Assembly: GCA_007118095.1 (NCBI GenBank)
Contig: SKSF01000028.1
Coordinates: 1 to 47,577, forward strand
Length of the DNA: 47,577 bases
Reading direction: 5' to 3'
From: Dehalococcoidia bacterium
GTDB taxonomy: Bacteria; Chloroflexota; Dehalococcoidia; Tepidiformales; Tepidiformaceae
Part shown: in pieces, positions 1 to 47,577 of the stretch
Position numbering within the stretch: position 1 is the first letter of the stretch
Layout of the letters: every line of letters begins with the position of its first letter
The notes under the pieces: generated by a model
What the model was told of the DNA's origin: nothing
Databases searched by the model: none
The model's input: the letters and a program-made list of their open reading frames with translations, nothing else
Program-made: the position numbers and the translations under genes

Positions 1-875
1 AGGTAGAGCGAGGTGACGAACATCCCGGCGCCGGTAAACGTCATGAGCATGCCGTTCAACGTGGAACCAACTTCGAGCTTCGTGCGCGCAATTTCCGGGA
101 CCAGGACGAAGACGGGGCCGAGCATGAGGAGGCCCGCCACGACGGAAATCAGCACCAACCCGCGGAGCGCCGGGTCGCGGAAGACGAAGCCGAGCCCCTC
201 GCTGGCCTGGGTCCACATCCCCGGCTGACCCGTGGAGTCTGGCGGCTCGTCGAGGCGGACCCTCGCAATCATCAGGGCGGCGATGATGTAACAGGCGGCC
301 TGAGCGGCAAACGCGCCCTCGAAACCGGTGGCCGCGATAAGTCCGCCGGCGAGCCCGGCGCCGAACACCTGGGCCAGGTTCATGCCCATGGTGCGCAGCA
401 CGATCGCGTTCATCAGCCGTTCGCGGCTGACGATCATCGGCGCGATGGACATGAGTGGCGGCTGGACCATGGCGCCCGTGAACCCGGCTGCAAGGGCCAG
501 CGCGAGCGCGAACTCCGTATTCAGGATGCCGGTGAGCGCGAGCACGGCCACCGTGGCCATCACGGCCGCACCACCCACTGCTGTGAAGAACACCATGCGG
601 CGGCGGTCGAACCGGTCCGCCCAGACGCCCGCGGGTAGTGTGATGAAGAACGCCGGGATGCCGATGGTGAACCCGACCAGGCCGCCGAGCCCGGCCCGGT
701 CGGTCAGCTCGAGCACGAGCAGGACGAATGTGAACCGCTGTGCGCCGAAGACGAGGAAATAGAAGAACGTGGCGAGCCAGTAGGACTGGTAGTCCCGCTC
801 GGTGAACAGGCCGAACATGGTCGACCGCCGGCTTCCCGTCGTCCCCGCGTCTGCGCCAACGGTTTCCTGGGCCAC
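1..875 (-). CDS. MFS drug/siderophore-type efflux permease (3' part cut by window edge)
   Basis: Reading leftward from about 875, one open frame continues past base 1, so the C-terminal part is outside the window. The visible ~290 residues hold six or more hydrophobic helices. An early Asp-Tyr-Gln-Ser-Tyr-Trp stretch is typical of the EntS/TIGR00900-like MFS group, and the loop 2-3 signature is GVWADRFDRRR. These proteins are proton-driven inner-membrane exporters; the substrate cannot be read from sequence. I chose the GTG at 875, because an in-frame TAA lies 36 bases upstream of it. The ATG at 818 is an equally possible start, and neither has a strong Shine-Dalgarno site. It lies 110 bases after the amidohydrolase gene on the same strand and may be co-transcribed with it. 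A second pump of the same family is encoded at 31900-33177. Confidence 0.85.
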   Translation of the reverse strand, partial: MAQETVGADAGTTGSRRSTMFGLFTERDYQSYWLATFFYFLVFGAQRFTFVLLVLELTDRAGLGGLVGFTIGIPAFFITLPAGVWADRFDRRRMVFFTAVGGAAVMATVAVLALTGILNTEFALALALAAGFTGAMVQPPLMSIAPMIVSRERLMNAIVLRTMGMNLAQVFGAGLAGGLIAATGFEGAFAAQAACYIIAALMIARVRLDEPPDSTGQPGMWTQASEGLGFVFRDPALRGLVLISVVAGLLMLGPVFVLVPEIARTKLEVGSTLNGMLMTFTGAGMFVTSLY

Positions 876-985
876 GGCGCCCCCCGGCTTCTTTTCGGGA
901 CCGGCAGCTTATGGCGCCTACCGGATCATGAAGTCACGGCATCATAGCGCCGCGCACGAGGCGGCGATACCGGTCGTCCTGGTGG

Positions 986-2599
986 TCACCGGGCTTCGTG
1001 CACAACCTCTCCACCGGAGATGGTCATTGCGACCGGCAGGTCGCGCATCTCGCCGGGAGGGACGGACCGGATATCGGCGCTGAGCACGGCCAGGTCGGCG
1101 AGCTTGCCCGGTTCGATGGTCCCCTTGATGTGCTCCTCGAACGCGGCGCTGGCGCCGTTCCGCGTGTGCATGCGGATGGCGGTATCCAGGTCGACCTGCT
1201 CGCCGGGGCCGCAAACATCGCCGTCGCTCGTAGCGCGCGTCAGGGCCTGTTCGATGCCGAAGAGCGGCCGGTAGTCGGTCACGGGCGAATCCGAGGAGCC
1301 CGCGACGACCACTCCCGCATCCAGCAGCGACTTCGCCGGGAACATCACGTCGGCGCGGTGCCGTCCGTAGTTGCGGATGTAGCCGTCACCGAACTCCCAA
1401 AAGAAGGCTGGCTGCATCACCGGCGTGATGCCGAGCTGCGTGATGCGCGCCTGCAGGTCTGGAGGTGTGATGCCGCAGTGGTCGATGCGGTGGCGCAGGT
1501 TCTCGCGCGGAAATTCGCGCATCGCGCGTTCCATGGCATTCAGTGTCTGCTCGATGGCCTTGTCGCCGACAGCGTGGACCGTGCATTGCCAACCGGCGCG
1601 GTGTGCCCGGCCAACCAGGTCGTCGAGCTCCTCCTGCTGCCAGTACGCGATGCCGCACGAACTGTCGTCGGAGGTATAGGGCTCGCGCGTCGCCGCCGTC
1701 GGGCCTGAACTGGAGCCGTCCGTCATCACCTTGAACGCGCCAAGCTTGAACCGGTCATTCCCGAAGCCGGTGTGGTAGCCGGTTTCGAGGATGCCGACGT
1801 GCGGATGGTCCGATGCGTTCACCGTGACGAAGGAATAGATGCGCACTTGGAGCTGGCCGCTCGCCGAGAGCTCTTGCGCGATCCCGGCCGGGGCGCCGGT
1901 CATTCCGCCGGCGTCGTGGATGCTGGTGAGCCCGCTGGCCAGGTCCGCTTCGTTCGCTGCGAGCAGCCACCGCCGCAGTTCATCTGCCGTCGGCGCCGAG
2001 GCTGCCTGGATGGGTCCGCACGCACGCTCGTAGCAGACACCGTTGATGCTGCCGTCATCGTCCCGGTCATAGCGGCCGCCGTCGGGGTCTGGCGTGTGCG
2101 GGTCGATGCCGGCTGCTTCCAGGGCCCGGCTGTTGACCGCCTGGATGTGACCACACGTGCGCGTGAAGACAACCGGGTGCTCTGGCGACACCGGGTCGAA
2201 GTCGTGCCTGTTCGGGTGGCGCTGCTCGGCGAGCCGGGACTGGTCGTAGCCCCGCCCCCGGATCCAGGTACCTGGCGGCAGCGTCTCGGCCCGCTTGCGG
2301 ACTTCTTCCATAAGCGCGTCGATGCGCTGCATGCCGGGCGCCTTGCAGTCGATCGCGTCTTCCGCGCCGCCGACGCCCACGAAGTGGTGATGCGCATCGA
2401 TGAAGCCCGGGGTCAGCGACCGTCCCTGGAGGTCCACCCGGCGGGTGTTTGGCCCCGCGGTCGCTTCGGCGTCCCCGTTGCTTCCAACGGCAAGAATGCG
2501 GCCGTCCGCCACGGCGACGGCCTCCGCTATGGAGTCGTTGGCGTCGACCGTGTGGACGACGCCCCCGGTGAGGATCAGGTCTGCGGTTTCGTTGGCCAT
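986..2599 (-). CDS. Amidohydrolase 3 family metal-dependent hydrolase (YtcJ-like)
   Basis: The predicted protein has 537 residues. It opens with the small beta-sandwich typical of amidohydrolases (DLILTGGVVHTVDANDSIAE). The metal-binding H-x-H follows at about residues 70-72 in the segment PGFIDAHHHFVG. Further conserved elements are TVHAVGDKA, RIDHC and SSDSPVTDY near the C-terminus, the last supplying the metal-ligand Asp. This matches the Amidohydro_3 / YtcJ group, which hydrolyses amide or formamide bonds; the substrate is unknown. The start at 2599 is chosen because GGAGGG lies 6 bases upstream. In-frame ATG (2638) and TTG (2674) codons lie further upstream and would add up to 25 residues. 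The neighbouring MFS pump suggests uptake or export of a related compound, but this is only inference. Confidence 0.9.
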   Translation of the reverse strand: MANETADLILTGGVVHTVDANDSIAEAVAVADGRILAVGSNGDAEATAGPNTRRVDLQGRSLTPGFIDAHHHFVGVGGAEDAIDCKAPGMQRIDALMEEVRKRAETLPPGTWIRGRGYDQSRLAEQRHPNRHDFDPVSPEHPVVFTRTCGHIQAVNSRALEAAGIDPHTPDPDGGRYDRDDDGSINGVCYERACGPIQAASAPTADELRRWLLAANEADLASGLTSIHDAGGMTGAPAGIAQELSASGQLQVRIYSFVTVNASDHPHVGILETGYHTGFGNDRFKLGAFKVMTDGSSSGPTAATREPYTSDDSSCGIAYWQQEELDDLVGRAHRAGWQCTVHAVGDKAIEQTLNAMERAMREFPRENLRHRIDHCGITPPDLQARITQLGITPVMQPAFFWEFGDGYIRNYGRHRADVMFPAKSLLDAGVVVAGSSDSPVTDYRPLFGIEQALTRATSDGDVCGPGEQVDLDTAIRMHTRNGASAAFEEHIKGTIEPGKLADLAVLSADIRSVPPGEMRDLPVAMTISGGEVVHEAR

Positions 2600-2705
2600 G
2601 GCGGGCCCTCCGGTATCCGTCGTTTTCGGATCGCTCATCCTACACCTCGTCGCGATCGCCCCGGATTCGAACAATGCGCCGCGTGGCCGAGGTTGCGCGG
2701 CCTCG

Positions 2706-2711
2706 TATACT
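2706..2711 (+). promoter_or_regulatory. Possible -10 element (TATACT) for the decarboxylase gene
   Basis: TATACT lies 28 bases before the ATG at 2740 in the divergent intergenic region and would give a short leader ending in GGGGGATGAG. No convincing -35 sits at 17 bases. The same TATACTGG string recurs at 8472 ahead of the histidine kinase gene. Confidence 0.3.
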
Positions 2712-2739
2712 GGCGCCCCATCACCACGGGGGATGAGTC

Positions 2740-3981
2740 ATGGTCCACGAGATGCCTACAACCGGACGGTCCTGGGGCGAACTGCGCGAAGAGATGCTCG
2801 GGATGCGCGGCGACGACCTCAATTGGAAGGAAGGCCGGCACGGCGCTTTCGTCTGGTATGCCAACGACGAACTGGAAGAGGTGGTGCGCGAAGCCTATTC
2901 CATGTTCCTGGTCGAAAACGGGCTCGGCGTGAAGGTCTTCCCCAGCATCGGCCGCATGGAATACGAAACGCTGGCCATGGTGCGGTCGCTGCTCAACGGC
3001 GACGACAACACTGCGAGCGTGTTCACCTCGGGCGGCACCGAAAGCATCTTCCAGGCCATCTATGCGATGCGGGAATGGGCCCGGGTGTCGCGTAGCGGCG
3101 TCGGCACGCCCGAGATTGTCGCGCCGCACTCGGCACACCCGGCGCTGAACAAGGCCGCCCACCTGCTCGGGATGGACGTGACGCGCATTCCCGTCGGGGC
3201 TGATTACGCGGCCGACCCCGCTGCGATCGAAGCTGCCATCGGGCCGAACACTGCCGGGATCTACGCGTCGGCGCCGACTTATTCGCTCGGCATCGTCGAT
3301 CCCATCAGCGAACTCGGCGCTATCGCGGAACGGCACGGGCTGTGGCTTCACGTCGACGCCTGTGTTGGTGGCATCCTGGGTAATTTCGTCCGCGAGCTGG
3401 GTTACGAGGTCCCCGCCTTCGATTTCGCAGTGCCCGGCGTTACGTCGATCTCGGCCGACCTGCACAAGTCCGGGTTCGCGGCCAAGCCGGCGTCCACGGT
3501 CAACTTCCGCACCCGGGAACACCGCGACTTCGCGCGTTTCTCGTTCGATGACTGGCCCAGCGGGATGTACAGCTCCCTCACGTTCACCGGTACGCGCCCG
3601 GGCGGGGCGATTGCCGCTGCATGGGCGGCAATGCAGTTCCTTGGGAAGGACGGGTATCGCCAGCTCGCCGCGGATTCGATGGCTGCCCGGGAGCGCATCG
3701 AAGCGGGATTGCTGCAAATCCCGTCGCTCTACGTTCACGGGAGCCCACAACTCTATGCGTTTGGCTATGGGTCGGACGAAGTGGATATGCATGCCGTCGC
3801 TGGCGAGATGAACCGGTCGGGCTGGTACTGCGGCAGCATCGCGAATCCCGTGGGTATCCATGTCATGGCCACGCCCGTCCACGGCCCCCATGCGCAGGAG
3901 TACATCGACGCCATCGCGCGGACGGTGGGGCAGGTGCGGTCGGGCGCCGCCGGCGCCGCTGCGGGCGTCTCGTACACCTGA
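2740..3981 (+). CDS. PLP-dependent group II decarboxylase / sphingosine-1-phosphate lyase-like enzyme
   Basis: The protein has 413 residues and fold-type I PLP enzyme features. FTSGGTESI (about residues 90-98) is the phosphate-binding loop. HVDACVGG (about 205-212) supplies the Asp that contacts the pyridine nitrogen. SADLHKSGF carries the Schiff-base lysine at residue 243. The group II decarboxylase family covers glutamate, aspartate, tyrosine and DOPA decarboxylases and the sphingosine-1-phosphate lyases. The short linkers and the SADLHKSGF context look closer to the lyase-like branch. The substrate is not determinable from sequence alone. An ATG with GGGGGATGAG just upstream was used as start. 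The gene is monocistronic as seen: the next gene, a small HTH protein, is convergent 14 bases after the stop. Confidence 0.88.
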   Translation: MVHEMPTTGRSWGELREEMLGMRGDDLNWKEGRHGAFVWYANDELEEVVREAYSMFLVENGLGVKVFPSIGRMEYETLAMVRSLLNGDDNTASVFTSGGTESIFQAIYAMREWARVSRSGVGTPEIVAPHSAHPALNKAAHLLGMDVTRIPVGADYAADPAAIEAAIGPNTAGIYASAPTYSLGIVDPISELGAIAERHGLWLHVDACVGGILGNFVRELGYEVPAFDFAVPGVTSISADLHKSGFAAKPASTVNFRTREHRDFARFSFDDWPSGMYSSLTFTGTRPGGAIAAAWAAMQFLGKDGYRQLAADSMAARERIEAGLLQIPSLYVHGSPQLYAFGYGSDEVDMHAVAGEMNRSGWYCGSIANPVGIHVMATPVHGPHAQEYIDAIARTVGQVRSGAAGAAAGVSYT

Positions 3982-3995
3982 GGGCGCAGCGCCGC

Positions 3996-4205
3996 TCAGC
4001 GTCGCTGGTGGGAAACGTGATGTTGTTCACGCGTAGCGCGCGCCATCCGTTGACGCAGGCTGGCCAGGTGGCACCGGAGTTCGAAGGTGCTCATATTGAG
4101 CCGGCTCGCGAGCGTGGAAAGAGGCTCCTGCCGGGCAAATCCTCGTACGATCTCGGCCTCGGTGGACGTCAACCGCACGGCGAGCCGCTCACTGTCGTGG
4201 GTCAT
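3996..4205 (-). CDS. Stand-alone LuxR/GerE-type helix-turn-helix protein (69 aa)
   Basis: This 69-residue protein is nearly all DNA-binding domain. It reads LTSTEAEIVRGFARQEPLS, then a helix-turn-helix of the form LASRLNMSTFELRCHLASLR, the spacing seen in LuxR/GerE C-terminal domains. No receiver, PAS or autoinducer-binding domain is present, and the C-terminus is Arg/His-rich. The start is supported by AGGA five bases upstream of the ATG. It is divergent from the large STAND regulator and convergent with the decarboxylase. Family knowledge suggests dimeric DNA binding; the target is unknown. The recognition helix deviates from the usual N-T-V-K-x-H pattern (here F-E-L-R-C-H), so weaker or altered specificity is possible. 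It could also be a remnant of a longer regulator, but the clear ribosome site argues that it is translated. Confidence 0.65.
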   Translation of the reverse strand: MTHDSERLAVRLTSTEAEIVRGFARQEPLSTLASRLNMSTFELRCHLASLRQRMARATREQHHVSHQRR

Positions 4206-4401
4206 GATTTCCTGCGGGCGTGTTTAATTCCTGTAAGCCGGGCGTGAAATGGTACATAACGTGCGGATCATTGCGTAGTACAGACGTGACAGGAGTGCGT
4301 TGTCGATTGAGCAGGTGGAGGTGTTGCCGGGCGCTTTCGGTGCGGAACATTGCGTCCCGTTGACCTCGCGGTTACACAGCGGCGACACATGGGAGTTACC
4401 G

Positions 4402-4433
4402 ACCCGGTGAGGAAGTCACCGGGTTCCTATGAT
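4402..4433 (+). promoter_or_regulatory. Perfect 9-bp inverted repeat overlapping the -35 region, with -10 TATGAT, upstream of the STAND regulator
   Basis: ACCCGGTGA (4402-4410) and TCACCGGGT (4416-4424) are perfect inverted arms around GGAAG. Four bases later comes TATGAT (4428-4433), a good -10 hexamer, 55 bases before the regulator start. The repeat therefore covers the place of the -35 box. It looks like an operator rather than a terminator, since no T-run follows on either strand. The 4206-4488 interval contains nothing else that I can name. Confidence 0.45.
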
Positions 4434-4488
4434 TCATTAACGCCTTATCGTCTGGTGGGGCTTGCACTGGATATGTAGGATGAACGAG

Positions 4489-7400
4489 ATGCGATCTCCC
4501 ACATCCGGTCTCACCGCACGCCATGCGATCCCGGCACTGCGGCCCTACGTGGTCCCGCGGCAGCGCCTGCTCGATCGCATGCATGGCGCGGTCGGCAATG
4601 GCCTTATTGTCTTGCAGGCGCCGGGTGGCTATGGAAAGACGACGCTGGCCGCGCAGTTCGCGCGCGACGTCGAGTTCGAAGCGCGTTGGCTCAGCCTGGA
4701 CTCTTCGAGCCAGGCGCCAGAGGCCTTCGCCGAGCAGATCGTTTCGGCGGTGCTTGGGCGCGATGCCTGGCAGCCGGCGAGCATGGACGCTTCGGGCGCC
4801 CTCGCTTCGTACCTGGGCGTGGCGCTTCACGAATTCGAGGCGATGTCCACGCTTCCGCTCCTGCTGGTCATCGACAATGCACACGAGCTGAATCCCTCGG
4901 AAGTGTCGTGCGAGCTGCTTGGCTGGCTTCTCCAGTCCTTGCCACTGGGTTCCGAAGTGGTGCTTGCGGCCCGGGAGCCCCTCCAGGTGGCGGAGATCGA
5001 CCGCCTGGTTGCGGGCGGTGACGCTCTGCTGCTGGGCAGCAACGACCTGGGGTTCACCCCGGACGAAGTCGCCGCGGTGGTCGAACATTCCAATGACGCC
5101 GGCGCGGACCCGCGCACGGTCTTCGAGGCGACCGGGGGATGGCCGGTGGCGGTGCGGGGTGTCATCACTGGCACGCTAAGCCATGCGACGGCGAACCGGG
5201 CCGCCGCAGGTGGCGCCTGGGACCGTTACCTGGGCGGTGAAGTCTGGGCTACGGTGCCGGCAGAACTGCAACACGACCTGATGCTCGCGGCGATTCCCCC
5301 GTCAGCGGAGACGCATCTCGTCGCGACCCTCCTGGATGCTGGTGCATGGGATCGCCTCGGCGCATGGCTCGATGAGCGTGACTTCTTCGTGGAAAACGTG
5401 GATGACAGGGGGCGGCGGCTCAACCCGGTGGTCCAGCGCTTCCTCCGCGAACGGCTGCGCACCACTGAGCCGGACACCTACCAGCACGCGGTCTCCACGA
5501 TCACATGCAAGCTGGAAGGGGAGGGGCGTGTCGCCGACGCGCTCGAGATGGCCATCAGCCTCGCGTCGCACCGGGACCTCCGCGGGTTGCTGCTGCAGCA
5601 TGCGCCGGACCTCTTGCAGCGCGGCAGCTTCGTGACGTTGCGGCGGGCGTTCGACGCGCTTGAAACCTGCTACGACGAACCCGTGCCCGAGCTGACGGCA
5701 ATCCGGGCGCGTGTGCTCGCTCACCTCGACCAGCCCGAAGATGCGCTGATGACAGCCGACGCCGTCCTGGAAACGGAGTACGCCTCCCTGGAGGCGCGGC
5801 ACCATGCCCGCCTGGCCCGCGCACGTTCTTTGCGAATGCTCGGCCGCATGGACGAGGTCGCCGGCGCGCTCGACACGCCGATGGACGACCTGCCCTCGGA
5901 CCGCGCTCTGCAGGCGGAGTTTGCGTGGCACCGTGCGCACGCGGCGCTCGCCATCGATTCCGACCTCGACCGCGCGCTCCAGCTCTTGAATGAATGCCTC
6001 GTCGCGACGAAGGAGACCAGGACGCCGCTCCTTGAGCTCCTGTGCCGTTCGACTATCGGCCAGGTGCTGGTGATGAAGGGCGATGGCCCCGGCAGCGTCA
6101 CCGAATTGAGCGAAGCGGCGCGGGGATGGCGCGAACAGCAGGGCGCCGCCCATCTCGCCTGGGTGCTCAATAACCTGGGCATGGCGCACATCATGGTCGG
6201 CGACATGGAAAACGCAATCAAGACGCTCAACGAGGCGCGCGAGGAAAGCGTGATGGCGCACAACCTGCGTGCCGAGGCGTTTGCCGTCGCGTCTTTGGGC
6301 GATGCGTACCTCGCCTTCGGGAACGCTGAGAAGGCGCGCACGTGCTACGAAGAGACGATTGACCTGTGCACAGAGCAGCCACTCGACCAGTCGCTGGTTG
6401 TGATGGCGACGGCCGGCCTGGCCGGGGCCCTGCTCAGCCTGGGCGACGTCGCGCGCGCGGATTTTGTCGTGCGCCGGGCCGTCGAGATGGCCGAGGAGCT
6501 CGGCAGCCCCTTCGAGCTCGCATCGGCGTTGCTCCACCTTTCCGCCGTGGAGTCGGCCTCTGAACTCCATGCAGAGGCTGTGGGACATGCCACTCGCGCT
6601 GTGGAAATGCTCGAAGGTATCGGCGCCGAGGCTGAGCTCCGCACGGCGCGCTACCGTCTTGCCCTCATCCACTTCCGTGATGGCGACCGCGAGGCAGCCG
6701 AGCAGATCCTGGGCACATTGAACGAGTCGATGACCGCTGCATGGATGGTACGCGGGCTGGAACCGCTGATGCGCGAGCATCCCTTGTTCGCGCAGTGGGT
6801 GGAGAAGCGCCGGGATACGCCGCAGCTCGTGCGGGCGGCGATCCGGGGCATGGACTTCACGCCGCCGGAACCCGCGGAGACAGAAGCAGAATCGCGCTAT
6901 CCTCGAGTGGTGGCGCAAAGCCTCGGGCCGTTGCGTGTGCTGCGAAATGGCGAAGAAGTCGGCGACGATGCGTGGGAAAGCGTACGGGCGAAGGAGCTAT
7001 TCTACCTGTTCCTCGCCCACCCGGACGGGATCCGCAAGGAAGAAGCGTTCGAACAGCTCTACCCGGATCTCCCGGCCTCCCGCTGCAACAGCCAATTCCA
7101 TTCGAACCTCTATCGCGTCCGGAAGGCGCTGTACAAGGAGTGTGTGATTAAACGCGATGGGACGTACTTGCTGAACCCGGAAGGCGAGTTCCAGTGGGAT
7201 GTGGATGAATTCCGGGAGCTGTTAGACCGGGCCTCTGACCTCCCGGCGGGCTCGAGCGACCGCGCGGCGGCGTATGAACGCGCCATGCAGGTCTATCGCG
7301 GCCCGTTCGCCGAAGCCTTTTACTCCGAATGGGCGGCTTCCCTGCGTGAAGAGCTTTCGCGGCGACATATCGAAGCGCTCGCCAGCCTTGGCGGCTACTA

Positions 7401-7641
7401 TGCCGGCCGTGGCGAATTCGAAGCGGCCGCCGCGTGCATGGAGCAGGTGTTGCGCGCCACACAGTTCAACGACGAAGCAGCGGCGATGCTTGCGACCTAC
7501 CGGGCGCGTGCCGGGCAGCCGACGTCGGCGCTGGCATTCCTGGATGATTACCGGTCTGAGCTGCGCCGTGAACTGGATGAAGAGCTACCGCACAGGCTGA
7601 GCAATCTGCGAAAAGCCATCGCGTCTGGCGCGGCCGTGTAA
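4489..7641 (+). CDS. MalT-like STAND ATPase transcriptional activator with C-terminal winged helix and BTAD domain
   Basis: The protein has about 1050 residues. Near the N-terminus is a nucleotide-binding module: Walker A GGYGKTT (about 46-52) and Walker B LLLVIDNAHE (about 124-133), the MalT/STAND arrangement. A long TPR-like helical region follows (about 330-790). An OmpR-type winged helix (about 803-895) begins with SLGPLRVLRNGEEV. The protein ends in a bacterial transcriptional activation domain (about 902-1050), as in SARP regulators. Such proteins are signal-gated activators: ligand plus ATP drives multimerisation. The ligand is unknown. I chose ATG 4489 because TAGGA lies 8 bases upstream; ATG 4480 and TTG 4462 are alternatives. 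The gene ends in its own terminator, and the next promoter carries SARP-type repeats, so the downstream peptide/DUF5317 unit is its likeliest target. Confidence 0.92.
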   Translation: MRSPTSGLTARHAIPALRPYVVPRQRLLDRMHGAVGNGLIVLQAPGGYGKTTLAAQFARDVEFEARWLSLDSSSQAPEAFAEQIVSAVLGRDAWQPASMDASGALASYLGVALHEFEAMSTLPLLLVIDNAHELNPSEVSCELLGWLLQSLPLGSEVVLAAREPLQVAEIDRLVAGGDALLLGSNDLGFTPDEVAAVVEHSNDAGADPRTVFEATGGWPVAVRGVITGTLSHATANRAAAGGAWDRYLGGEVWATVPAELQHDLMLAAIPPSAETHLVATLLDAGAWDRLGAWLDERDFFVENVDDRGRRLNPVVQRFLRERLRTTEPDTYQHAVSTITCKLEGEGRVADALEMAISLASHRDLRGLLLQHAPDLLQRGSFVTLRRAFDALETCYDEPVPELTAIRARVLAHLDQPEDALMTADAVLETEYASLEARHHARLARARSLRMLGRMDEVAGALDTPMDDLPSDRALQAEFAWHRAHAALAIDSDLDRALQLLNECLVATKETRTPLLELLCRSTIGQVLVMKGDGPGSVTELSEAARGWREQQGAAHLAWVLNNLGMAHIMVGDMENAIKTLNEAREESVMAHNLRAEAFAVASLGDAYLAFGNAEKARTCYEETIDLCTEQPLDQSLVVMATAGLAGALLSLGDVARADFVVRRAVEMAEELGSPFELASALLHLSAVESASELHAEAVGHATRAVEMLEGIGAEAELRTARYRLALIHFRDGDREAAEQILGTLNESMTAAWMVRGLEPLMREHPLFAQWVEKRRDTPQLVRAAIRGMDFTPPEPAETEAESRYPRVVAQSLGPLRVLRNGEEVGDDAWESVRAKELFYLFLAHPDGIRKEEAFEQLYPDLPASRCNSQFHSNLYRVRKALYKECVIKRDGTYLLNPEGEFQWDVDEFRELLDRASDLPAGSSDRAAAYERAMQVYRGPFAEAFYSEWAASLREELSRRHIEALASLGGYYAGRGEFEAAAACMEQVLRATQFNDEAAAMLATYRARAGQPTSALAFLDDYRSELRRELDEELPHRLSNLRKAIASGAAV

Positions 7642-7644
7642 CAT

Positions 7645-7670
7645 CCCGGATACGGTCCGGGAATTTTTTT
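7645..7670 (+). terminator. Rho-independent terminator of the STAND-BTAD regulator gene
   Basis: CCCGGAT (7645-7651) pairs with GTCCGGG (7655-7661), one G-T pair included, across a three-base loop. AA and seven T residues follow at once. The hairpin starts three bases after the stop codon. Confidence 0.88.
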
Positions 7671-7689
7671 CACCCGCAGGCGCCTGTCG

Positions 7690-7721
7690 TGAGAATTTCG
7701 CGAGAACCTGCGCGCTATTGT
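7690..7721 (+). promoter_or_regulatory. SARP-type direct repeats and -10 element before the 29-aa ORF
   Basis: Two heptamers, TGAGAAT (7690-7696) and CGAGAAC (7701-7707), share the core GAGAA. They are separated by 4 bases (11-base period), and exactly 8 bases separate the second from TATTGT (7716-7721). This is the spacing described for SARP/BTAD activator sites: heptamer repeats 4 bp apart, the downstream one 8 bp before the -10. There is no recognisable -35, as expected for an activator-dependent promoter. The repeats sit directly after the gene for a BTAD protein. Binding by that protein is inference. Confidence 0.5.
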
Positions 7722-7759
7722 CCACCTGTCGTCAGTAAATGACGGTCAGGAGGAATGTC

Positions 7760-7849
7760 ATGAAGGTTCGCATCATCACCGCTGCCGTTTCCGTTTCGTC
7801 GCTGCTCGTACTCGCGCTCGCTGGCGCAGCCCCCATCATGCACTACTAG
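7760..7849 (+). CDS. 29-residue signal-peptide-like small ORF (candidate secreted peptide)
   Basis: An ATG preceded by AGGAGG at a 5-base distance opens a 29-codon frame ending in TAG. The peptide begins MKVR, continues with a Ser/Val/Leu/Ala-rich hydrophobic core, reaches ALAGAAP and ends IMHY. That is the n-, h- and c-region plan of a Sec signal peptide, with possible cleavage near ALAGA-A leaving a very short tail. It lies between a SARP-like promoter and the DUF5317 gene, 26 bases from the latter. Possible roles are a pheromone-like peptide sensed by the STAND regulator, a tiny membrane peptide, or a leader peptide. I do not recognise a family. The strong ribosome site is the main argument that it is translated. 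Confidence 0.55.
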   Translation: MKVRIITAAVSVSSLLVLALAGAAPIMHY

Positions 7850-7875
7850 CAGACAGACCAGGCACAGGGAGGCCG

Positions 7876-8460
7876 ATGCTTCCACGGCTGCGCGAGAAGC
7901 TCGGGAGTTCACCGTATTTCGAGCCGGTATTTCTCGCGCTTGCCGTCGCCCTGTTTGTGTTGCAGGAACTCGCCATTTCGGGACTTTCACCCGATGGCGA
8001 GTGGGCATGGCTACGCCGAGCAGCGTTTTTTGTCCTAACGCCGCTGTTTGTCCTTGTTGTCCTGCATTTCAGGCGATTCCTTGGCGCGTGGATTATTGCG
8101 CTCGGGATTACGATGAACTTCATCCCGATGGCGGCGCATGGCGGAAATATGCCCATTGCCTACGAGGTGGTCCGGGATTCAGGCGCATTCCCGTCGATCA
8201 CCGAGGATCAGATAGGGCAGCAGCTCGAGAACTCGAAGGACGTGCTCCTCTGGGAGGAGCACGTCCGATTTGAGCCGCTCTCCGACCACATCGTGTTCAC
8301 CATTCCCGGGTACCGTACCAACATCTACAGCCCCGGCGATGTTGTGATAGCCACGGGTGTGGTCATCACAACGGTCGAAGCGGTCGCATATGCGTTCGGA
8401 TTGACGTGGAGGCAGCTTTACACGCGCCTTCGGTCTCGCGGCGACTTGCCCGCAAACTAG
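7876..8460 (+). CDS. DUF5317 family membrane protein
   Basis: The protein has 194 residues. Three hydrophobic helices lie in the first ~100 (roughly 17-35, 47-64, 70-88), followed by NFIPMAAHGGNMPIA. A polar loop of about 50 residues comes next, with a SDHIVF segment and NIYSPGDVVI, and then a last helix (about 153-172). The order helix pair, N-x-x-P-x-A-x-x-G-G-x-M-P, S-D and SPGDV is what I associate with DUF5317, a family without assigned function. The start ATG follows GGGAGG three bases upstream. It should be co-transcribed with the 29-aa ORF 26 bases before it. A role in handling or sensing the peptide is possible but unproven. Confidence 0.75.
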   Translation: MLPRLREKLGSSPYFEPVFLALAVALFVLQELAISGLSPDGEWAWLRRAAFFVLTPLFVLVVLHFRRFLGAWIIALGITMNFIPMAAHGGNMPIAYEVVRDSGAFPSITEDQIGQQLENSKDVLLWEEHVRFEPLSDHIVFTIPGYRTNIYSPGDVVIATGVVITTVEAVAYAFGLTWRQLYTRLRSRGDLPAN

Positions 8461-8529
8461 CTCCTTCCGCCTATACTGGTTCCCGATGGAACGGTATTCG
8501 CTGCGTCCCTGGCGGCTGAGGGCACCAAC

Positions 8530-9645
8530 ATGCCCTTGATGAAGGGTGGCGAAGGCCCCGCACGTTCCGACGAGCGGATCGATTTTCTCTTCGCCGTGGC
8601 ACGCGAGCCGATGCTTATTCTTGAACCTGGCGAGACGCTCTCCGATTCCCGTATCACCGACTGTAACCAGGAAGCGCTCAACCTCTTCGGCTATCGCCGG
8701 GCGAGTTTTGTCGGCCTGCCGCTCTCGCGTGTCGAAGTGCCCGGCGCCGGCGGTGAAGCCGTCCCGGCCGAAGCGACCTCCGGTGAGGCGCGCTACCGCC
8801 GTTCCGATGGACAGGTCCTTATCGTTGAGCGGACCTTCCAGCGTGTTGAGTCTGATGGCCGCGAATTGCTGCTCGTTTCCATGCATGATGTCACTGCGGC
8901 ACGGCTCCTCGAGCGTGCAGTTGTACGCGTCCAGCAGATGGATAACCTCGGCATGGTCTCGGGCACCCTGGTGCACGACTTCCGAAATCTCCTGGTGAGT
9001 GTGCTGGCCAACGCCGAACTTGCGCTCGCCGCACCTGACGATGCCGAAGCTGTGCGCGAGCGAGTTGAGGACATCGCCCGCAGTGCCCGGCGCGCGACCG
9101 AGCTTGTCGACCGTGTGTTGCCGTCGTCTACTGGCGACCAGCCGCTGGTACCGCTCGACCTGGACAGCGTCGTCGACGATGCTGTGGAGCTCATGCGCGG
9201 CTCCCTCCCGGCGAATATCACGCTGGAGCGGTCCGTCCACGAAGAGCCGCTTCCCATCGCTGGCGACGCCACCCAGCTCCGCCAGGTGGTGATGAACCTC
9301 GTCATCAACGCGTGCGAAGCGATCGGCGATGCCCCGGGGACAGTGCGGGTTGGGACGGGCATGGTGGCAGCATCGGAGGTGGACCTGACCGGGGCCTACC
9401 CACCCCTCTCGGAGCGGGCGGAACAGTGGGTGTACCTGGATGTCGCCGACTCCGGCGCCGGGGTGGACAGCGCGACGCGGGAGCGCATTTTCGAACCCCT
9501 GTTCACCACAAAGTCGGACGGCACTGGCCTGGGGCTCACCGCCGTGCAGTTTGCGGTCCGGCGTCATGGCGGCACTGTCACGCTGCACTCCGAGCCGGGC
9601 GAAGGGTCCTCCTTCCGCATTCTTTTCCCCGTGGATGAAAGCTGA
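8530..9645 (+). CDS. Soluble PAS-domain sensor histidine kinase
   Basis: The protein has 371 residues and no transmembrane segment. A PAS domain occupies about residues 18-135 (TDCNQEALNLFGYRRASFVG). The dimerisation/phosphoacceptor helix contains VHDFRNLLV with His149, an HDFNN-type H-box. The ATP-binding domain shows NLVINACEA (N-box, near residue 260), DSGAGVD and TGLGL, and ends with the usual GSSFRILFP strand. All kinase motifs look intact. No response regulator gene lies beside it, so it is an orphan kinase here. It stands 69 bases after the DUF5317 gene and 109 bases before glgE. TATACT at 8472-8477 could be its -10, but no -35 at a good distance was found. The PAS ligand is unknown. 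Confidence 0.9.
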   Translation: MPLMKGGEGPARSDERIDFLFAVAREPMLILEPGETLSDSRITDCNQEALNLFGYRRASFVGLPLSRVEVPGAGGEAVPAEATSGEARYRRSDGQVLIVERTFQRVESDGRELLLVSMHDVTAARLLERAVVRVQQMDNLGMVSGTLVHDFRNLLVSVLANAELALAAPDDAEAVRERVEDIARSARRATELVDRVLPSSTGDQPLVPLDLDSVVDDAVELMRGSLPANITLERSVHEEPLPIAGDATQLRQVVMNLVINACEAIGDAPGTVRVGTGMVAASEVDLTGAYPPLSERAEQWVYLDVADSGAGVDSATRERIFEPLFTTKSDGTGLGLTAVQFAVRRHGGTVTLHSEPGEGSSFRILFPVDES

Positions 9646-9754
9646 TAGGTTCGACCGGCGTTGGCGCAGAGGCGCCGGGGCTGTCGTACAGTGAAATAGC
9701 GCAGTTCCCGTGTGTCCGGGTGATGCAGTTTTGTAGAAACCGAGGTGTGCTCGC

Positions 9755-11719
9755 GTGACAGAAACGCCAGCCCTTGCCTCCGCTCCGCACATCATCGTTG
9801 TCGACATCCAGCCAACCATCGAGTGTGGAGAACACCCGGTGAAGCGCATCGTCGGCGATGTGTTCACCGTGCGCGCGGTTGTGCTGAAGGGCGGTTACGA
9901 AGCGCTCGGGGCGGAACTCCGGGTACAGCGCCCTGGCAGCGATTCATGGGACGCCGTGCCCATGCGCTACGTCTACGAGGACGACCAGTGGGTTGCCGAT
10001 GTCACGCTCGACACAATCGGGGCCTGGCGCTACACGGTGGCCGCGTGGACGAATACTTTCAGCACCTGGCGAACCGAGATCGAGCGAAAGCACGCGGCCG
10101 GCGTCGACCTCTCGTCTGAGATGCTCGAAGGGGCGAACCTGCTGCGATATTACGCGCGGCACGCACAACCGGGCGCGCGCGACAGCATCATGGCGTATGC
10201 GGAGGCCATCGGCACAGCATCGCGTGACCGTGCAGTCGCATTCGCGCTCGAAGCGCGCCTGCAGCAGCTTGTTACGCAGGCCGACCCGCGTGAAGACCTG
10301 GTTGTCCACGAGCCTCCATACGAGGTGTGGGTGGACCGCGAGCGTGCACGCTTCGGCGCCTGGTACGAGCTCTTTCCCCGTTCGCAATCGCCGGTACCCG
10401 GTGAGCACGGCACGCTCCGCGATGTCGAAGGTGTGCTGCCGCGGCTGCGCGACCTCGGATTCGATGTCATCTATCTCCCGCCCATTCACCCGATCGGCCG
10501 GACGAACCGCAAGGGAAAGAACAACAGTCTCGCGCCGGCGCCTGATGACGTTGGCAGCCCCTGGGCCATCGGCAACGAAGACGGCGGCCACGATGCCATC
10601 GAACCAAAGCTGGGCACCATCGAGGACTTCGACCACCTGGTGGCGACTGCACGAGAATACGGCATCGAGATCGCGCTCGACTTCGCTATCCAGTGTTCGC
10701 CAGACCACCCGTATGTCCGTGAGCATCCTGAATGGTTCCGGCGCCGCCCCGACGGCACGATCAAGTATGCGGAGAACCCGCCCAAGAAGTACGAGGACAT
10801 CGTCGCGGTGGACCTCTGGTGCGAGGACTATCCCGCGCTCTGGCAGGAATTGAAGCGTGTGGTGCTGCACTGGGTGGAGCACGGCGTGCGCATCTTCCGG
10901 GTCGACAATCCGCACACGAAGCCGCTTGCCTTCTGGATGTGGCTGATAGAGGAAGTGCGCCGGGACTACCCGGACGTCTTCTTCCTCGCCGAAGCATTCA
11001 CGCGCCCAAACCTGCTCCACGAGCTTGCGCGGATCGGGTTCAGCCAGTCGTATACCTACTTCACCTGGCGCAACACCCGCATCGAGCTCGAAGACTACCT
11101 GGAAGAGCTGGCATCCCCGCCCGGTGTTGAATACGTGCGCCCGAACTTCTTTGCGAACACACCGGACATCCTCCACGAGTACCTGCAGGACGGCGGCCGG
11201 CCCGCGTTCAAGATCCGGCACGCTCTCGCCGCGACCCTGTCGCCAACGTACGGCATCTACAGCGGCTTCGAACTCTGCGAGAACGTGCCGGTGCGCATGG
11301 GCAGCGAGGAATACCTCGATTCGGAGAAGTATCAGATCCGCCAGCGCGACTGGGATGCGCCCGGGAACATCAACGACTTCATCGCCGCGGTGAACCGCGC
11401 CCGCAAGGAAAATGAAGCGCTCCACTTTCTTGCTAACCTGAGGTTCCACAGGCCGGATAACCCTGCCATCATCGCGTATAGCAAGAGCACGGACGATGGC
11501 GGCAACCGTGTGCTCGTGGTTGTAAACCTCGACCCGGCCTCCCCCCAGGAAGCAACGGTGCTTCTCGATGGAGACGCGCTCGGGTTGGGCGAAGGCTCAA
11601 CCTATGTAGTGCACGACCTGCTCACAGGTGACCGCTATACGTGGAACGGGCTTGCGAACTATGTCTGGCTAGACCCCGCAACCGAGCCGGTCCACCTCTT
11701 CCGCATTGAGGCGCCGTAG
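9755..11719 (+). CDS. glgE: Alpha-1,4-glucan:maltose-1-phosphate maltosyltransferase
   Basis: GlgE (EC 2.4.99.16) transfers maltosyl units from maltose-1-phosphate to the non-reducing end of alpha-1,4-glucan in the cytoplasm. The 654-residue length is normal. The N-terminal beta-sandwich domain (about 8-105) is followed by the GH13_3 barrel. The nucleophile is Asp384 in FRVDNPHTKP, a GlgE hallmark, and the acid/base is Glu413 in FLAEAF. Both sit 10 residues before the positions I recall for the Streptomyces enzyme (394 and 423). NTPDIL supplies the third carboxylate region. The start is GTG, after CCGAGGTG. It is the first gene of the glucan operon, and the treS ATG follows its TAG with no gap. 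Confidence 0.95.
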   Translation: MTETPALASAPHIIVVDIQPTIECGEHPVKRIVGDVFTVRAVVLKGGYEALGAELRVQRPGSDSWDAVPMRYVYEDDQWVADVTLDTIGAWRYTVAAWTNTFSTWRTEIERKHAAGVDLSSEMLEGANLLRYYARHAQPGARDSIMAYAEAIGTASRDRAVAFALEARLQQLVTQADPREDLVVHEPPYEVWVDRERARFGAWYELFPRSQSPVPGEHGTLRDVEGVLPRLRDLGFDVIYLPPIHPIGRTNRKGKNNSLAPAPDDVGSPWAIGNEDGGHDAIEPKLGTIEDFDHLVATAREYGIEIALDFAIQCSPDHPYVREHPEWFRRRPDGTIKYAENPPKKYEDIVAVDLWCEDYPALWQELKRVVLHWVEHGVRIFRVDNPHTKPLAFWMWLIEEVRRDYPDVFFLAEAFTRPNLLHELARIGFSQSYTYFTWRNTRIELEDYLEELASPPGVEYVRPNFFANTPDILHEYLQDGGRPAFKIRHALAATLSPTYGIYSGFELCENVPVRMGSEEYLDSEKYQIRQRDWDAPGNINDFIAAVNRARKENEALHFLANLRFHRPDNPAIIAYSKSTDDGGNRVLVVVNLDPASPQEATVLLDGDALGLGEGSTYVVHDLLTGDRYTWNGLANYVWLDPATEPVHLFRIEAP

Positions 11720-13360
11720 ATGCTGACGAATGACCCCTTCTGGTACAAAGATGCGATCATCTACCAGGTTAGTATCCGTTCGTTTTTTGATTCGAATGGT
11801 GATGGGAATGGTGACATCCCGGGGCTCACGCAAAAGCTCGACTACATTAGCTGGCTCGGCGCCAATACCATCTGGCTGCTCCCGTTCTACCAGTCGCCGC
11901 TCAAGGACGGCGGCTACGACATCTCGGACTTCCGCCAGGTGCATCCCGACTTTGGGACCATCGACGACTTTCAGATCTTCCTCGATGAGGCGCACAAGCG
12001 CGGGATCCGCGTTATCACCGAACTCATCCTGAACCACACGTCCGACCAGCACTTCTGGTTCCAGGAAGCGCGCAAGGACCGCAACTCGCCCTATCGTGAC
12101 TACTACGTCTGGAGCGATACCGACGCCCGCTATTCGGATGCGCGGATCATCTTCACGGACACCGAGCGGTCGAACTGGACATGGGACCATGATGCCGGGC
12201 AGTATTTCTGGCACCGCTTCTTTAGCCACCAGCCCGACCTGAACTACGACAACCCGTGCGTCCAGCAGGAGATGAAGGATATCCTCGCCTTCTGGTTCGA
12301 CATGGGCGTCGATGGGATGCGCCTCGATGCGGTGCCCTACCTGTACGAGCGCGAAGGCACCAACTGCGAAAACCTCCCCGAGACGCACGCCTTCTTGAAG
12401 GAGCTGCGCAGCTTCCTGGACGAGAACTGGGAAAACCGGCTGTTTCTCGCCGAGGCGAACCAGTGGCCCGACGACGTCCGCCCCTACTTTGGCGACGGGG
12501 ACGAATGCCACATGGCCTACCACTTCCCTGTCATGCCGCGCCTGTACATTGCCCTCCGCAAGGAGCAGCGGCGCCCCATTGTCGACATCCTTTGCCAGAC
12601 CCCGGACATCCCGCCCTCGTGCCAGTGGTGCATGTTCTTGCGGAACCACGACGAACTGACGCTGGAGATGGTGTCCGATGACGAGCGCGACTACCTCTAC
12701 AACGAATATGCGCGCGATCCACGGATGCGCATCAACATCGGGATACGCCGCCGGCTCGCTCCGTTGCTCGACAACAGCCGGCGCCGTATCGAGCTGATGA
12801 ACGCGCTCCTCTTCTCGTTGCCCGGCACGCCGATCATTTACTACGGAGACGAGATCGGCATGGGCGACAACATCTACCTCGGCGACCGTGACGCAGTCCG
12901 GACTCCCATGCAGTGGAGTGGCGACCGAAACGCGGGCTTCTCGCGCTGCGATCCGCAGGCTCTCTGCCAGCCTATTGTGCGGGACCCCATCTACCCCTAC
13001 GAAGCCGTGAACGTGGAGACGCAGGAACGGTTGCCCACGTCTCTGCTGTGGTGGATGAAGCGAGCCATGGCCGTCCGGAACGAGTACCCGGTGTTTGGCC
13101 GCGGTTCGATCCGGTTCCTCCACCCGGAGAACGAGTCCATCCTCGCCTTTCTCCGCGAAGACGCCGACAGCCGCATCCTGGTCATCGCGAACATGTCGCG
13201 ATTCGCCCAGGCGACCACGGTGGATCTCTCCGAGTTTGCCGGGCTCTACCCGGTCGACCTCTTCGGCCGCGTCGCCTTCCCTGAGATTACGGAGTACCCA
13301 TACCAGTTCACGTTTGGGCCGCACAACTTCTTCTGGTTTGAACTCAGGTCTGTCGATTAG
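11720..13360 (+). CDS. treS: Trehalose synthase (maltose alpha-D-glucosyltransferase)
   Basis: TreS (EC 5.4.99.16) interconverts trehalose and maltose. The protein has 546 residues, a single GH13_16 catalytic unit without the fused maltokinase found in many bacteria. The N-terminus FWYKDAIIYQVSIRSFFDSN is strongly diagnostic. The catalytic triad can be placed: Asp203 in GMRLDAVPYL, Glu245 in FLAEANQW and Asp311 in RNHDEL. A mobile-lid region is visible around RYSDARIIFTDTERSNW. The start codon abuts the glgE stop, so translation is probably coupled. In this operon it supplies maltose to the maltokinase encoded next; the equilibrium also allows glucan-derived maltose to return to trehalose. 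Confidence 0.95.
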   Translation: MLTNDPFWYKDAIIYQVSIRSFFDSNGDGNGDIPGLTQKLDYISWLGANTIWLLPFYQSPLKDGGYDISDFRQVHPDFGTIDDFQIFLDEAHKRGIRVITELILNHTSDQHFWFQEARKDRNSPYRDYYVWSDTDARYSDARIIFTDTERSNWTWDHDAGQYFWHRFFSHQPDLNYDNPCVQQEMKDILAFWFDMGVDGMRLDAVPYLYEREGTNCENLPETHAFLKELRSFLDENWENRLFLAEANQWPDDVRPYFGDGDECHMAYHFPVMPRLYIALRKEQRRPIVDILCQTPDIPPSCQWCMFLRNHDELTLEMVSDDERDYLYNEYARDPRMRINIGIRRRLAPLLDNSRRRIELMNALLFSLPGTPIIYYGDEIGMGDNIYLGDRDAVRTPMQWSGDRNAGFSRCDPQALCQPIVRDPIYPYEAVNVETQERLPTSLLWWMKRAMAVRNEYPVFGRGSIRFLHPENESILAFLREDADSRILVIANMSRFAQATTVDLSEFAGLYPVDLFGRVAFPEITEYPYQFTFGPHNFFWFELRSVD

Positions 13361-13362
13361 CC

Positions 13363-14784
13363 ATGGCCACGATCGCTCTCGACACCGGAGGCGCCAGCCT
13401 TTTTGACGCGCTGCACGACCAGCACATCCGCGACGCGCTCGAGCAAAAGCTCCCCGGCTTCCTGCAGGAGCAGCGCTGGTTCGCCGGTCGTGCGCACGGC
13501 GTAAACTCCGTGCGGATCGAACACATGGTCCCGTTGTCCGACGACGGGTCCCTCGTGTCCACAATCGTCGATGTGAACGATGGCGCCGGGGCGATGACCC
13601 GCTACCAGGTGCTGCTGGAACAACAGCCTGGCAGCGTGGTTGGTGACCCCCTCGCCGGTCGAAACGCGACGGCGCTCCGCGACCTCCTGCAGCGAGGCGG
13701 CCGCCGCGAGGCTGAAGGCGTGCGCTTTGTCGCAGCAGGTCCCGGGGGCGATGACCAGTGCGCCGGCAACCCCCGGCCCCTGGGCGCCGAGCAGAGCAAT
13801 TCCTCGGTGGTCTTTGGTGACCAGTGCATCATGAAGGTGTTTCGCATCATCCAGGACGGCTGGAACCCCGATGTCCAGCTCACTGCCTGGCTGTCCGGCC
13901 CTGGCGGTTTTCCAAATGTCCCGCGGGTGATCGGGACCGCGCGGCTCCAGGCGCCCGGGCTCGATGCGGACGCCGCTGTCTTGCAGGAGTTCGTTCCGAA
14001 TGAGGGCGACGGGTGGAGCTGGATCCTGGAGCGTGCCCGGACGGCGTGTGCCAACGCTATGGACGGCACATCGATGCGCGCCTACCTCGCTGAGGAACAG
14101 GAGACGCTGTCCCGGGCCGCGGAACTTGGCCATATCACAGCGCAGTTGCATGCGACGCTTTCGCGCGCTGACGAGCCCGGGATGACGCCCGCCGCGGCCA
14201 CCGTCTCCGACTGGGAGGCATGGCAGGAAGAGCTGCAGTCGAATGCGCGGGACACGGCTGCCATGCTGCAGCCAACGAACCCGGAGCTGGCGGAGCGCGT
14301 CTCAACGTTGTCGCGCGAGGCCTCCACACCAGCGCCCGTGGACCTGGGGATGAAGACCCGGGTTCATGGCGACTTCCACCTGGGCCAGGTGCTGCGGACG
14401 GAGCGGGGCTGGATCATCATCGATTTCGAAGGCGAGCCAGCGCGGCCCCTCGCGGAACGGGTGGCTCTCCAGCACCCGCTCGCCGATGTCGCTGGCATGT
14501 TGCGCTCCTGGGATTACGCCGCGCGGACGGCTGGCCAGGGAAGCGAGGCCGCGGCGGCGTGGGGCGAGGCCGTCTCGGATGCCTATCTCGCGGCGTACTG
14601 GGAGACCGCCGATACCGCCGAACGGCCCTTCCTGCCTGCGGGCGACGAAGCCCGGGCGACGGTTCTCCGGCTCTTCACACTCCGAAAGGCACTGTATGAA
14701 GTCCGTTACGAACTTGGCTCACGGCCGGACTGGGTCTGGGTACCGGTGGGTGCCGTTGCGGCTATGCTGGATGACACGAGATGA
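13363..14784 (+). CDS. mak: Maltokinase (Pep2-type)
   Basis: Mak/Pep2 (EC 2.7.1.175) phosphorylates maltose with ATP to alpha-maltose-1-phosphate, the substrate of GlgE. The protein has 473 residues. The N-terminal cap contains LPGFLQEQRWFAGRA, the signature of this group. The kinase core has VHGDFHLGQVL with catalytic Asp337, and IIDFEGEP with metal-binding Asp354, in a choline-kinase-like fold. The C-terminal GMLRSWDYA stretch is also typical. The ATG lies two bases after the treS stop. Encoded separately from TreS, it could form the TreS-Pep2 complex known in mycobacteria; this is inference. Its stop overlaps the glgX start in an ATGA. Confidence 0.93.
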   Translation: MATIALDTGGASLFDALHDQHIRDALEQKLPGFLQEQRWFAGRAHGVNSVRIEHMVPLSDDGSLVSTIVDVNDGAGAMTRYQVLLEQQPGSVVGDPLAGRNATALRDLLQRGGRREAEGVRFVAAGPGGDDQCAGNPRPLGAEQSNSSVVFGDQCIMKVFRIIQDGWNPDVQLTAWLSGPGGFPNVPRVIGTARLQAPGLDADAAVLQEFVPNEGDGWSWILERARTACANAMDGTSMRAYLAEEQETLSRAAELGHITAQLHATLSRADEPGMTPAAATVSDWEAWQEELQSNARDTAAMLQPTNPELAERVSTLSREASTPAPVDLGMKTRVHGDFHLGQVLRTERGWIIIDFEGEPARPLAERVALQHPLADVAGMLRSWDYAARTAGQGSEAAAAWGEAVSDAYLAAYWETADTAERPFLPAGDEARATVLRLFTLRKALYEVRYELGSRPDWVWVPVGAVAAMLDDTR

Positions 14785-16931
14785 AAGATTGGGTCGCCTA
14801 TCCCGGTTCTCCTTACCCTCTCGGCGCCACCTGGGACGGTAGCGGCGTCAACTTCGCGCTGTTCGGCGAACACGCGGAGCGCGTGGAGCTTTGCCTCTTT
14901 GACCAGGCTTATGGTGTGCCCGAAGCCGCGCGGATCACGATGCAGGAACAGACCGACCACGTGTGGCACGTCTACCTTCCGGAAGCGCGCCCGGGCCTCA
15001 TGTATGGCTTCCGGGTGTACGGGCCCTATGACCCTGCCCAGGGTCAGCGCTTCAACCCCTACAAGCTGCTGATTGACCCCTACGCCAAGGCAATTACCGG
15101 CCCGGTCGAATGGTCGGACGCGATGTTTGGCTACGAGGTCAACGGTAGCGAAGACGCCGACCTCGTGATGAACACCGAAGACGACGCCGCCGGGATGCCC
15201 AAATCCGTTGTCGTTGAACCCGGCTTCTCCTGGGGCGACGACATGCCGCTCCGCATCCCCTGGTACGACACGGTCATCTACGAAGCCCACGTGCGTGGCC
15301 TGACCATCCTGAATACCGAACTGCCCGAGAGCATTCGCGGTACCTATGCGGGCCTGGCCGACCGCCGGATGGTCTCCTATTTCCAGGACCTGGGCGTCAC
15401 CGCCGTCGAGCTCATGCCGGTGCACCACTTCGTGCACGACAGGCACCTGGTTGAGATGGGCTTGAAGAATTACTGGGGCTACAACTCCATCGGCTTCTTC
15501 GCGCCTGACATGCGTTACGCCGCGTCGCTCTCACCGGGGGACGCGGTTAACGAATTCAAGACCATGGTCCGGACCCTGCACCAGGCGGGCATCGAGGTCA
15601 TCCTCGACGTCGTTTACAACCATACGGCCGAAGGCAACCACATGGGGCCGACGCTGTCCTTCCGCGGCATCGACAACACGGCATATTATCGGACCCTTGC
15701 CGATGACCCCCGGTATTACATGGACTACACAGGCACGGGGAACACCCTCAACATGCGGCATCCCCGGCCGATCCAGATGATCATGGACAGTCTGCGCTAC
15801 TGGATCACCGAGATGCACGTCGACGGCTTCCGGTTCGACCTCGCCTCGGCCCTGGCGCGCGAACTTCACGCAGTCGACCGCCTGTCGGCTTTCTTCGACA
15901 TTATTCACCAGGACCCGGTCATTTCCCAGGTGAAGCTCATCGCTGAGCCGTGGGACGTTGGCGAAGGCGGGTACCAGGTTGGCAACTTCCCGGTGCTCTG
16001 GACCGAATGGAATGGGAAGTACCGCGACTCGGTGCGGCGCTTCTGGCGCGGCGATTCAAACCAGGTGGCCGAACTTGCCTACCGGCTCACCGGCAGCAGC
16101 GACCTGTATGCCGACAACGGGCGGCAGCCGTACGCCTCGATTAACTTCATTACCGCGCACGACGGTTTCACGATGCGGGACCTTGTGAGCTACAACGAAA
16201 AGCACAACGAAGCCAACGGCGAAGGCAACCGCGACGGCCACGACGACAATATTTCGTACAACTATGGTGTCGAAGGCGACACCGACGACCCGGAGATCCA
16301 GGAAATCCGCGCGCGGCAGATCCGCAATTTCCTGACGACGCTGTTCATCTCCCAGGGCGTGCCGATGCTGCTCCATGGCGACGAGTCCGGCAGAACGCAG
16401 TACGGCAACAACAACGCCTACTGCCAGGACAATGAGGTCTCGTGGAAAGAATGGGACCTGGACGGCATACAGGAAGACATCCTCGCATGGGCGAAGCGCG
16501 TTATCCGCTTCCGCAAGGAACATGCCGTCCTCGGCCGGCGGCGCTTCTTCCAGGGCCGCAAGATCCGCGGCAGCGAGGTGAAGGACATCGCCTGGCTCAA
16601 CCATGATGGCTCCGAAATTTCCCACGACGAGTGGCAACAGACCGAGCGGCGAACGCTCGGCATGTGGTTGGCCGGCGAGGCGGCCGACGTCGTGGATGAG
16701 CAGGGAAAGCACATCATCGGTGATACGCTGGTGATCCTGTTGAATTCGAGCGATGAGGTGGTGCCCTTCCGGCTTCCGCGTACACCTGGCGGGCGGCGCT
16801 GGACCCTGGCGCTCGATACCTATCACCCGCACCTTGCCGAGGGGCGCAACCGGTTCCGGAGCACTGGCACCTACCAGCTCCAGCCACGCTCGATCGCAAT
16901 CCTGAAACACCCGGCGGGGAACCACCAGTGA
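14781..16931 (+). CDS. glgX: Glycogen debranching enzyme GlgX
   Basis: GlgX is a GH13_11 isoamylase-type enzyme (EC 3.2.1.196) that hydrolyses alpha-1,6 branches, preferring short limit-dextrin branches. The 716 residues begin with a CBM48 domain (YPLGATWDGSGVNFALF). The barrel carries Asp353 (GFRFDLASAL, nucleophile), Glu389 (LIAEPWDVG, acid/base) and Asp461 (TAHDGF). The conserved insert NEKHNEANGEGNRDGHDDN is also diagnostic. The C-terminal beta domain ends in LQPRSIAILK. ATGA overlap with mak upstream and GTGA overlap with glgB downstream indicate translational coupling. In the operon it opens the stored glucan so that MalQ and other enzymes can recycle short maltodextrins. Confidence 0.95.
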   Translation: MKDWVAYPGSPYPLGATWDGSGVNFALFGEHAERVELCLFDQAYGVPEAARITMQEQTDHVWHVYLPEARPGLMYGFRVYGPYDPAQGQRFNPYKLLIDPYAKAITGPVEWSDAMFGYEVNGSEDADLVMNTEDDAAGMPKSVVVEPGFSWGDDMPLRIPWYDTVIYEAHVRGLTILNTELPESIRGTYAGLADRRMVSYFQDLGVTAVELMPVHHFVHDRHLVEMGLKNYWGYNSIGFFAPDMRYAASLSPGDAVNEFKTMVRTLHQAGIEVILDVVYNHTAEGNHMGPTLSFRGIDNTAYYRTLADDPRYYMDYTGTGNTLNMRHPRPIQMIMDSLRYWITEMHVDGFRFDLASALARELHAVDRLSAFFDIIHQDPVISQVKLIAEPWDVGEGGYQVGNFPVLWTEWNGKYRDSVRRFWRGDSNQVAELAYRLTGSSDLYADNGRQPYASINFITAHDGFTMRDLVSYNEKHNEANGEGNRDGHDDNISYNYGVEGDTDDPEIQEIRARQIRNFLTTLFISQGVPMLLHGDESGRTQYGNNNAYCQDNEVSWKEWDLDGIQEDILAWAKRVIRFRKEHAVLGRRRFFQGRKIRGSEVKDIAWLNHDGSEISHDEWQQTERRTLGMWLAGEAADVVDEQGKHIIGDTLVILLNSSDEVVPFRLPRTPGGRRWTLALDTYHPHLAEGRNRFRSTGTYQLQPRSIAILKHPAGNHQ

Positions 16932-19096
16932 CTGATTACCTCACCAGCCTCCTCCGCGGCGAATGCGCGTTGCCCCATGACTTCCTGGGTGCCCACACGG
17001 CAGCGGACGGGATTGTCGTCCGCGCGTTCTCGCCGTATGCACTGCAGGGCACGGTCGTGCAGCGTGACGGCGAACGGGTCCCGATGAAGCGCACCAACCC
17101 CCGCGGGCTCTTCGAAGCCCACATTCCGGGGGCGACGTTCCCGTACTACTACTGGTTCGAGTTTGAGAACGAGAAGAGCTCGTGGGTCGCCGGCGACCCG
17201 TACCGCCACCTGCCCACGCTCGACGACGAAGAGGTGCAGCGTTTCAACGAGGCGCAGCACCGTTCCCTCTGGGAGTTGCTCGGCGCTCATGTGGGCATGG
17301 ACGACCGTGACCGCGGGGTCTCCTTTTCCGTCTGGGCGCCCAATGCGCGCTCGGTAAGTGTGGTCGGCGATTTCAACGGGTGGAACCGCCTGCTCCATCC
17401 GATGCGTCCGCTGGGCCACACGGGCGTCTGGGAGCTGTTCATCCCCTTCCTCGAGCCCGGGGAACGCTACAAGTTCTCCGTGCTCGGCGCTGACGGGGTG
17501 GTACGCGACAAGTCCGACCCCTACGGCCGCCAGTTCGAGCTCCGGCCGGCCTCGGCGACGATCGTGGAAGAGTCGCAGCATCGCTGGAAAGACCAGCAAT
17601 GGATGAAGCGGCGCGCGGAACACGACTGGTATCACGAACCGATGGCGATCTACGAGATGCACCTGGGTTCGTGGCTGCGAGACGACAAGGGCGACTGGCT
17701 TAACTATCGCCACCTGGCGAAGGAGCTCGTGCCCTATCTGAAGCGCATGGGCTATACGCATATCGAGCTCATGCCCGTGTGCGAGCACCCCTACGACGGC
17801 TCATGGGGCTACCAGATCACGGGCTTCTTCGCCCCGACCAGCCGCTTCGGGACGCCTGACGACTTCCGCGAATTCGTCGATGAACTGCACCAGGCCGACA
17901 TCGGCATCTTCGTCGACTGGGTGCCCGCGCACTTCGCCACGGACGATTACGGCCTTTCCCGCTTCGACGGCACGGCGCTCTACGAGCACGAGGACATGCG
18001 CCGCCGGTTCCAGCCCGACTGGGGCACCTATGCTTTCAACTACGCGCGGAACGAGGTGCGGAACTTCCTCATCGCGAGCGCGCTCTTCTGGGTGAAGGAA
18101 TTCCACATTGACGGCCTGCGCGTCGACGCGGTCAGCTCGATGGTCTACCTGAATTACAGCCGCAGCGACGGCGAATGGGAACCGAACATCTTCGGCGGCA
18201 ACGAGCACCTGGAGGCTGTCGAGCTTCTCAAGTACTTCAACGAGTACGTCTACTCCGAAGGGGACGGCGCCGTCACCATCGCCGAAGAGTCGACTGCGTG
18301 GCCCGCCGTGTCGCGCCCGACATTCATGGGCGGGCTCGGCTTCGGGTTCAAATGGAACATGGGCTGGATGCATGACACGCTGAACTACTTCAGCGAAGAC
18401 CCCATCCACCGCCGCTACCACCAGGGCATGCTGACGTTTGCGATGGTGTACCAGTACACCGAGAACTATGTGCTCTCGCTGTCACACGACGAAGTTGTCC
18501 ACGGGAAGTCGTCGCTCCTCCACAAAATGCCGGGCGACGAATGGCAGCAGTTCGCAAACCTGCGCCTCCTCTACGCGTACCAGTACGCATTCCCGGGCAA
18601 GAAGCTGCTCTTCATGGGCTGTGAAATCGGCCAGCGTTCGGAATGGAACCACGACACGCAGGTCGAGTGGCAGGCGCTGCTGTATCCACCGCATCGCAAG
18701 CTGCAGGACCTCGTTGCGCGCCTGAACGAGGTGTACCGGTCAGAGCCTGCCCTTCATGCGCTCGACCACGAGCCGCCCGGGTTCGAATGGCTCGACGCGA
18801 ACGACGCTGACCGGTCCGTGCTGTCGTTCCTGCGGCGGGACCCGGCGACGGGGCGCGAGATTGTCTGTGTCTTCAACTTCACCCCGGTGATCCGCGAAGA
18901 CTACCGCATCCCGGTGCCCAAATCGGGTCCCTATCGCGAGGTGCTCAACTCGGATGCCGTCGAGTTTGGCGGGAGCGATACGCGGAACGTCGGGAAGCTT
19001 GTTCCTGAGGCAGAGCCCTACGTCGGGCGCGACTACTCGTTGCTCATGACGTTGCCGCCTCTCGCTGCCGTCTACCTCGAAGTGGATGCAACATGA
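16928..19096 (+). CDS. glgB: 1,4-alpha-glucan branching enzyme
   Basis: GlgB (EC 2.4.1.18) cuts alpha-1,4 chains and re-attaches them as alpha-1,6 branches. The 722-residue product has the long form: an N1 domain (about 15-110), a CBM48 domain (about 120-215, with FSVWAPNARSVSVVGDFNGW) and the GH13_9 barrel. Catalytic residues are Asp400 (GLRVDAVSSM), Glu453 (TIAEES) and Asp521 (SHDEVVHGK), each five less than the E. coli numbering (405, 458, 526), so all core elements are complete. The start is a GTG that shares bases with the glgX stop, and the gene overlaps malQ by ATGA. It branches the linear chains that GlgE makes. Confidence 0.96.
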   Translation: MTDYLTSLLRGECALPHDFLGAHTAADGIVVRAFSPYALQGTVVQRDGERVPMKRTNPRGLFEAHIPGATFPYYYWFEFENEKSSWVAGDPYRHLPTLDDEEVQRFNEAQHRSLWELLGAHVGMDDRDRGVSFSVWAPNARSVSVVGDFNGWNRLLHPMRPLGHTGVWELFIPFLEPGERYKFSVLGADGVVRDKSDPYGRQFELRPASATIVEESQHRWKDQQWMKRRAEHDWYHEPMAIYEMHLGSWLRDDKGDWLNYRHLAKELVPYLKRMGYTHIELMPVCEHPYDGSWGYQITGFFAPTSRFGTPDDFREFVDELHQADIGIFVDWVPAHFATDDYGLSRFDGTALYEHEDMRRRFQPDWGTYAFNYARNEVRNFLIASALFWVKEFHIDGLRVDAVSSMVYLNYSRSDGEWEPNIFGGNEHLEAVELLKYFNEYVYSEGDGAVTIAEESTAWPAVSRPTFMGGLGFGFKWNMGWMHDTLNYFSEDPIHRRYHQGMLTFAMVYQYTENYVLSLSHDEVVHGKSSLLHKMPGDEWQQFANLRLLYAYQYAFPGKKLLFMGCEIGQRSEWNHDTQVEWQALLYPPHRKLQDLVARLNEVYRSEPALHALDHEPPGFEWLDANDADRSVLSFLRRDPATGREIVCVFNFTPVIREDYRIPVPKSGPYREVLNSDAVEFGGSDTRNVGKLVPEAEPYVGRDYSLLMTLPPLAAVYLEVDAT

Positions 19097-20634
19097 CCAC
19101 CGCGCGCGAGCGGAGCGCCGGCATTCTCCTGCACCCCACGAGCCTGCCCGGCCCACACGGGATTGGCGACCTGGGGCCCGGGGCGCACGAGTTCGTCCGG
19201 TTTCTTGCCGAAGCCGGGATGACGCGCTGGCAGATCCTGCCGCTCGGCCCCCCCGGCTATGGCGGCTCGCCCTACAACGCGGAGTCGTCGTTCGCGGGGA
19301 ATGAGTGGCTCGTTTCGCCAGAGCTGCTGGCTGAAGATGGATTACTTACCCCGGACGAAATTGCGGACCGCCCGGCATTCGAGGCGAACCACGTGGATTT
19401 CGGAGCTGTGGCCGCGCACAAGGAGCCACTGTTCCGCCGCGCGTTCGAGCGGTTCCGGCGTGGACAGCCCGACCCCCGGTTCGACGCCTTTCGTGAGCGT
19501 GCTGCCTCGTGGCTTGATGACTTTGCGCTCTTTCGGGCGCTGAAGCGGCTCTATGACGACCGGCCGTGGGACACGTGGGATGCCCCCTTCGGGCTTCGCG
19601 ACCTGGATGGCCTTGCCCGCGCCCGGCGAGACCTGGCCGAAGATGTCGAGTTCGAATGCTTCATCCAGTGGATGTTCGAGCGGCAATGGGAGGCGCTCCG
19701 CGCAAAGGCGCATGATAACGGCATCCTCATCGTGGGGGACGTGCCCATGTTCCCCGCGTACGACAGTGCCGATGTCTGGGCGAACCAGGACCTTTTCAAG
19801 CTTGACGCGGATGGCCAGCCGACGGTCATCGCCGGCGTCCCTCCCGACTACTTCTCGGACACCGGACAGCTCTGGGGCAACCCCCACTACGACTGGCCGC
19901 GCCACATCGAGCAGGATTACCGCTGGTGGCGCGAACGCTTCCGCTGGACGTTCCACCGCACCGACATTGTCCGTATCGACCATTTCCGCGGCTTCCAGGC
20001 TGCCTGGGAAGTCCCGGCGGACGCTGAAACCGCCGTGAACGGCGAATGGGTCGAAGGGCCGGGCCTGGACTTCTTCCGCGACCTCGACCTGCTGAACCAG
20101 GGCGCAATCATCGCGGAAGACCTGGGCACCATCACCGACGCGGTCCGCCAGTTGCTCGCCGACACTGGCTTCCCCGGGATGAAGGCGCTGCATTTCGCCT
20201 TCGGCAGCAAGGCGGACAACCCCTACCTGCCGCACAACCACGTGCAGAACTCCGTCGTCTATACCGGCACCCACGACAACGACACGACCGTGGGCTGGCT
20301 CGACTCGCTGGATGCCAAGACCCGCTCTCACCTGGAAGAGTACCTGGGTCCTGCTGCGAGCGAGCTCCCAGACGCGCTTATCCGGACGGTCTTCGCGTCG
20401 GTTGGGGACACTGCCGTCATTCCGATGCAGGACGTCCTGTTGCTTGGTACCGAACACCGCATGAACACGCCGTCCGAGCCCGAAGGTTCATGGACCTGGC
20501 GGTTCCAGTGGGACCAGCTCCAGCCGGGCCGCACCCCGTGGCTTCGCAACCTCGTCGAGCTGTACGGCCGCTCCCCGGTGGAGGAAGAGGAAGGCACTGG
20601 CGAGGAGCGCGACGGCGCCAGTGCCGAAGGGTAA
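19093..20634 (+). CDS. malQ: 4-alpha-glucanotransferase (amylomaltase)
   Basis: MalQ (EC 2.4.1.25, GH77) disproportionates maltodextrins, releasing glucose and longer chains. The protein has 513 residues and starts with AGILLHPTSLPGPHGIGDLG, the typical GH77 N-terminus. Catalytic residues are Asp296 (VRIDHFRGF), Glu342 (IAEDLG) and Asp395 (GTHDNDT); the Thermus enzyme uses 293, 340 and 395. The C-terminus TPSEPEGSWTWRF matches the bacterial short amylomaltase type, followed by an acidic tail rich in Glu. It is the last gene of the operon. The next gene is convergent and its stop lies six bases away, so the terminators must overlap coding sequence or lie inside it; I see no hairpin with a T-run here. 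Confidence 0.96.
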   Translation: MTTARERSAGILLHPTSLPGPHGIGDLGPGAHEFVRFLAEAGMTRWQILPLGPPGYGGSPYNAESSFAGNEWLVSPELLAEDGLLTPDEIADRPAFEANHVDFGAVAAHKEPLFRRAFERFRRGQPDPRFDAFRERAASWLDDFALFRALKRLYDDRPWDTWDAPFGLRDLDGLARARRDLAEDVEFECFIQWMFERQWEALRAKAHDNGILIVGDVPMFPAYDSADVWANQDLFKLDADGQPTVIAGVPPDYFSDTGQLWGNPHYDWPRHIEQDYRWWRERFRWTFHRTDIVRIDHFRGFQAAWEVPADAETAVNGEWVEGPGLDFFRDLDLLNQGAIIAEDLGTITDAVRQLLADTGFPGMKALHFAFGSKADNPYLPHNHVQNSVVYTGTHDNDTTVGWLDSLDAKTRSHLEEYLGPAASELPDALIRTVFASVGDTAVIPMQDVLLLGTEHRMNTPSEPEGSWTWRFQWDQLQPGRTPWLRNLVELYGRSPVEEEEGTGEERDGASAEG

Positions 20635-20640
20635 TCCGTC

Positions 20641-21576
20641 CTAGCTTCGCCCGTCGCCGGTGACCGGCAGGAAGAGCTGGCGGGCCTTTTGCCAGAAGCT
20701 GCGGTGCTCGGGGATGAGAGATTGGACGGCGTCGCTCTTGCCGATGATGAGCGGCCGTCTCCAGTCGCGGAGCGTGGGCTCGCGGTCTTCCTTGACACTG
20801 GCGGGTGGTTCGAACCGCTCCAGGGGCTCCCAGCCCTTCGACCGCTGCTCCCAGACTTCGCGGCCGGATGCGCGGACCAGGACGACGCCGCTGGCGACGT
20901 CCCAGATGCTCAGCCCGCTGAATTTCGCCGACGTGAAGATCCCGGCGGCCACGAATGCGCACTCAAGCGCCGCCGAACCTGTGACGCGGTTGTCCCACTG
21001 TGCCGTGCCGCCGGGCGACCCGCCCGGCGCCGCGGCGAGCCGCCGGCGCAGGCCGGGATTGCGATCGTCGGGCGGGACAGGTTCGTGGTCGAAGAAGAGC
21101 TGTCCACCGTGGCGTGCGTGGTAGACGCCCGGCCGCAACGCGCCGCCTGTTGAGCACCAGGTGGCGCCTACTACGGGGATTCCCTGGTAAAGGACGCCAA
21201 TCGATGACGAGAAGAGTGGGAAGCCGTTGACGAAGTTCGTGGTCCCGTCGAGCGGGTCAACAACCCACAGGAAGTCGGCTCCGCCTTCCGGGTGCGCGTC
21301 AACTTCCTCGCCGATGATGCTGTGGGGGCCGAACTCCCGCGCCACGTGATCACGGATGAGCGCTTCGACGTCGTGGTCCACCTGCGATACGGGGTCTGTA
21401 GGCGCCGCCTCGCCCTTCGCTTCGGTCTTGTATTCGACGCTGACTCCGCGCTGGAGCGCATCGGCGATCTCGGTGCCTGCCAGCCGCGCCAGCATGACGG
21501 CCGCATCTTCGATGGCGGTCAGTTCCTGGTCATCCGGGAGGTCGAGGGTGGCAGCGTGTCCGGCGGGGGATTCCAT
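20641..21576 (-). CDS. Inositol monophosphatase family phosphatase
   Basis: The 311-residue protein carries the metal-dependent IMPase/FBPase superfamily motifs in order: GEE at 89-91, DPLDGTTNF at 107-115 and IWDVASG at about 224-230, all metal ligands present. Such enzymes dephosphorylate inositol-1-phosphate, fructose-1,6-bisphosphate, histidinol phosphate or related small phosphates; the substrate cannot be assigned. The C-terminal ~80 residues (a basic tail with HRSFWQKARQLFLP) extend beyond the usual ~260-residue family length. It is the last gene of a leftward cluster, five bases after an ABC ATPase gene, so it is probably co-transcribed with the ABC system. That is not a family-wide association that I know. 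Confidence 0.88.
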   Translation of the reverse strand: MESPAGHAATLDLPDDQELTAIEDAAVMLARLAGTEIADALQRGVSVEYKTEAKGEAAPTDPVSQVDHDVEALIRDHVAREFGPHSIIGEEVDAHPEGGADFLWVVDPLDGTTNFVNGFPLFSSSIGVLYQGIPVVGATWCSTGGALRPGVYHARHGGQLFFDHEPVPPDDRNPGLRRRLAAAPGGSPGGTAQWDNRVTGSAALECAFVAAGIFTSAKFSGLSIWDVASGVVLVRASGREVWEQRSKGWEPLERFEPPASVKEDREPTLRDWRRPLIIGKSDAVQSLIPEHRSFWQKARQLFLPVTGDGRS

Positions 21577-21581
21577 GCCTT

Positions 21582-22526
21582 CTATTGTGGCCGTGCCCAG
21601 CGGTTGACGTCTTCTTCTTCTTCCTCTTCGAGCTGCTCGTGCGAAGCAGGACCGCTGCCATTGCCATCGCGGCCGTGACTGCCGTCGTCGTCATCATCCT
21701 CGTCGTCGCGTTTGAACACGCTGGCATCCGCGCCGATGAGCGACGAAAACCGCTGCTGCGGCACGGCTGTTTCGGAGTCTTCGACATGCGCCGCGAAGGG
21801 GCTGCGCTCCCGGCTGCTGACGCGTTGCCACACCTGCTGGCTGTCCTTTTCCAGCAGCCGTCCGTCAGCCAGCTCCTCGATGCGGTCGGCCTGCTCCATC
21901 ACCAGCCGGTCGTGCGTACAGGTGAGGATGGTGATGCCCTCGCTCACCGCGAGCTGGCGCAGGAGACCGAAGACCGCGACCGCCGTCGCCGAGTCGAGCT
22001 CACCTGTGGGCTCGTCTGCCAGGATGAGCCGCGGCTCCGTCGCCAGCGCGCGGGCAATGGCGACACGCTGTTGTTCGCCCCCCGATAGCTCGTACGGCCG
22101 GTGGTCCCGGCGGCGCCCCAGGCCGACCATATCGAGGACGCGGCTGGCGCGTTTGCCTCGCTCGATGGGCCCGTAGCCGGAGATGCGCAGCGGCAGCTCC
22201 ACGTTCTCCTGCGCGGAAAGCAGCGGAAGCAGGCCAAACGACTGGAAGATGACGCCCAGCGTTTTCCGGCGCATCTGGTTGAGCTGCTTCTCGTTCATCA
22301 GGTCCACGCGTTCGCCGTCCAGGTAGACCTCGCCTTCCGTCGGCTTGTCCAGGCCACCGATCATGTTCATCAGCGTGGTCTTTCCCGAGCCCGAGCGGCC
22401 GACCAGCGCCAGGAATTCGCCCGGTTCCACGGAAAGGCTTACGTCCTTGACCGCCCAGATATCCTCAGCGCCGAGCTGGAAGTGGCGCGAGACGTTGTGG
22501 ACCTCTATCGCTGCACCGGCCATCAC
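21582..22526 (-). CDS. ABC transporter ATPase (MacB/LolD type) with acidic C-terminal tail
   Basis: The protein has 314 residues. Walker A GRSGSGKTT (43-51), Q-loop FQSFGLLP, signature SGGEQQR (about 147-153), Walker B LILADEPTGELD and the switch His in CTHD are all present. This is the MacB/LolD/FtsE-like type VII class that drives FtsX-family permeases. After about residue 225 comes a non-conserved extension ending in DDEDDDDDG and LEEEEEED runs, encoded by triplet repeats. The start codon overlaps the stop of the preceding ATPase gene (shared base at 22526), so the two are translated together. The two ATPases probably form a heterodimer on the two paralogous permeases. The tail is absent in standard family members and may be a disordered regulatory or interaction segment. 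Confidence 0.92.
   Translation of the reverse strand: MMAGAAIEVHNVSRHFQLGAEDIWAVKDVSLSVEPGEFLALVGRSGSGKTTLMNMIGGLDKPTEGEVYLDGERVDLMNEKQLNQMRRKTLGVIFQSFGLLPLLSAQENVELPLRISGYGPIERGKRASRVLDMVGLGRRRDHRPYELSGGEQQRVAIARALATEPRLILADEPTGELDSATAVAVFGLLRQLAVSEGITILTCTHDRLVMEQADRIEELADGRLLEKDSQQVWQRVSSRERSPFAAHVEDSETAVPQQRFSSLIGADASVFKRDDEDDDDDGSHGRDGNGSGPASHEQLEEEEEEDVNRWARPQ
21610..21710. repeat. Trinucleotide-rich tract encoding Glu and Asp runs
   Basis: On the + strand CTTCTTCTTCTTCCTCTTC (21611-21629) and, after a gap, a GTC/ATC/CTC-rich stretch (21683-21707) are read on the minus strand as Glu and Asp codons in the ATPase tail. Repeat purity is moderate. Length change by whole triplets would keep the frame. 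Confidence 0.6.
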
Positions 22527-23419
22527 TACTTGCTCCGTTTGCGGCGCTCTTCCGGCAACACTTCGACAGCGCCGTCGGACGGTATCACACGAGCGCGCTC
22601 ATTGATGCCGAGCCGTTCGAGCATTTCGCGCGGGATCTGCAGGCGGCCGGCGGCGTCGACCAGCACGTACTCGTCGTGGTGCACCGTGGGTGTCCCGCCG
22701 TCGAATTCCGTGCGCCGGTGAATCTCGGTGCTCGTGCGGCCATCACGAATGGCGACCACGCGGTCGACGCGCGCGGCAATCTCCGGGTCGTGCGTCACGA
22801 TGACGATGGTGACGCCAAAGTCGCGGTTCAGGTCAGTGAAAATCTCGTACACCATGTCGGCGCCGAACGAGTCGAGTTCGCCTGTTGGCTCGTCCGCCAG
22901 GAGAAGCGGCGGGTTGTTTGCCAGCGCAACCGCAATCGAGACGCGCTGCTGTTCGCCGCCAGACATCTGGTTCGGGTGATTGTGCATGCGGTGGTCCATG
23001 CGCACCGCCGTCAGCAGCTCGGTGGCACGTTCGCGCGCGTCCGCGGCGGCCACACCGTTCAGCACCATCGGCACTTCTACGTTCTGGACCGCGTCGAGGT
23101 ACGGGATGAGGTTCCGGCCCGTCTGCTGCCATATGAAGCCGACGTGCTTGCGGCGGTATTCCACCATGTCGCCATCGTTCATCAGCAAGAGGTCGCGGCC
23201 CCCCACGTAAGCGCGGCCGGCACTCGGCTGGTCCAGCCCGGCAAGGATATTGAGCAATGTGCTTTTGCCCGAACCGGAGGCGCCGACGATGGCCATGAGC
23301 TCGCCGGGCCGGACCTTCAGGTCGAGCCCGCGCAGCGCGACCACTTCCAGGTCCGCAATCTTGTAAATCTTGAAGAGGTCTTCGCAGTTGATGTAGTACT
23401 CGTCGCTGTGTTCCACCAC
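22526..23419 (-). CDS. ABC transporter ATPase fused to a C-terminal AbrB/SpoVT-like domain
   Basis: The protein has 297 residues. The ATPase part (about 1-230) shows Walker A GASGSGKST (46-54), Q-loop FIWQQTGRNL, signature SGGEQQR (153-159), Walker B LLLADEPTGELD (DE at 176-177) and the switch His in VTHD. This is again the MacB/LolD-like class for FtsX permeases. A linker leads to about 49 residues reading VDAAGRLQIPREMLERLGI and ending in VEVLP. This is the swapped-hairpin AbrB/SpoVT pattern (V-D-x-x-G-R-x-x-I-P), normally a DNA-binding or dimerisation fold. The start is GTG with GGAGG upstream. The permease stop is six bases before it, and its own stop overlaps the next ATPase start. Confidence 0.9.
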   Translation of the reverse strand: MVEHSDEYYINCEDLFKIYKIADLEVVALRGLDLKVRPGELMAIVGASGSGKSTLLNILAGLDQPSAGRAYVGGRDLLLMNDGDMVEYRRKHVGFIWQQTGRNLIPYLDAVQNVEVPMVLNGVAAADARERATELLTAVRMDHRMHNHPNQMSGGEQQRVSIAVALANNPPLLLADEPTGELDSFGADMVYEIFTDLNRDFGVTIVIVTHDPEIAARVDRVVAIRDGRTSTEIHRRTEFDGGTPTVHHDEYVLVDAAGRLQIPREMLERLGINERARVIPSDGAVEVLPEERRKRSK

Positions 23420-23425
23420 TGCCTC

Positions 23426-26400
23426 CTAGAGCTCACCCATGCGCAGCGCCCGGTGGACTGCGAGACGGGAGTAGAGGGTCACGAGGGCCACGATTGTTGC
23501 AAAAAAGACGATGGCAAGCAGGCTATAGACGGTGGCCACGGCCCCCCAGCTTACACTGGATACGAGCGGCGGGAGGATCTCTTCGCCGGTCTCGGTAATG
23601 CCCATGTAGCCGATCATTAACCTGCCCAGGGGGTTCCCCAGCAGCGTCCCCACGATGATCCCGGACGCGATGACGAACACCTGCTCGAAGCTCACCAGGC
23701 CCATGATCTGCTTCCCCGAAAAGCCCATCGTCCGGAGGATGGCGAATTCGAGTGAGCGCGTCTGGGCAGTCAGGTAGCTGTACACTACGAATCCCAGTGC
23801 TGTGAGGAAGAGCACCGCCGCGAAGCACAGGAACAGGATGCCTTCCCAGCTTGCCGCCACCAGCGGGTCGGCGGATGCTTCCGCGCGCAGATCGCTTTCC
23901 ACGAAGATGCCGCCAGGATTGAACCCGGCGTCCCCCAGCAGCTCCGCATCGAGCGTCCCGCCGCCGATGCTCGGAATCCAGGCCTCGTTTGCGACCACCG
24001 CATCCCCCATCTGCGGCACCCGGGATGCGGTTTCGATGAGCGTGTCCAGGTTTGCGACCAGCAACGGCGCGCCGCCGTTCGGGTCCCACGTGGGGAAGTA
24101 GTCGAACGTGTCGACGATTTCCGCCGTCACGTATTCCCGGTTCAAGAACAGGCTGACCTGGTCGCCGGTGGACGCCCCGGTCTCGTCGAGGAAGGTCTCG
24201 CTGGCAACCACCGGGAGGACGTCATACGCGCCCGCGGCGCGGAGCCCGAACAGGGGATTCCCGCCCTGCTGATACACTCCGTCGATGCGTGCGCCGGACT
24301 CCGCATCGAGCCCGGGCGCCTGCGTCCGCGAGAGCGTCCCCGGGTCGCCGTCGGCGGTCGCGCCACTGATCTCGGAGAAGCCGGACACATCGTCGAAGGT
24401 TTCGATGACGTTCGCCGTCTCGAAACCATCCGGCCCCGGTTCGTCCGCCGAGACCTGCACCTCCGCAACTTCCACGGACACAGGCTCCGGGCTCCCGGGG
24501 ACGCCCGAGAGGCGCAGGTGGAAGGTATTGAGGTAGAGGGGCCCGGAGAGATCCGGCGTGCGGCCATCGCGCCGGGGGAACGGCTGTTCGAGGTCGGTGG
24601 CGTAGAAGGCCCATCCTTCCTCGTTTGGCTCGTCCATCGCCGAAAGGCGATATTCCCAGAAGGTGCCCTCGTCGTCGCGGAGCCGCACACCGAGCTGGCC
24701 GGCATCGGAATCGAACTCTGGCCGCACCCACATGCCCAGGAACTGGTCCGGGTCCTCGATAGGTGAGCCCATGGTGGGGATGTGTTCCGTTTCGAGTTCG
24801 GACATCAATCCTTCAAGGGAGCTGGACGCGAAGTCGCTGCGCCAGTTTGCGGTGACGGCGAACTCGCCGGGCATGACGCCGAGGAGGTCGAAGGATGTGA
24901 ACTGGAACTGTGTGTGGCGGTGGGAGCCGCGAATGCGGGTTGCCGGCGAGAGCTGCTCCACCCCGGTGGTCGCCTGGAGCTCCTTCCGGAACATATCGGG
25001 CGGCAACGCCTCGTTGTTGCTCATGCCTTCGATGCGGGCGTCGGCGCCTGCTTCGTAGGCGGCCCGGTCGTCATAACTTTGTTCGAGTGTGGCGCGGAAA
25101 CCGGCGGCGAACATGCCTACCGCAGTCGCGAGGAGCAAAAGCAGGATGAGCCGGCTGTAATGGCCGGGGCTTCGCACCATGTGCCACAGGCCGAGCGGGA
25201 TGGTCGCCCCCGGCAGCCCGCGCCCCGCCCACGAAGCAACCCCCAGCACCAGCGGAAACACCCGCAGGAATACCAGCGCGACCATGAGCATGAAGAGCGT
25301 CGGCGCGACCAGCATGATCGGGTCGTGGGTGAGGTCGCCGAAGAGCCGCTCGGTTACCATCGAGCCGCGGCTCTGGAGCTGGTAGAAGGCGTAGGCGGCC
25401 ACAGCGACTACGACGAGGTCCAGGTAATAGCGCAGGAACGCCGGGCGGTCTGGCGGGCGCGAGAGATTTTGCCGGTAGTGCAGCATGCTCTTCCGGGTGG
25501 AGAAGTAGGCGGGGATGAGCAGCGCCGCCATGGCGAGCAATGCCCCCAGTGCTGCGAGCCCAAAAGCCCACGGCGTCAGGCGCACGTCGAGTGTGGAGCC
25601 ACCGGACAGGTCGAAGAAGGGCGGTGTCAGACCCAGCAGGCTGATCGTTCCCGCGGCCGCCAGGGGTCCGATGATCGTTGCGGCGCCCGCCAGCAGACCG
25701 CCTTCGATCGCGTAAATCCCCATAACCTGGCCGGGACTGGCCCCGCGGCTGCGTAACAGCGCGATCTCACCCTGCTGCCGGTCGACCAGCATGGTGGATA
25801 CCATCACCAGGTAGTACAGGACGATTCCCACGATCTGCAGCATGAGCGCGAACAGCGGCAGCCTCGTGAAAAAGAGCCGCTCCTGGTAACTCGCGATGGC
25901 GCTTCCCAGCGTCGTCTCCGTACTGGTCCGCTGGAGTTGCTGCCGGAGCGACTGGTCGAGTGTGCGCAGGTCGCGCTCGATCTGTTCGGCATTTGAGCTG
26001 GTGATGCTGCCGCGGTCCACGACCACATAGGTTTCGAAGCTGGCGCTCAGCGACCCCAGGTATTCGGGGAGTGGGCCCGTCAGCGTTTCTTCCGGGATCC
26101 AGAAGGGGTAGGTGGGCCAGCTCGTGGTGTGCACGGCAAACCGGCCGCGGATGTTGTACCACTCCCGCGACTCCGGATCGGTCGGTTCAACCAGGCCGGC
26201 TACTTCGACCCGGACGGGTTGGGGCTCCTGCACCCAGAAGGGGTGCAGGTCGAAGGTGTCGCCAACGGAGACACCATGCTGCTCCGCTGCCTCGGCGCCA
26301 AGCCACACGGGGAGGTAGGGGATGCCATCGTCCGTTGTGCCCGGCGAACCGGGTTCGTCGCCATCCACCAGCTCGACGCGGTCCCCCAGGTCATCCATGA

Positions 26401-26797
26401 ACTGGAAATGCGCCCGTGGGCGGTCGCTGTCGTCTTCGTCGTAGAAATCGCCGGGAGCGGTGAGGAAAAAGGTGTCGGACCGGCCGTAGTTGACGATCGC
26501 GTCCGCGTACTCGCGCGTGTGGCGTTCGACCAGCGGGTCGATGCGGTCGCGGCGTTCCCGATACAGATCGGGCGATGCCGATTGACTCGAGCTCAGGATG
26601 CGCAGGTCGAGGTCCCGATCCTGTTCTTCGCCCAGTGCGTGGCTGAGGCCAAGGTCGCGGATGGCGTCCGAGTAGAGCGTGACGCTCGACAGCAACGCGG
26701 CCGCGAGGATCACCCCGAGAAAGACCGTCGCGAGCAGCCGACGATGCCCCATCGCGCGGCGTACCACGAGACCCAGGACCGCAGCTGCGTTCCTCAA
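23426..26797 (-). CDS. Large FtsX-family ABC permease (paralogue 1)
   Basis: The predicted protein has 1123 residues. One helix near residues 18-40 precedes a large extracytoplasmic region (about 45-305). An FtsX core follows (about 310-480) with IALLRSRGASPGQVMGIYA. Further helices lie at about 495-580 (HMVRSPGHYSRLILLLLL), then a second large extracytoplasmic region (about 590-960), and a C-terminal FtsX core (about 970-1120) with FAILRTMGFSGKQIMGLVS. The second external region has a beta-sandwich-like stretch around LYLNTFHLRLSG. These permeases act with MacB/LolD-type ATPases in lipid, lipoprotein or peptide handling by force transduction. I took the TTG at 26797 because GGAGGG lies four bases upstream; an internal ATG at 26752 is the alternative. 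It heads the leftward operon with both ATPases. Confidence 0.9.
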   Translation of the reverse strand: MRNAAAVLGLVVRRAMGHRRLLATVFLGVILAAALLSSVTLYSDAIRDLGLSHALGEEQDRDLDLRILSSSQSASPDLYRERRDRIDPLVERHTREYADAIVNYGRSDTFFLTAPGDFYDEDDSDRPRAHFQFMDDLGDRVELVDGDEPGSPGTTDDGIPYLPVWLGAEAAEQHGVSVGDTFDLHPFWVQEPQPVRVEVAGLVEPTDPESREWYNIRGRFAVHTTSWPTYPFWIPEETLTGPLPEYLGSLSASFETYVVVDRGSITSSNAEQIERDLRTLDQSLRQQLQRTSTETTLGSAIASYQERLFFTRLPLFALMLQIVGIVLYYLVMVSTMLVDRQQGEIALLRSRGASPGQVMGIYAIEGGLLAGAATIIGPLAAAGTISLLGLTPPFFDLSGGSTLDVRLTPWAFGLAALGALLAMAALLIPAYFSTRKSMLHYRQNLSRPPDRPAFLRYYLDLVVVAVAAYAFYQLQSRGSMVTERLFGDLTHDPIMLVAPTLFMLMVALVFLRVFPLVLGVASWAGRGLPGATIPLGLWHMVRSPGHYSRLILLLLLATAVGMFAAGFRATLEQSYDDRAAYEAGADARIEGMSNNEALPPDMFRKELQATTGVEQLSPATRIRGSHRHTQFQFTSFDLLGVMPGEFAVTANWRSDFASSSLEGLMSELETEHIPTMGSPIEDPDQFLGMWVRPEFDSDAGQLGVRLRDDEGTFWEYRLSAMDEPNEEGWAFYATDLEQPFPRRDGRTPDLSGPLYLNTFHLRLSGVPGSPEPVSVEVAEVQVSADEPGPDGFETANVIETFDDVSGFSEISGATADGDPGTLSRTQAPGLDAESGARIDGVYQQGGNPLFGLRAAGAYDVLPVVASETFLDETGASTGDQVSLFLNREYVTAEIVDTFDYFPTWDPNGGAPLLVANLDTLIETASRVPQMGDAVVANEAWIPSIGGGTLDAELLGDAGFNPGGIFVESDLRAEASADPLVAASWEGILFLCFAAVLFLTALGFVVYSYLTAQTRSLEFAILRTMGFSGKQIMGLVSFEQVFVIASGIIVGTLLGNPLGRLMIGYMGITETGEEILPPLVSSVSWGAVATVYSLLAIVFFATIVALVTLYSRLAVHRALRMGEL

Positions 26798-26818
26798 ATG
26801 CCCTCCCCTGCGTTGCGG

Positions 26819-26847
26819 AGCCTATCAGCGCTCTTAGCGTCCCGCAA
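26819..26847 (-). promoter_or_regulatory. Predicted sigma70-type promoter for the leftward ABC operon
   Basis: Read on the minus strand, TTGCGG (26847-26842) and TAGGCT (26824-26819) are separated by exactly 17 bases and lie 22 bases before the TTG start at 26797. Both hexamers match consensus at four positions. No equally good promoter was found for the divergent + strand permease gene. Confidence 0.42.
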
Positions 26848-26908
26848 AAGGTTCACGTGTACTGCCAGAATGTGCCCTGACCTGTAACATCGCCGCGCAG
26901 GGGACGGA

Positions 26909-29900
26909 ATGGGTAGCATCATCGCAATCTGGCGCATTGTGGTCCGCCGCGCGTTCGCAAACTGGAAGATGCTCGGTGTGCTCGCCGTGGGCATCCTGGT
27001 GGCAGCGACGCTCCTCGCGAGCGCCCCGGTCTACTCGCGCACGATGAACGACCTGGGGCTCACCTATTCGGTGCAAGAGCAGTTGCCCGGCGGCCCGGGA
27101 ACCAGCGTCCAGGTGCGCGGCATGCCCGTCGGCGACGAAGGCGCCGCCATGCGCGAGGCTGTGGGCGAACGCATCGACGACCGGCTTGGCTGGTTCAGTG
27201 ACGAGACGCACCGGTTCGACCGCCTGGGCGCGCTGGCGATTACGGACCCCGGCGACGAGCCTATCGATGGCGGCCCGGGAGGCTGGTTACAGTCCGTTAC
27301 CGCTTACGACCAGCACGTGACCGTGCTCGAAGGGCGACTTCCGGAGCTCCCGGGGCCTGGCGAGCCTGTTGAGGTCGCGATCCACCCCGAGGCAGCCTCC
27401 ACCGCCAGTCTCGAGGTTGGCGATAGCATCGAACTGCACGAGCGCCTTGATGACTGCGAGCAACGGGTCATCCCCGGCGATATGCCGACGCTGTCGCCGT
27501 GCCCGGACGAGACGCCTACCGTCCACGTGCGTTTTTCGGTCGAAGCCGAAGTCGTGGGCATGATCGAGCCGGCCGACGAAGACGACCCCTTCTGGCTTGG
27601 TGGCCTCAATCCCTACTTCGGTATCCAGCGGTCACTGCCGGCCACCGGGCCCTGGGTGCCGCTGTGGACCGCCCCTGGCGCCGTCGCCGGCCCCTTTGCG
27701 GAACAATTCCCCGGCTACACGGCGGACATGCGCTGGAACGTCTTCGCCGACGCCGAAGCCATCACGCAGGCGAACTACGAACGGGCCTATTCGGACATCG
27801 CGGCCATCCGGGCTGAACTGGAGACCGCGAATGCAATCGTTGGCAGTCCCCTCGCGAGTCTGCTCGAACGGGTATCGCGCGAACAGGACTACCAGCAGAC
27901 GCCGCTGACGGTGCTCCTGCTGCAGGTTGCGGCCATCGCGCTCTTTTACGTGGTCATCGTGTCGTCGATTGTGGTCGACCGGCAGGCGCTCGAGATTGCG
28001 TTGCTCCGCAGCCGCGGCGCGGGGCTCCGGCAGGTACTCACCGTCTACCTCTTTGAGGGGCTCATCATCGGCGTGCCCATCCTGCTGGCGGCGCCGTTCC
28101 TGGCCGCGGCGGCGACGGCGCTCGCCGGGTACCTTCCCGTCTTCGAGCCGGTATCGGGCGGCGAGCTGCTGCCGGTGGCGATCCCGCCGCTGGCGTTTGG
28201 GATGGCGGCAATTGGGGTCGTCCTGTCGCTGGTCGCGCTTGCAGTGCCGGCTTTCATCGTGGCCAGGCGGTCTTCGGTGTCGCAGCGGCGCGCCGAGGCG
28301 CGGCCTTCGCCTTCGATTGTCCAGCGCTACTACCTGGACCTCATCCTGGCGGCCTTTGCGGGTTTGCTGCTGTGGGAATTGAACGAGCGGGGCTCTGCGT
28401 TCGAACCGTCGCCTACCGGGGGCCTCACCTCCGACCCGATCCTCCTCGCCTCACCCGCGCTGATGATCGTGGCCGCTGCCGCCCTCATCTTGCGTTTCTA
28501 CCCCCTGTTCCTGCGCTGGGTCGCGCGACTGGTGACCCCGGCGGCCGGCGTGAGCCTGGCGAGCGGGCTCTGGCAGGTGGTACGCAGCCCTGGTCAGTAT
28601 ACGCGCCTTACCTTGCTGGTGATGATGGCCGTTGCCGTCGGTACGTTTGCGGCCAGCTACAGCAGCACGGCCGAGCGTTCGTACCAGGACCGGGCCGACT
28701 TCGAAGCGGGCGCCGACCTGCGGGCGATGGATACCGAGGCCGCGGGGGCGCGAGACCTCGGGGTCAAAGAAGCCGAAATGGCGGAGCTCCCGGGTGCGGA
28801 CCAGGTGAGCATCGGCCACCGGGCTGACATCCAGACGGGGACCACGGGCGCCCAGGCGCAATCGGTCGAGATGCTCGCCGTGGACCCCTTGCCGATGTCC
28901 GACATCATCTACACGCGGGATGACTACGCCGATGAGCCCGTCACGTCGTTGCTCATGAACCTGCAGGGAGCTCCTGAGTATTCGGGGATCGAACTGCCGG
29001 CAGAGACCGAGACCGTATCGGTCTGGGTGAACAGCATCGCCGACCGCGACAACATCACGCTCTGGGCACGCGTCCGTGACGACGAGGGGCGCACCGAACA
29101 CTACGAGCTCGGCAAGCTCGAATCGCAGGGCTGGACACAGCTCGAGGCCAACATCCGCGATGGTGCGGGGCGCGCGCTCGAGGAGCCGGTGTCGCTCACC
29201 GGTCTCATCTTCACCGAGCCGCCGAACCGCTTTAACACCTCCCCCGAGCCGCTCTATCTTGCTGACCTGGCCGCGACCGACGGCACCGGGGAAGAGACGT
29301 TGCTCGAGGCCTTCGATGGCAGCCGGGACTGGTCGCCCCTCCCCAGCCTTTCGGGAAGCCGCGATGAGTTCGAATTCACACCCGAGGCCGCGCGTGAAGG
29401 CGACTCCGGCGGGGAATTCCACTTCCGCGAAGGGGTGCAGGACGAACGGCGCGCGCTCCACCCGGTCGATGGTTCCGTACCGCTGCTGGCGCTTGCCAGT
29501 AGAGGCTTCCTTGCGCAAACGGGGACGTCCGTGGGTTCAATCGTGCATATGCGCGTTGGCGAAGTGCTGGTGCCGACCCGCATTGTCGGGACCTACGACC
29601 TCTTCCCCACCCTGAGCGCGCAGGCCGGGCCCTCTATCGTCTACAACCGCGACCAGCTCATGAGCTGGGTAAACCCGTTTACCCTGTCCTCCTCCGCGCA
29701 GGTCCACCCCCGCGAGATGTGGTTCGGGCTCGAAGACGGCGCAAGCGCGACGGAGCTCGACCAGGCACTTCGCGAGCCACCCCACGGCGCGCAGATCCTC
29801 TCGAACCGCGAAGAAGCCATTACGGAAGTGGAACAGAATCCGCTCATTGCGGCGGGCGGCAGCGGCATCCTGCAGCTCTCGTTTATCGCGGTCCTCGTGC

Positions 29901-30274
29901 TCGTCGCCGGTGCGTTGCTGCTGTCGCTCTGGGCCGCTGTCCAGCGCCGCCGGGTCGAGTTTGCGGTCATGCGCGCGATGGGGGTGTCGCGCGGACAGAT
30001 CCTGCGCCAGCTTGCGATCGAATATGCCCTAGTCGGCGTCCTCGGGGTTGTCGTGGGCGCCTACCTGGGCCAGCTTGTTGGGCGGCAAATGCTCTCGTTC
30101 CTGGATGTCACGGCGGATGGGCGCCCGGTCGAACCGTCGTTCATCCTCCAGACGGACTGGGGATTCGTCCTTGGCGGTGCGCTGGTGGTGCTGCTGGTAT
30201 TCGTCGTGGCGCTCGGCGTTGCAGTCCGCGTCCTGGGGCGTATCGCCGACGCACAGGCGTTGCGTTCCGAGTAG
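26909..30274 (+). CDS. Large FtsX-family ABC permease (paralogue 2)
   Basis: The protein has 1121 residues and is clearly homologous end to end to the divergent permease. Shared stretches include VVRRA near the N-terminus, ALLRSRGA, G-L-W-x-x-V-R-S-P-G and the A-x-F-E/Y-E-A-G-A-D motif. Layout: helix at about 20-40, external region (about 45-330), FtsX core (about 337-480), helix group with LASGLWQVVRSPGQYTRL (about 490-585), external region (about 590-985) with a beta-sandwich-like part at about 690-810, and C-terminal FtsX core (about 989-1120). AGGGGACGGA precedes the ATG. No ATPase lies on this strand, so it probably shares the two ATPases encoded leftward, giving a heterodimeric transporter. 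The substrate is unknown. Confidence 0.9.
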   Translation: MGSIIAIWRIVVRRAFANWKMLGVLAVGILVAATLLASAPVYSRTMNDLGLTYSVQEQLPGGPGTSVQVRGMPVGDEGAAMREAVGERIDDRLGWFSDETHRFDRLGALAITDPGDEPIDGGPGGWLQSVTAYDQHVTVLEGRLPELPGPGEPVEVAIHPEAASTASLEVGDSIELHERLDDCEQRVIPGDMPTLSPCPDETPTVHVRFSVEAEVVGMIEPADEDDPFWLGGLNPYFGIQRSLPATGPWVPLWTAPGAVAGPFAEQFPGYTADMRWNVFADAEAITQANYERAYSDIAAIRAELETANAIVGSPLASLLERVSREQDYQQTPLTVLLLQVAAIALFYVVIVSSIVVDRQALEIALLRSRGAGLRQVLTVYLFEGLIIGVPILLAAPFLAAAATALAGYLPVFEPVSGGELLPVAIPPLAFGMAAIGVVLSLVALAVPAFIVARRSSVSQRRAEARPSPSIVQRYYLDLILAAFAGLLLWELNERGSAFEPSPTGGLTSDPILLASPALMIVAAAALILRFYPLFLRWVARLVTPAAGVSLASGLWQVVRSPGQYTRLTLLVMMAVAVGTFAASYSSTAERSYQDRADFEAGADLRAMDTEAAGARDLGVKEAEMAELPGADQVSIGHRADIQTGTTGAQAQSVEMLAVDPLPMSDIIYTRDDYADEPVTSLLMNLQGAPEYSGIELPAETETVSVWVNSIADRDNITLWARVRDDEGRTEHYELGKLESQGWTQLEANIRDGAGRALEEPVSLTGLIFTEPPNRFNTSPEPLYLADLAATDGTGEETLLEAFDGSRDWSPLPSLSGSRDEFEFTPEAAREGDSGGEFHFREGVQDERRALHPVDGSVPLLALASRGFLAQTGTSVGSIVHMRVGEVLVPTRIVGTYDLFPTLSAQAGPSIVYNRDQLMSWVNPFTLSSSAQVHPREMWFGLEDGASATELDQALREPPHGAQILSNREEAITEVEQNPLIAAGGSGILQLSFIAVLVLVAGALLLSLWAAVQRRRVEFAVMRAMGVSRGQILRQLAIEYALVGVLGVVVGAYLGQLVGRQMLSFLDVTADGRPVEPSFILQTDWGFVLGGALVVLLVFVVALGVAVRVLGRIADAQALRSE

Positions 30275-30320
30275 GCTGTGACGACGCTTGCCATGAACGG
30301 CGGTTTCGAAGGAGGTAATG

Positions 30321-31136
30321 ATGGACAAGTTCACGATCGGCAACGTCCAGGTCGCGGCCCTGACCGATACGACCCAGACCTACCCGGCTTCGGCGGTCTT
30401 CCCGCACGCTGGCGATAGCCTGTCACAGTATTCGCACTACCTGGCCGACGGTGAGGGGATGACGCTCAACTTTGGCTGCTTCCTCATCCGCGACCGGGAG
30501 CAAACGGTCCTCGTCGACACAGGCCTCGGGCCCACCGAAGACGGCCAGTTGTTGAACGGGCTGGGCGAGCTCGGCGTTGACCCCGGGGACGTCGACCAGG
30601 TCATCTTCACCCACCTTCATGGCGACCACACCGGCTGGAACATGGACCCCTCGACAGGGAAGCCCCGCTTCACGAAGGCGCGCTACCTGGTCCCCGGCGC
30701 GGACTGGGGCCACTACAGTGGACAGCAGCCACCGCCCGGTTCGTTCTCGCGCGATGTCCACCCGCTCATGGAAGCCGGGGTCATGGACCTCTTCGACGGT
30801 GAACACGAGCTGACGTCGTCCGCCGTCGCCATTCCGACGCCGGGGCACACCCCCGGCCATACCAGCGTGCTCATCAACGATGGCGGCGAACGTGGCTGCA
30901 TTCTGGGCGACGTTGTCCTCTCGCCGATCGATGCCGAGGAACTCACGTGGGCCAACAGCTTCGACTGGGACCACGATATGGCGCGGGCGACACGCTTGCG
31001 GCTCGTTGACCGCCTCATCAACGAAGAAGTGGTGGTCGGGGCGAGCCATATGCCGGCGCCCGGCATCGGCCGGTTCGTCCGCATGGAAGGGAAGACCCGC
31101 TGGCAGGGGTTTACGCCGGGGAGTGATAGCGAGTGA
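30321..31136 (+). CDS. MBL-fold metallo-hydrolase
   Basis: The protein has 271 residues. THLHGDHTGW holds the binuclear zinc ligands (H-x-H-x-D-H, residues 98-103 from this start). A later His in PTPGHTPGHTS, the Asp in ILGDVV and His in VGASHMPAPG complete the metallo-beta-lactamase-fold set. Members hydrolyse lactones, thioesters or phosphoesters; the layout with VDTGLGP resembles N-acyl-homoserine-lactonase-like proteins, but I cannot assign a substrate. Two ATGs stand in tandem: AAGGAGG ends five bases before the one at 30321 and only two before the one at 30318, so I chose 30321. The 3' end overlaps the next gene in a GTGA. Confidence 0.9.
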   Translation: MDKFTIGNVQVAALTDTTQTYPASAVFPHAGDSLSQYSHYLADGEGMTLNFGCFLIRDREQTVLVDTGLGPTEDGQLLNGLGELGVDPGDVDQVIFTHLHGDHTGWNMDPSTGKPRFTKARYLVPGADWGHYSGQQPPPGSFSRDVHPLMEAGVMDLFDGEHELTSSAVAIPTPGHTPGHTSVLINDGGERGCILGDVVLSPIDAEELTWANSFDWDHDMARATRLRLVDRLINEEVVVGASHMPAPGIGRFVRMEGKTRWQGFTPGSDSE

Positions 31137-31849
31137 GCGACGCGCCACACGTGCCACCACCGCCGCCAGCCGGGGCGTTGAAGCGCCAGCTCCTGGCGCC
31201 CGGGTTCCTTGCGGTGTTGCTGGTGGTGGGTGTTGGCGCCGTCATCTTCCTTGCCCAGCGCTCCGGCGATACCGGCGCTCCGCCGCAACCAGCGCCCTTC
31301 GCCACGCCAGAACCCGACGAACCCATGATCGTGCTGTCGGTGCAACAGGTCGCCGACGGCACGCCGGTGTTTGGCGATGGCTCCGGCACTGTGGACCTCG
31401 ATCTCCCCGGCGGGATCGACGTTGACCTGTTACGGAGCGCATCCTTCGACGACGTCGAACCCGGCGACTGGATCGTGGCACACGGCGTGCGGAACGAGGT
31501 GCGCAACTTCGTGATCCGCGGCTTCGTCGTGTTCCCCGGGCCCTACGACGAGGTCCCCGGGGAACCGGTGCGGTCGCCCTCCGGGTTCCGCGGCCATGAG
31601 GCCGCCAGTGACCGTAACAGCGAGCCAGTCCTGAGCGGGGTCGTCACCGGCGTCGACAGCGACCGCATCACGTTCGATACCGGTTACACCGAAACCGAAG
31701 TGAGCGAAGCTGAATACAGCCCTGTACCCCTGCGCATCCTGGAAGAAGGGTCGTTGGGCGACCTGGCCTCCGGGACGCGCGTGGCTATCGCCGCGGAGAA
31801 TGGGGAGCTCCCCGCGGATCCGCAGGGGATCCTGGCGGAACTTCCCTGA
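31133..31849 (+). CDS. Membrane-anchored protein of unknown function
   Basis: The protein has 238 residues. A Pro-rich cytoplasmic N-terminus (HVPPPPPAGALKRQ) is followed by one helix at about 22-42. A Pro/Thr linker leads to an external domain with beta-rich segments (VEPGDWIVAHG, LSGVVTGVDSDRITFDTGY) that could form two small OB-like or DUF5666-like barrels. I cannot name the family with confidence. No catalytic motif is visible. The GTG start lies in the GTGA overlap with the MBL gene, so the two are translationally coupled and may act together at the membrane. Confidence 0.75.
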   Translation: MSDAPHVPPPPPAGALKRQLLAPGFLAVLLVVGVGAVIFLAQRSGDTGAPPQPAPFATPEPDEPMIVLSVQQVADGTPVFGDGSGTVDLDLPGGIDVDLLRSASFDDVEPGDWIVAHGVRNEVRNFVIRGFVVFPGPYDEVPGEPVRSPSGFRGHEAASDRNSEPVLSGVVTGVDSDRITFDTGYTETEVSEAEYSPVPLRILEEGSLGDLASGTRVAIAAENGELPADPQGILAELP

Positions 31850-31899
31850 CCCACACCGCACCCTGCAGCAATGGTTCATCAGGCGTAAGCTAATCGGAC

Positions 31900-33177
31900 G
31901 TGACTGCCTGGGTCGGGAATACCTTCGCGGCGCTTGCGAACCGGCACTTCCGCATTATGTGGGCGGGGTCGTTCTTTTCGTTCGTCGCGTTCTTCATGTC
32001 GACGGTCGTGCAGGCGGTCCTCGCCTTCCAGCTCACCGGCTCGAACTCGGCGGTGGGCTTCGTGGTGTTCGGCCAGGGCATCGCCCAGCTGATGCTTGGG
32101 CCCTTTGGCGGCGCTATGGCCGACCGGGTCTCCAAGAAACGCCTCATCCTCTTCTGCCAGATTCTCTCGTTCAGTGGCTTCACCGCGCTGGCGTTCCTCG
32201 TTGCAACGGACCTTATCAATGTGGCGTTCCTGGCGGCCGGGGCGTTCGTGAACGGGGTGTCCTTCTCATTCCTGGGCCCCGCCCGGCAGGCTTACGTCAT
32301 CGAACTGATCGAGGAGAGCCGCCGGGGCAACGCCATCGCGATCAACCAGGTCGCGCTCAATGCCTCCCGCGTTATCGGTCCCGCCATTGCGGGCGCCCTG
32401 CTGGCGATCGAATTCATCGGCGTGACCGGCGCGTACATCACGATGGCGGCGTTCTATGGGGTCGCGATGGGCTCGATGCTCATGATCCCGGGTTCGCCGC
32501 CGCCCGAGGGCGCGGGTCAGCGCAGTGTGCTGGGAGACATCGGCGAGGGGCTCGGCTATGTCGCGTCGAACCCGCGGCTGCGGACGCTCGTGCTGTTTTT
32601 CGTGCTGGTCATGATGACCGGCTTTCCCTACATCACTGTGCTGCCCGGCTTCGTTGAGAACCAGCTTGGACGCGACGCGACGGTCGTCAGCATCATGTTG
32701 AGCGTGACGGCGGCGGGCGCGCTGATCGCAAGCATGGGGGTGGCGTCCCTGGCGGACTCTCCGCGGGCGCTGCTCATTTATTCCGGGATGGGCATCCTCT
32801 TCGGGGTGTCGTTGTTGCTCTCGGCGGTCTCGCCCGGGGTGATCATGGCTGTCATTGCCATGCTGCTGGTGGGCGTCGGCAGCGGCGCGTTCCAGACGCT
32901 CAATGGTGCCGTGATCATCCGCGAAAGCGACCCCCGGTACTTCGGCCGTGTCATGTCGCTGACCATGCTGGCGTTCGCCGCGTTCGGGCTTATGGGGCTG
33001 CCGATCGGCTTTCTCGCCGACCAGCTGGGCGAACGAGTGACGCTCGGCCTGATGGGCGTCGTGGTCTGCACTATCACCATTATCATCACCACGATCCTGG
33101 TGAGGCTCGGCGCGGCGGCCCCGAAGGCTGAATCCGAATCCGCCGACCCCGTCGGCTCCGCGGGCGGCGGGCAGTAG
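31900..33177 (+). CDS. MFS efflux permease (EntS-like)
   Basis: The protein has 425 residues and about 12 hydrophobic helices. The N-terminus FAALANRHFRIMWAGSFFSF and loop 2-3 motif GGAMADRVSKKR place it in the EntS/TIGR00900-like MFS group, as is the partial pump at the left edge. ARQAYVIELI and NAIAINQVALNASRVIGPAI are conserved family segments. Exported substrates in the group include siderophores and macrolides; none can be inferred here. The GTG at 31900 was chosen; it lies 50 bases after the preceding gene. The product ends in a Ser/Pro/Gly-rich tail. Confidence 0.9.
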   Translation: MTAWVGNTFAALANRHFRIMWAGSFFSFVAFFMSTVVQAVLAFQLTGSNSAVGFVVFGQGIAQLMLGPFGGAMADRVSKKRLILFCQILSFSGFTALAFLVATDLINVAFLAAGAFVNGVSFSFLGPARQAYVIELIEESRRGNAIAINQVALNASRVIGPAIAGALLAIEFIGVTGAYITMAAFYGVAMGSMLMIPGSPPPEGAGQRSVLGDIGEGLGYVASNPRLRTLVLFFVLVMMTGFPYITVLPGFVENQLGRDATVVSIMLSVTAAGALIASMGVASLADSPRALLIYSGMGILFGVSLLLSAVSPGVIMAVIAMLLVGVGSGAFQTLNGAVIIRESDPRYFGRVMSLTMLAFAAFGLMGLPIGFLADQLGERVTLGLMGVVVCTITIIITTILVRLGAAAPKAESESADPVGSAGGGQ

Positions 33178-33216
33178 CGATTGCCAGCGCCGGGCGCGGG
33201 CGGCAACAATCGCAAC

Positions 33217-34623
33217 GTGACCGCTCGCCCCTCCCTGCCGCAATCTCTCCTCCACGACCTCCGCGCCGTTGTCGGCGACCAGCACGTCCTCGATGACCCC
33301 GGGCTAACCGCCAGCTATGAGACCGACTGGACCCGCCGGTTTCACGGCGTCGCGAGCGCGGTCCTCCGCCCCGGGTCAACGGAGCAGGTGGCCGCGGTGC
33401 TGCGGTCCTGTTACGAGGCGGGAATCGCCGTTGTCCCGCAGGGCGGTAATACCGGGCTCGTCGGAGGCAGCGTGCCGCGCGGTGGCGAAGTCGTGCTGAG
33501 CCTGGCCCGCCTCGACACGCTCGAAGCCGTCGACCCCGTCTCCGCACAGGTGACGGCGGGCGCTGGCGTGAGCATCACCACTGTGCAGGACGCCGCGTCG
33601 GCCGCCGGACTCCAGTACCCGGTCGACCTTGCATCGCGCGACACGGCGACCGTGGGCGGGACCATCGCGACCAACGCCGGGGGGATGCGCGTGCTGCGCT
33701 ATGGGCCCACCCGGCAGCGGGTCGTTGGGGTTGAAGCTGTGCTCGCCGATGGGAGCGTTATCTCGCGCATGGCGGGATTGGCCAAGGACAACAGTGGCTA
33801 CGAACTGTCTCAGCTTTTCGCCGGCAGCGAGGGCACCCTCGCGGTGGTCACACGCGCGCGGCTGCAGCTGGCCCCGGCGACTCCGGCGCGGGCGACCGCG
33901 CTCCTTGGCGTCGCCAGTGTCGAAGCCGCGCTTTCACTACTGCAGCACATCCGCCATCAGCTGCGCGACATGGATGCGGTCGAAGCGTTCTTTCACGAAG
34001 GTGTAGAGCTGGTCTGCCGCCACACCGGTGGTTCCCCGCCGTTCGACACTCCGCCGGGCTGCTATCTCCTCGTGGAGTGCGCCGGGACGGAAGACCCCTC
34101 GGAACAACTCGCCACCGCGCTGGAGTCTTGCCCTGGTGTGGGCGACAGCGCGTTCGCCGTCGACCGTGCACAGCAGCAAGCCCTCTGGCGCTACCGCGAG
34201 GCGCACACCGAGGCGATCAACGCCGAGGGCATTCCGCACAAGCTGGACGTGACGCTTCCGCTGGCCGCACTGCCCGAGTTCGAAGCCGTGGTGCGCGACC
34301 GTGTTGCGGAGGCCGCCCCTGGCGCGCGGCCCATCCTGTTCGGCCACCTGGGCGACGGCAACCTGCATGTCAACATCCTTGGTCCGGAGGCGGACGACGA
34401 CCGGGCAACCGACGTGGTGTTGCGCCTGGTGGCGTCGCTGGGCGGCAGCATCAGCGCCGAACACGGTATCGGCCGCGCCAAGGCGCCGTGGCTACACCTC
34501 ACGCGGAGCCCCGCCGACATCGCTGCGATGCGGGCGATCAAAGATGCGCTCGACCCATCTGGTATCCTCAATCCGGGCGTGATCTTCGGTTTGCCGGGTG
34601 ACCACGCCGCGGGAAACGGCTAA
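33217..34623 (+). CDS. FAD-linked 2-hydroxyacid dehydrogenase (GlcD / D-2-hydroxyglutarate dehydrogenase type)
   Basis: The protein has about 468 residues. The PCMH-type FAD-binding domain (about 25-215) has VPQGGNTGLVGGS for FAD pyrophosphate binding and GGTIATNAGG. The C-terminal FAD-oxidase domain contains FGHLGDGNLHVN, with metal/substrate His residues, and SAEHGIGRAK, and ends in DPSGILNPG. This family oxidises D-lactate, glycolate or D-2-hydroxyglutarate using FAD and a membrane or ETF acceptor. No iron-sulfur partner (GlcF-like) lies next to it. I used the GTG at 33217, since family members start close to the conserved L-x-x-L-x-x-x-V-G region; a TTG at 33181 in the same frame is possible. 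Confidence 0.9.
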   Translation: MTARPSLPQSLLHDLRAVVGDQHVLDDPGLTASYETDWTRRFHGVASAVLRPGSTEQVAAVLRSCYEAGIAVVPQGGNTGLVGGSVPRGGEVVLSLARLDTLEAVDPVSAQVTAGAGVSITTVQDAASAAGLQYPVDLASRDTATVGGTIATNAGGMRVLRYGPTRQRVVGVEAVLADGSVISRMAGLAKDNSGYELSQLFAGSEGTLAVVTRARLQLAPATPARATALLGVASVEAALSLLQHIRHQLRDMDAVEAFFHEGVELVCRHTGGSPPFDTPPGCYLLVECAGTEDPSEQLATALESCPGVGDSAFAVDRAQQQALWRYREAHTEAINAEGIPHKLDVTLPLAALPEFEAVVRDRVAEAAPGARPILFGHLGDGNLHVNILGPEADDDRATDVVLRLVASLGGSISAEHGIGRAKAPWLHLTRSPADIAAMRAIKDALDPSGILNPGVIFGLPGDHAAGNG

Positions 34624-34655
34624 ACGAAAGGCGCGAAGTCGCAAAGGGTCGTGTC

Positions 34656-35009
34656 ATGCGAAGTTTGCTGTTACTGGCGGTGCCCTTCATCTGGGGCATG
34701 GTGTGGTTTTTTATCCGGGTGCTCATGAATCAGCGCGCCGCGGCGGACGAACGCCGGCGCCAGGAAGAGACCATCGACGGGACCCCGCGCCCCGCGGCGG
34801 AAACGGCTCCGCCTGAACCTGTCGAGGGCCCACCCTGTCAGCGGCACAACCTGCACCTGTTCCTGCGGATGTTCGGCGCTGAGCGCTCGTGCCGTCACTG
34901 CGCCGAGGTACGGCGCCAGTGGGAGCAGTATGAGTCGGAACAGGCGGTGCGGGAGGCCGAGCGGTTCATCTCACCCAAATCTCCCGACAACGAGGCCCGC
35001 CACTCGTGA
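34656..35009 (+). CDS. Small membrane-anchored protein with Cys/His cluster
   Basis: The protein has 117 residues. An N-terminal helix (about 3-23) is followed by a charged, Pro-rich linker and then a C-x-x-H near residue 61 and C-x-x-C near residue 79 (PCQRHNLHLF, SCRHCAEV), which could bind one metal ion like a zinc ribbon. The C-terminus is helical and charged. I do not recognise a family. It lies 32 bases after the FAD enzyme gene, and its stop overlaps the next start (GTGA), so it is part of the rightward gene run. Confidence 0.65.
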   Translation: MRSLLLLAVPFIWGMVWFFIRVLMNQRAAADERRRQEETIDGTPRPAAETAPPEPVEGPPCQRHNLHLFLRMFGAERSCRHCAEVRRQWEQYESEQAVREAERFISPKSPDNEARHS

Positions 35010-35596
35010 ATGTCCGGATGACACCCTTGATCGAGACGGTCCGCGACCATCGTGACCGGTTCGACCGCTTCGCACTCGAATTGCGCGACGACGAACTGCA
35101 GCGCCCGGTGCCCGGCTCGGGTTGGACCGTGAAAGACTACATAACTCATATCGCGACCATCGACCTGACGGTCCGGGAGTGGTTCCGCTCGATGGTCGAA
35201 GGGACTCCGGCCATACCGGCTGATCCCAATGCGAAGCCCGAAGAACAGCCCGCGTTCGATATCGACGCGTGGAACAACAAGCAGGTAGCGCGCCGCCGCG
35301 ATCAGCCAGTCGAAACAATCATCGAAGAAGGCCGGGTCCTGCGGGATGAGCTGCTCGACATCATGGCGCAGTTCACGGACGAGGTGCTGGACTCCGAGAT
35401 CCCGTTTCCCGGCGACGCCAATCGCCCCGCGCAGGACATAAACTTCGGCGCATATCTCGTGTCCTGGGCGACCCACGAGCCTGCTCACGCGCTCGATATG
35501 CTCCGTGCCCTGCCCGAGCGGCAGGACAACCCGGAGCTGCGCCGATGGCTCGATTCAGTCGAGTTCCAGGAGTGGCCGCCGGCGAAGGGGCTCTAA
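35006..35596 (+). CDS. DinB/MDMPI-type four-helix protein
   Basis: The protein has 196 residues. It has the helical pattern of the DinB/maleylpyruvate-isomerase N-terminal superfamily: WTVKDYITHIATIDLTVREW at about residues 35-54, with the first metal-ligand His, and WATHEPAHALDML near residue 153, giving the other His pair. These proteins bind a metal and often act as thiol-dependent S-transferases with mycothiol or bacillithiol. Whether this organism makes such a thiol is not visible here. The GTG at 35006 overlaps the previous stop; ATG 35018 is an alternative. The gene is convergent with the universal stress protein gene, 11 bases apart. Confidence 0.8.
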   Translation: MNVRMTPLIETVRDHRDRFDRFALELRDDELQRPVPGSGWTVKDYITHIATIDLTVREWFRSMVEGTPAIPADPNAKPEEQPAFDIDAWNNKQVARRRDQPVETIIEEGRVLRDELLDIMAQFTDEVLDSEIPFPGDANRPAQDINFGAYLVSWATHEPAHALDMLRALPERQDNPELRRWLDSVEFQEWPPAKGL

Positions 35597-35607
35597 CCCG
35601 CGGGTTC

Positions 35608-36084
35608 CTATTCCTCTTCTTCGCCTTCTGCGTTGTGAACCGGCACGACCAGCATGGGGCGCTGCGCGTGACGCAGCACTTCTTCGGCCACGCTGCCCAT
35701 GAGGATGCGGCTCCATCCGCTCCGCGTGTGCGATGCCATGATGATGAGGCCCGCATCGATCTCGTCCGCCACTGCGACAATGGTGGGGCCGGGATTCCCG
35801 GGGCGGACATCGGATTCCCACGACTCGTCGCCGTAGTTCTCGCGCACGGTGTCCAGGTAGGCTTCGCCGACTTCGTGAAGTGTGCGCTCACGTTCGATGT
35901 TCGCCGCGACGCTGCCGGTCGCCCCAAACCCCTCGGCCAGGGTCGTCATCATCGCGCCTTCGCTCGGTGACACGAGCAATAGAAGCACGTCGGACTCGAA
36001 ATGCTGGTCAACAGCGCGGACGGCGTCCAGCGCACGTTCGGCGTCAGGGGTGCCGTCGAGCGGCACCAGGATCTTTTCGAACAC
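35608..36084 (-). CDS. Universal stress protein (UspA family)
   Basis: This 158-residue, single-domain protein starts FEKILVPLDGTPDAERAL, the Usp beta1-alpha1 unit. Its C-terminal half has IIMASHTRSGWSRILMGSVA, the ATP-binding G-2x-G-9x-G-S/T type segment with one Gly replaced. It ends in PMLVVPVH plus a short Glu run. Usp proteins bind ATP or AMP and act in stress survival; targets are not defined. GTG start after GGAGG. It stands alone on the minus strand between the DinB-like and VOC genes. Confidence 0.92.
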   Translation of the reverse strand: MFEKILVPLDGTPDAERALDAVRAVDQHFESDVLLLLVSPSEGAMMTTLAEGFGATGSVAANIERERTLHEVGEAYLDTVRENYGDESWESDVRPGNPGPTIVAVADEIDAGLIIMASHTRSGWSRILMGSVAEEVLRHAQRPMLVVPVHNAEGEEEE

Positions 36085-36183
36085 GGACCCACCTCCGTGC
36101 GAACGGTACCACGCCGGGCCCGTGCGCGGCAGGCAGCACGAGCAGCCGGGACAATTTCGAGCCCCGGATCCCGGACACGGCGC

Positions 36184-36765
36184 TCAGGCTGGCGCCAGGT
36201 AGTTGTCGCGGTCAGCCGCCCGTGCTGGCCTGTGCTCGACGTCAGCTTCGGTGAATGCGCGGGTCCAGGCGGCGAACTCGAGCAGGATGCCGTTCGGGTC
36301 CATGAAGTACATGGAGCGCACGAACACCTTGTCAGTCCATTCCTTCGACATCTGCTTCGGGCTGTCGTCGTGGTTGATGATGGGTGTGACCTCGATGCCG
36401 CGCGCGAGTAGTTTTTGCCGGTACTCCTCCATCTTGTGCGGGTAGACGTCGAACGCGACATGGTTCATGGACCCGTGCGCCGTTGTGATCTCGGAACCGG
36501 GGCCCGGCATCCCCTCGGGCGACGCGACGCCCGGGCTGCGTTCCGGTGCGCCCGGGAACCAGAAGAAGGCGAGCGAATCGCCGTTTCCGCAGTCGAAGAA
36601 GAAGTGCTGGCCCATGTTTCCTGGCAGCTCGATCGTCTTCACCAGCGGCATGCCCAGCACGTTCTGATAGAAGTCGACCGTCTCCTCCATGTCGCGGCAG
36701 ACCAACGCAAGGTGGTTTATGCCGCGGAGCTCATATTCCTTGTTTTCGCGTGGTGTCATCCCCAT
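36184..36765 (-). CDS. VOC-family (glyoxalase/dioxygenase-like) protein
   Basis: The protein has 193 residues with two beta-alpha-beta-beta-beta units. GINHLALVCRDMEETVDFYQ opens the first (about 14-33), and SMNHVAFDVYPHKMEEYRQK opens the second (about 99-118). His17, His101 and Glu in MDPNGILLEF are the expected metal ligands. This looks like an extradiol-dioxygenase or glyoxalase-like member; the substrate is unknown. The ATG is six bases after GGAGG. It is 72 bases downstream of the SIS gene on the same strand, so co-transcription is possible. Confidence 0.88.
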   Translation of the reverse strand: MGMTPRENKEYELRGINHLALVCRDMEETVDFYQNVLGMPLVKTIELPGNMGQHFFFDCGNGDSLAFFWFPGAPERSPGVASPEGMPGPGSEITTAHGSMNHVAFDVYPHKMEEYRQKLLARGIEVTPIINHDDSPKQMSKEWTDKVFVRSMYFMDPNGILLEFAAWTRAFTEADVEHRPARAADRDNYLAPA

Positions 36766-36837
36766 CGGGCGCCTCCGTCGCTCGTATCGAGCACATTGTT
36801 GAAGCCTATAGCGTACACCCGCCGACGGGCGCCGCGC

Positions 36838-37872
36838 TCACAATTCGTAGCGTTCGAACGCACGCTTGAACGGCTCGTCGTCGAGCCGGAAGTTATCGGC
36901 ATCGACGTCCTCCAGCGCGGCGAGGTGGCACGCCAGCCATTGCGCCGGGATGATCTCGACGATCGGAGCGAGCAGCTCACCAGGGTCGGGTACCCGTATC
37001 CACGTGGCGCCCTGCGGCGCTTCGACGGGCGCAATCCACGCCACCGGCGCTTCGATATCCAGTCCGAAGCCGGCGACGACCTGCGTACGGGCCAGTCCTT
37101 CCCCCGGGCTGGCGAAGACGAGCATTGGGTCGCCGGGCTGCATTTGCGCCTGGGGTCCGTGGAGGAACTGTTCCGCGGCGTAGCCGCGCGCCCGCAGCCG
37201 GGCAGCTTCGTTGATCTTGATTGCGACTTCGTGCGCGCTCGCCTCATGTGGGCCGGCGCCGATGGCGACCATTGCGCCGAACCCCTGCCATGCGCGCGCA
37301 AGCTCCGCGGCTTCTGGTTCCAGATCGATGGCACGCTGCACCGCGCCCGGGAGCACCGCCAGGTCGCCGACGGCGCCCGGGGAGATAGCGTCCGCGATGC
37401 GCGCCGTCAAAGCCATCGCCGTGGTGTGCGATACCGTGAAGGCAGCCGAGGTCTCGCGAGGCACCGTCTGGAGCGTCAGTGTTGCTTCGATTGGCGGCGC
37501 ATCTGTCCCGGCGATCCAGATGGTCGGCGCGCCAGCACCGAGGCTTCGCTCGATCGACTGCCGGGAGTACTGCTTCTTGCCGCTGTGGCTGTAGACCAGC
37601 ACCGCATCCTGGGGGCCAAGCGGAGGGCCATAGGAGACGAAGTCGTGCGCGGCCCATTCGACTGCGTTGACCCCGGCGGCGCGAAACAGGTAACAGGCCG
37701 TGCGGGCAGCGTTGCTTGAGGTGCCCGTACCCACAGCGTGGACGCAATTCGCGCTCCGCACCGTTTCGGCCGCGGCTTCGACGGGGAGCGGTGCGGCGAG
37801 GATGCGCTCGACTTCGTCCCCCTGGGACTGTATTTGCCGGTAGAGCCGGTAGTCGTGGGCATTCCTGGCCAT
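36838..37872 (-). CDS. Double SIS-domain sugar-phosphate binding protein (GlmS isomerase/AgaS-like)
   Basis: The protein has 344 residues. Two SIS modules are visible: one around AVGTGTSSNAARTA (about 47-60) with VYSHSGKKQ, the other around VAIGAGPHEASAHEVAIKIN (about 206-225). ARGYAAEQFLHGP corresponds to the E-x-x-H-G-P catalytic region of the GlmS isomerase half and AgaS. There is no glutaminase domain, so it is not a full GlmS. It may be an aldose-ketose isomerase or deaminase of an amino-sugar phosphate. A -10-like TATGCT and an inverted repeat lie just upstream. Assignment beyond SIS family is uncertain. Confidence 0.85.
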   Translation of the reverse strand: MARNAHDYRLYRQIQSQGDEVERILAAPLPVEAAAETVRSANCVHAVGTGTSSNAARTACYLFRAAGVNAVEWAAHDFVSYGPPLGPQDAVLVYSHSGKKQYSRQSIERSLGAGAPTIWIAGTDAPPIEATLTLQTVPRETSAAFTVSHTTAMALTARIADAISPGAVGDLAVLPGAVQRAIDLEPEAAELARAWQGFGAMVAIGAGPHEASAHEVAIKINEAARLRARGYAAEQFLHGPQAQMQPGDPMLVFASPGEGLARTQVVAGFGLDIEAPVAWIAPVEAPQGATWIRVPDPGELLAPIVEIIPAQWLACHLAALEDVDADNFRLDDEPFKRAFERYEL

Positions 37873-37887
37873 GGCGCATCCCTCGCT

Positions 37888-37909
37888 CGTATGATGCGCG
37901 GAGCATACG
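37888..37909 (-). promoter_or_regulatory. Inverted repeat overlapping the likely -10 of the SIS gene (operator candidate)
   Basis: CGTATG (37888-37893) and CATACG (37904-37909) are perfect inverted arms 10 bases apart. Read leftward, TATGCT (37907-37902) is a good -10 hexamer whose start point would fall near 37895, about 23 bases before the ATG at 37872. A protein bound to the repeat would cover both -10 and start point. Confidence 0.4.
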
Positions 37910-37941
37910 GGATGCCGTCTTCGCTGTGCCCCTGGGCCGGG

Positions 37942-38745
37942 TCAGGCCGTCTTTTCGTCGTCGGGCTGGAACAGGAGCGCTGCCAGTCGCCTTGGCACAA
38001 ACCGCGGGACCAGGCGGTTGCCGACCATAGCTGCCTTGGGCGCGACGCCCGGGACGACGAGCGCCCGGCGCGCACGTACCGCGTCCAGCGCTTCGGAGAC
38101 AACGCGCTCGACCGGTTCGAACATGAACGCCGGCCACTCCTCCATGTCGAACCCGGCGATGTCCTGGAACTCGGTATGCACGGGCCCGGGCGAAAGACAG
38201 GTGACCGCGACGCCGTGCTGCCGCGCTTCTTCGTGTAGCGATTCGGTGAAGCTCAGGATGTATGCCTTTGTCGCGGCATAGGTGGCCATGTATGGCCCCG
38301 GCTGGAACGCGACGGTCGAAGCTACGTTGATGATCGCTCCGCGGTGCTTCTCTTTCATCGAAGACAGCGCGGCGTGTGCGACGGCGGTCATTGCCCGGAC
38401 GTTCACGTCTATCATCTGCATCTGACGTTCGATCGGTATCTCGGTGAATTCGCCGGACGCGCCGAAGCCGGCGTTGTTCACGACCATGGTGATGCCGCCG
38501 GTGGTGATGCGGTCGGTGACTTTGCCCAGCCCTTCGTGGGTGCCCAGGTCGGCGGGCAGGACCTCGATGTGGATGTCGCGCCCTTCTTGCAGCTCGTTTG
38601 CGAGTTCCCGGAGGCGGTCTTCACGGCGGGCGACAAGTACCAGGTCGTAGCCGCGCCGCGCGAGCGTGCGAGCGAACGCCGCCCCGATGCCCGAGGAAGC
38701 CCCGGTGATCAGCGCGGTCGCCCGTGGTTCGTCGAGGTCAAACAT
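37942..38745 (-). CDS. Short-chain dehydrogenase/reductase
   Basis: This 267-residue classical SDR has the NADP(H)-type nucleotide-binding motif TGASSGIGAAFA (about 15-26), ARREDR after beta2 (favouring NADP), NNAGFG (about 91-96), a Ser in NVASTVAF and the catalytic YAATK (about 157-161). The C-terminal extension contains PRRLAALLF, a hydrophobic/basic stretch seen in the DltE/YqjQ-like SDR subgroup. The substrate is unknown. AGGAGG lies six bases before the ATG. It follows the PPOX-type gene by 27 bases and is probably co-transcribed with it. Confidence 0.92.
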   Translation of the reverse strand: MFDLDEPRATALITGASSGIGAAFARTLARRGYDLVLVARREDRLRELANELQEGRDIHIEVLPADLGTHEGLGKVTDRITTGGITMVVNNAGFGASGEFTEIPIERQMQMIDVNVRAMTAVAHAALSSMKEKHRGAIINVASTVAFQPGPYMATYAATKAYILSFTESLHEEARQHGVAVTCLSPGPVHTEFQDIAGFDMEEWPAFMFEPVERVVSEALDAVRARRALVVPGVAPKAAMVGNRLVPRFVPRRLAALLFQPDDEKTA

Positions 38746-38772
38746 CCGCCGCCTCCTGTTCCCTGCCAGTGT

Positions 38773-39189
38773 TCAAGCCTTCAGGATAACGTTTCCGCGC
38801 TCGTCGATGACACGCTCAATTGCGACAATCATGCCAATCCCGTTACGGTCCGGGTCTGCTGCCAGCTCCCGGTCGTCCGTTACCTCCATCACCCGTTCTC
38901 GCTCCGCCGGGTCGCTGGCGATGCGGGCATGGCCGAAGAAGCGCCAGTGGGCCTGGCGGTCGCGGTTGCGGTAGAAGATGGTTGCCCTGGGGTTTTCTTC
39001 GATGTTCTTCACGGTCTCGGTCCGGCTGCGGTTCCAGAAGCTGAGCGAGCTGTCGTCGTAGACCGCGACGCTGCCGCGGTAGCTCACATTGGCCCAGCCT
39101 TCGGCGTCGGCGGTGGCGACGATGCAGAACCGGCCTTCGTCTATGGCGTTGCGGATCGCGTCCTTCATCTCATCGGTAAGCTTGAGCAC
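38773..39189 (-). CDS. Pyridoxamine-5'-phosphate-oxidase-like (split-barrel flavin/F420) protein
   Basis: The protein has 138 residues in the FMN-binding split-barrel fold: CIVATADAEGWANVSYRGS (about 22-40), LSFWNRSRTETVKNIEENP (about 49-67) and FFGHARI. This pattern (barrel strand, F-W, T-x-x-N-I-x-x-N-P) is typical of PPOX-class proteins that bind FMN or F420. The cofactor cannot be decided from sequence alone. GTG start five bases after GGGAGG. It lies downstream of a strong hairpin that separates it from the cyclase gene. Confidence 0.85.
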   Translation of the reverse strand: MLKLTDEMKDAIRNAIDEGRFCIVATADAEGWANVSYRGSVAVYDDSSLSFWNRSRTETVKNIEENPRATIFYRNRDRQAHWRFFGHARIASDPAERERVMEVTDDRELAADPDRNGIGMIVAIERVIDERGNVILKA

Positions 39190-39254
39190 AGGTACCTCCC
39201 GTCGCTGCCCAGTCTAGTTGCCGGGGCCGAGCACGCGAGTCCCGGGCAAAGCAT

Positions 39255-39280
39255 GGGGCGCCCTCATCTGAGGGCGCCCC
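39255..39280 (-). terminator. Perfect 12-bp hairpin after the cyclase gene
   Basis: GGGGCGCCCTCA and TGAGGGCGCCCC are perfect complements separated by only TC, so the effective loop is larger (about 4-6 bases). Read leftward it is followed by ATGCTTTG, a weak T-rich tail, and it stands 27 bases after the cyclase stop. It is either an intrinsic terminator or a transcript-stabilising hairpin. Confidence 0.65.
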
Positions 39281-39306
39281 AACGACAGGCGGTCTTGCAA
39301 CGTTCG

Positions 39307-40554
39307 TTACCGGCCCCGACCCCGGCCGCTTGCCGGGTCCGCGGGCCGGTCCATCCGCTGGCCGATGGCGCCCGGCGCAACGTTTGCCGCTGTTGCCCAG
39401 CGCGGCCGTTGCCCGGTGTAGAAGAAGACGAATTCGTAGACACCGTCCTCGGCGAGCTCTTCCGACACGAAAGCCTCGCCGATGCGGATGCCGTGACGCG
39501 TCATGAGCTCCTGGTGGCAGGGATAGAATTGCGTTTCCGACCACGGCTCCGGCGCCGGCAGCACTTCCCAGGCCCATGTGTCGCTGCCGACCACGGCCGG
39601 GCGGAACTGGGCGAGCCAGCGCGCTTCGCGCAGATAGGGCCCCGGCTCGGACGCGACGTAGCGCTCTTTCCGCTCCGTGTCGTGCGGGTCGAAGAGGTGA
39701 GTCCAGCCCGTGCGTATGGTGACCATGTCGCCCGGGCGGATGTCATCGATGCCGCCGAACTGCATCGCGGCTTCCAGGTCTTCGATGGTGATGCGGTAGC
39801 TGTTGGCCAGGATGGGCTTGCCATCCACCGGCTCGCCCAGGGCGTCGCTTTCGCCCTGTTCGATTTTGACCGAAAGCACGTCGAGCAGGATACCCCGGGT
39901 CACGAACGGGTCGACGAGGTGCTGGCCGAGGAAGTTCGACCCGTGGGGGTTGTCCGGGTTCGTGATCATCTGCTCCGTGGTGAAGCCGTTGTACCACTTG
40001 TCGATCACTCCGATGTGGTTGAGGTTATCGATCTGCGTCGCAATCTGATATGTCGTCTCGATGACCTCTTCCATCCCGATGAGCAGGTTTTCGCCAAACG
40101 GCTCATCGGGGCCGACGCGGTCCTGGATATAGAACCGGTCGCCGAATGCCGGCATTCCCGGCTCCATGACCTCGCCCATGTTGTAGGTCTTCGGGGGCTT
40201 GTTCTTGTTGTTCTTGATGAGCTGCAGGGCTTCGAGCGTCTTCTGCGGGGTCACCTCGTTGAGGGTGCCGAGCTCATCGCCTTCGCCGTAGGCAGATGGG
40301 AACCACCCGGCGCTGCCGTCTGCGACGGCCACGGGGTCGAAGGGCTCATCGTCGAACTCGTGGCCGGACATGGCCCGGAAGGCAGTGGTGGATGCGGGGG
40401 GCAGCACATGCTGCGCCGCTGCTTCGCGCAAGAGACCAAAGTTGCCGGTCGCGTGCGAAGCGAAGAATGCGGCCGTCGCGCTTGCACCCCCTGCGAGCAG
40501 GCGCCGCCGGTTCAAGGCCTTTCCACGCCGGCGGGCTGGAATGTCGGATTCCAT
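39307..40554 (-). CDS. Tat-exported cyclase-family (kynurenine-formamidase-like) metal-dependent hydrolase
   Basis: The protein has 415 residues. The N-terminus carries a twin-arginine signal (LNRRRLLAGG, then a hydrophobic stretch, then AAA). GDELGTLNEVTP is a conserved opening of the cyclase family. ATQIDNLNHIG corresponds to the metal-site motif, of the G-T-Q-x-D-x-x-x-H variety rather than G-T-H-x-D. PGDMVTIRTGWT is also family-typical. Such enzymes hydrolyse cyclic imides, isatin or formylkynurenine. The product should be folded and exported, probably with bound metal. AGGAGG lies upstream of the ATG. It ends with GRGRGR after a Pro-rich stretch, which is unusual but non-conserved. Confidence 0.87.
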   Translation of the reverse strand: MESDIPARRRGKALNRRRLLAGGASATAAFFASHATGNFGLLREAAAQHVLPPASTTAFRAMSGHEFDDEPFDPVAVADGSAGWFPSAYGEGDELGTLNEVTPQKTLEALQLIKNNKNKPPKTYNMGEVMEPGMPAFGDRFYIQDRVGPDEPFGENLLIGMEEVIETTYQIATQIDNLNHIGVIDKWYNGFTTEQMITNPDNPHGSNFLGQHLVDPFVTRGILLDVLSVKIEQGESDALGEPVDGKPILANSYRITIEDLEAAMQFGGIDDIRPGDMVTIRTGWTHLFDPHDTERKERYVASEPGPYLREARWLAQFRPAVVGSDTWAWEVLPAPEPWSETQFYPCHQELMTRHGIRIGEAFVSEELAEDGVYEFVFFYTGQRPRWATAANVAPGAIGQRMDRPADPASGRGRGR

Positions 40555-40680
40555 AGTTCCATTCCTCCTTCGGGTCCTGGCGGTAAAGGAACCACCGGGA
40601 GGGGAATGCTATGGCCGCAACGAATAAGAAAGATAGAGACGGGGTGTAACTGATCTGTAGAGGCCCGGTAGAGCAGTGGC

Positions 40681-41292
40681 TTACGGGCGGGGCGCCCGCC
40701 ACAGCGCATCCGTCTCCGGCGCGGGCATTCGCTGGTTTTCCAGGCACATGAAGGCCTCATCGATCGTTGTTGCGACATCGAACAGGCGCAGATTGTTTTC
40801 GTGGATGAACCGCCGGTCGACGGCCTCCTGGAAAAACTGCAGGAGCGTATCGAAATACCCCCGGCTGTTCACGATGACGATGGGCCGGGAGTGGATACGA
40901 AGCTGTTTCCACGTGATGGCCTCCATCGTCTCGTCCAGCGTCCCGAACCCGCCGGGGAGTACGAAGAAGGCGTCGCCCGCCCCGGTCATTGCCTGCTTGC
41001 GGGCATGCATCGTCTCGACGATCTGGAGGCTGGTTACGCCGTGGTGCGCGACCTCGTATTCGACGAGGTCGCGGGTGATGATCCCGCGGACCCGCCCGCC
41101 GGCCGCGAGCGCAGCATCCGCTGCCCGGCCCATCATCCCGACAGACCCGCCACCGTAGACGAGCTCCAGCCCCTGGTCCGCGATGGCGCGGCCCGCCTCG
41201 GACGCGAGGTCGAGGTAATGCTGGTCCATGGCGTTGCTGGACGCGCAGTAGACGGTAATGGCGCGGATGGGCCCCGAAGCGGTGTCGATCAT
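40681..41292 (-). CDS. LOG-family (TIGR00730) nucleotide phosphoribohydrolase-like protein
   Basis: The protein has 203 residues. AITVYCASSNAMD (about 11-23) opens the Rossmann fold, LVYGGGSVGMMG (about 44-55) is the nucleotide loop, and MHARKQ plus PGGFGTLDE (113-121) form the catalytic signature of LONELY GUY phosphoribohydrolases. Family members release free bases from nucleoside 5'-monophosphates, including cytokinin precursors; the native bacterial substrate is unclear. It is the last gene of a run recF-prsW-LOG with gaps of 25 and 31 bases. The start has only a weak Shine-Dalgarno site. Confidence 0.92.
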   Translation of the reverse strand: MIDTASGPIRAITVYCASSNAMDQHYLDLASEAGRAIADQGLELVYGGGSVGMMGRAADAALAAGGRVRGIITRDLVEYEVAHHGVTSLQIVETMHARKQAMTGAGDAFFVLPGGFGTLDETMEAITWKQLRIHSRPIVIVNSRGYFDTLLQFFQEAVDRRFIHENNLRLFDVATTIDEAFMCLENQRMPAPETDALWRAPRP

Positions 41293-41323
41293 GATTTCAG
41301 CTTCCCCGGCATGGCTCCCCCGC

Positions 41324-42547
41324 TCAAGCAGGCTTCACAGTCTTCAGGCGGCGGTCGAGCCAGAGTGGAACGCCCGGCGGTGTCGCACGGCCAGCGGGTA
41401 GCATGCCGAGCACCCGGTAGATCACCGCGGGCGCTTCGTCTCGGATCGAGCCGCTCATGGTCCACAGCAGCGCGACACTGGCGGTGGCCAGGGTGACCAG
41501 GACTGCCAGGCCAACAAGTGCGAGGGCGAGCGATCCAGGCCCGGACTGGCTGAGGATGGTGTCACCCGCCATCAGATAAACGGCCGCGTTCCAGTTGGCG
41601 TGCAGGAGCACGGCGAGCAGATATCCGGTCACGAGCGGCCAGCGCCGGTTGAGCAGCCCAAAGAACGCGAGCGCAGCAAACCCGGCGGCGAGGGCATGCA
41701 TGGCAGCCGCGCCCGCACGGGCAACGCCAAAGACCCACCATTGTTCGGCGCCGCCCTCGGCAGCTATCACCTGCGCATCGGACAGCGCCAGGCTGTTCGC
41801 GAAGGTCTCCACCAGGTTGAACCCTGTCCCGGCCAGTACTCCCCACACGAAACACCGCGCGGCGCTCCCGTCTCGCCAGAAGAACAGGGCGACGATCAGC
41901 CCTTTGAGAAATTCCTCCGCCAGCGGCGCTACGAGCGACAGCGCGCTCAGGTCGAACAGGATGCCGGCCGTGCGCGGAAGCTCTTGGAGGCTTGCCTGGA
42001 TGTCGAGTCCCGGGTCAATGTCCTGCCACTGCAGCACGAGCCACCCGCCGATCTGCAGGTAGGCGGTATTGATGATGCCCGCAAGCAGCACGGCGCCGAT
42101 GGCCCCGTAGCCGAACGCCCCGACCGTTTCCCGCCAGGTCATGGGCCACGACCACGGGTTGGCCGCCTGGTAGCGCCGCAGGCAGACGGCGGCGATAAGT
42201 ACGGACGGGATGGCGACGATGCCAATGTTGACGAAGGGGAAGAGCCACGGCGCGGCAGATGGATCGAGGATGAGCAACTGCCCCAGCCCGATCAGCAAGG
42301 GGAAGGCCAGGAGCAGCGACCAGGGGATGCGCTGCCGTACCGGCGCGGACGGTGCACGGCCGAGCGACGAAGCGGCGTGATACACGAGCACTGCCCCGAA
42401 CGCGGCGAGCATCGTCGCCGACCCGAGGATGGTATTGAGCTGGAACAGGCGGTCTTCCGGGTCGTCGTCCACACCGGGCAGCGCCAGGAGCAATGCCGCG
42501 CCGGCGAAGAATGAAAAAACCCCCGCGCCCAGCGCGAGGGTTACCAT
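41324..42547 (-). CDS. PrsW-family glutamic-type intramembrane protease
   Basis: The protein has 407 residues and eight or more hydrophobic helices. LAEEFLKGL supplies the E-E-x-x-K motif (Glu211, Glu212, Lys215). FNLVET carries Glu247, and HANWN carries the C-terminal His at 316. These are the conserved motifs of PrsW, which cleaves anti-sigma factors at site 1 in Bacillus. An N-terminal half with five helices (about 1-160) precedes the core. The substrate here is unknown; no anti-sigma factor gene is in the window. It lies directly downstream of recF. Confidence 0.85.
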   Translation of the reverse strand: MVTLALGAGVFSFFAGAALLLALPGVDDDPEDRLFQLNTILGSATMLAAFGAVLVYHAASSLGRAPSAPVRQRIPWSLLLAFPLLIGLGQLLILDPSAAPWLFPFVNIGIVAIPSVLIAAVCLRRYQAANPWSWPMTWRETVGAFGYGAIGAVLLAGIINTAYLQIGGWLVLQWQDIDPGLDIQASLQELPRTAGILFDLSALSLVAPLAEEFLKGLIVALFFWRDGSAARCFVWGVLAGTGFNLVETFANSLALSDAQVIAAEGGAEQWWVFGVARAGAAAMHALAAGFAALAFFGLLNRRWPLVTGYLLAVLLHANWNAAVYLMAGDTILSQSGPGSLALALVGLAVLVTLATASVALLWTMSGSIRDEAPAVIYRVLGMLPAGRATPPGVPLWLDRRLKTVKPA

Positions 42548-42572
42548 CAGCGTCCGCGTGGTGCCGATGGCG

Positions 42573-43742
42573 CTATTCCCCTTCGAAGGGCGTGAGCGCT
42601 CCCATGGAAACGACGTACCGCCCGGCCGCCCGCGTCATCACATCGCGGACACGGTCGGGTTCCGCCGTGGTGATGATGGTCTGCTGGAAGGTGTCGATGT
42701 ATTCGAGGACGGCTTCGCGGCGGCGCGCATCGAGTTCGCTCAGGACATCGTCCAGGAGCACTACGGGGTCGTCGCCGAGTGCGTTGCGCAGGTAGCTTGC
42801 TTCCGCGAGCCGCAGCGACAGCGCCGCGCTCCGCTGTTGTGCCCGCGACGCGAACGCCCCGGCTTCCAGCCCGTTTACGTGGATGGTCCAGTCGTCGCGG
42901 TGGGGGCCGATCAGCGTTGACCCGGCGCGGATCTCGCGATCGCGGCGGTCGCCCATCACCTTGATCATGCGCGCGGTCCACTCGGTTTCGTCGATGGGGC
43001 AGTCGAACTCATCGGCGCCGCCCATCGCGGGCGTGTAAACGATGTCGATGTGCTCCGCGCCATCGCTCAGGCGCTCCATCTGGAGCTGCGCATGGGGGAC
43101 GATGTGCCCGAGAGCATCCGACCGTGCCTTCAGGATGATGCCGCCCGAGTGCGCGAGTTCTTGGTCCCAGAAATTGAGGTCATTGGCCGATGCTTCGCGC
43201 TCGCGCACCTGCTTAAGGAGGCTGTTGCGCTGCTGCAGCACCCGGGCGTAGCGCTGCATCGCCCGCAGGTATCCCCGGTCGATCTGCGAGATCATCAGGT
43301 CCAAGAAACGGCGGCGCAGCAGTGGTGGCCCGGCCACGATGTCGATATCGAGCGTGGTGAACAGCACCGCGGCCAGTTGCCCGACAGTCTCCGAGGTGCG
43401 CTTCGCGATACTGTTCATCCGTACCCGCTTGCCGGCGCGATGGGATGAATCGGTGCTGCGGCCAACGATTGCTACCTCGAGGTGGAGGCTCCCCGCGGCC
43501 CGCTCTACCTGCGTGGTGAGCCGGGCGACGGGAAACTCAGATTCGAGCACATCTCGCCGCACCAGGTCGGCGTCATTGCTCGCGCGGCTCGAACGAAGGG
43601 TCGAGAGCAGATAGATCGCTTCGAGCAGATTGCTCTTTCCCTGTGCGTTCTCGCCGACAACGATGTTGAGCCCCGGGTGCAGGGGGACGGAACTGCGTGC
43701 GTAGTTCCGGAAATTGGTCAACTCGAGATCGAAGATAAACAC
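42573..43742 (-). CDS. recF: DNA replication and repair protein RecF
   Basis: RecF binds single-stranded/double-stranded DNA junctions and helps load RecA with RecO and RecR. The protein has about 389 residues from the GTG at 43742. The start FIFDLELTNFRNY is the typical N-terminus, Walker A is GENAQGKS (about 30-37), and the C-terminal half has RAQQRSAALSLRLAE (signature) and VVLLDDVLSELDARRR (Walker B plus D-loop). An upstream TTG at 43799 would add 19 residues not seen in the family. It is transcribed away from dnaN, unlike the common dnaA-dnaN-recF order. A TATACT lies about 12 bases before the GTG, which would give a nearly leaderless transcript. Confidence 0.95.
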   Translation of the reverse strand: MFIFDLELTNFRNYARSSVPLHPGLNIVVGENAQGKSNLLEAIYLLSTLRSSRASNDADLVRRDVLESEFPVARLTTQVERAAGSLHLEVAIVGRSTDSSHRAGKRVRMNSIAKRTSETVGQLAAVLFTTLDIDIVAGPPLLRRRFLDLMISQIDRGYLRAMQRYARVLQQRNSLLKQVREREASANDLNFWDQELAHSGGIILKARSDALGHIVPHAQLQMERLSDGAEHIDIVYTPAMGGADEFDCPIDETEWTARMIKVMGDRRDREIRAGSTLIGPHRDDWTIHVNGLEAGAFASRAQQRSAALSLRLAEASYLRNALGDDPVVLLDDVLSELDARRREAVLEYIDTFQQTIITTAEPDRVRDVMTRAAGRYVVSMGALTPFEGE

Positions 43743-43835
43743 GCCTACAGAAAAGTATAGCGCCTCTGATTGTGCGATGGTGCATTTTTTAACTCTCAAG
43801 CTGGTTGCGGCCAGGAGGGTGCCTTCACCCGCTGC

Positions 43836-43864
43836 TCACCATGGTGATAATTGCTTACGCAATT
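43836..43864. promoter_or_regulatory. Adjacent palindromes in the recF-dnaN intergenic region
   Basis: TCACCATGGTGA (43836-43847) is a perfect 12-bp palindrome. One base later AATTGC-TTAC-GCAATT (43849-43864) is a perfect 6-bp inverted repeat. A shorter CGAATTCG palindrome follows at 43883-43890, inside the dnaN promoter spacer. They look like binding sites for dimeric regulators. I found no good DnaA box here. Confidence 0.5.
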
Positions 43865-43875
43865 GAGCATTCGCC

Positions 43876-43905
43876 TTGTGTGCGAATTCGACCCGTCCCT
43901 ATAAT
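43876..43905 (+). promoter_or_regulatory. dnaN: Sigma70-type promoter of dnaN
   Basis: TTGTGT (43876-43881), an 18-base spacer and a perfect TATAAT (43900-43905) stand about 50 bases before the dnaN GTG. This also excludes the longer in-frame upstream starts, which would lie before the promoter. Confidence 0.72.
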
Positions 43906-43954
43906 CAACCGACGATCATGGCGCGCCCTGTGCGGGCGCCAGGCGGGGGGAACA

Positions 43955-45097
43955 GTGAAAGTACAGGTGCTCCAGGAGAATCTCCAGCGGGGCCTCGGCA
44001 TCGTCGGGCGCGCGGTCGCTGCCCGGTCCACGCTCCCCATTACGGGAAACGTTCTCCTTCAAACCGAGGATGGCCGCCTCAAACTCGCCGCGACGGACCT
44101 CGATATCAGCATCACAAGCTGGATCGGCGCCCGCGTGGACGAAGAAGGTGGGACCACTGTCCCCGCACGGCTGATCACCGATTTCGTCGGGTCGTTGCCT
44201 CCCGCTCCGGTCGACATCCAGCTTGCCGAGCGCAGCCGCGAAGTTCACCTGGAGTGCGCCCGGAACGAGTCCACCATTAATTCGATGGACGCCGAAGATT
44301 TTCCGCGCATCCAGGCGATCAGCGGCGGGCCGACCCTGCAGCTCGATCCGAAAGCGCTCAAGCACGCCATCGACCGCGTGGACTTCGCCGCCGCGTCCGA
44401 CGATTCGCGGCCCGCGCTGACCGGTGTCCACATCAAGACCGACGACTCGCGGCTCACCCTTGCAGCCGCCGACGGTTTCCGCCTCGCGGTGTCGGACCTT
44501 GAGCTTGCGAACGCGCCCGAAGAGCAGATCGAGATCATCATCCCCGCCCGCGCCGTCCGCGAGCTATCCCGTCTCATCGCCGACACGCAGGACCCCGTCG
44601 AGATGCGCGTGAACGCTCAGCGCACGCAGGTCCAGTTCGTGATGGTGGAATCCGAGCTGGTCGCCCAGCTCATCCAGGGTGTCTTCCCGAACTACAACCA
44701 GCTCATACCGGCTGAATGGAACACGCGCGCCACGGTTTCCGTCGACGAGTTCAAGCGGCTCACCCGGATTGCGGCGATCTTTGCCCGCGACGGCAGCGGC
44801 ATCATTCGCCTGGAGATGGCCCCCGCGGAAGAGGGGGAGGCTGGCCGGCTCAAGGTGAGCGCCCGCGCCGACGAGATTGGCGACAACGAAGGCGTCGTCG
44901 ACGCACAGGTCGAGGGGCAGTCCGGCAAGATCGCGTTCAACAGCCGCTATCTGAGTGACGTCCTGAACGCGCTCCACGGTGAGGTTACGCTCGAAGTCAC
45001 GAACCCCTATTCCCAGGGCGCATTCCGCCCGGTCGGTGATTCAACCTACGTGCACGTGATCATGCCGATGTATGTCGACTGGGGCGGCGAGCGGTAG
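43955..45097 (+). CDS. dnaN: DNA polymerase III beta subunit (sliding clamp)
   Basis: The beta clamp encircles DNA and tethers Pol III. The product has 380 residues with the three-fold repeated clamp fold. It starts VKVQVLQENLQRGLGIVGRA. Conserved spots are RSTLPITGNVLLQ (about 28-40), DSRPALTGVHI (about 150-160), FPNYNQLIP (about 242-250), and the C-terminal HVIMPMYV, the peptide-binding pocket ending with P-M. The GTG follows GGGGGGAACA, and the promoter at 43876-43905 fits this start. It is divergent from recF. Confidence 0.95.
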   Translation: MKVQVLQENLQRGLGIVGRAVAARSTLPITGNVLLQTEDGRLKLAATDLDISITSWIGARVDEEGGTTVPARLITDFVGSLPPAPVDIQLAERSREVHLECARNESTINSMDAEDFPRIQAISGGPTLQLDPKALKHAIDRVDFAAASDDSRPALTGVHIKTDDSRLTLAAADGFRLAVSDLELANAPEEQIEIIIPARAVRELSRLIADTQDPVEMRVNAQRTQVQFVMVESELVAQLIQGVFPNYNQLIPAEWNTRATVSVDEFKRLTRIAAIFARDGSGIIRLEMAPAEEGEAGRLKVSARADEIGDNEGVVDAQVEGQSGKIAFNSRYLSDVLNALHGEVTLEVTNPYSQGAFRPVGDSTYVHVIMPMYVDWGGER

Positions 45098-45188
45098 GAC
45101 AAAGGACGGCCGCACACGCGCGGCGGTTCGTGGTTGCGTGTGACGCCATCGCGTCGGCAGACGGTCTCGCATCGGCTATGCTCGCAGG

Positions 45189-46061
45189 ATGCAGGCGGCG
45201 GTGCTCACCTGGCATGAATCCAACCTTGGCTCGTGGGAGATGGCGAGCCGGGAGCCGCTGCCCATCCTGCGCCCTTTCGTGGCGAAGTATGCCGCCTACC
45301 GGGAGCACATTACGGGGTTTACCCGCCGGCGCGAAGTGCCAGAGCGCATTATCCCCATCCACATCTGCCTCGGCGACACGATCGGGATTGGTGCCGCGGG
45401 CGACCCCGCGGGCGAAACACGGCAGTATCGTGCCTTTGTCGCGGGACCACACGATACCTACGCGCTTTCCGAGACCGGGGGTCACCGGGCCGGTATCCAG
45501 GTGAACCTCACGCTCCCGGGTGCACGGCGCTTCCTGGGGATGCCCCTGTATGAGCTCACCAACCGTGTGTTCGAAGTGGAGGACCTGCTCGGCCGCGACG
45601 GCCGCGTGCTGGTGGAGCGTCTCCGGATGGCACCGGGGTGGGACGCCTGCTTCGATATCCTCGACGAGGTCATCTCCGCGCGCGTGTGCAGCGCGGATGG
45701 CCTCCCAGGGGACGTCGCATGGACGCTCGGCGAGCTCGGCGAGACGGGCCGCGCAGGTCACCCGCCGCGCATCAGCCACCTGGCAGATGCCCTCGGCTAC
45801 AGCCACAAGCAGTTGATCGCGCGCTTCCGCGGTGAGCTCGGCCTCACCCCGCGAACGTTTGCCCGCATTACGCGGTTCGAAGGGCTGCTGGGCGCGCTCA
45901 AAGGTGATGGCCCGCCGAGATGGGCCGACCTGGCCCCGGCCTTTGGCTACTACGACCAGTCGCACCTGTCGCGTGACTTCCGCGACTTCATGGGCCTCTC
46001 TCCCGGGGCGTTCGTCCGCCGGAGCGTTGCGGACAACGGTGGCGTTGTCGACACCTGGTGA
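45189..46061 (+). CDS. AraC-family transcriptional regulator
   Basis: The protein has 290 residues. The N-terminal ~190 residues form a cupin-like sensing domain (QVNLTLPGARRFLGMPLYEL). The C-terminal double helix-turn-helix shows ISHLADALGYSHKQLIARFR (about 194-213) and WADLAPAFGYYDQSHLSRDF, followed by FMGLSPGAF, the classic AraC second helix-turn-helix. The N-terminal domain resembles DUF6597-type regulators. ATG at 45189 is taken, with AGG only adjacent; ATG 45240 is an alternative. It stands 65 bases upstream of a two-domain VOC gene in the same direction, a likely target. Confidence 0.88.
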   Translation: MQAAVLTWHESNLGSWEMASREPLPILRPFVAKYAAYREHITGFTRRREVPERIIPIHICLGDTIGIGAAGDPAGETRQYRAFVAGPHDTYALSETGGHRAGIQVNLTLPGARRFLGMPLYELTNRVFEVEDLLGRDGRVLVERLRMAPGWDACFDILDEVISARVCSADGLPGDVAWTLGELGETGRAGHPPRISHLADALGYSHKQLIARFRGELGLTPRTFARITRFEGLLGALKGDGPPRWADLAPAFGYYDQSHLSRDFRDFMGLSPGAFVRRSVADNGGVVDTW

Positions 46062-46126
46062 AATTCGTACAAGCCGCGCGGCCGACGGTTGACACATACT
46101 GTGGCATCTCACGCAGGAGGTGAACG

Positions 46127-46909
46127 ATGTCGAACGTACCGCCCAATGGAATGCCGGCGCTCTATCCCTCGATGCGCTACCGCGACGCGAACGCTGCCAT
46201 CGAGTGGCTGGAGTGCGCATTCGGGTTCCGGCGCCTGCTTGTCGTGCCGGGCGAGGACAACACTGTCGCGCACGCGGAGCTGGCAACAGGAACCGGGGTG
46301 CTCATGCTCGGGAGTACCCTGCCGGGGTCACCAGGTGGCGGAGGTGGGGCTCCCTATGTCTACGTTGCCGATGTCGCCGAACACTGTGCGCAAGCGAAGG
46401 CCGCTGGCGCGCAGATCACGCGCGAGCTCGAAGAGAAGGACTATGGCGGTTCTGCGTACGCGTGTCTCGATTGCGAGGGCAATGAGTGGCATTTCGGGAG
46501 CTATGTGCCCGCACCGGCGTTCGCTATGTACTCGGCTACGCCCTACCTGGCGGTCCGCGACGCGGAAGCCGCGATTGCCTTCTACGGACGTGCCTTTGGC
46601 GCGGAGGAGTCATCGGAGCGCTATACGGGTGAAGACGGCCGCATTGGCCACGCGGAGCTCTCGGTGGGCCCGGTAACCTTCTACCTCGCGGATGAGCACC
46701 CGGAATTCGGGGTGGTCGGGCCCCAAACACTGTCCGGGCGCTCATCCAGCATTGTGCTCGGTGTCGCGGATGTCGATGCGTCGTTCCGCCGTGCAGTTCA
46801 AGCGGGCGCAACGGTCGACCGCGAACCCGAGGACGAACCGTACGGGCGCATCGCGTGGATCATCGACCCGTTTGGCCATCGATGGGCAATGAACGGGCCA
46901 GTGTCCTGA
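46127..46909 (+). CDS. Two-domain VOC (glyoxalase/PhnB-like) protein
   Basis: The protein has 260 residues with two VOC domains. The first (about 11-125) begins LYPSMRYRDANAAIEWLECA and contains CEGNEWHFGSY. The second (about 140-258) begins PYLAVRDAEAAIAFYGRAFG and ends IDPFGHRWAM. Many such tandem proteins are PhnB-like and lack assigned catalysis; metal-ligand residues are only partly conserved. AGGAGG lies six bases before the ATG, a strong site. The position directly after the AraC gene suggests regulation by it. Confidence 0.88.
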   Translation: MSNVPPNGMPALYPSMRYRDANAAIEWLECAFGFRRLLVVPGEDNTVAHAELATGTGVLMLGSTLPGSPGGGGGAPYVYVADVAEHCAQAKAAGAQITRELEEKDYGGSAYACLDCEGNEWHFGSYVPAPAFAMYSATPYLAVRDAEAAIAFYGRAFGAEESSERYTGEDGRIGHAELSVGPVTFYLADEHPEFGVVGPQTLSGRSSSIVLGVADVDASFRRAVQAGATVDREPEDEPYGRIAWIIDPFGHRWAMNGPVS

Positions 46910-46984
46910 TCGCGAAGCTCGTTTGACGCCGGGGCCGGGCGAGCGGAATGTTGCCTGGAATCCGTTTCAACCGGGGAGGCGTCG

Positions 46985-47577
46985 ATGACGTGGCCAGAGC
47001 ACATACAGGACATCCTCGGCGGCGACATGGTCGTCGCCCTTTCGTACCGCACACCCGCCGGGGGATGCGTCGTCGTCCCTGTAACCACCGTCGGGATGTA
47101 CGACCCGGAGGCGCGTACCGTGTCGACTTCCACCTCCTTTGGACTCTGGAAGAAGCTGGTCGCCATCGGGAACGACCCGCGGGTCGCGTTCGCGTTCCAC
47201 ACCCGTTTACACGGCTACAGCGATCAGCCGCACTACGTGCTCGTCCAGGGCGATGCGTCGTTTCCTGCCCGGCCGCCCGCGCCCGGGGAGTCCCCGCTCC
47301 CGCAGCCCGGCAGCGAAGAGTGGAACCGGTTCGTCCCGGAACCGAAGACCGGGCGTCCCTGGTCGTGGCTCGGGCGCGAATACTACGACTACCGTGTGCC
47401 AATCACCGTGCAGGTGAAGCGACTGCTCGCCTGGCCCAATCTCGAAGCCAGCGGTGAGCCCGAGGTATTTGGCGAACCCCTGCCAACCGGCGACCCGCCA
47501 CCCCACCGCGACCCCGCGAAGGGGACTGCCCCGCGCGTCCCGGCCAAGAAGTACCGCAAACGCTTCGACCGGGCGCG
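46985..47577 (+). CDS. PPOX-like split-barrel protein (3' end cut by window edge)
   Basis: An open frame starts at ATG 46985, six bases after GGGGAGG, and runs past the end. About 197 residues are visible. An N-terminal split-barrel pattern (VVVPVTTVGMYD, WKKLVAIGNDPRVAFAFHTR, YVLVQGDASF) matches PPOX-class proteins. A longer insertion follows, with EYYDYRVPITVQVKRLLAWP, which is seen in some pyridoxamine-phosphate-oxidase-like proteins. The C-terminus is not visible. Cofactor and substrate are unknown. Confidence 0.8.
   Translation, partial: MTWPEHIQDILGGDMVVALSYRTPAGGCVVVPVTTVGMYDPEARTVSTSTSFGLWKKLVAIGNDPRVAFAFHTRLHGYSDQPHYVLVQGDASFPARPPAPGESPLPQPGSEEWNRFVPEPKTGRPWSWLGREYYDYRVPITVQVKRLLAWPNLEASGEPEVFGEPLPTGDPPPHRDPAKGTAPRVPAKKYRKRFDRA

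Follow-up and report, generated by a model that had tools for sequence, protein, structure and literature searches.

A small signal-peptide-like gene, a STAND–TPR–SARP regulator gene and a DUF5317 gene in a conserved Chloroflexota cassette that looks like a peptide quorum-sensing system

Organization of the locus

The window, by which we mean the whole stretch of 47,577 nucleotides that was analysed, carries a large regulator gene, a small open reading frame (ORF) and a gene for a DUF5317 membrane protein (Table 1). The regulator gene ends 118 nt before the small ORF, an adjacency that is conserved in the family (Tepidiformaceae, class Dehalococcoidia), and the DUF5317 gene starts 26 nt 3′ of the end of the small ORF. 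A terminator isolating the regulator had been proposed in an initial annotation of this DNA, and the hairpin with its run of seven T residues agrees with that proposal.

Table 1 Features of the cassette in the window
Feature	Position	Strand	Basis or remark
Regulator gene, 1059 aa: STAND + TPR + winged helix/BTAD	4462..7641	+	Pfam, model
Intrinsic terminator-like hairpin, then T7 (ATTTTTTT)	7644..7662	+	Between regulator and peptide transcripts
SARP-type operator CGTGAGAATTTCGCGAGAACC, two 11-bp direct repeats (CGTGAGAATTT/CGCGAGAACC)	7688..7708	+	Alignment of 20 family loci
−10 element TATTGT	7716..7721	+	TANNNT in family, 20/20
Shine–Dalgarno sequence AGGAGG of the small ORF	7748..7753	+	Sequence
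Signal-peptide-like propeptide gene, 29 aa	7760..7849	+	Conserved in 22 family genomes; purifying selection
Shine–Dalgarno sequence GGGAGG of the DUF5317 gene	7867..7872	+	Sequence
DUF5317 membrane-protein gene, 194 aa	7876..8460	+	PF17248, E 4e-19

The small ORF is a conserved gene

The product of the small ORF, MKVRIITAAVSVSSLLVLALAGAAPIMHY, has a basic N terminus, a hydrophobic core and the sequence AGAAP followed by four residues, a plan that we judged, by inspection of the sequence, to be that of a signal peptide; it matched no Pfam or NCBIfam family. Relatives were collected by searching related genomes with the DUF5317 protein, and the family includes Tepidiforma (T. flava, NZ_CP115149) and other Dehalococcoidia. 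A homologue of 28–29 amino acids (aa) was present in all 21 family loci for which the interval 5′ of DUF5317 lies on the contig, and one further family copy sits at a contig end (G004). In G003, the regulator gene has no peptide ORF after it, and the contig stops short of the region 5′ of DUF5317. Shuffled intergenic regions yielded a comparable ORF at a rate of 0.3–0.5%. Because an in-frame ATG upstream (7739, giving 36 codons) is not conserved, position 7760 is the likely start. A hidden Markov model (HMM) of the small ORF recovered the family copies (E 1e-10 to 1e-15 per genome); its matches outside the family (E 0.001–0.01) were rejected as noise, with the exception of G105, which was confirmed by its context.

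Among near relatives, the small ORF is under purifying selection (pN/pS 0.02–0.19). The copies at L080 and L083 differ by 17 synonymous changes and 1 nonsynonymous change, and the window differs from L070 by 14.3 synonymous and 6.7 nonsynonymous changes. Across 15 distinct sequences, R4, L15, G22, A24 and P25 do not vary. Conservation extends over the hydrophobic leader, and the final 4–10 residues differ by lineage: an A-x-A-P boundary is followed by a short tail, such that leaders are alike within a lineage and what comes after A-P changes from one lineage to the next. The last 5–7 residues, for example APIMHY, are a candidate mature peptide. The ORF at 7760–7849, noted initially for its 29 codons and AGGAGG site, is a real gene, given its presence at every covered family locus and substitutions that are mostly synonymous.

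A SARP-type promoter precedes the small ORF

The upstream regions of the family align on the pattern GCGAGAA-N4-GCGAGAA, followed at a fixed distance by TANNNT, in 20 of 20 loci, and the T, A and T of this −10 element are identical in every one. SARP-dependent promoters have repeats of 11 or 22 bp, and 8 bp separate the 3′ repeat from the −10 element (PMC10936776). Judged from its sequence, the promoter of the small ORF matches the geometry of this SARP/AfsR rule, and the SARP-like promoter of the initial annotation holds up. A sigma-70 consensus scan returned no promoter. With up to one mismatch allowed, the only operator match in the window's own genome is at this promoter, and family genomes each have about one copy of the operator, at the peptide promoter. 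The sole convincing extra copy (L208, G002:C5:188647) has the same −10 spacing and lies 5′ of a NarL-type response-regulator gene, a possible regulon member. Given this frequency, with one convincing exception, a wider regulon was not seen.

Other arrangements of upstream elements were also noted. In lineage f17 (L121, L122 and L124–L127), the small-ORF promoters are sigma-28-like (CTCAAG-N about 15-CCGAT) and lack SARP repeats. In Tepidiforma and in genus g7 (L012, L014 and L009), an inverted repeat, ATCGCCCGC...GCGGGCGAT, spans the DUF5317 start codon.

The cassette is conserved across the phylum

Within the family, regulator and DUF5317 co-occur perfectly. Of 38 genomes, 22 have DUF5317 together with a regulator ortholog (E below 1e-60), and 15 have neither; in the remaining one (G024), the contig with DUF5317 is truncated. 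The link between peptide and regulator survives rearrangement. In G017, the regulator gene lies on the opposite strand, convergent with the pair of peptide and DUF5317 genes. In lineage f17, where the pair adjoins nuo genes (gene type read from sequence), an unlinked, full-length regulator ortholog is present elsewhere in five of the five genomes searched (E 1e-140 to 1e-154). Counting against the pairing, the f17 peptide gene stays with DUF5317 rather than with the regulator, its promoter is not of the SARP type, and no peptide ORF was found beside the unlinked regulator gene. The regulator gene of G003, which has no peptide ORF after it, counts against the pairing too.

To look beyond the family, we searched 393 genomes of the class and 400 genomes of the phylum Chloroflexota with PF17248. 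Where a BTAD gene lies just 5′ of DUF5317 (41 loci, 15 of them from the window's own family), an automatic call found a signal-peptide-like ORF with a Shine–Dalgarno sequence in 38, against 0.5% in a dinucleotide-shuffle control. Each of the three misses (L087, L143 and L177) has a visible ORF that falls outside the calling criteria. Examples of the peptide ORFs are MKTRLLYAFYSLLVVGALVVAAAAPAIWR, MRRFRSTWVVVVGTAIVLAAAAFAGAAPWMYA and MKTKLNLIAASLSSLNRQHIQLFFVLLTLTMLVLGAGAPEDGGGVGR. Many DUF5317 loci have no such small ORF, and DUF5317 genes beside HD or GGDEF-type genes (neighbour types read from sequence) are without one. The cassette is therefore conserved across the Chloroflexota, well beyond Tepidiformaceae. 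The initial annotation had suggested looking in other genomes for very small hydrophobic ORFs flanked by BTAD-STAND and DUF5317 genes, and testing their coding conservation; such ORFs occur family-wide and in many other Chloroflexota families, and the pN/pS ratios given above bear out their coding nature among near relatives. At a separate locus (L179, G539:C1:2909000-2914000), a 40-aa ORF with AGGAGG was seen 5′ of DUF5317.

Several genomes carry the peptide gene in more than one copy. In lineage f59, three loci (L291, L295 and L296) have two extra ORFs after the regulator gene, with AAQSP[LF]F or a sequence close to it at the C terminus, and two others (L293 and L294) have a single ORF of this type. 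The tandem intervals hold SARP-type boxes (GGCGAGA-N4-GGCGAGA), with one box per ORF in L295, so that units of box and peptide lie in tandem beside the regulator without an extra DUF5317. In G729, there are two or three serial peptide ORFs, two of which end in G[AT]PMV(P)GG. Propeptide duplication is known from RRNPP systems (PMC11343458). L291 and L295 have in common a secreted-looking protein of ~95–110 aa, encoded between the tandem peptide ORFs and DUF5317, and in L291 and L296 tiny non-hydrophobic ORFs (for example, MKNRTRNAIKWSYDDQGL...) lie 3′ of other SARP boxes.

The regulator is predicted to combine MalT-like, Rap-like and AfsR-like parts

The regulator matches the Pfam families BTAD (PF03704), TPR and AAA. 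Its predicted structure (pLDDT 86.8) comprises a MalT-like STAND NTPase (residues ~16–413), a TPR superhelix (~437–799) and an AfsR-like winged helix with BTAD (~814–1059). In structure matches of the model, the STAND part resembles MalT (8bob; Z 33.9 over 390 residues) and the TPR part resembles MalT domain III (1hz4; Z 26.0), but the regulator has a SARP domain where MalT has a LuxR-type HTH, and it scores 115 bits in the NCBIfam MalT equivalog test, for which the cut-off is 537. The C terminus superposes on the AfsR of an initiation-complex structure (8k60; Z 21.3), a likeness to AfsR/SARP systems that extends to the 11-bp repeats with fixed −10 spacing. Here, however, the SARP domain is C-terminal (814–1059) instead of N-terminal, the STAND part is of the MalT type, and the putative target is a peptide gene and not antibiotic genes. 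The TPR part also matches peptide-bound Rap (4gyo, Rap with CSF, Z 24.4; phi3T Rap, Z 23.9) and NprR–NprX (Z 19.8). Because the ligand of MalT, a protein that shares this TPR fold, is a sugar (maltotriose) and not a peptide, TPR likeness alone is no proof of peptide binding.

DUF5317 and a possible relation to LspA

The membrane protein passes the gathering score of PF17248 (69.5 bits versus 25). Its model (pLDDT 89.8) has four transmembrane helices and a β-containing loop at 88–152 that, by positive-inside reasoning, is probably extracytoplasmic. Near-universal residues in 106 DUF5317 sequences are G77, N81, M92, P93, D137, S152, G154 and D155. The four helices, a G-x3-N motif and the near-invariant D137 and D155, which are 18 residues apart as are D118 and D136 of LspA, recall that peptidase; by contrast, the β loop of DUF5317 lies between TM3 and TM4, and that of LspA mainly after TM1. 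End-to-end structure alignment with LspA gave Z 5.5, tied with other four-helix proteins. DUF5317 did not match PF01252 (LspA) up to E 0.1, and hhalign of DUF5317 with LspA reached a best probability of 5.6%, which is not significant. Only for the set of DUF5317 sequences from loci without the small ORF was the score clearly higher than the shuffled null (22.1 versus 14.4); the remaining sets were within or about at the null. A Foldseek search of the PDB returned nothing at E ≤ 0.001, and the DUF5317 profile matched no PDB sequence. We treat an LspA-like peptidase role as a lead rather than a finding.

In the family, the peptide tail and the TPR region covary

Covariation was assessed by several partial Mantel tests, which are liberal: in the family, once the other regions were corrected for, peptide tail and TPR region covaried (partial r 0.41, p 0.0025), and this persisted after dereplication (p 0.011 and 0.039). 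No covariation of the tail with STAND, SARP or DUF5317 was found in the family. The leader covaried weakly with DUF5317 (p 0.03–0.05); it also covaried with STAND in the set before dereplication (p 0.0005). In f104, the second family tested, tail–TPR covariation fell short of significance (p 0.13), the leader–DUF5317 link was seen again (p 0.005), and leader and SARP covaried as well (p 0.006). Opp-type importers were considered as a discriminator of cassette-bearing genomes and rejected; their binding proteins give 24 matches in the window's own genome, and family members that lack the cassette have such importers too.

A proposed peptide-signalling circuit

Quorum sensing by peptides that are sensed inside the cell is described for Firmicutes, their phages and plasmids. 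The Chloroflexota cassette looks like an undescribed system in the same style. In the open-licence literature, we found no description of peptide signalling in Chloroflexota or through STAND/SARP regulators, and no mention of DUF5317. We consider it probable (about 0.6) that the cassette is an autoinducing peptide-signalling system that works in an RRNPP-like way. The propeptide would be exported and trimmed to its tail of 5–7 residues (longer in other families), and the trimmed peptide would re-enter the cell through an Opp-type importer and bind the STAND regulator at its TPR superhelix. The activated regulator would in turn bind the 11-bp repeats and switch on the peptide–DUF5317 operon, in a positive feedback. 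For DUF5317, the most likely role is within the membrane, where the protein would handle the leader or peptide as a processing protease, an exporter or an immunity or receptor partner. The functional link between peptide and regulator, conjectural in the initial annotation, is strengthened by their perfect co-occurrence, by the tandem units of box and peptide beside the regulator and by the receptor-like TPR fold.

Like the RRNPP(A) systems (PlcR–PapR, NprR–NprX, Rap–Phr, Rgg–SHP and AimR–AimP), the cassette places a signal-peptide-like propeptide, variable in its C-terminal 4–10 residues and in places in tandem, beside a TPR regulator, the modelled fold of which superposes on Rap, NprR and AimR. 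It differs from them in its receptor, which includes a STAND NTPase and a SARP domain, in its third gene, DUF5317, and in its phylum. Published criteria for RRNPP pairs are a Sec-secreted propeptide of 10–100 aa and an adjacent gene for a receptor of 250–500 aa with a TPR peptide-binding domain (PMC10075063). The propeptide of 29 aa, the conserved adjacency of the two genes (118 nt apart here) and the TPR domain, as judged from Pfam and from the model's matches to Rap and NprR, lie within these criteria, but the receptor of 1059 aa exceeds them; by size and architecture, the cassette is thus not an RRNPP member.

If the signalling model is correct, this form of quorum sensing would reach into the Chloroflexota, where one genus with the cassette, Tepidiforma, is in culture and has complete genomes. 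A TPR-STAND regulator would gain a candidate peptide, and DUF5317 would have its first testable role. Peptides as short as those predicted can be synthesized and tested directly. A more far-reaching version, which we regard as doubtful, is a phylum-wide pheromone system whose receptors form a new class (MalT-type STAND, Rap-like TPR and C-terminal SARP) and in which DUF5317 is a dedicated LspA-like aspartyl peptidase that cleaves the non-lipidated LAG-A leader of the propeptide.

The constraint on the entire small ORF, core included, its persistence beside DUF5317 in f17 although the regulator is unlinked, and the covariation of leader and DUF5317 in two families would also fit a microprotein that crosses the membrane once and serves as a permanent subunit of DUF5317, with the BTAD regulator only switching the pair on in response to another ligand, such as a sugar or metabolite, as in MalT. 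We think this unlikely, although it is the best of the alternatives: a permanent subunit is at odds with tandem peptide ORFs and SARP-type boxes beside the regulator without an extra DUF5317, with a lineage-variable part that is the C-terminal tail, and with the many DUF5317 loci that have no small ORF.

It is considerably less probable that the ORF is a leader peptide, the translation of which controls DUF5317 by attenuation or arrest and the product of which has no function of its own. Its position just 5′ of DUF5317 would suit such a role, and G-A-x-P and the terminal aromatic residue are reminiscent of arrest motifs. However, a 29-aa chain is too short for a signal sequence to emerge from the ribosome at arrest, DUF5317 has its own strong Shine–Dalgarno sequence in the window and in the closest relative, the distance between the two genes varies, and tandem copies of the ORF lie away from DUF5317. 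Least probable is a reading in which the product is a small hydrophobic toxin of the membrane, or a peptide like a bacteriocin, to which DUF5317 confers immunity; the small hydrophobic product and adjacent membrane protein might suggest it, but it sits poorly with a single conserved copy in the same, regulator-driven context family-wide, a very short tail, the lack of any noticed antisense or antitoxin feature, and DUF5317 being widespread without the small ORF.

Genes downstream of the cassette

Directly 3′ of the DUF5317 gene, the window carries a gene for a PAS-domain histidine kinase (8530–9645). In G001 and G006, homologues (59% and 32% identity, respectively) likewise lie 3′ of the cassette. 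The histidine kinase gene is followed by a gene for a GlgE-type maltosyltransferase (9755–11719; PF11896 and PF21702).

Follow-up and report, generated by a model that had tools for sequence, protein, structure and literature searches.

At the promoter, one of the closest described systems is AfsR-afsS of Streptomyces coelicolor, where two 11-bp repeats overlapping the -35 region hold SARP dimers side by side, and these recruit the polymerase (PMC10936776). The afsS promoter carries two 11-bp direct repeats, the downstream one located 8 bp from a weak -10 element, CACTGT. PimR-type SARP-LAL regulators also use heptamer direct repeats (PMC5930380), and in ComRS the promoter targeted by the regulator drives the precursor gene (PMC8605241). 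An initial sequence-only reading of the locus described below had invoked the SARP geometry published for Streptomyces, and the published description is as that reading stated it (PMC10936776).

The locus belongs to a Dehalococcoidia bacterium of the Tepidiformaceae (contig SKSF01000028.1, assembly GCA_007118095.1). The window, meaning the whole stretch of DNA that was analysed, comprises 47,577 nucleotides. As a combined statement, which we consider slightly better supported than an even bet, the operon for an exported peptide is switched on by a SARP-type activator and most probably forms an autoinducing circuit. The features concerned are as follows:

4480..7641, plus strand: regulator, 1053 aa, a MalT-like STAND ATPase with a TPR superhelix and a C-terminal SARP domain (STAND, residues ~10-400; TPR, ~400-790; winged helix, ~808-905; BTAD, 907-1047).
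7644..7670, plus strand: terminator-like hairpin (7644-7662) and T-run of the intrinsic type, between the regulator gene and the target unit.
7688..7707, plus strand: predicted SARP-type operator, direct repeat CGTGAGAAT / CGCGAGAAC with an 11-bp period, conserved in orthologous loci.
7716..7721, plus strand: -10 element TATTGT (TANNNT), exactly 8 nt 3' of the second heptamer.
7748..7753, plus strand: ribosome-binding site AGGAGG, from the sequence; GGAGG is common here in the alignment.
7760..7849, plus strand: small exported-type peptide, 29 aa, MKVRIITAAVSVSSLLVLALAGAAPIMHY, with the predicted tail APIMHY after A-x-A.
7876..8460, plus strand: DUF5317 (PF17248; Pfam E 4e-19), a four-helix membrane protein of 194 aa and the second gene of the target unit.

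Other genes were observed on both sides of this region. Upstream of the regulator, positions 3999-4205 on the minus strand contain a 69-aa ORF, MTHDSERLAVRLTSTEAEIVRGFARQEPLSTLASRLNMSTFELRCHLASLRQRMARATREQHHVSHQRR, which reads like a LuxR-type HTH and has no Pfam match. Downstream lies a PAS-HisKA histidine kinase (8530-9645); of the loci compared, only that of the sister species has one in the same position. Positions 9755-14784 encode GlgE, a TreS-like amylase and maltokinase-like genes beside the MalT-like regulator. This cluster, leading from maltose-1-phosphate/trehalose to glucan, is common only to the sister species among the loci compared. A related-locus search with the window locus returned the sister species only.

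Read directly from the sequence, the operator consists of the heptamers TGAGAAT (7690-7696) and CGAGAAC (7701-7707), separated by the spacer TTCG (7697-7700). They share GAGAA, lie 4 bases apart, and the second ends 8 bases before TATTGT, exactly as the sequence-only reading had reported. The similarity extends beyond the shared GAGAA, with 7/9 identity between CGTGAGAAT and CGCGAGAAC, and the interval between the second heptamer and the -10 element is CTGCGCGC (7708-7715). The site obeys the published operator rule for SARPs (PMC10936776), which asks for direct repeats of 11-bp period with 8 bp between the 3' repeat and the -10 element. The regulator stop codon occupies 7639-7641, and because the hairpin and T-run follow the regulator gene, the repeats are assigned to the next transcription unit, whose small ORF starts 53 nt past the second heptamer. 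For the chance test, we counted pairs of heptamers at least 5/7 identical, spaced at an 11-bp period and followed by TANNNT after exactly 8 nt. About 5.4 such arrangements are expected per Markov-shuffled window (both strands), compared with 2 present. The bare repeat geometry is not significant by itself and, since it is expected about five times by chance, the case for an operator rests on conservation.

A whole-genome search identified regulator orthologues in 23 of the 38 genomes of the family, with 39-64% identity outside the home genome. In about 21 of these 23 genomes, CGCGAGAATTTCGCGAGAAC-N8-TANNNT precedes the same transcription unit, and the TA and last T of the -10 element are invariant in the alignment of orthologous sites. 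Scanning the 38 family genomes with the full-site pattern (up to 3 mismatches) gave 24 matches, compared with 0 for the reversed control. Twenty of these matches are the peptide promoter, and the other 4 lack such a peptide or lie outside a promoter. The site occurs about once per genome in the family, and its exact 18-mer has a single occurrence in the home genome. The site of genome G003 is not linked to the regulator and nevertheless precedes a peptide (MKARLVTAAVALASLATIVAAGAAPFQNW), indicating that the operator stays with the target and not with the regulator. In G017, the downstream target operon is encoded on the other strand and has a site of its own. Lack of conservation in relatives had been set beforehand as a refuting condition; when this was run, the repeats were found to be kept in the family and to drift elsewhere with a constant 11-bp period. 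We regard it as close to certain, on the strength of this conservation, that the two repeats represent a real SARP-type operator of the peptide/DUF5317 unit. DNA binding, activation and RNA polymerase recruitment by the SARP domain are inferred.

The regulator matched the Pfam families BTAD (E 4e-11) and TPR, and was matched to MalT and AfsR by profile. Its description as a STAND ATPase with a winged helix and BTAD domain was borne out, and its last 245 residues fit the SARP domain of AfsR. The P-loop reads APGGYGKTT, with P48, G50, G52 and K53 invariant, and the STAND part aligned with MalT (8bob) at a profile E of 7e-38 and a structural Z of 33.8; the AF2 model of the regulator has a pLDDT of 87. 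The SARP domain aligned with AfsR in the transcription initiation complex (8k60/8hvr; Z 20-21), and for residues 808-1053 the comparison with the AfsR SARP gave Z 21.4 over 241 residues (rmsd 3.6). An OmpR-type winged helix followed by BTAD, the SARP criterion, is met. The N-terminal position of canonical SARPs is not, since the SARP domain is C-terminal (residues 808-1053), and we therefore file the protein as a STAND regulator with SARP output, not as a canonical SARP. Similarly, the MalT/STAND criterion of a STAND ATPase with P-loop and TPR sensor is met, and that of a C-terminal LuxR-type HTH is not, a SARP domain standing in its place.

The TPR region is closest to domain III of MalT (Z 29), the ligand of which is maltotriose. 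The next-closest folds include pheromone receptors, namely RapJ-PhrC (Z 27.0), a phage Rap with pheromone (26.8), RapF-PhrF (24.6), NprR-NprX (21.1) and AimR (about 20); eukaryotic LGN TPRs also align (Z 22-24). Because LGN and MalT domain III score likewise or higher, the fold does not identify the TPR ligand; the modelled structure is compatible with peptide sensing and is not proof of it. The RRNPP architecture (N-terminal HTH-TPR or Rap three-helix bundle, no ATPase) is not met by the regulator. The RRNPP criterion of a small precursor encoded beside the receptor is met for adjacency and coding, with export judged by eye. The regulator's mode of action may resemble that of an RRNPP system, although it does not belong to this group.

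The family layout comprises a ribosome-binding site and a 28-29 aa ORF about fifty bases past the repeats, encoding a peptide with a basic N-terminus, a hydrophobic core, AxA and a short clade-specific tail. The 20 distinct family peptides all have an Arg close to the N-terminus, a core Leu and GxAP ahead of the tail, and all but one of them end in an aromatic residue. Close peptide pairs showed pN/pS values of 0-0.22, with synonymous changes far exceeding nonsynonymous ones, which indicates that the ORF is translated and under selection. Judged by this substitution pattern, the small ORF is a real coding peptide under strong purifying selection. The family tails vary by genus (APYQSW, APFQSW, APIQSW, APIMHY); they are short, mostly aromatic, nearly fixed inside a genus and different between clades. 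Export and trimming after A-x-A are inferred, the cleavage site having been judged by eye, and some divergent peptides carry longer hydrophilic tails without a clear A-x-A. The window peptide had no match in Pfam or NCBIfam. Homology of the target to AfsS was not met, as a 29-aa hydrophobic A-x-A peptide with a short tail is unlike a cytoplasmic regulator. When receptor positions tracking the tail type were sought, another basal lineage shared as many.

We propose that positions 7688-7721 act as the operator and -10 element of a SARP-activated promoter. Upon ligand binding by the TPR domain, the regulator would oligomerise (inferred, as in MalT), and two SARP domains, side by side on the 11-bp repeats, would replace the -35 box and recruit RNA polymerase. 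The two-gene unit for the 29-aa exported peptide and DUF5317 would be the sole target that recurs. Following export, the peptide would be cut after A-x-A, leaving a tail of 5-6 residues (APIMHY or PIMHY in this case); return of the tail to the cell and its binding to the TPR domain would give positive feedback and an autoinducing circuit. Import could proceed through one of many oligopeptide-type permeases, the home genome encoding 24 SBP_bac_5 importer proteins, and DUF5317 may help process, export or limit the peptide. The autoinducer step, with the peptide as TPR ligand, is inferred in the absence of binding data, and we place it just short of an even chance.

The sequence-only reading had paired the regulator with the next transcription unit. 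The site and the regulator were right, and the conserved module of exported peptide and DUF5317 was missed. Regulator and DUF5317 co-occur in 23/23 regulator genomes of the family (one DUF5317 each) versus 0/15 of the others, and class-wide 54 of the 57 DUF5317 genomes have a regulator match. The AF2 model of DUF5317 (pLDDT 89) gave no fold match in the PDB, and a search for DUF5317 on plasmids did not find it there. DUF5317 is named in no paper found in the literature searched, which is weak evidence because most subscription papers were outside the search. Matches to DUF5317 were also observed in the control genomes Thermotoga maritima and Thermus composti.

Most regulators of family f17 lack an adjacent peptide. 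If peptide and DUF5317 form a unit, the unlinked DUF5317 genes of this family are predicted to have a peptide upstream, and the prediction held in 6/6 cases examined (MSRFLPTALVAFTVLATALVAVAPWYWG and relatives). An unlinked DUF5317 gene in genome G171 is likewise preceded by a peptide. No such peptide was found upstream of the more distant DUF5317 genes L145-L148, L150, L151, L153 and L155. The f17 peptide promoters (L138-L143; also L100) have no SARP repeat and carry TCAAGT-N11-GCCGATA instead, which looks like a sigma28/WhiG-type promoter. Control is possibly rewired there, and the peptide unit may have been rewired between regulators. Locus L085 seemingly has both a SARP repeat and a sigma28-like promoter. 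A flagellar link was considered, with flagellin in 19/23 regulator-positive and 2/15 regulator-negative family genomes; it was rejected, as the home genome has no flagellin, no f17 genome is listed with one, and phylogeny explains the distribution best.

Beyond the family, a regulator profile recovered about 50 further full-length homologues in the class and phylum. A hydrophobic small ORF preceded by a ribosome-binding site was detected within 450 nt of the regulator in 49 of 72 loci, versus 2.4% of 5,760 random windows, and the strict repeat with TANNNT in 22/72 regulator loci, versus 0.35% of random windows. Since the regulator loci are related and the random control windows are mostly coding DNA, p-values overstate independence. 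By inspection, an adjacent peptide was assigned in about 39/50 loci outside the family; several divergent peptides were chosen by eye, under looser criteria than the automated detection, and many of the genomes compared are fragmented assemblies. Outside the family, in Chloroflexota of other families and classes, the repeat sequence drifts and the 11-bp period is kept (TGGTAAGAGTTTGGTAAGAGG, CGGCGAGATTTCGGCGAGAG, TTCGTCACAGTTTCGTCACAC), with GTCAGAGGTTGGTCAGAGGT and TTGTAAGTGATTTGTAAGTGG as further examples. In locus L123, the repeat TGTTCAGAGTTTGTTCAGAGG is located on the divergent side. At some peptides, e.g. L078, L079, L091 and L100, a clear repeat is absent. Clade tails beyond the family include AAQSPLF, AGQSAFI, AEVIWGS, APWSWG, AEYTSYP, GADAVWP and GADGFGP. 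Two regulators from different clades occur in genome G200 beside two different tails, of which AAQSPFL is the type found in the clade of its regulator.

Variations of the arrangement were also recorded. In L087 and L090 (family f14), TGGTAAGAATCTGGTAAGAG and a TATCAT-like -10 element precede a 36-aa peptide (..AAWPVGTCP, ..AAWPVATGP), with a response-regulator-like gene downstream instead of DUF5317. Tandem small ORFs with tandem operator copies were found in L076, L084 and L103; L076 contains an almost exact repeat unit, and L084 the same peptide in two copies.

The co-inheritance of peptide, DUF5317 and regulator also admits an unlikely yet serious alternative, in which the peptide is a small membrane subunit or a DUF5317 substrate and the regulator senses a sugar or nucleotide and switches on a membrane complex. 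Peptide and DUF5317 stay together even when unlinked from the regulator, regulator and DUF5317 are found together without exception within the family, and the peptide might span the membrane once and expose its C-terminus on the outside. Furthermore, the ligand of MalT is maltotriose, and no fold came closer to the TPR region than the MalT sensor. However, DUF5317 follows the peptide in many, not all, families: in f2, f14, f62, f81 and others, the regulator, repeats and peptide occur with no DUF5317-like gene within ~1.3 kb, which makes the peptide the more constant target and argues against such a complex. The tail divergence between clades would also be unusual for a complex subunit. As for sugar sensing, the maltose/trehalose genes at 9755-14784 are common only to the sister species among the loci compared, and on this ground maltose sensing via the neighbouring GlgE/TreS/maltokinase genes was rejected.

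Strong, sequence-diverse hairpins were observed between peptide and DUF5317 in L010, L012, L015-L017, L019, L020, L023 and L165, some of them covering the DUF5317 start codon (e.g. AATCGCCCGCATGAAACGCCATGCGGGCGATT). These could be attenuators favouring peptide output. The presence of strong hairpins in many family loci, together with a short signal-like ORF directly 5' of a membrane-protein gene, would also suit a leader or arrest peptide tuning DUF5317 translation or attenuation, e.g. a secretion monitor. We consider this quite improbable, as peptides exist without DUF5317 downstream, tandem peptide copies have their own repeats (L084, L103), and no significant hairpin was found between peptide and DUF5317 in the window. 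A bacteriocin-like antimicrobial peptide, with DUF5317 as immunity or export protein, appears very improbable. One operon does combine a small exported peptide with a membrane protein, and SARP regulators are classically linked to antibiotic production (PMC10936776), but few residues are left past the predicted cleavage site, and the single copy per family genome, the purifying selection and the co-inheritance with the regulator differ from the scattered distribution expected of bacteriocins. Finally, a chance resemblance of the repeats, with an ordinary promoter driving the unit, can draw on a bare geometry expected about five times per window, but it is scarcely tenable and is ruled out by conservation at ~21 orthologous loci, given also ~1 site per genome, 0 reversed-control matches and the blind recovery of an unlinked peptide.

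Returning to the autoinducing circuit, the operator, its spacing and conservation, the target, the coding peptide and the co-inheritance of the module are established by sequence comparison only. Across Chloroflexota, the switch, peptide and membrane protein together look like an undescribed peptide-signalling system. We tentatively suggest, with confidence clearly under one half, a new class of peptide communication in this phylum, in which a STAND-TPR-SARP receptor would sense a pheromone of ~4-9 residues from the precursor that it activates, many lineages would use DUF5317 as a dedicated membrane component, and the clade-specific tails would be lineage-specific signals. Literature searches on BTAD and quorum sensing, SARP in Chloroflexi, STAND and peptide quorum sensing, and Chloroflexota signalling peptides yielded nothing relevant, again as weak evidence with most subscription papers outside the search. 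If the peptide is the ligand, this would be the first peptide-pheromone circuit in Chloroflexota according to the papers searched, and one built on a STAND/SARP receptor instead of RRNPP. Even without peptide sensing, the analysis provides a context for DUF5317 and brings to light dozens of small conserved genes. The regulator-operator-target trio is conserved across a phylum in which little is known of regulation, and each step is testable with short DNA or synthetic peptides.

Compared with AfsR-afsS, the locus likewise combines STAND/NOD, TPR and SARP parts in one protein that would activate a very small gene, through 11-bp repeats placed 8 bp from the -10 element (CACTGT in the AfsR system, TATTGT here). 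It differs in the reversed domain order, with the SARP domain C-terminal here, in its MalT-like STAND part, and in a target that is not AfsS. With PimR-type SARP-LAL regulators it shares heptamer direct repeats, 4-bp spacers, a large STAND-type regulator and a single target promoter (PMC5930380). PimR, however, carries its SARP domain at the N-terminus, and its main operator is made of three repeats that lie clear of the -35 box. The STAND module and the domain III-like sensor are shared with MalT of Escherichia coli, whereas MalT has a LuxR-type HTH at its C-terminus where a SARP domain is found here, and both the target and the probable ligand differ. ComR-ComS and the RRNPP systems (Rap-Phr, NprR-NprX, PlcR-PapR, AimR-AimP) likewise pair a TPR regulator with a small precursor, the short C-terminal end of which differs from lineage to lineage. 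As in ComRS, the target promoter of the regulator drives the precursor gene (PMC8605241), and the sensor superhelices of Rap, NprR and AimR align with the TPR region of the window regulator. Unlike the HTH-TPR receptors of RRNPP, the receptor here has a STAND ATPase and a SARP activator and belongs to another phylum, with peptide binding inferred. The system would thus work like AfsR-afsS at the promoter and may follow the logic of ComRS or Rap-Phr, while being a member of neither.
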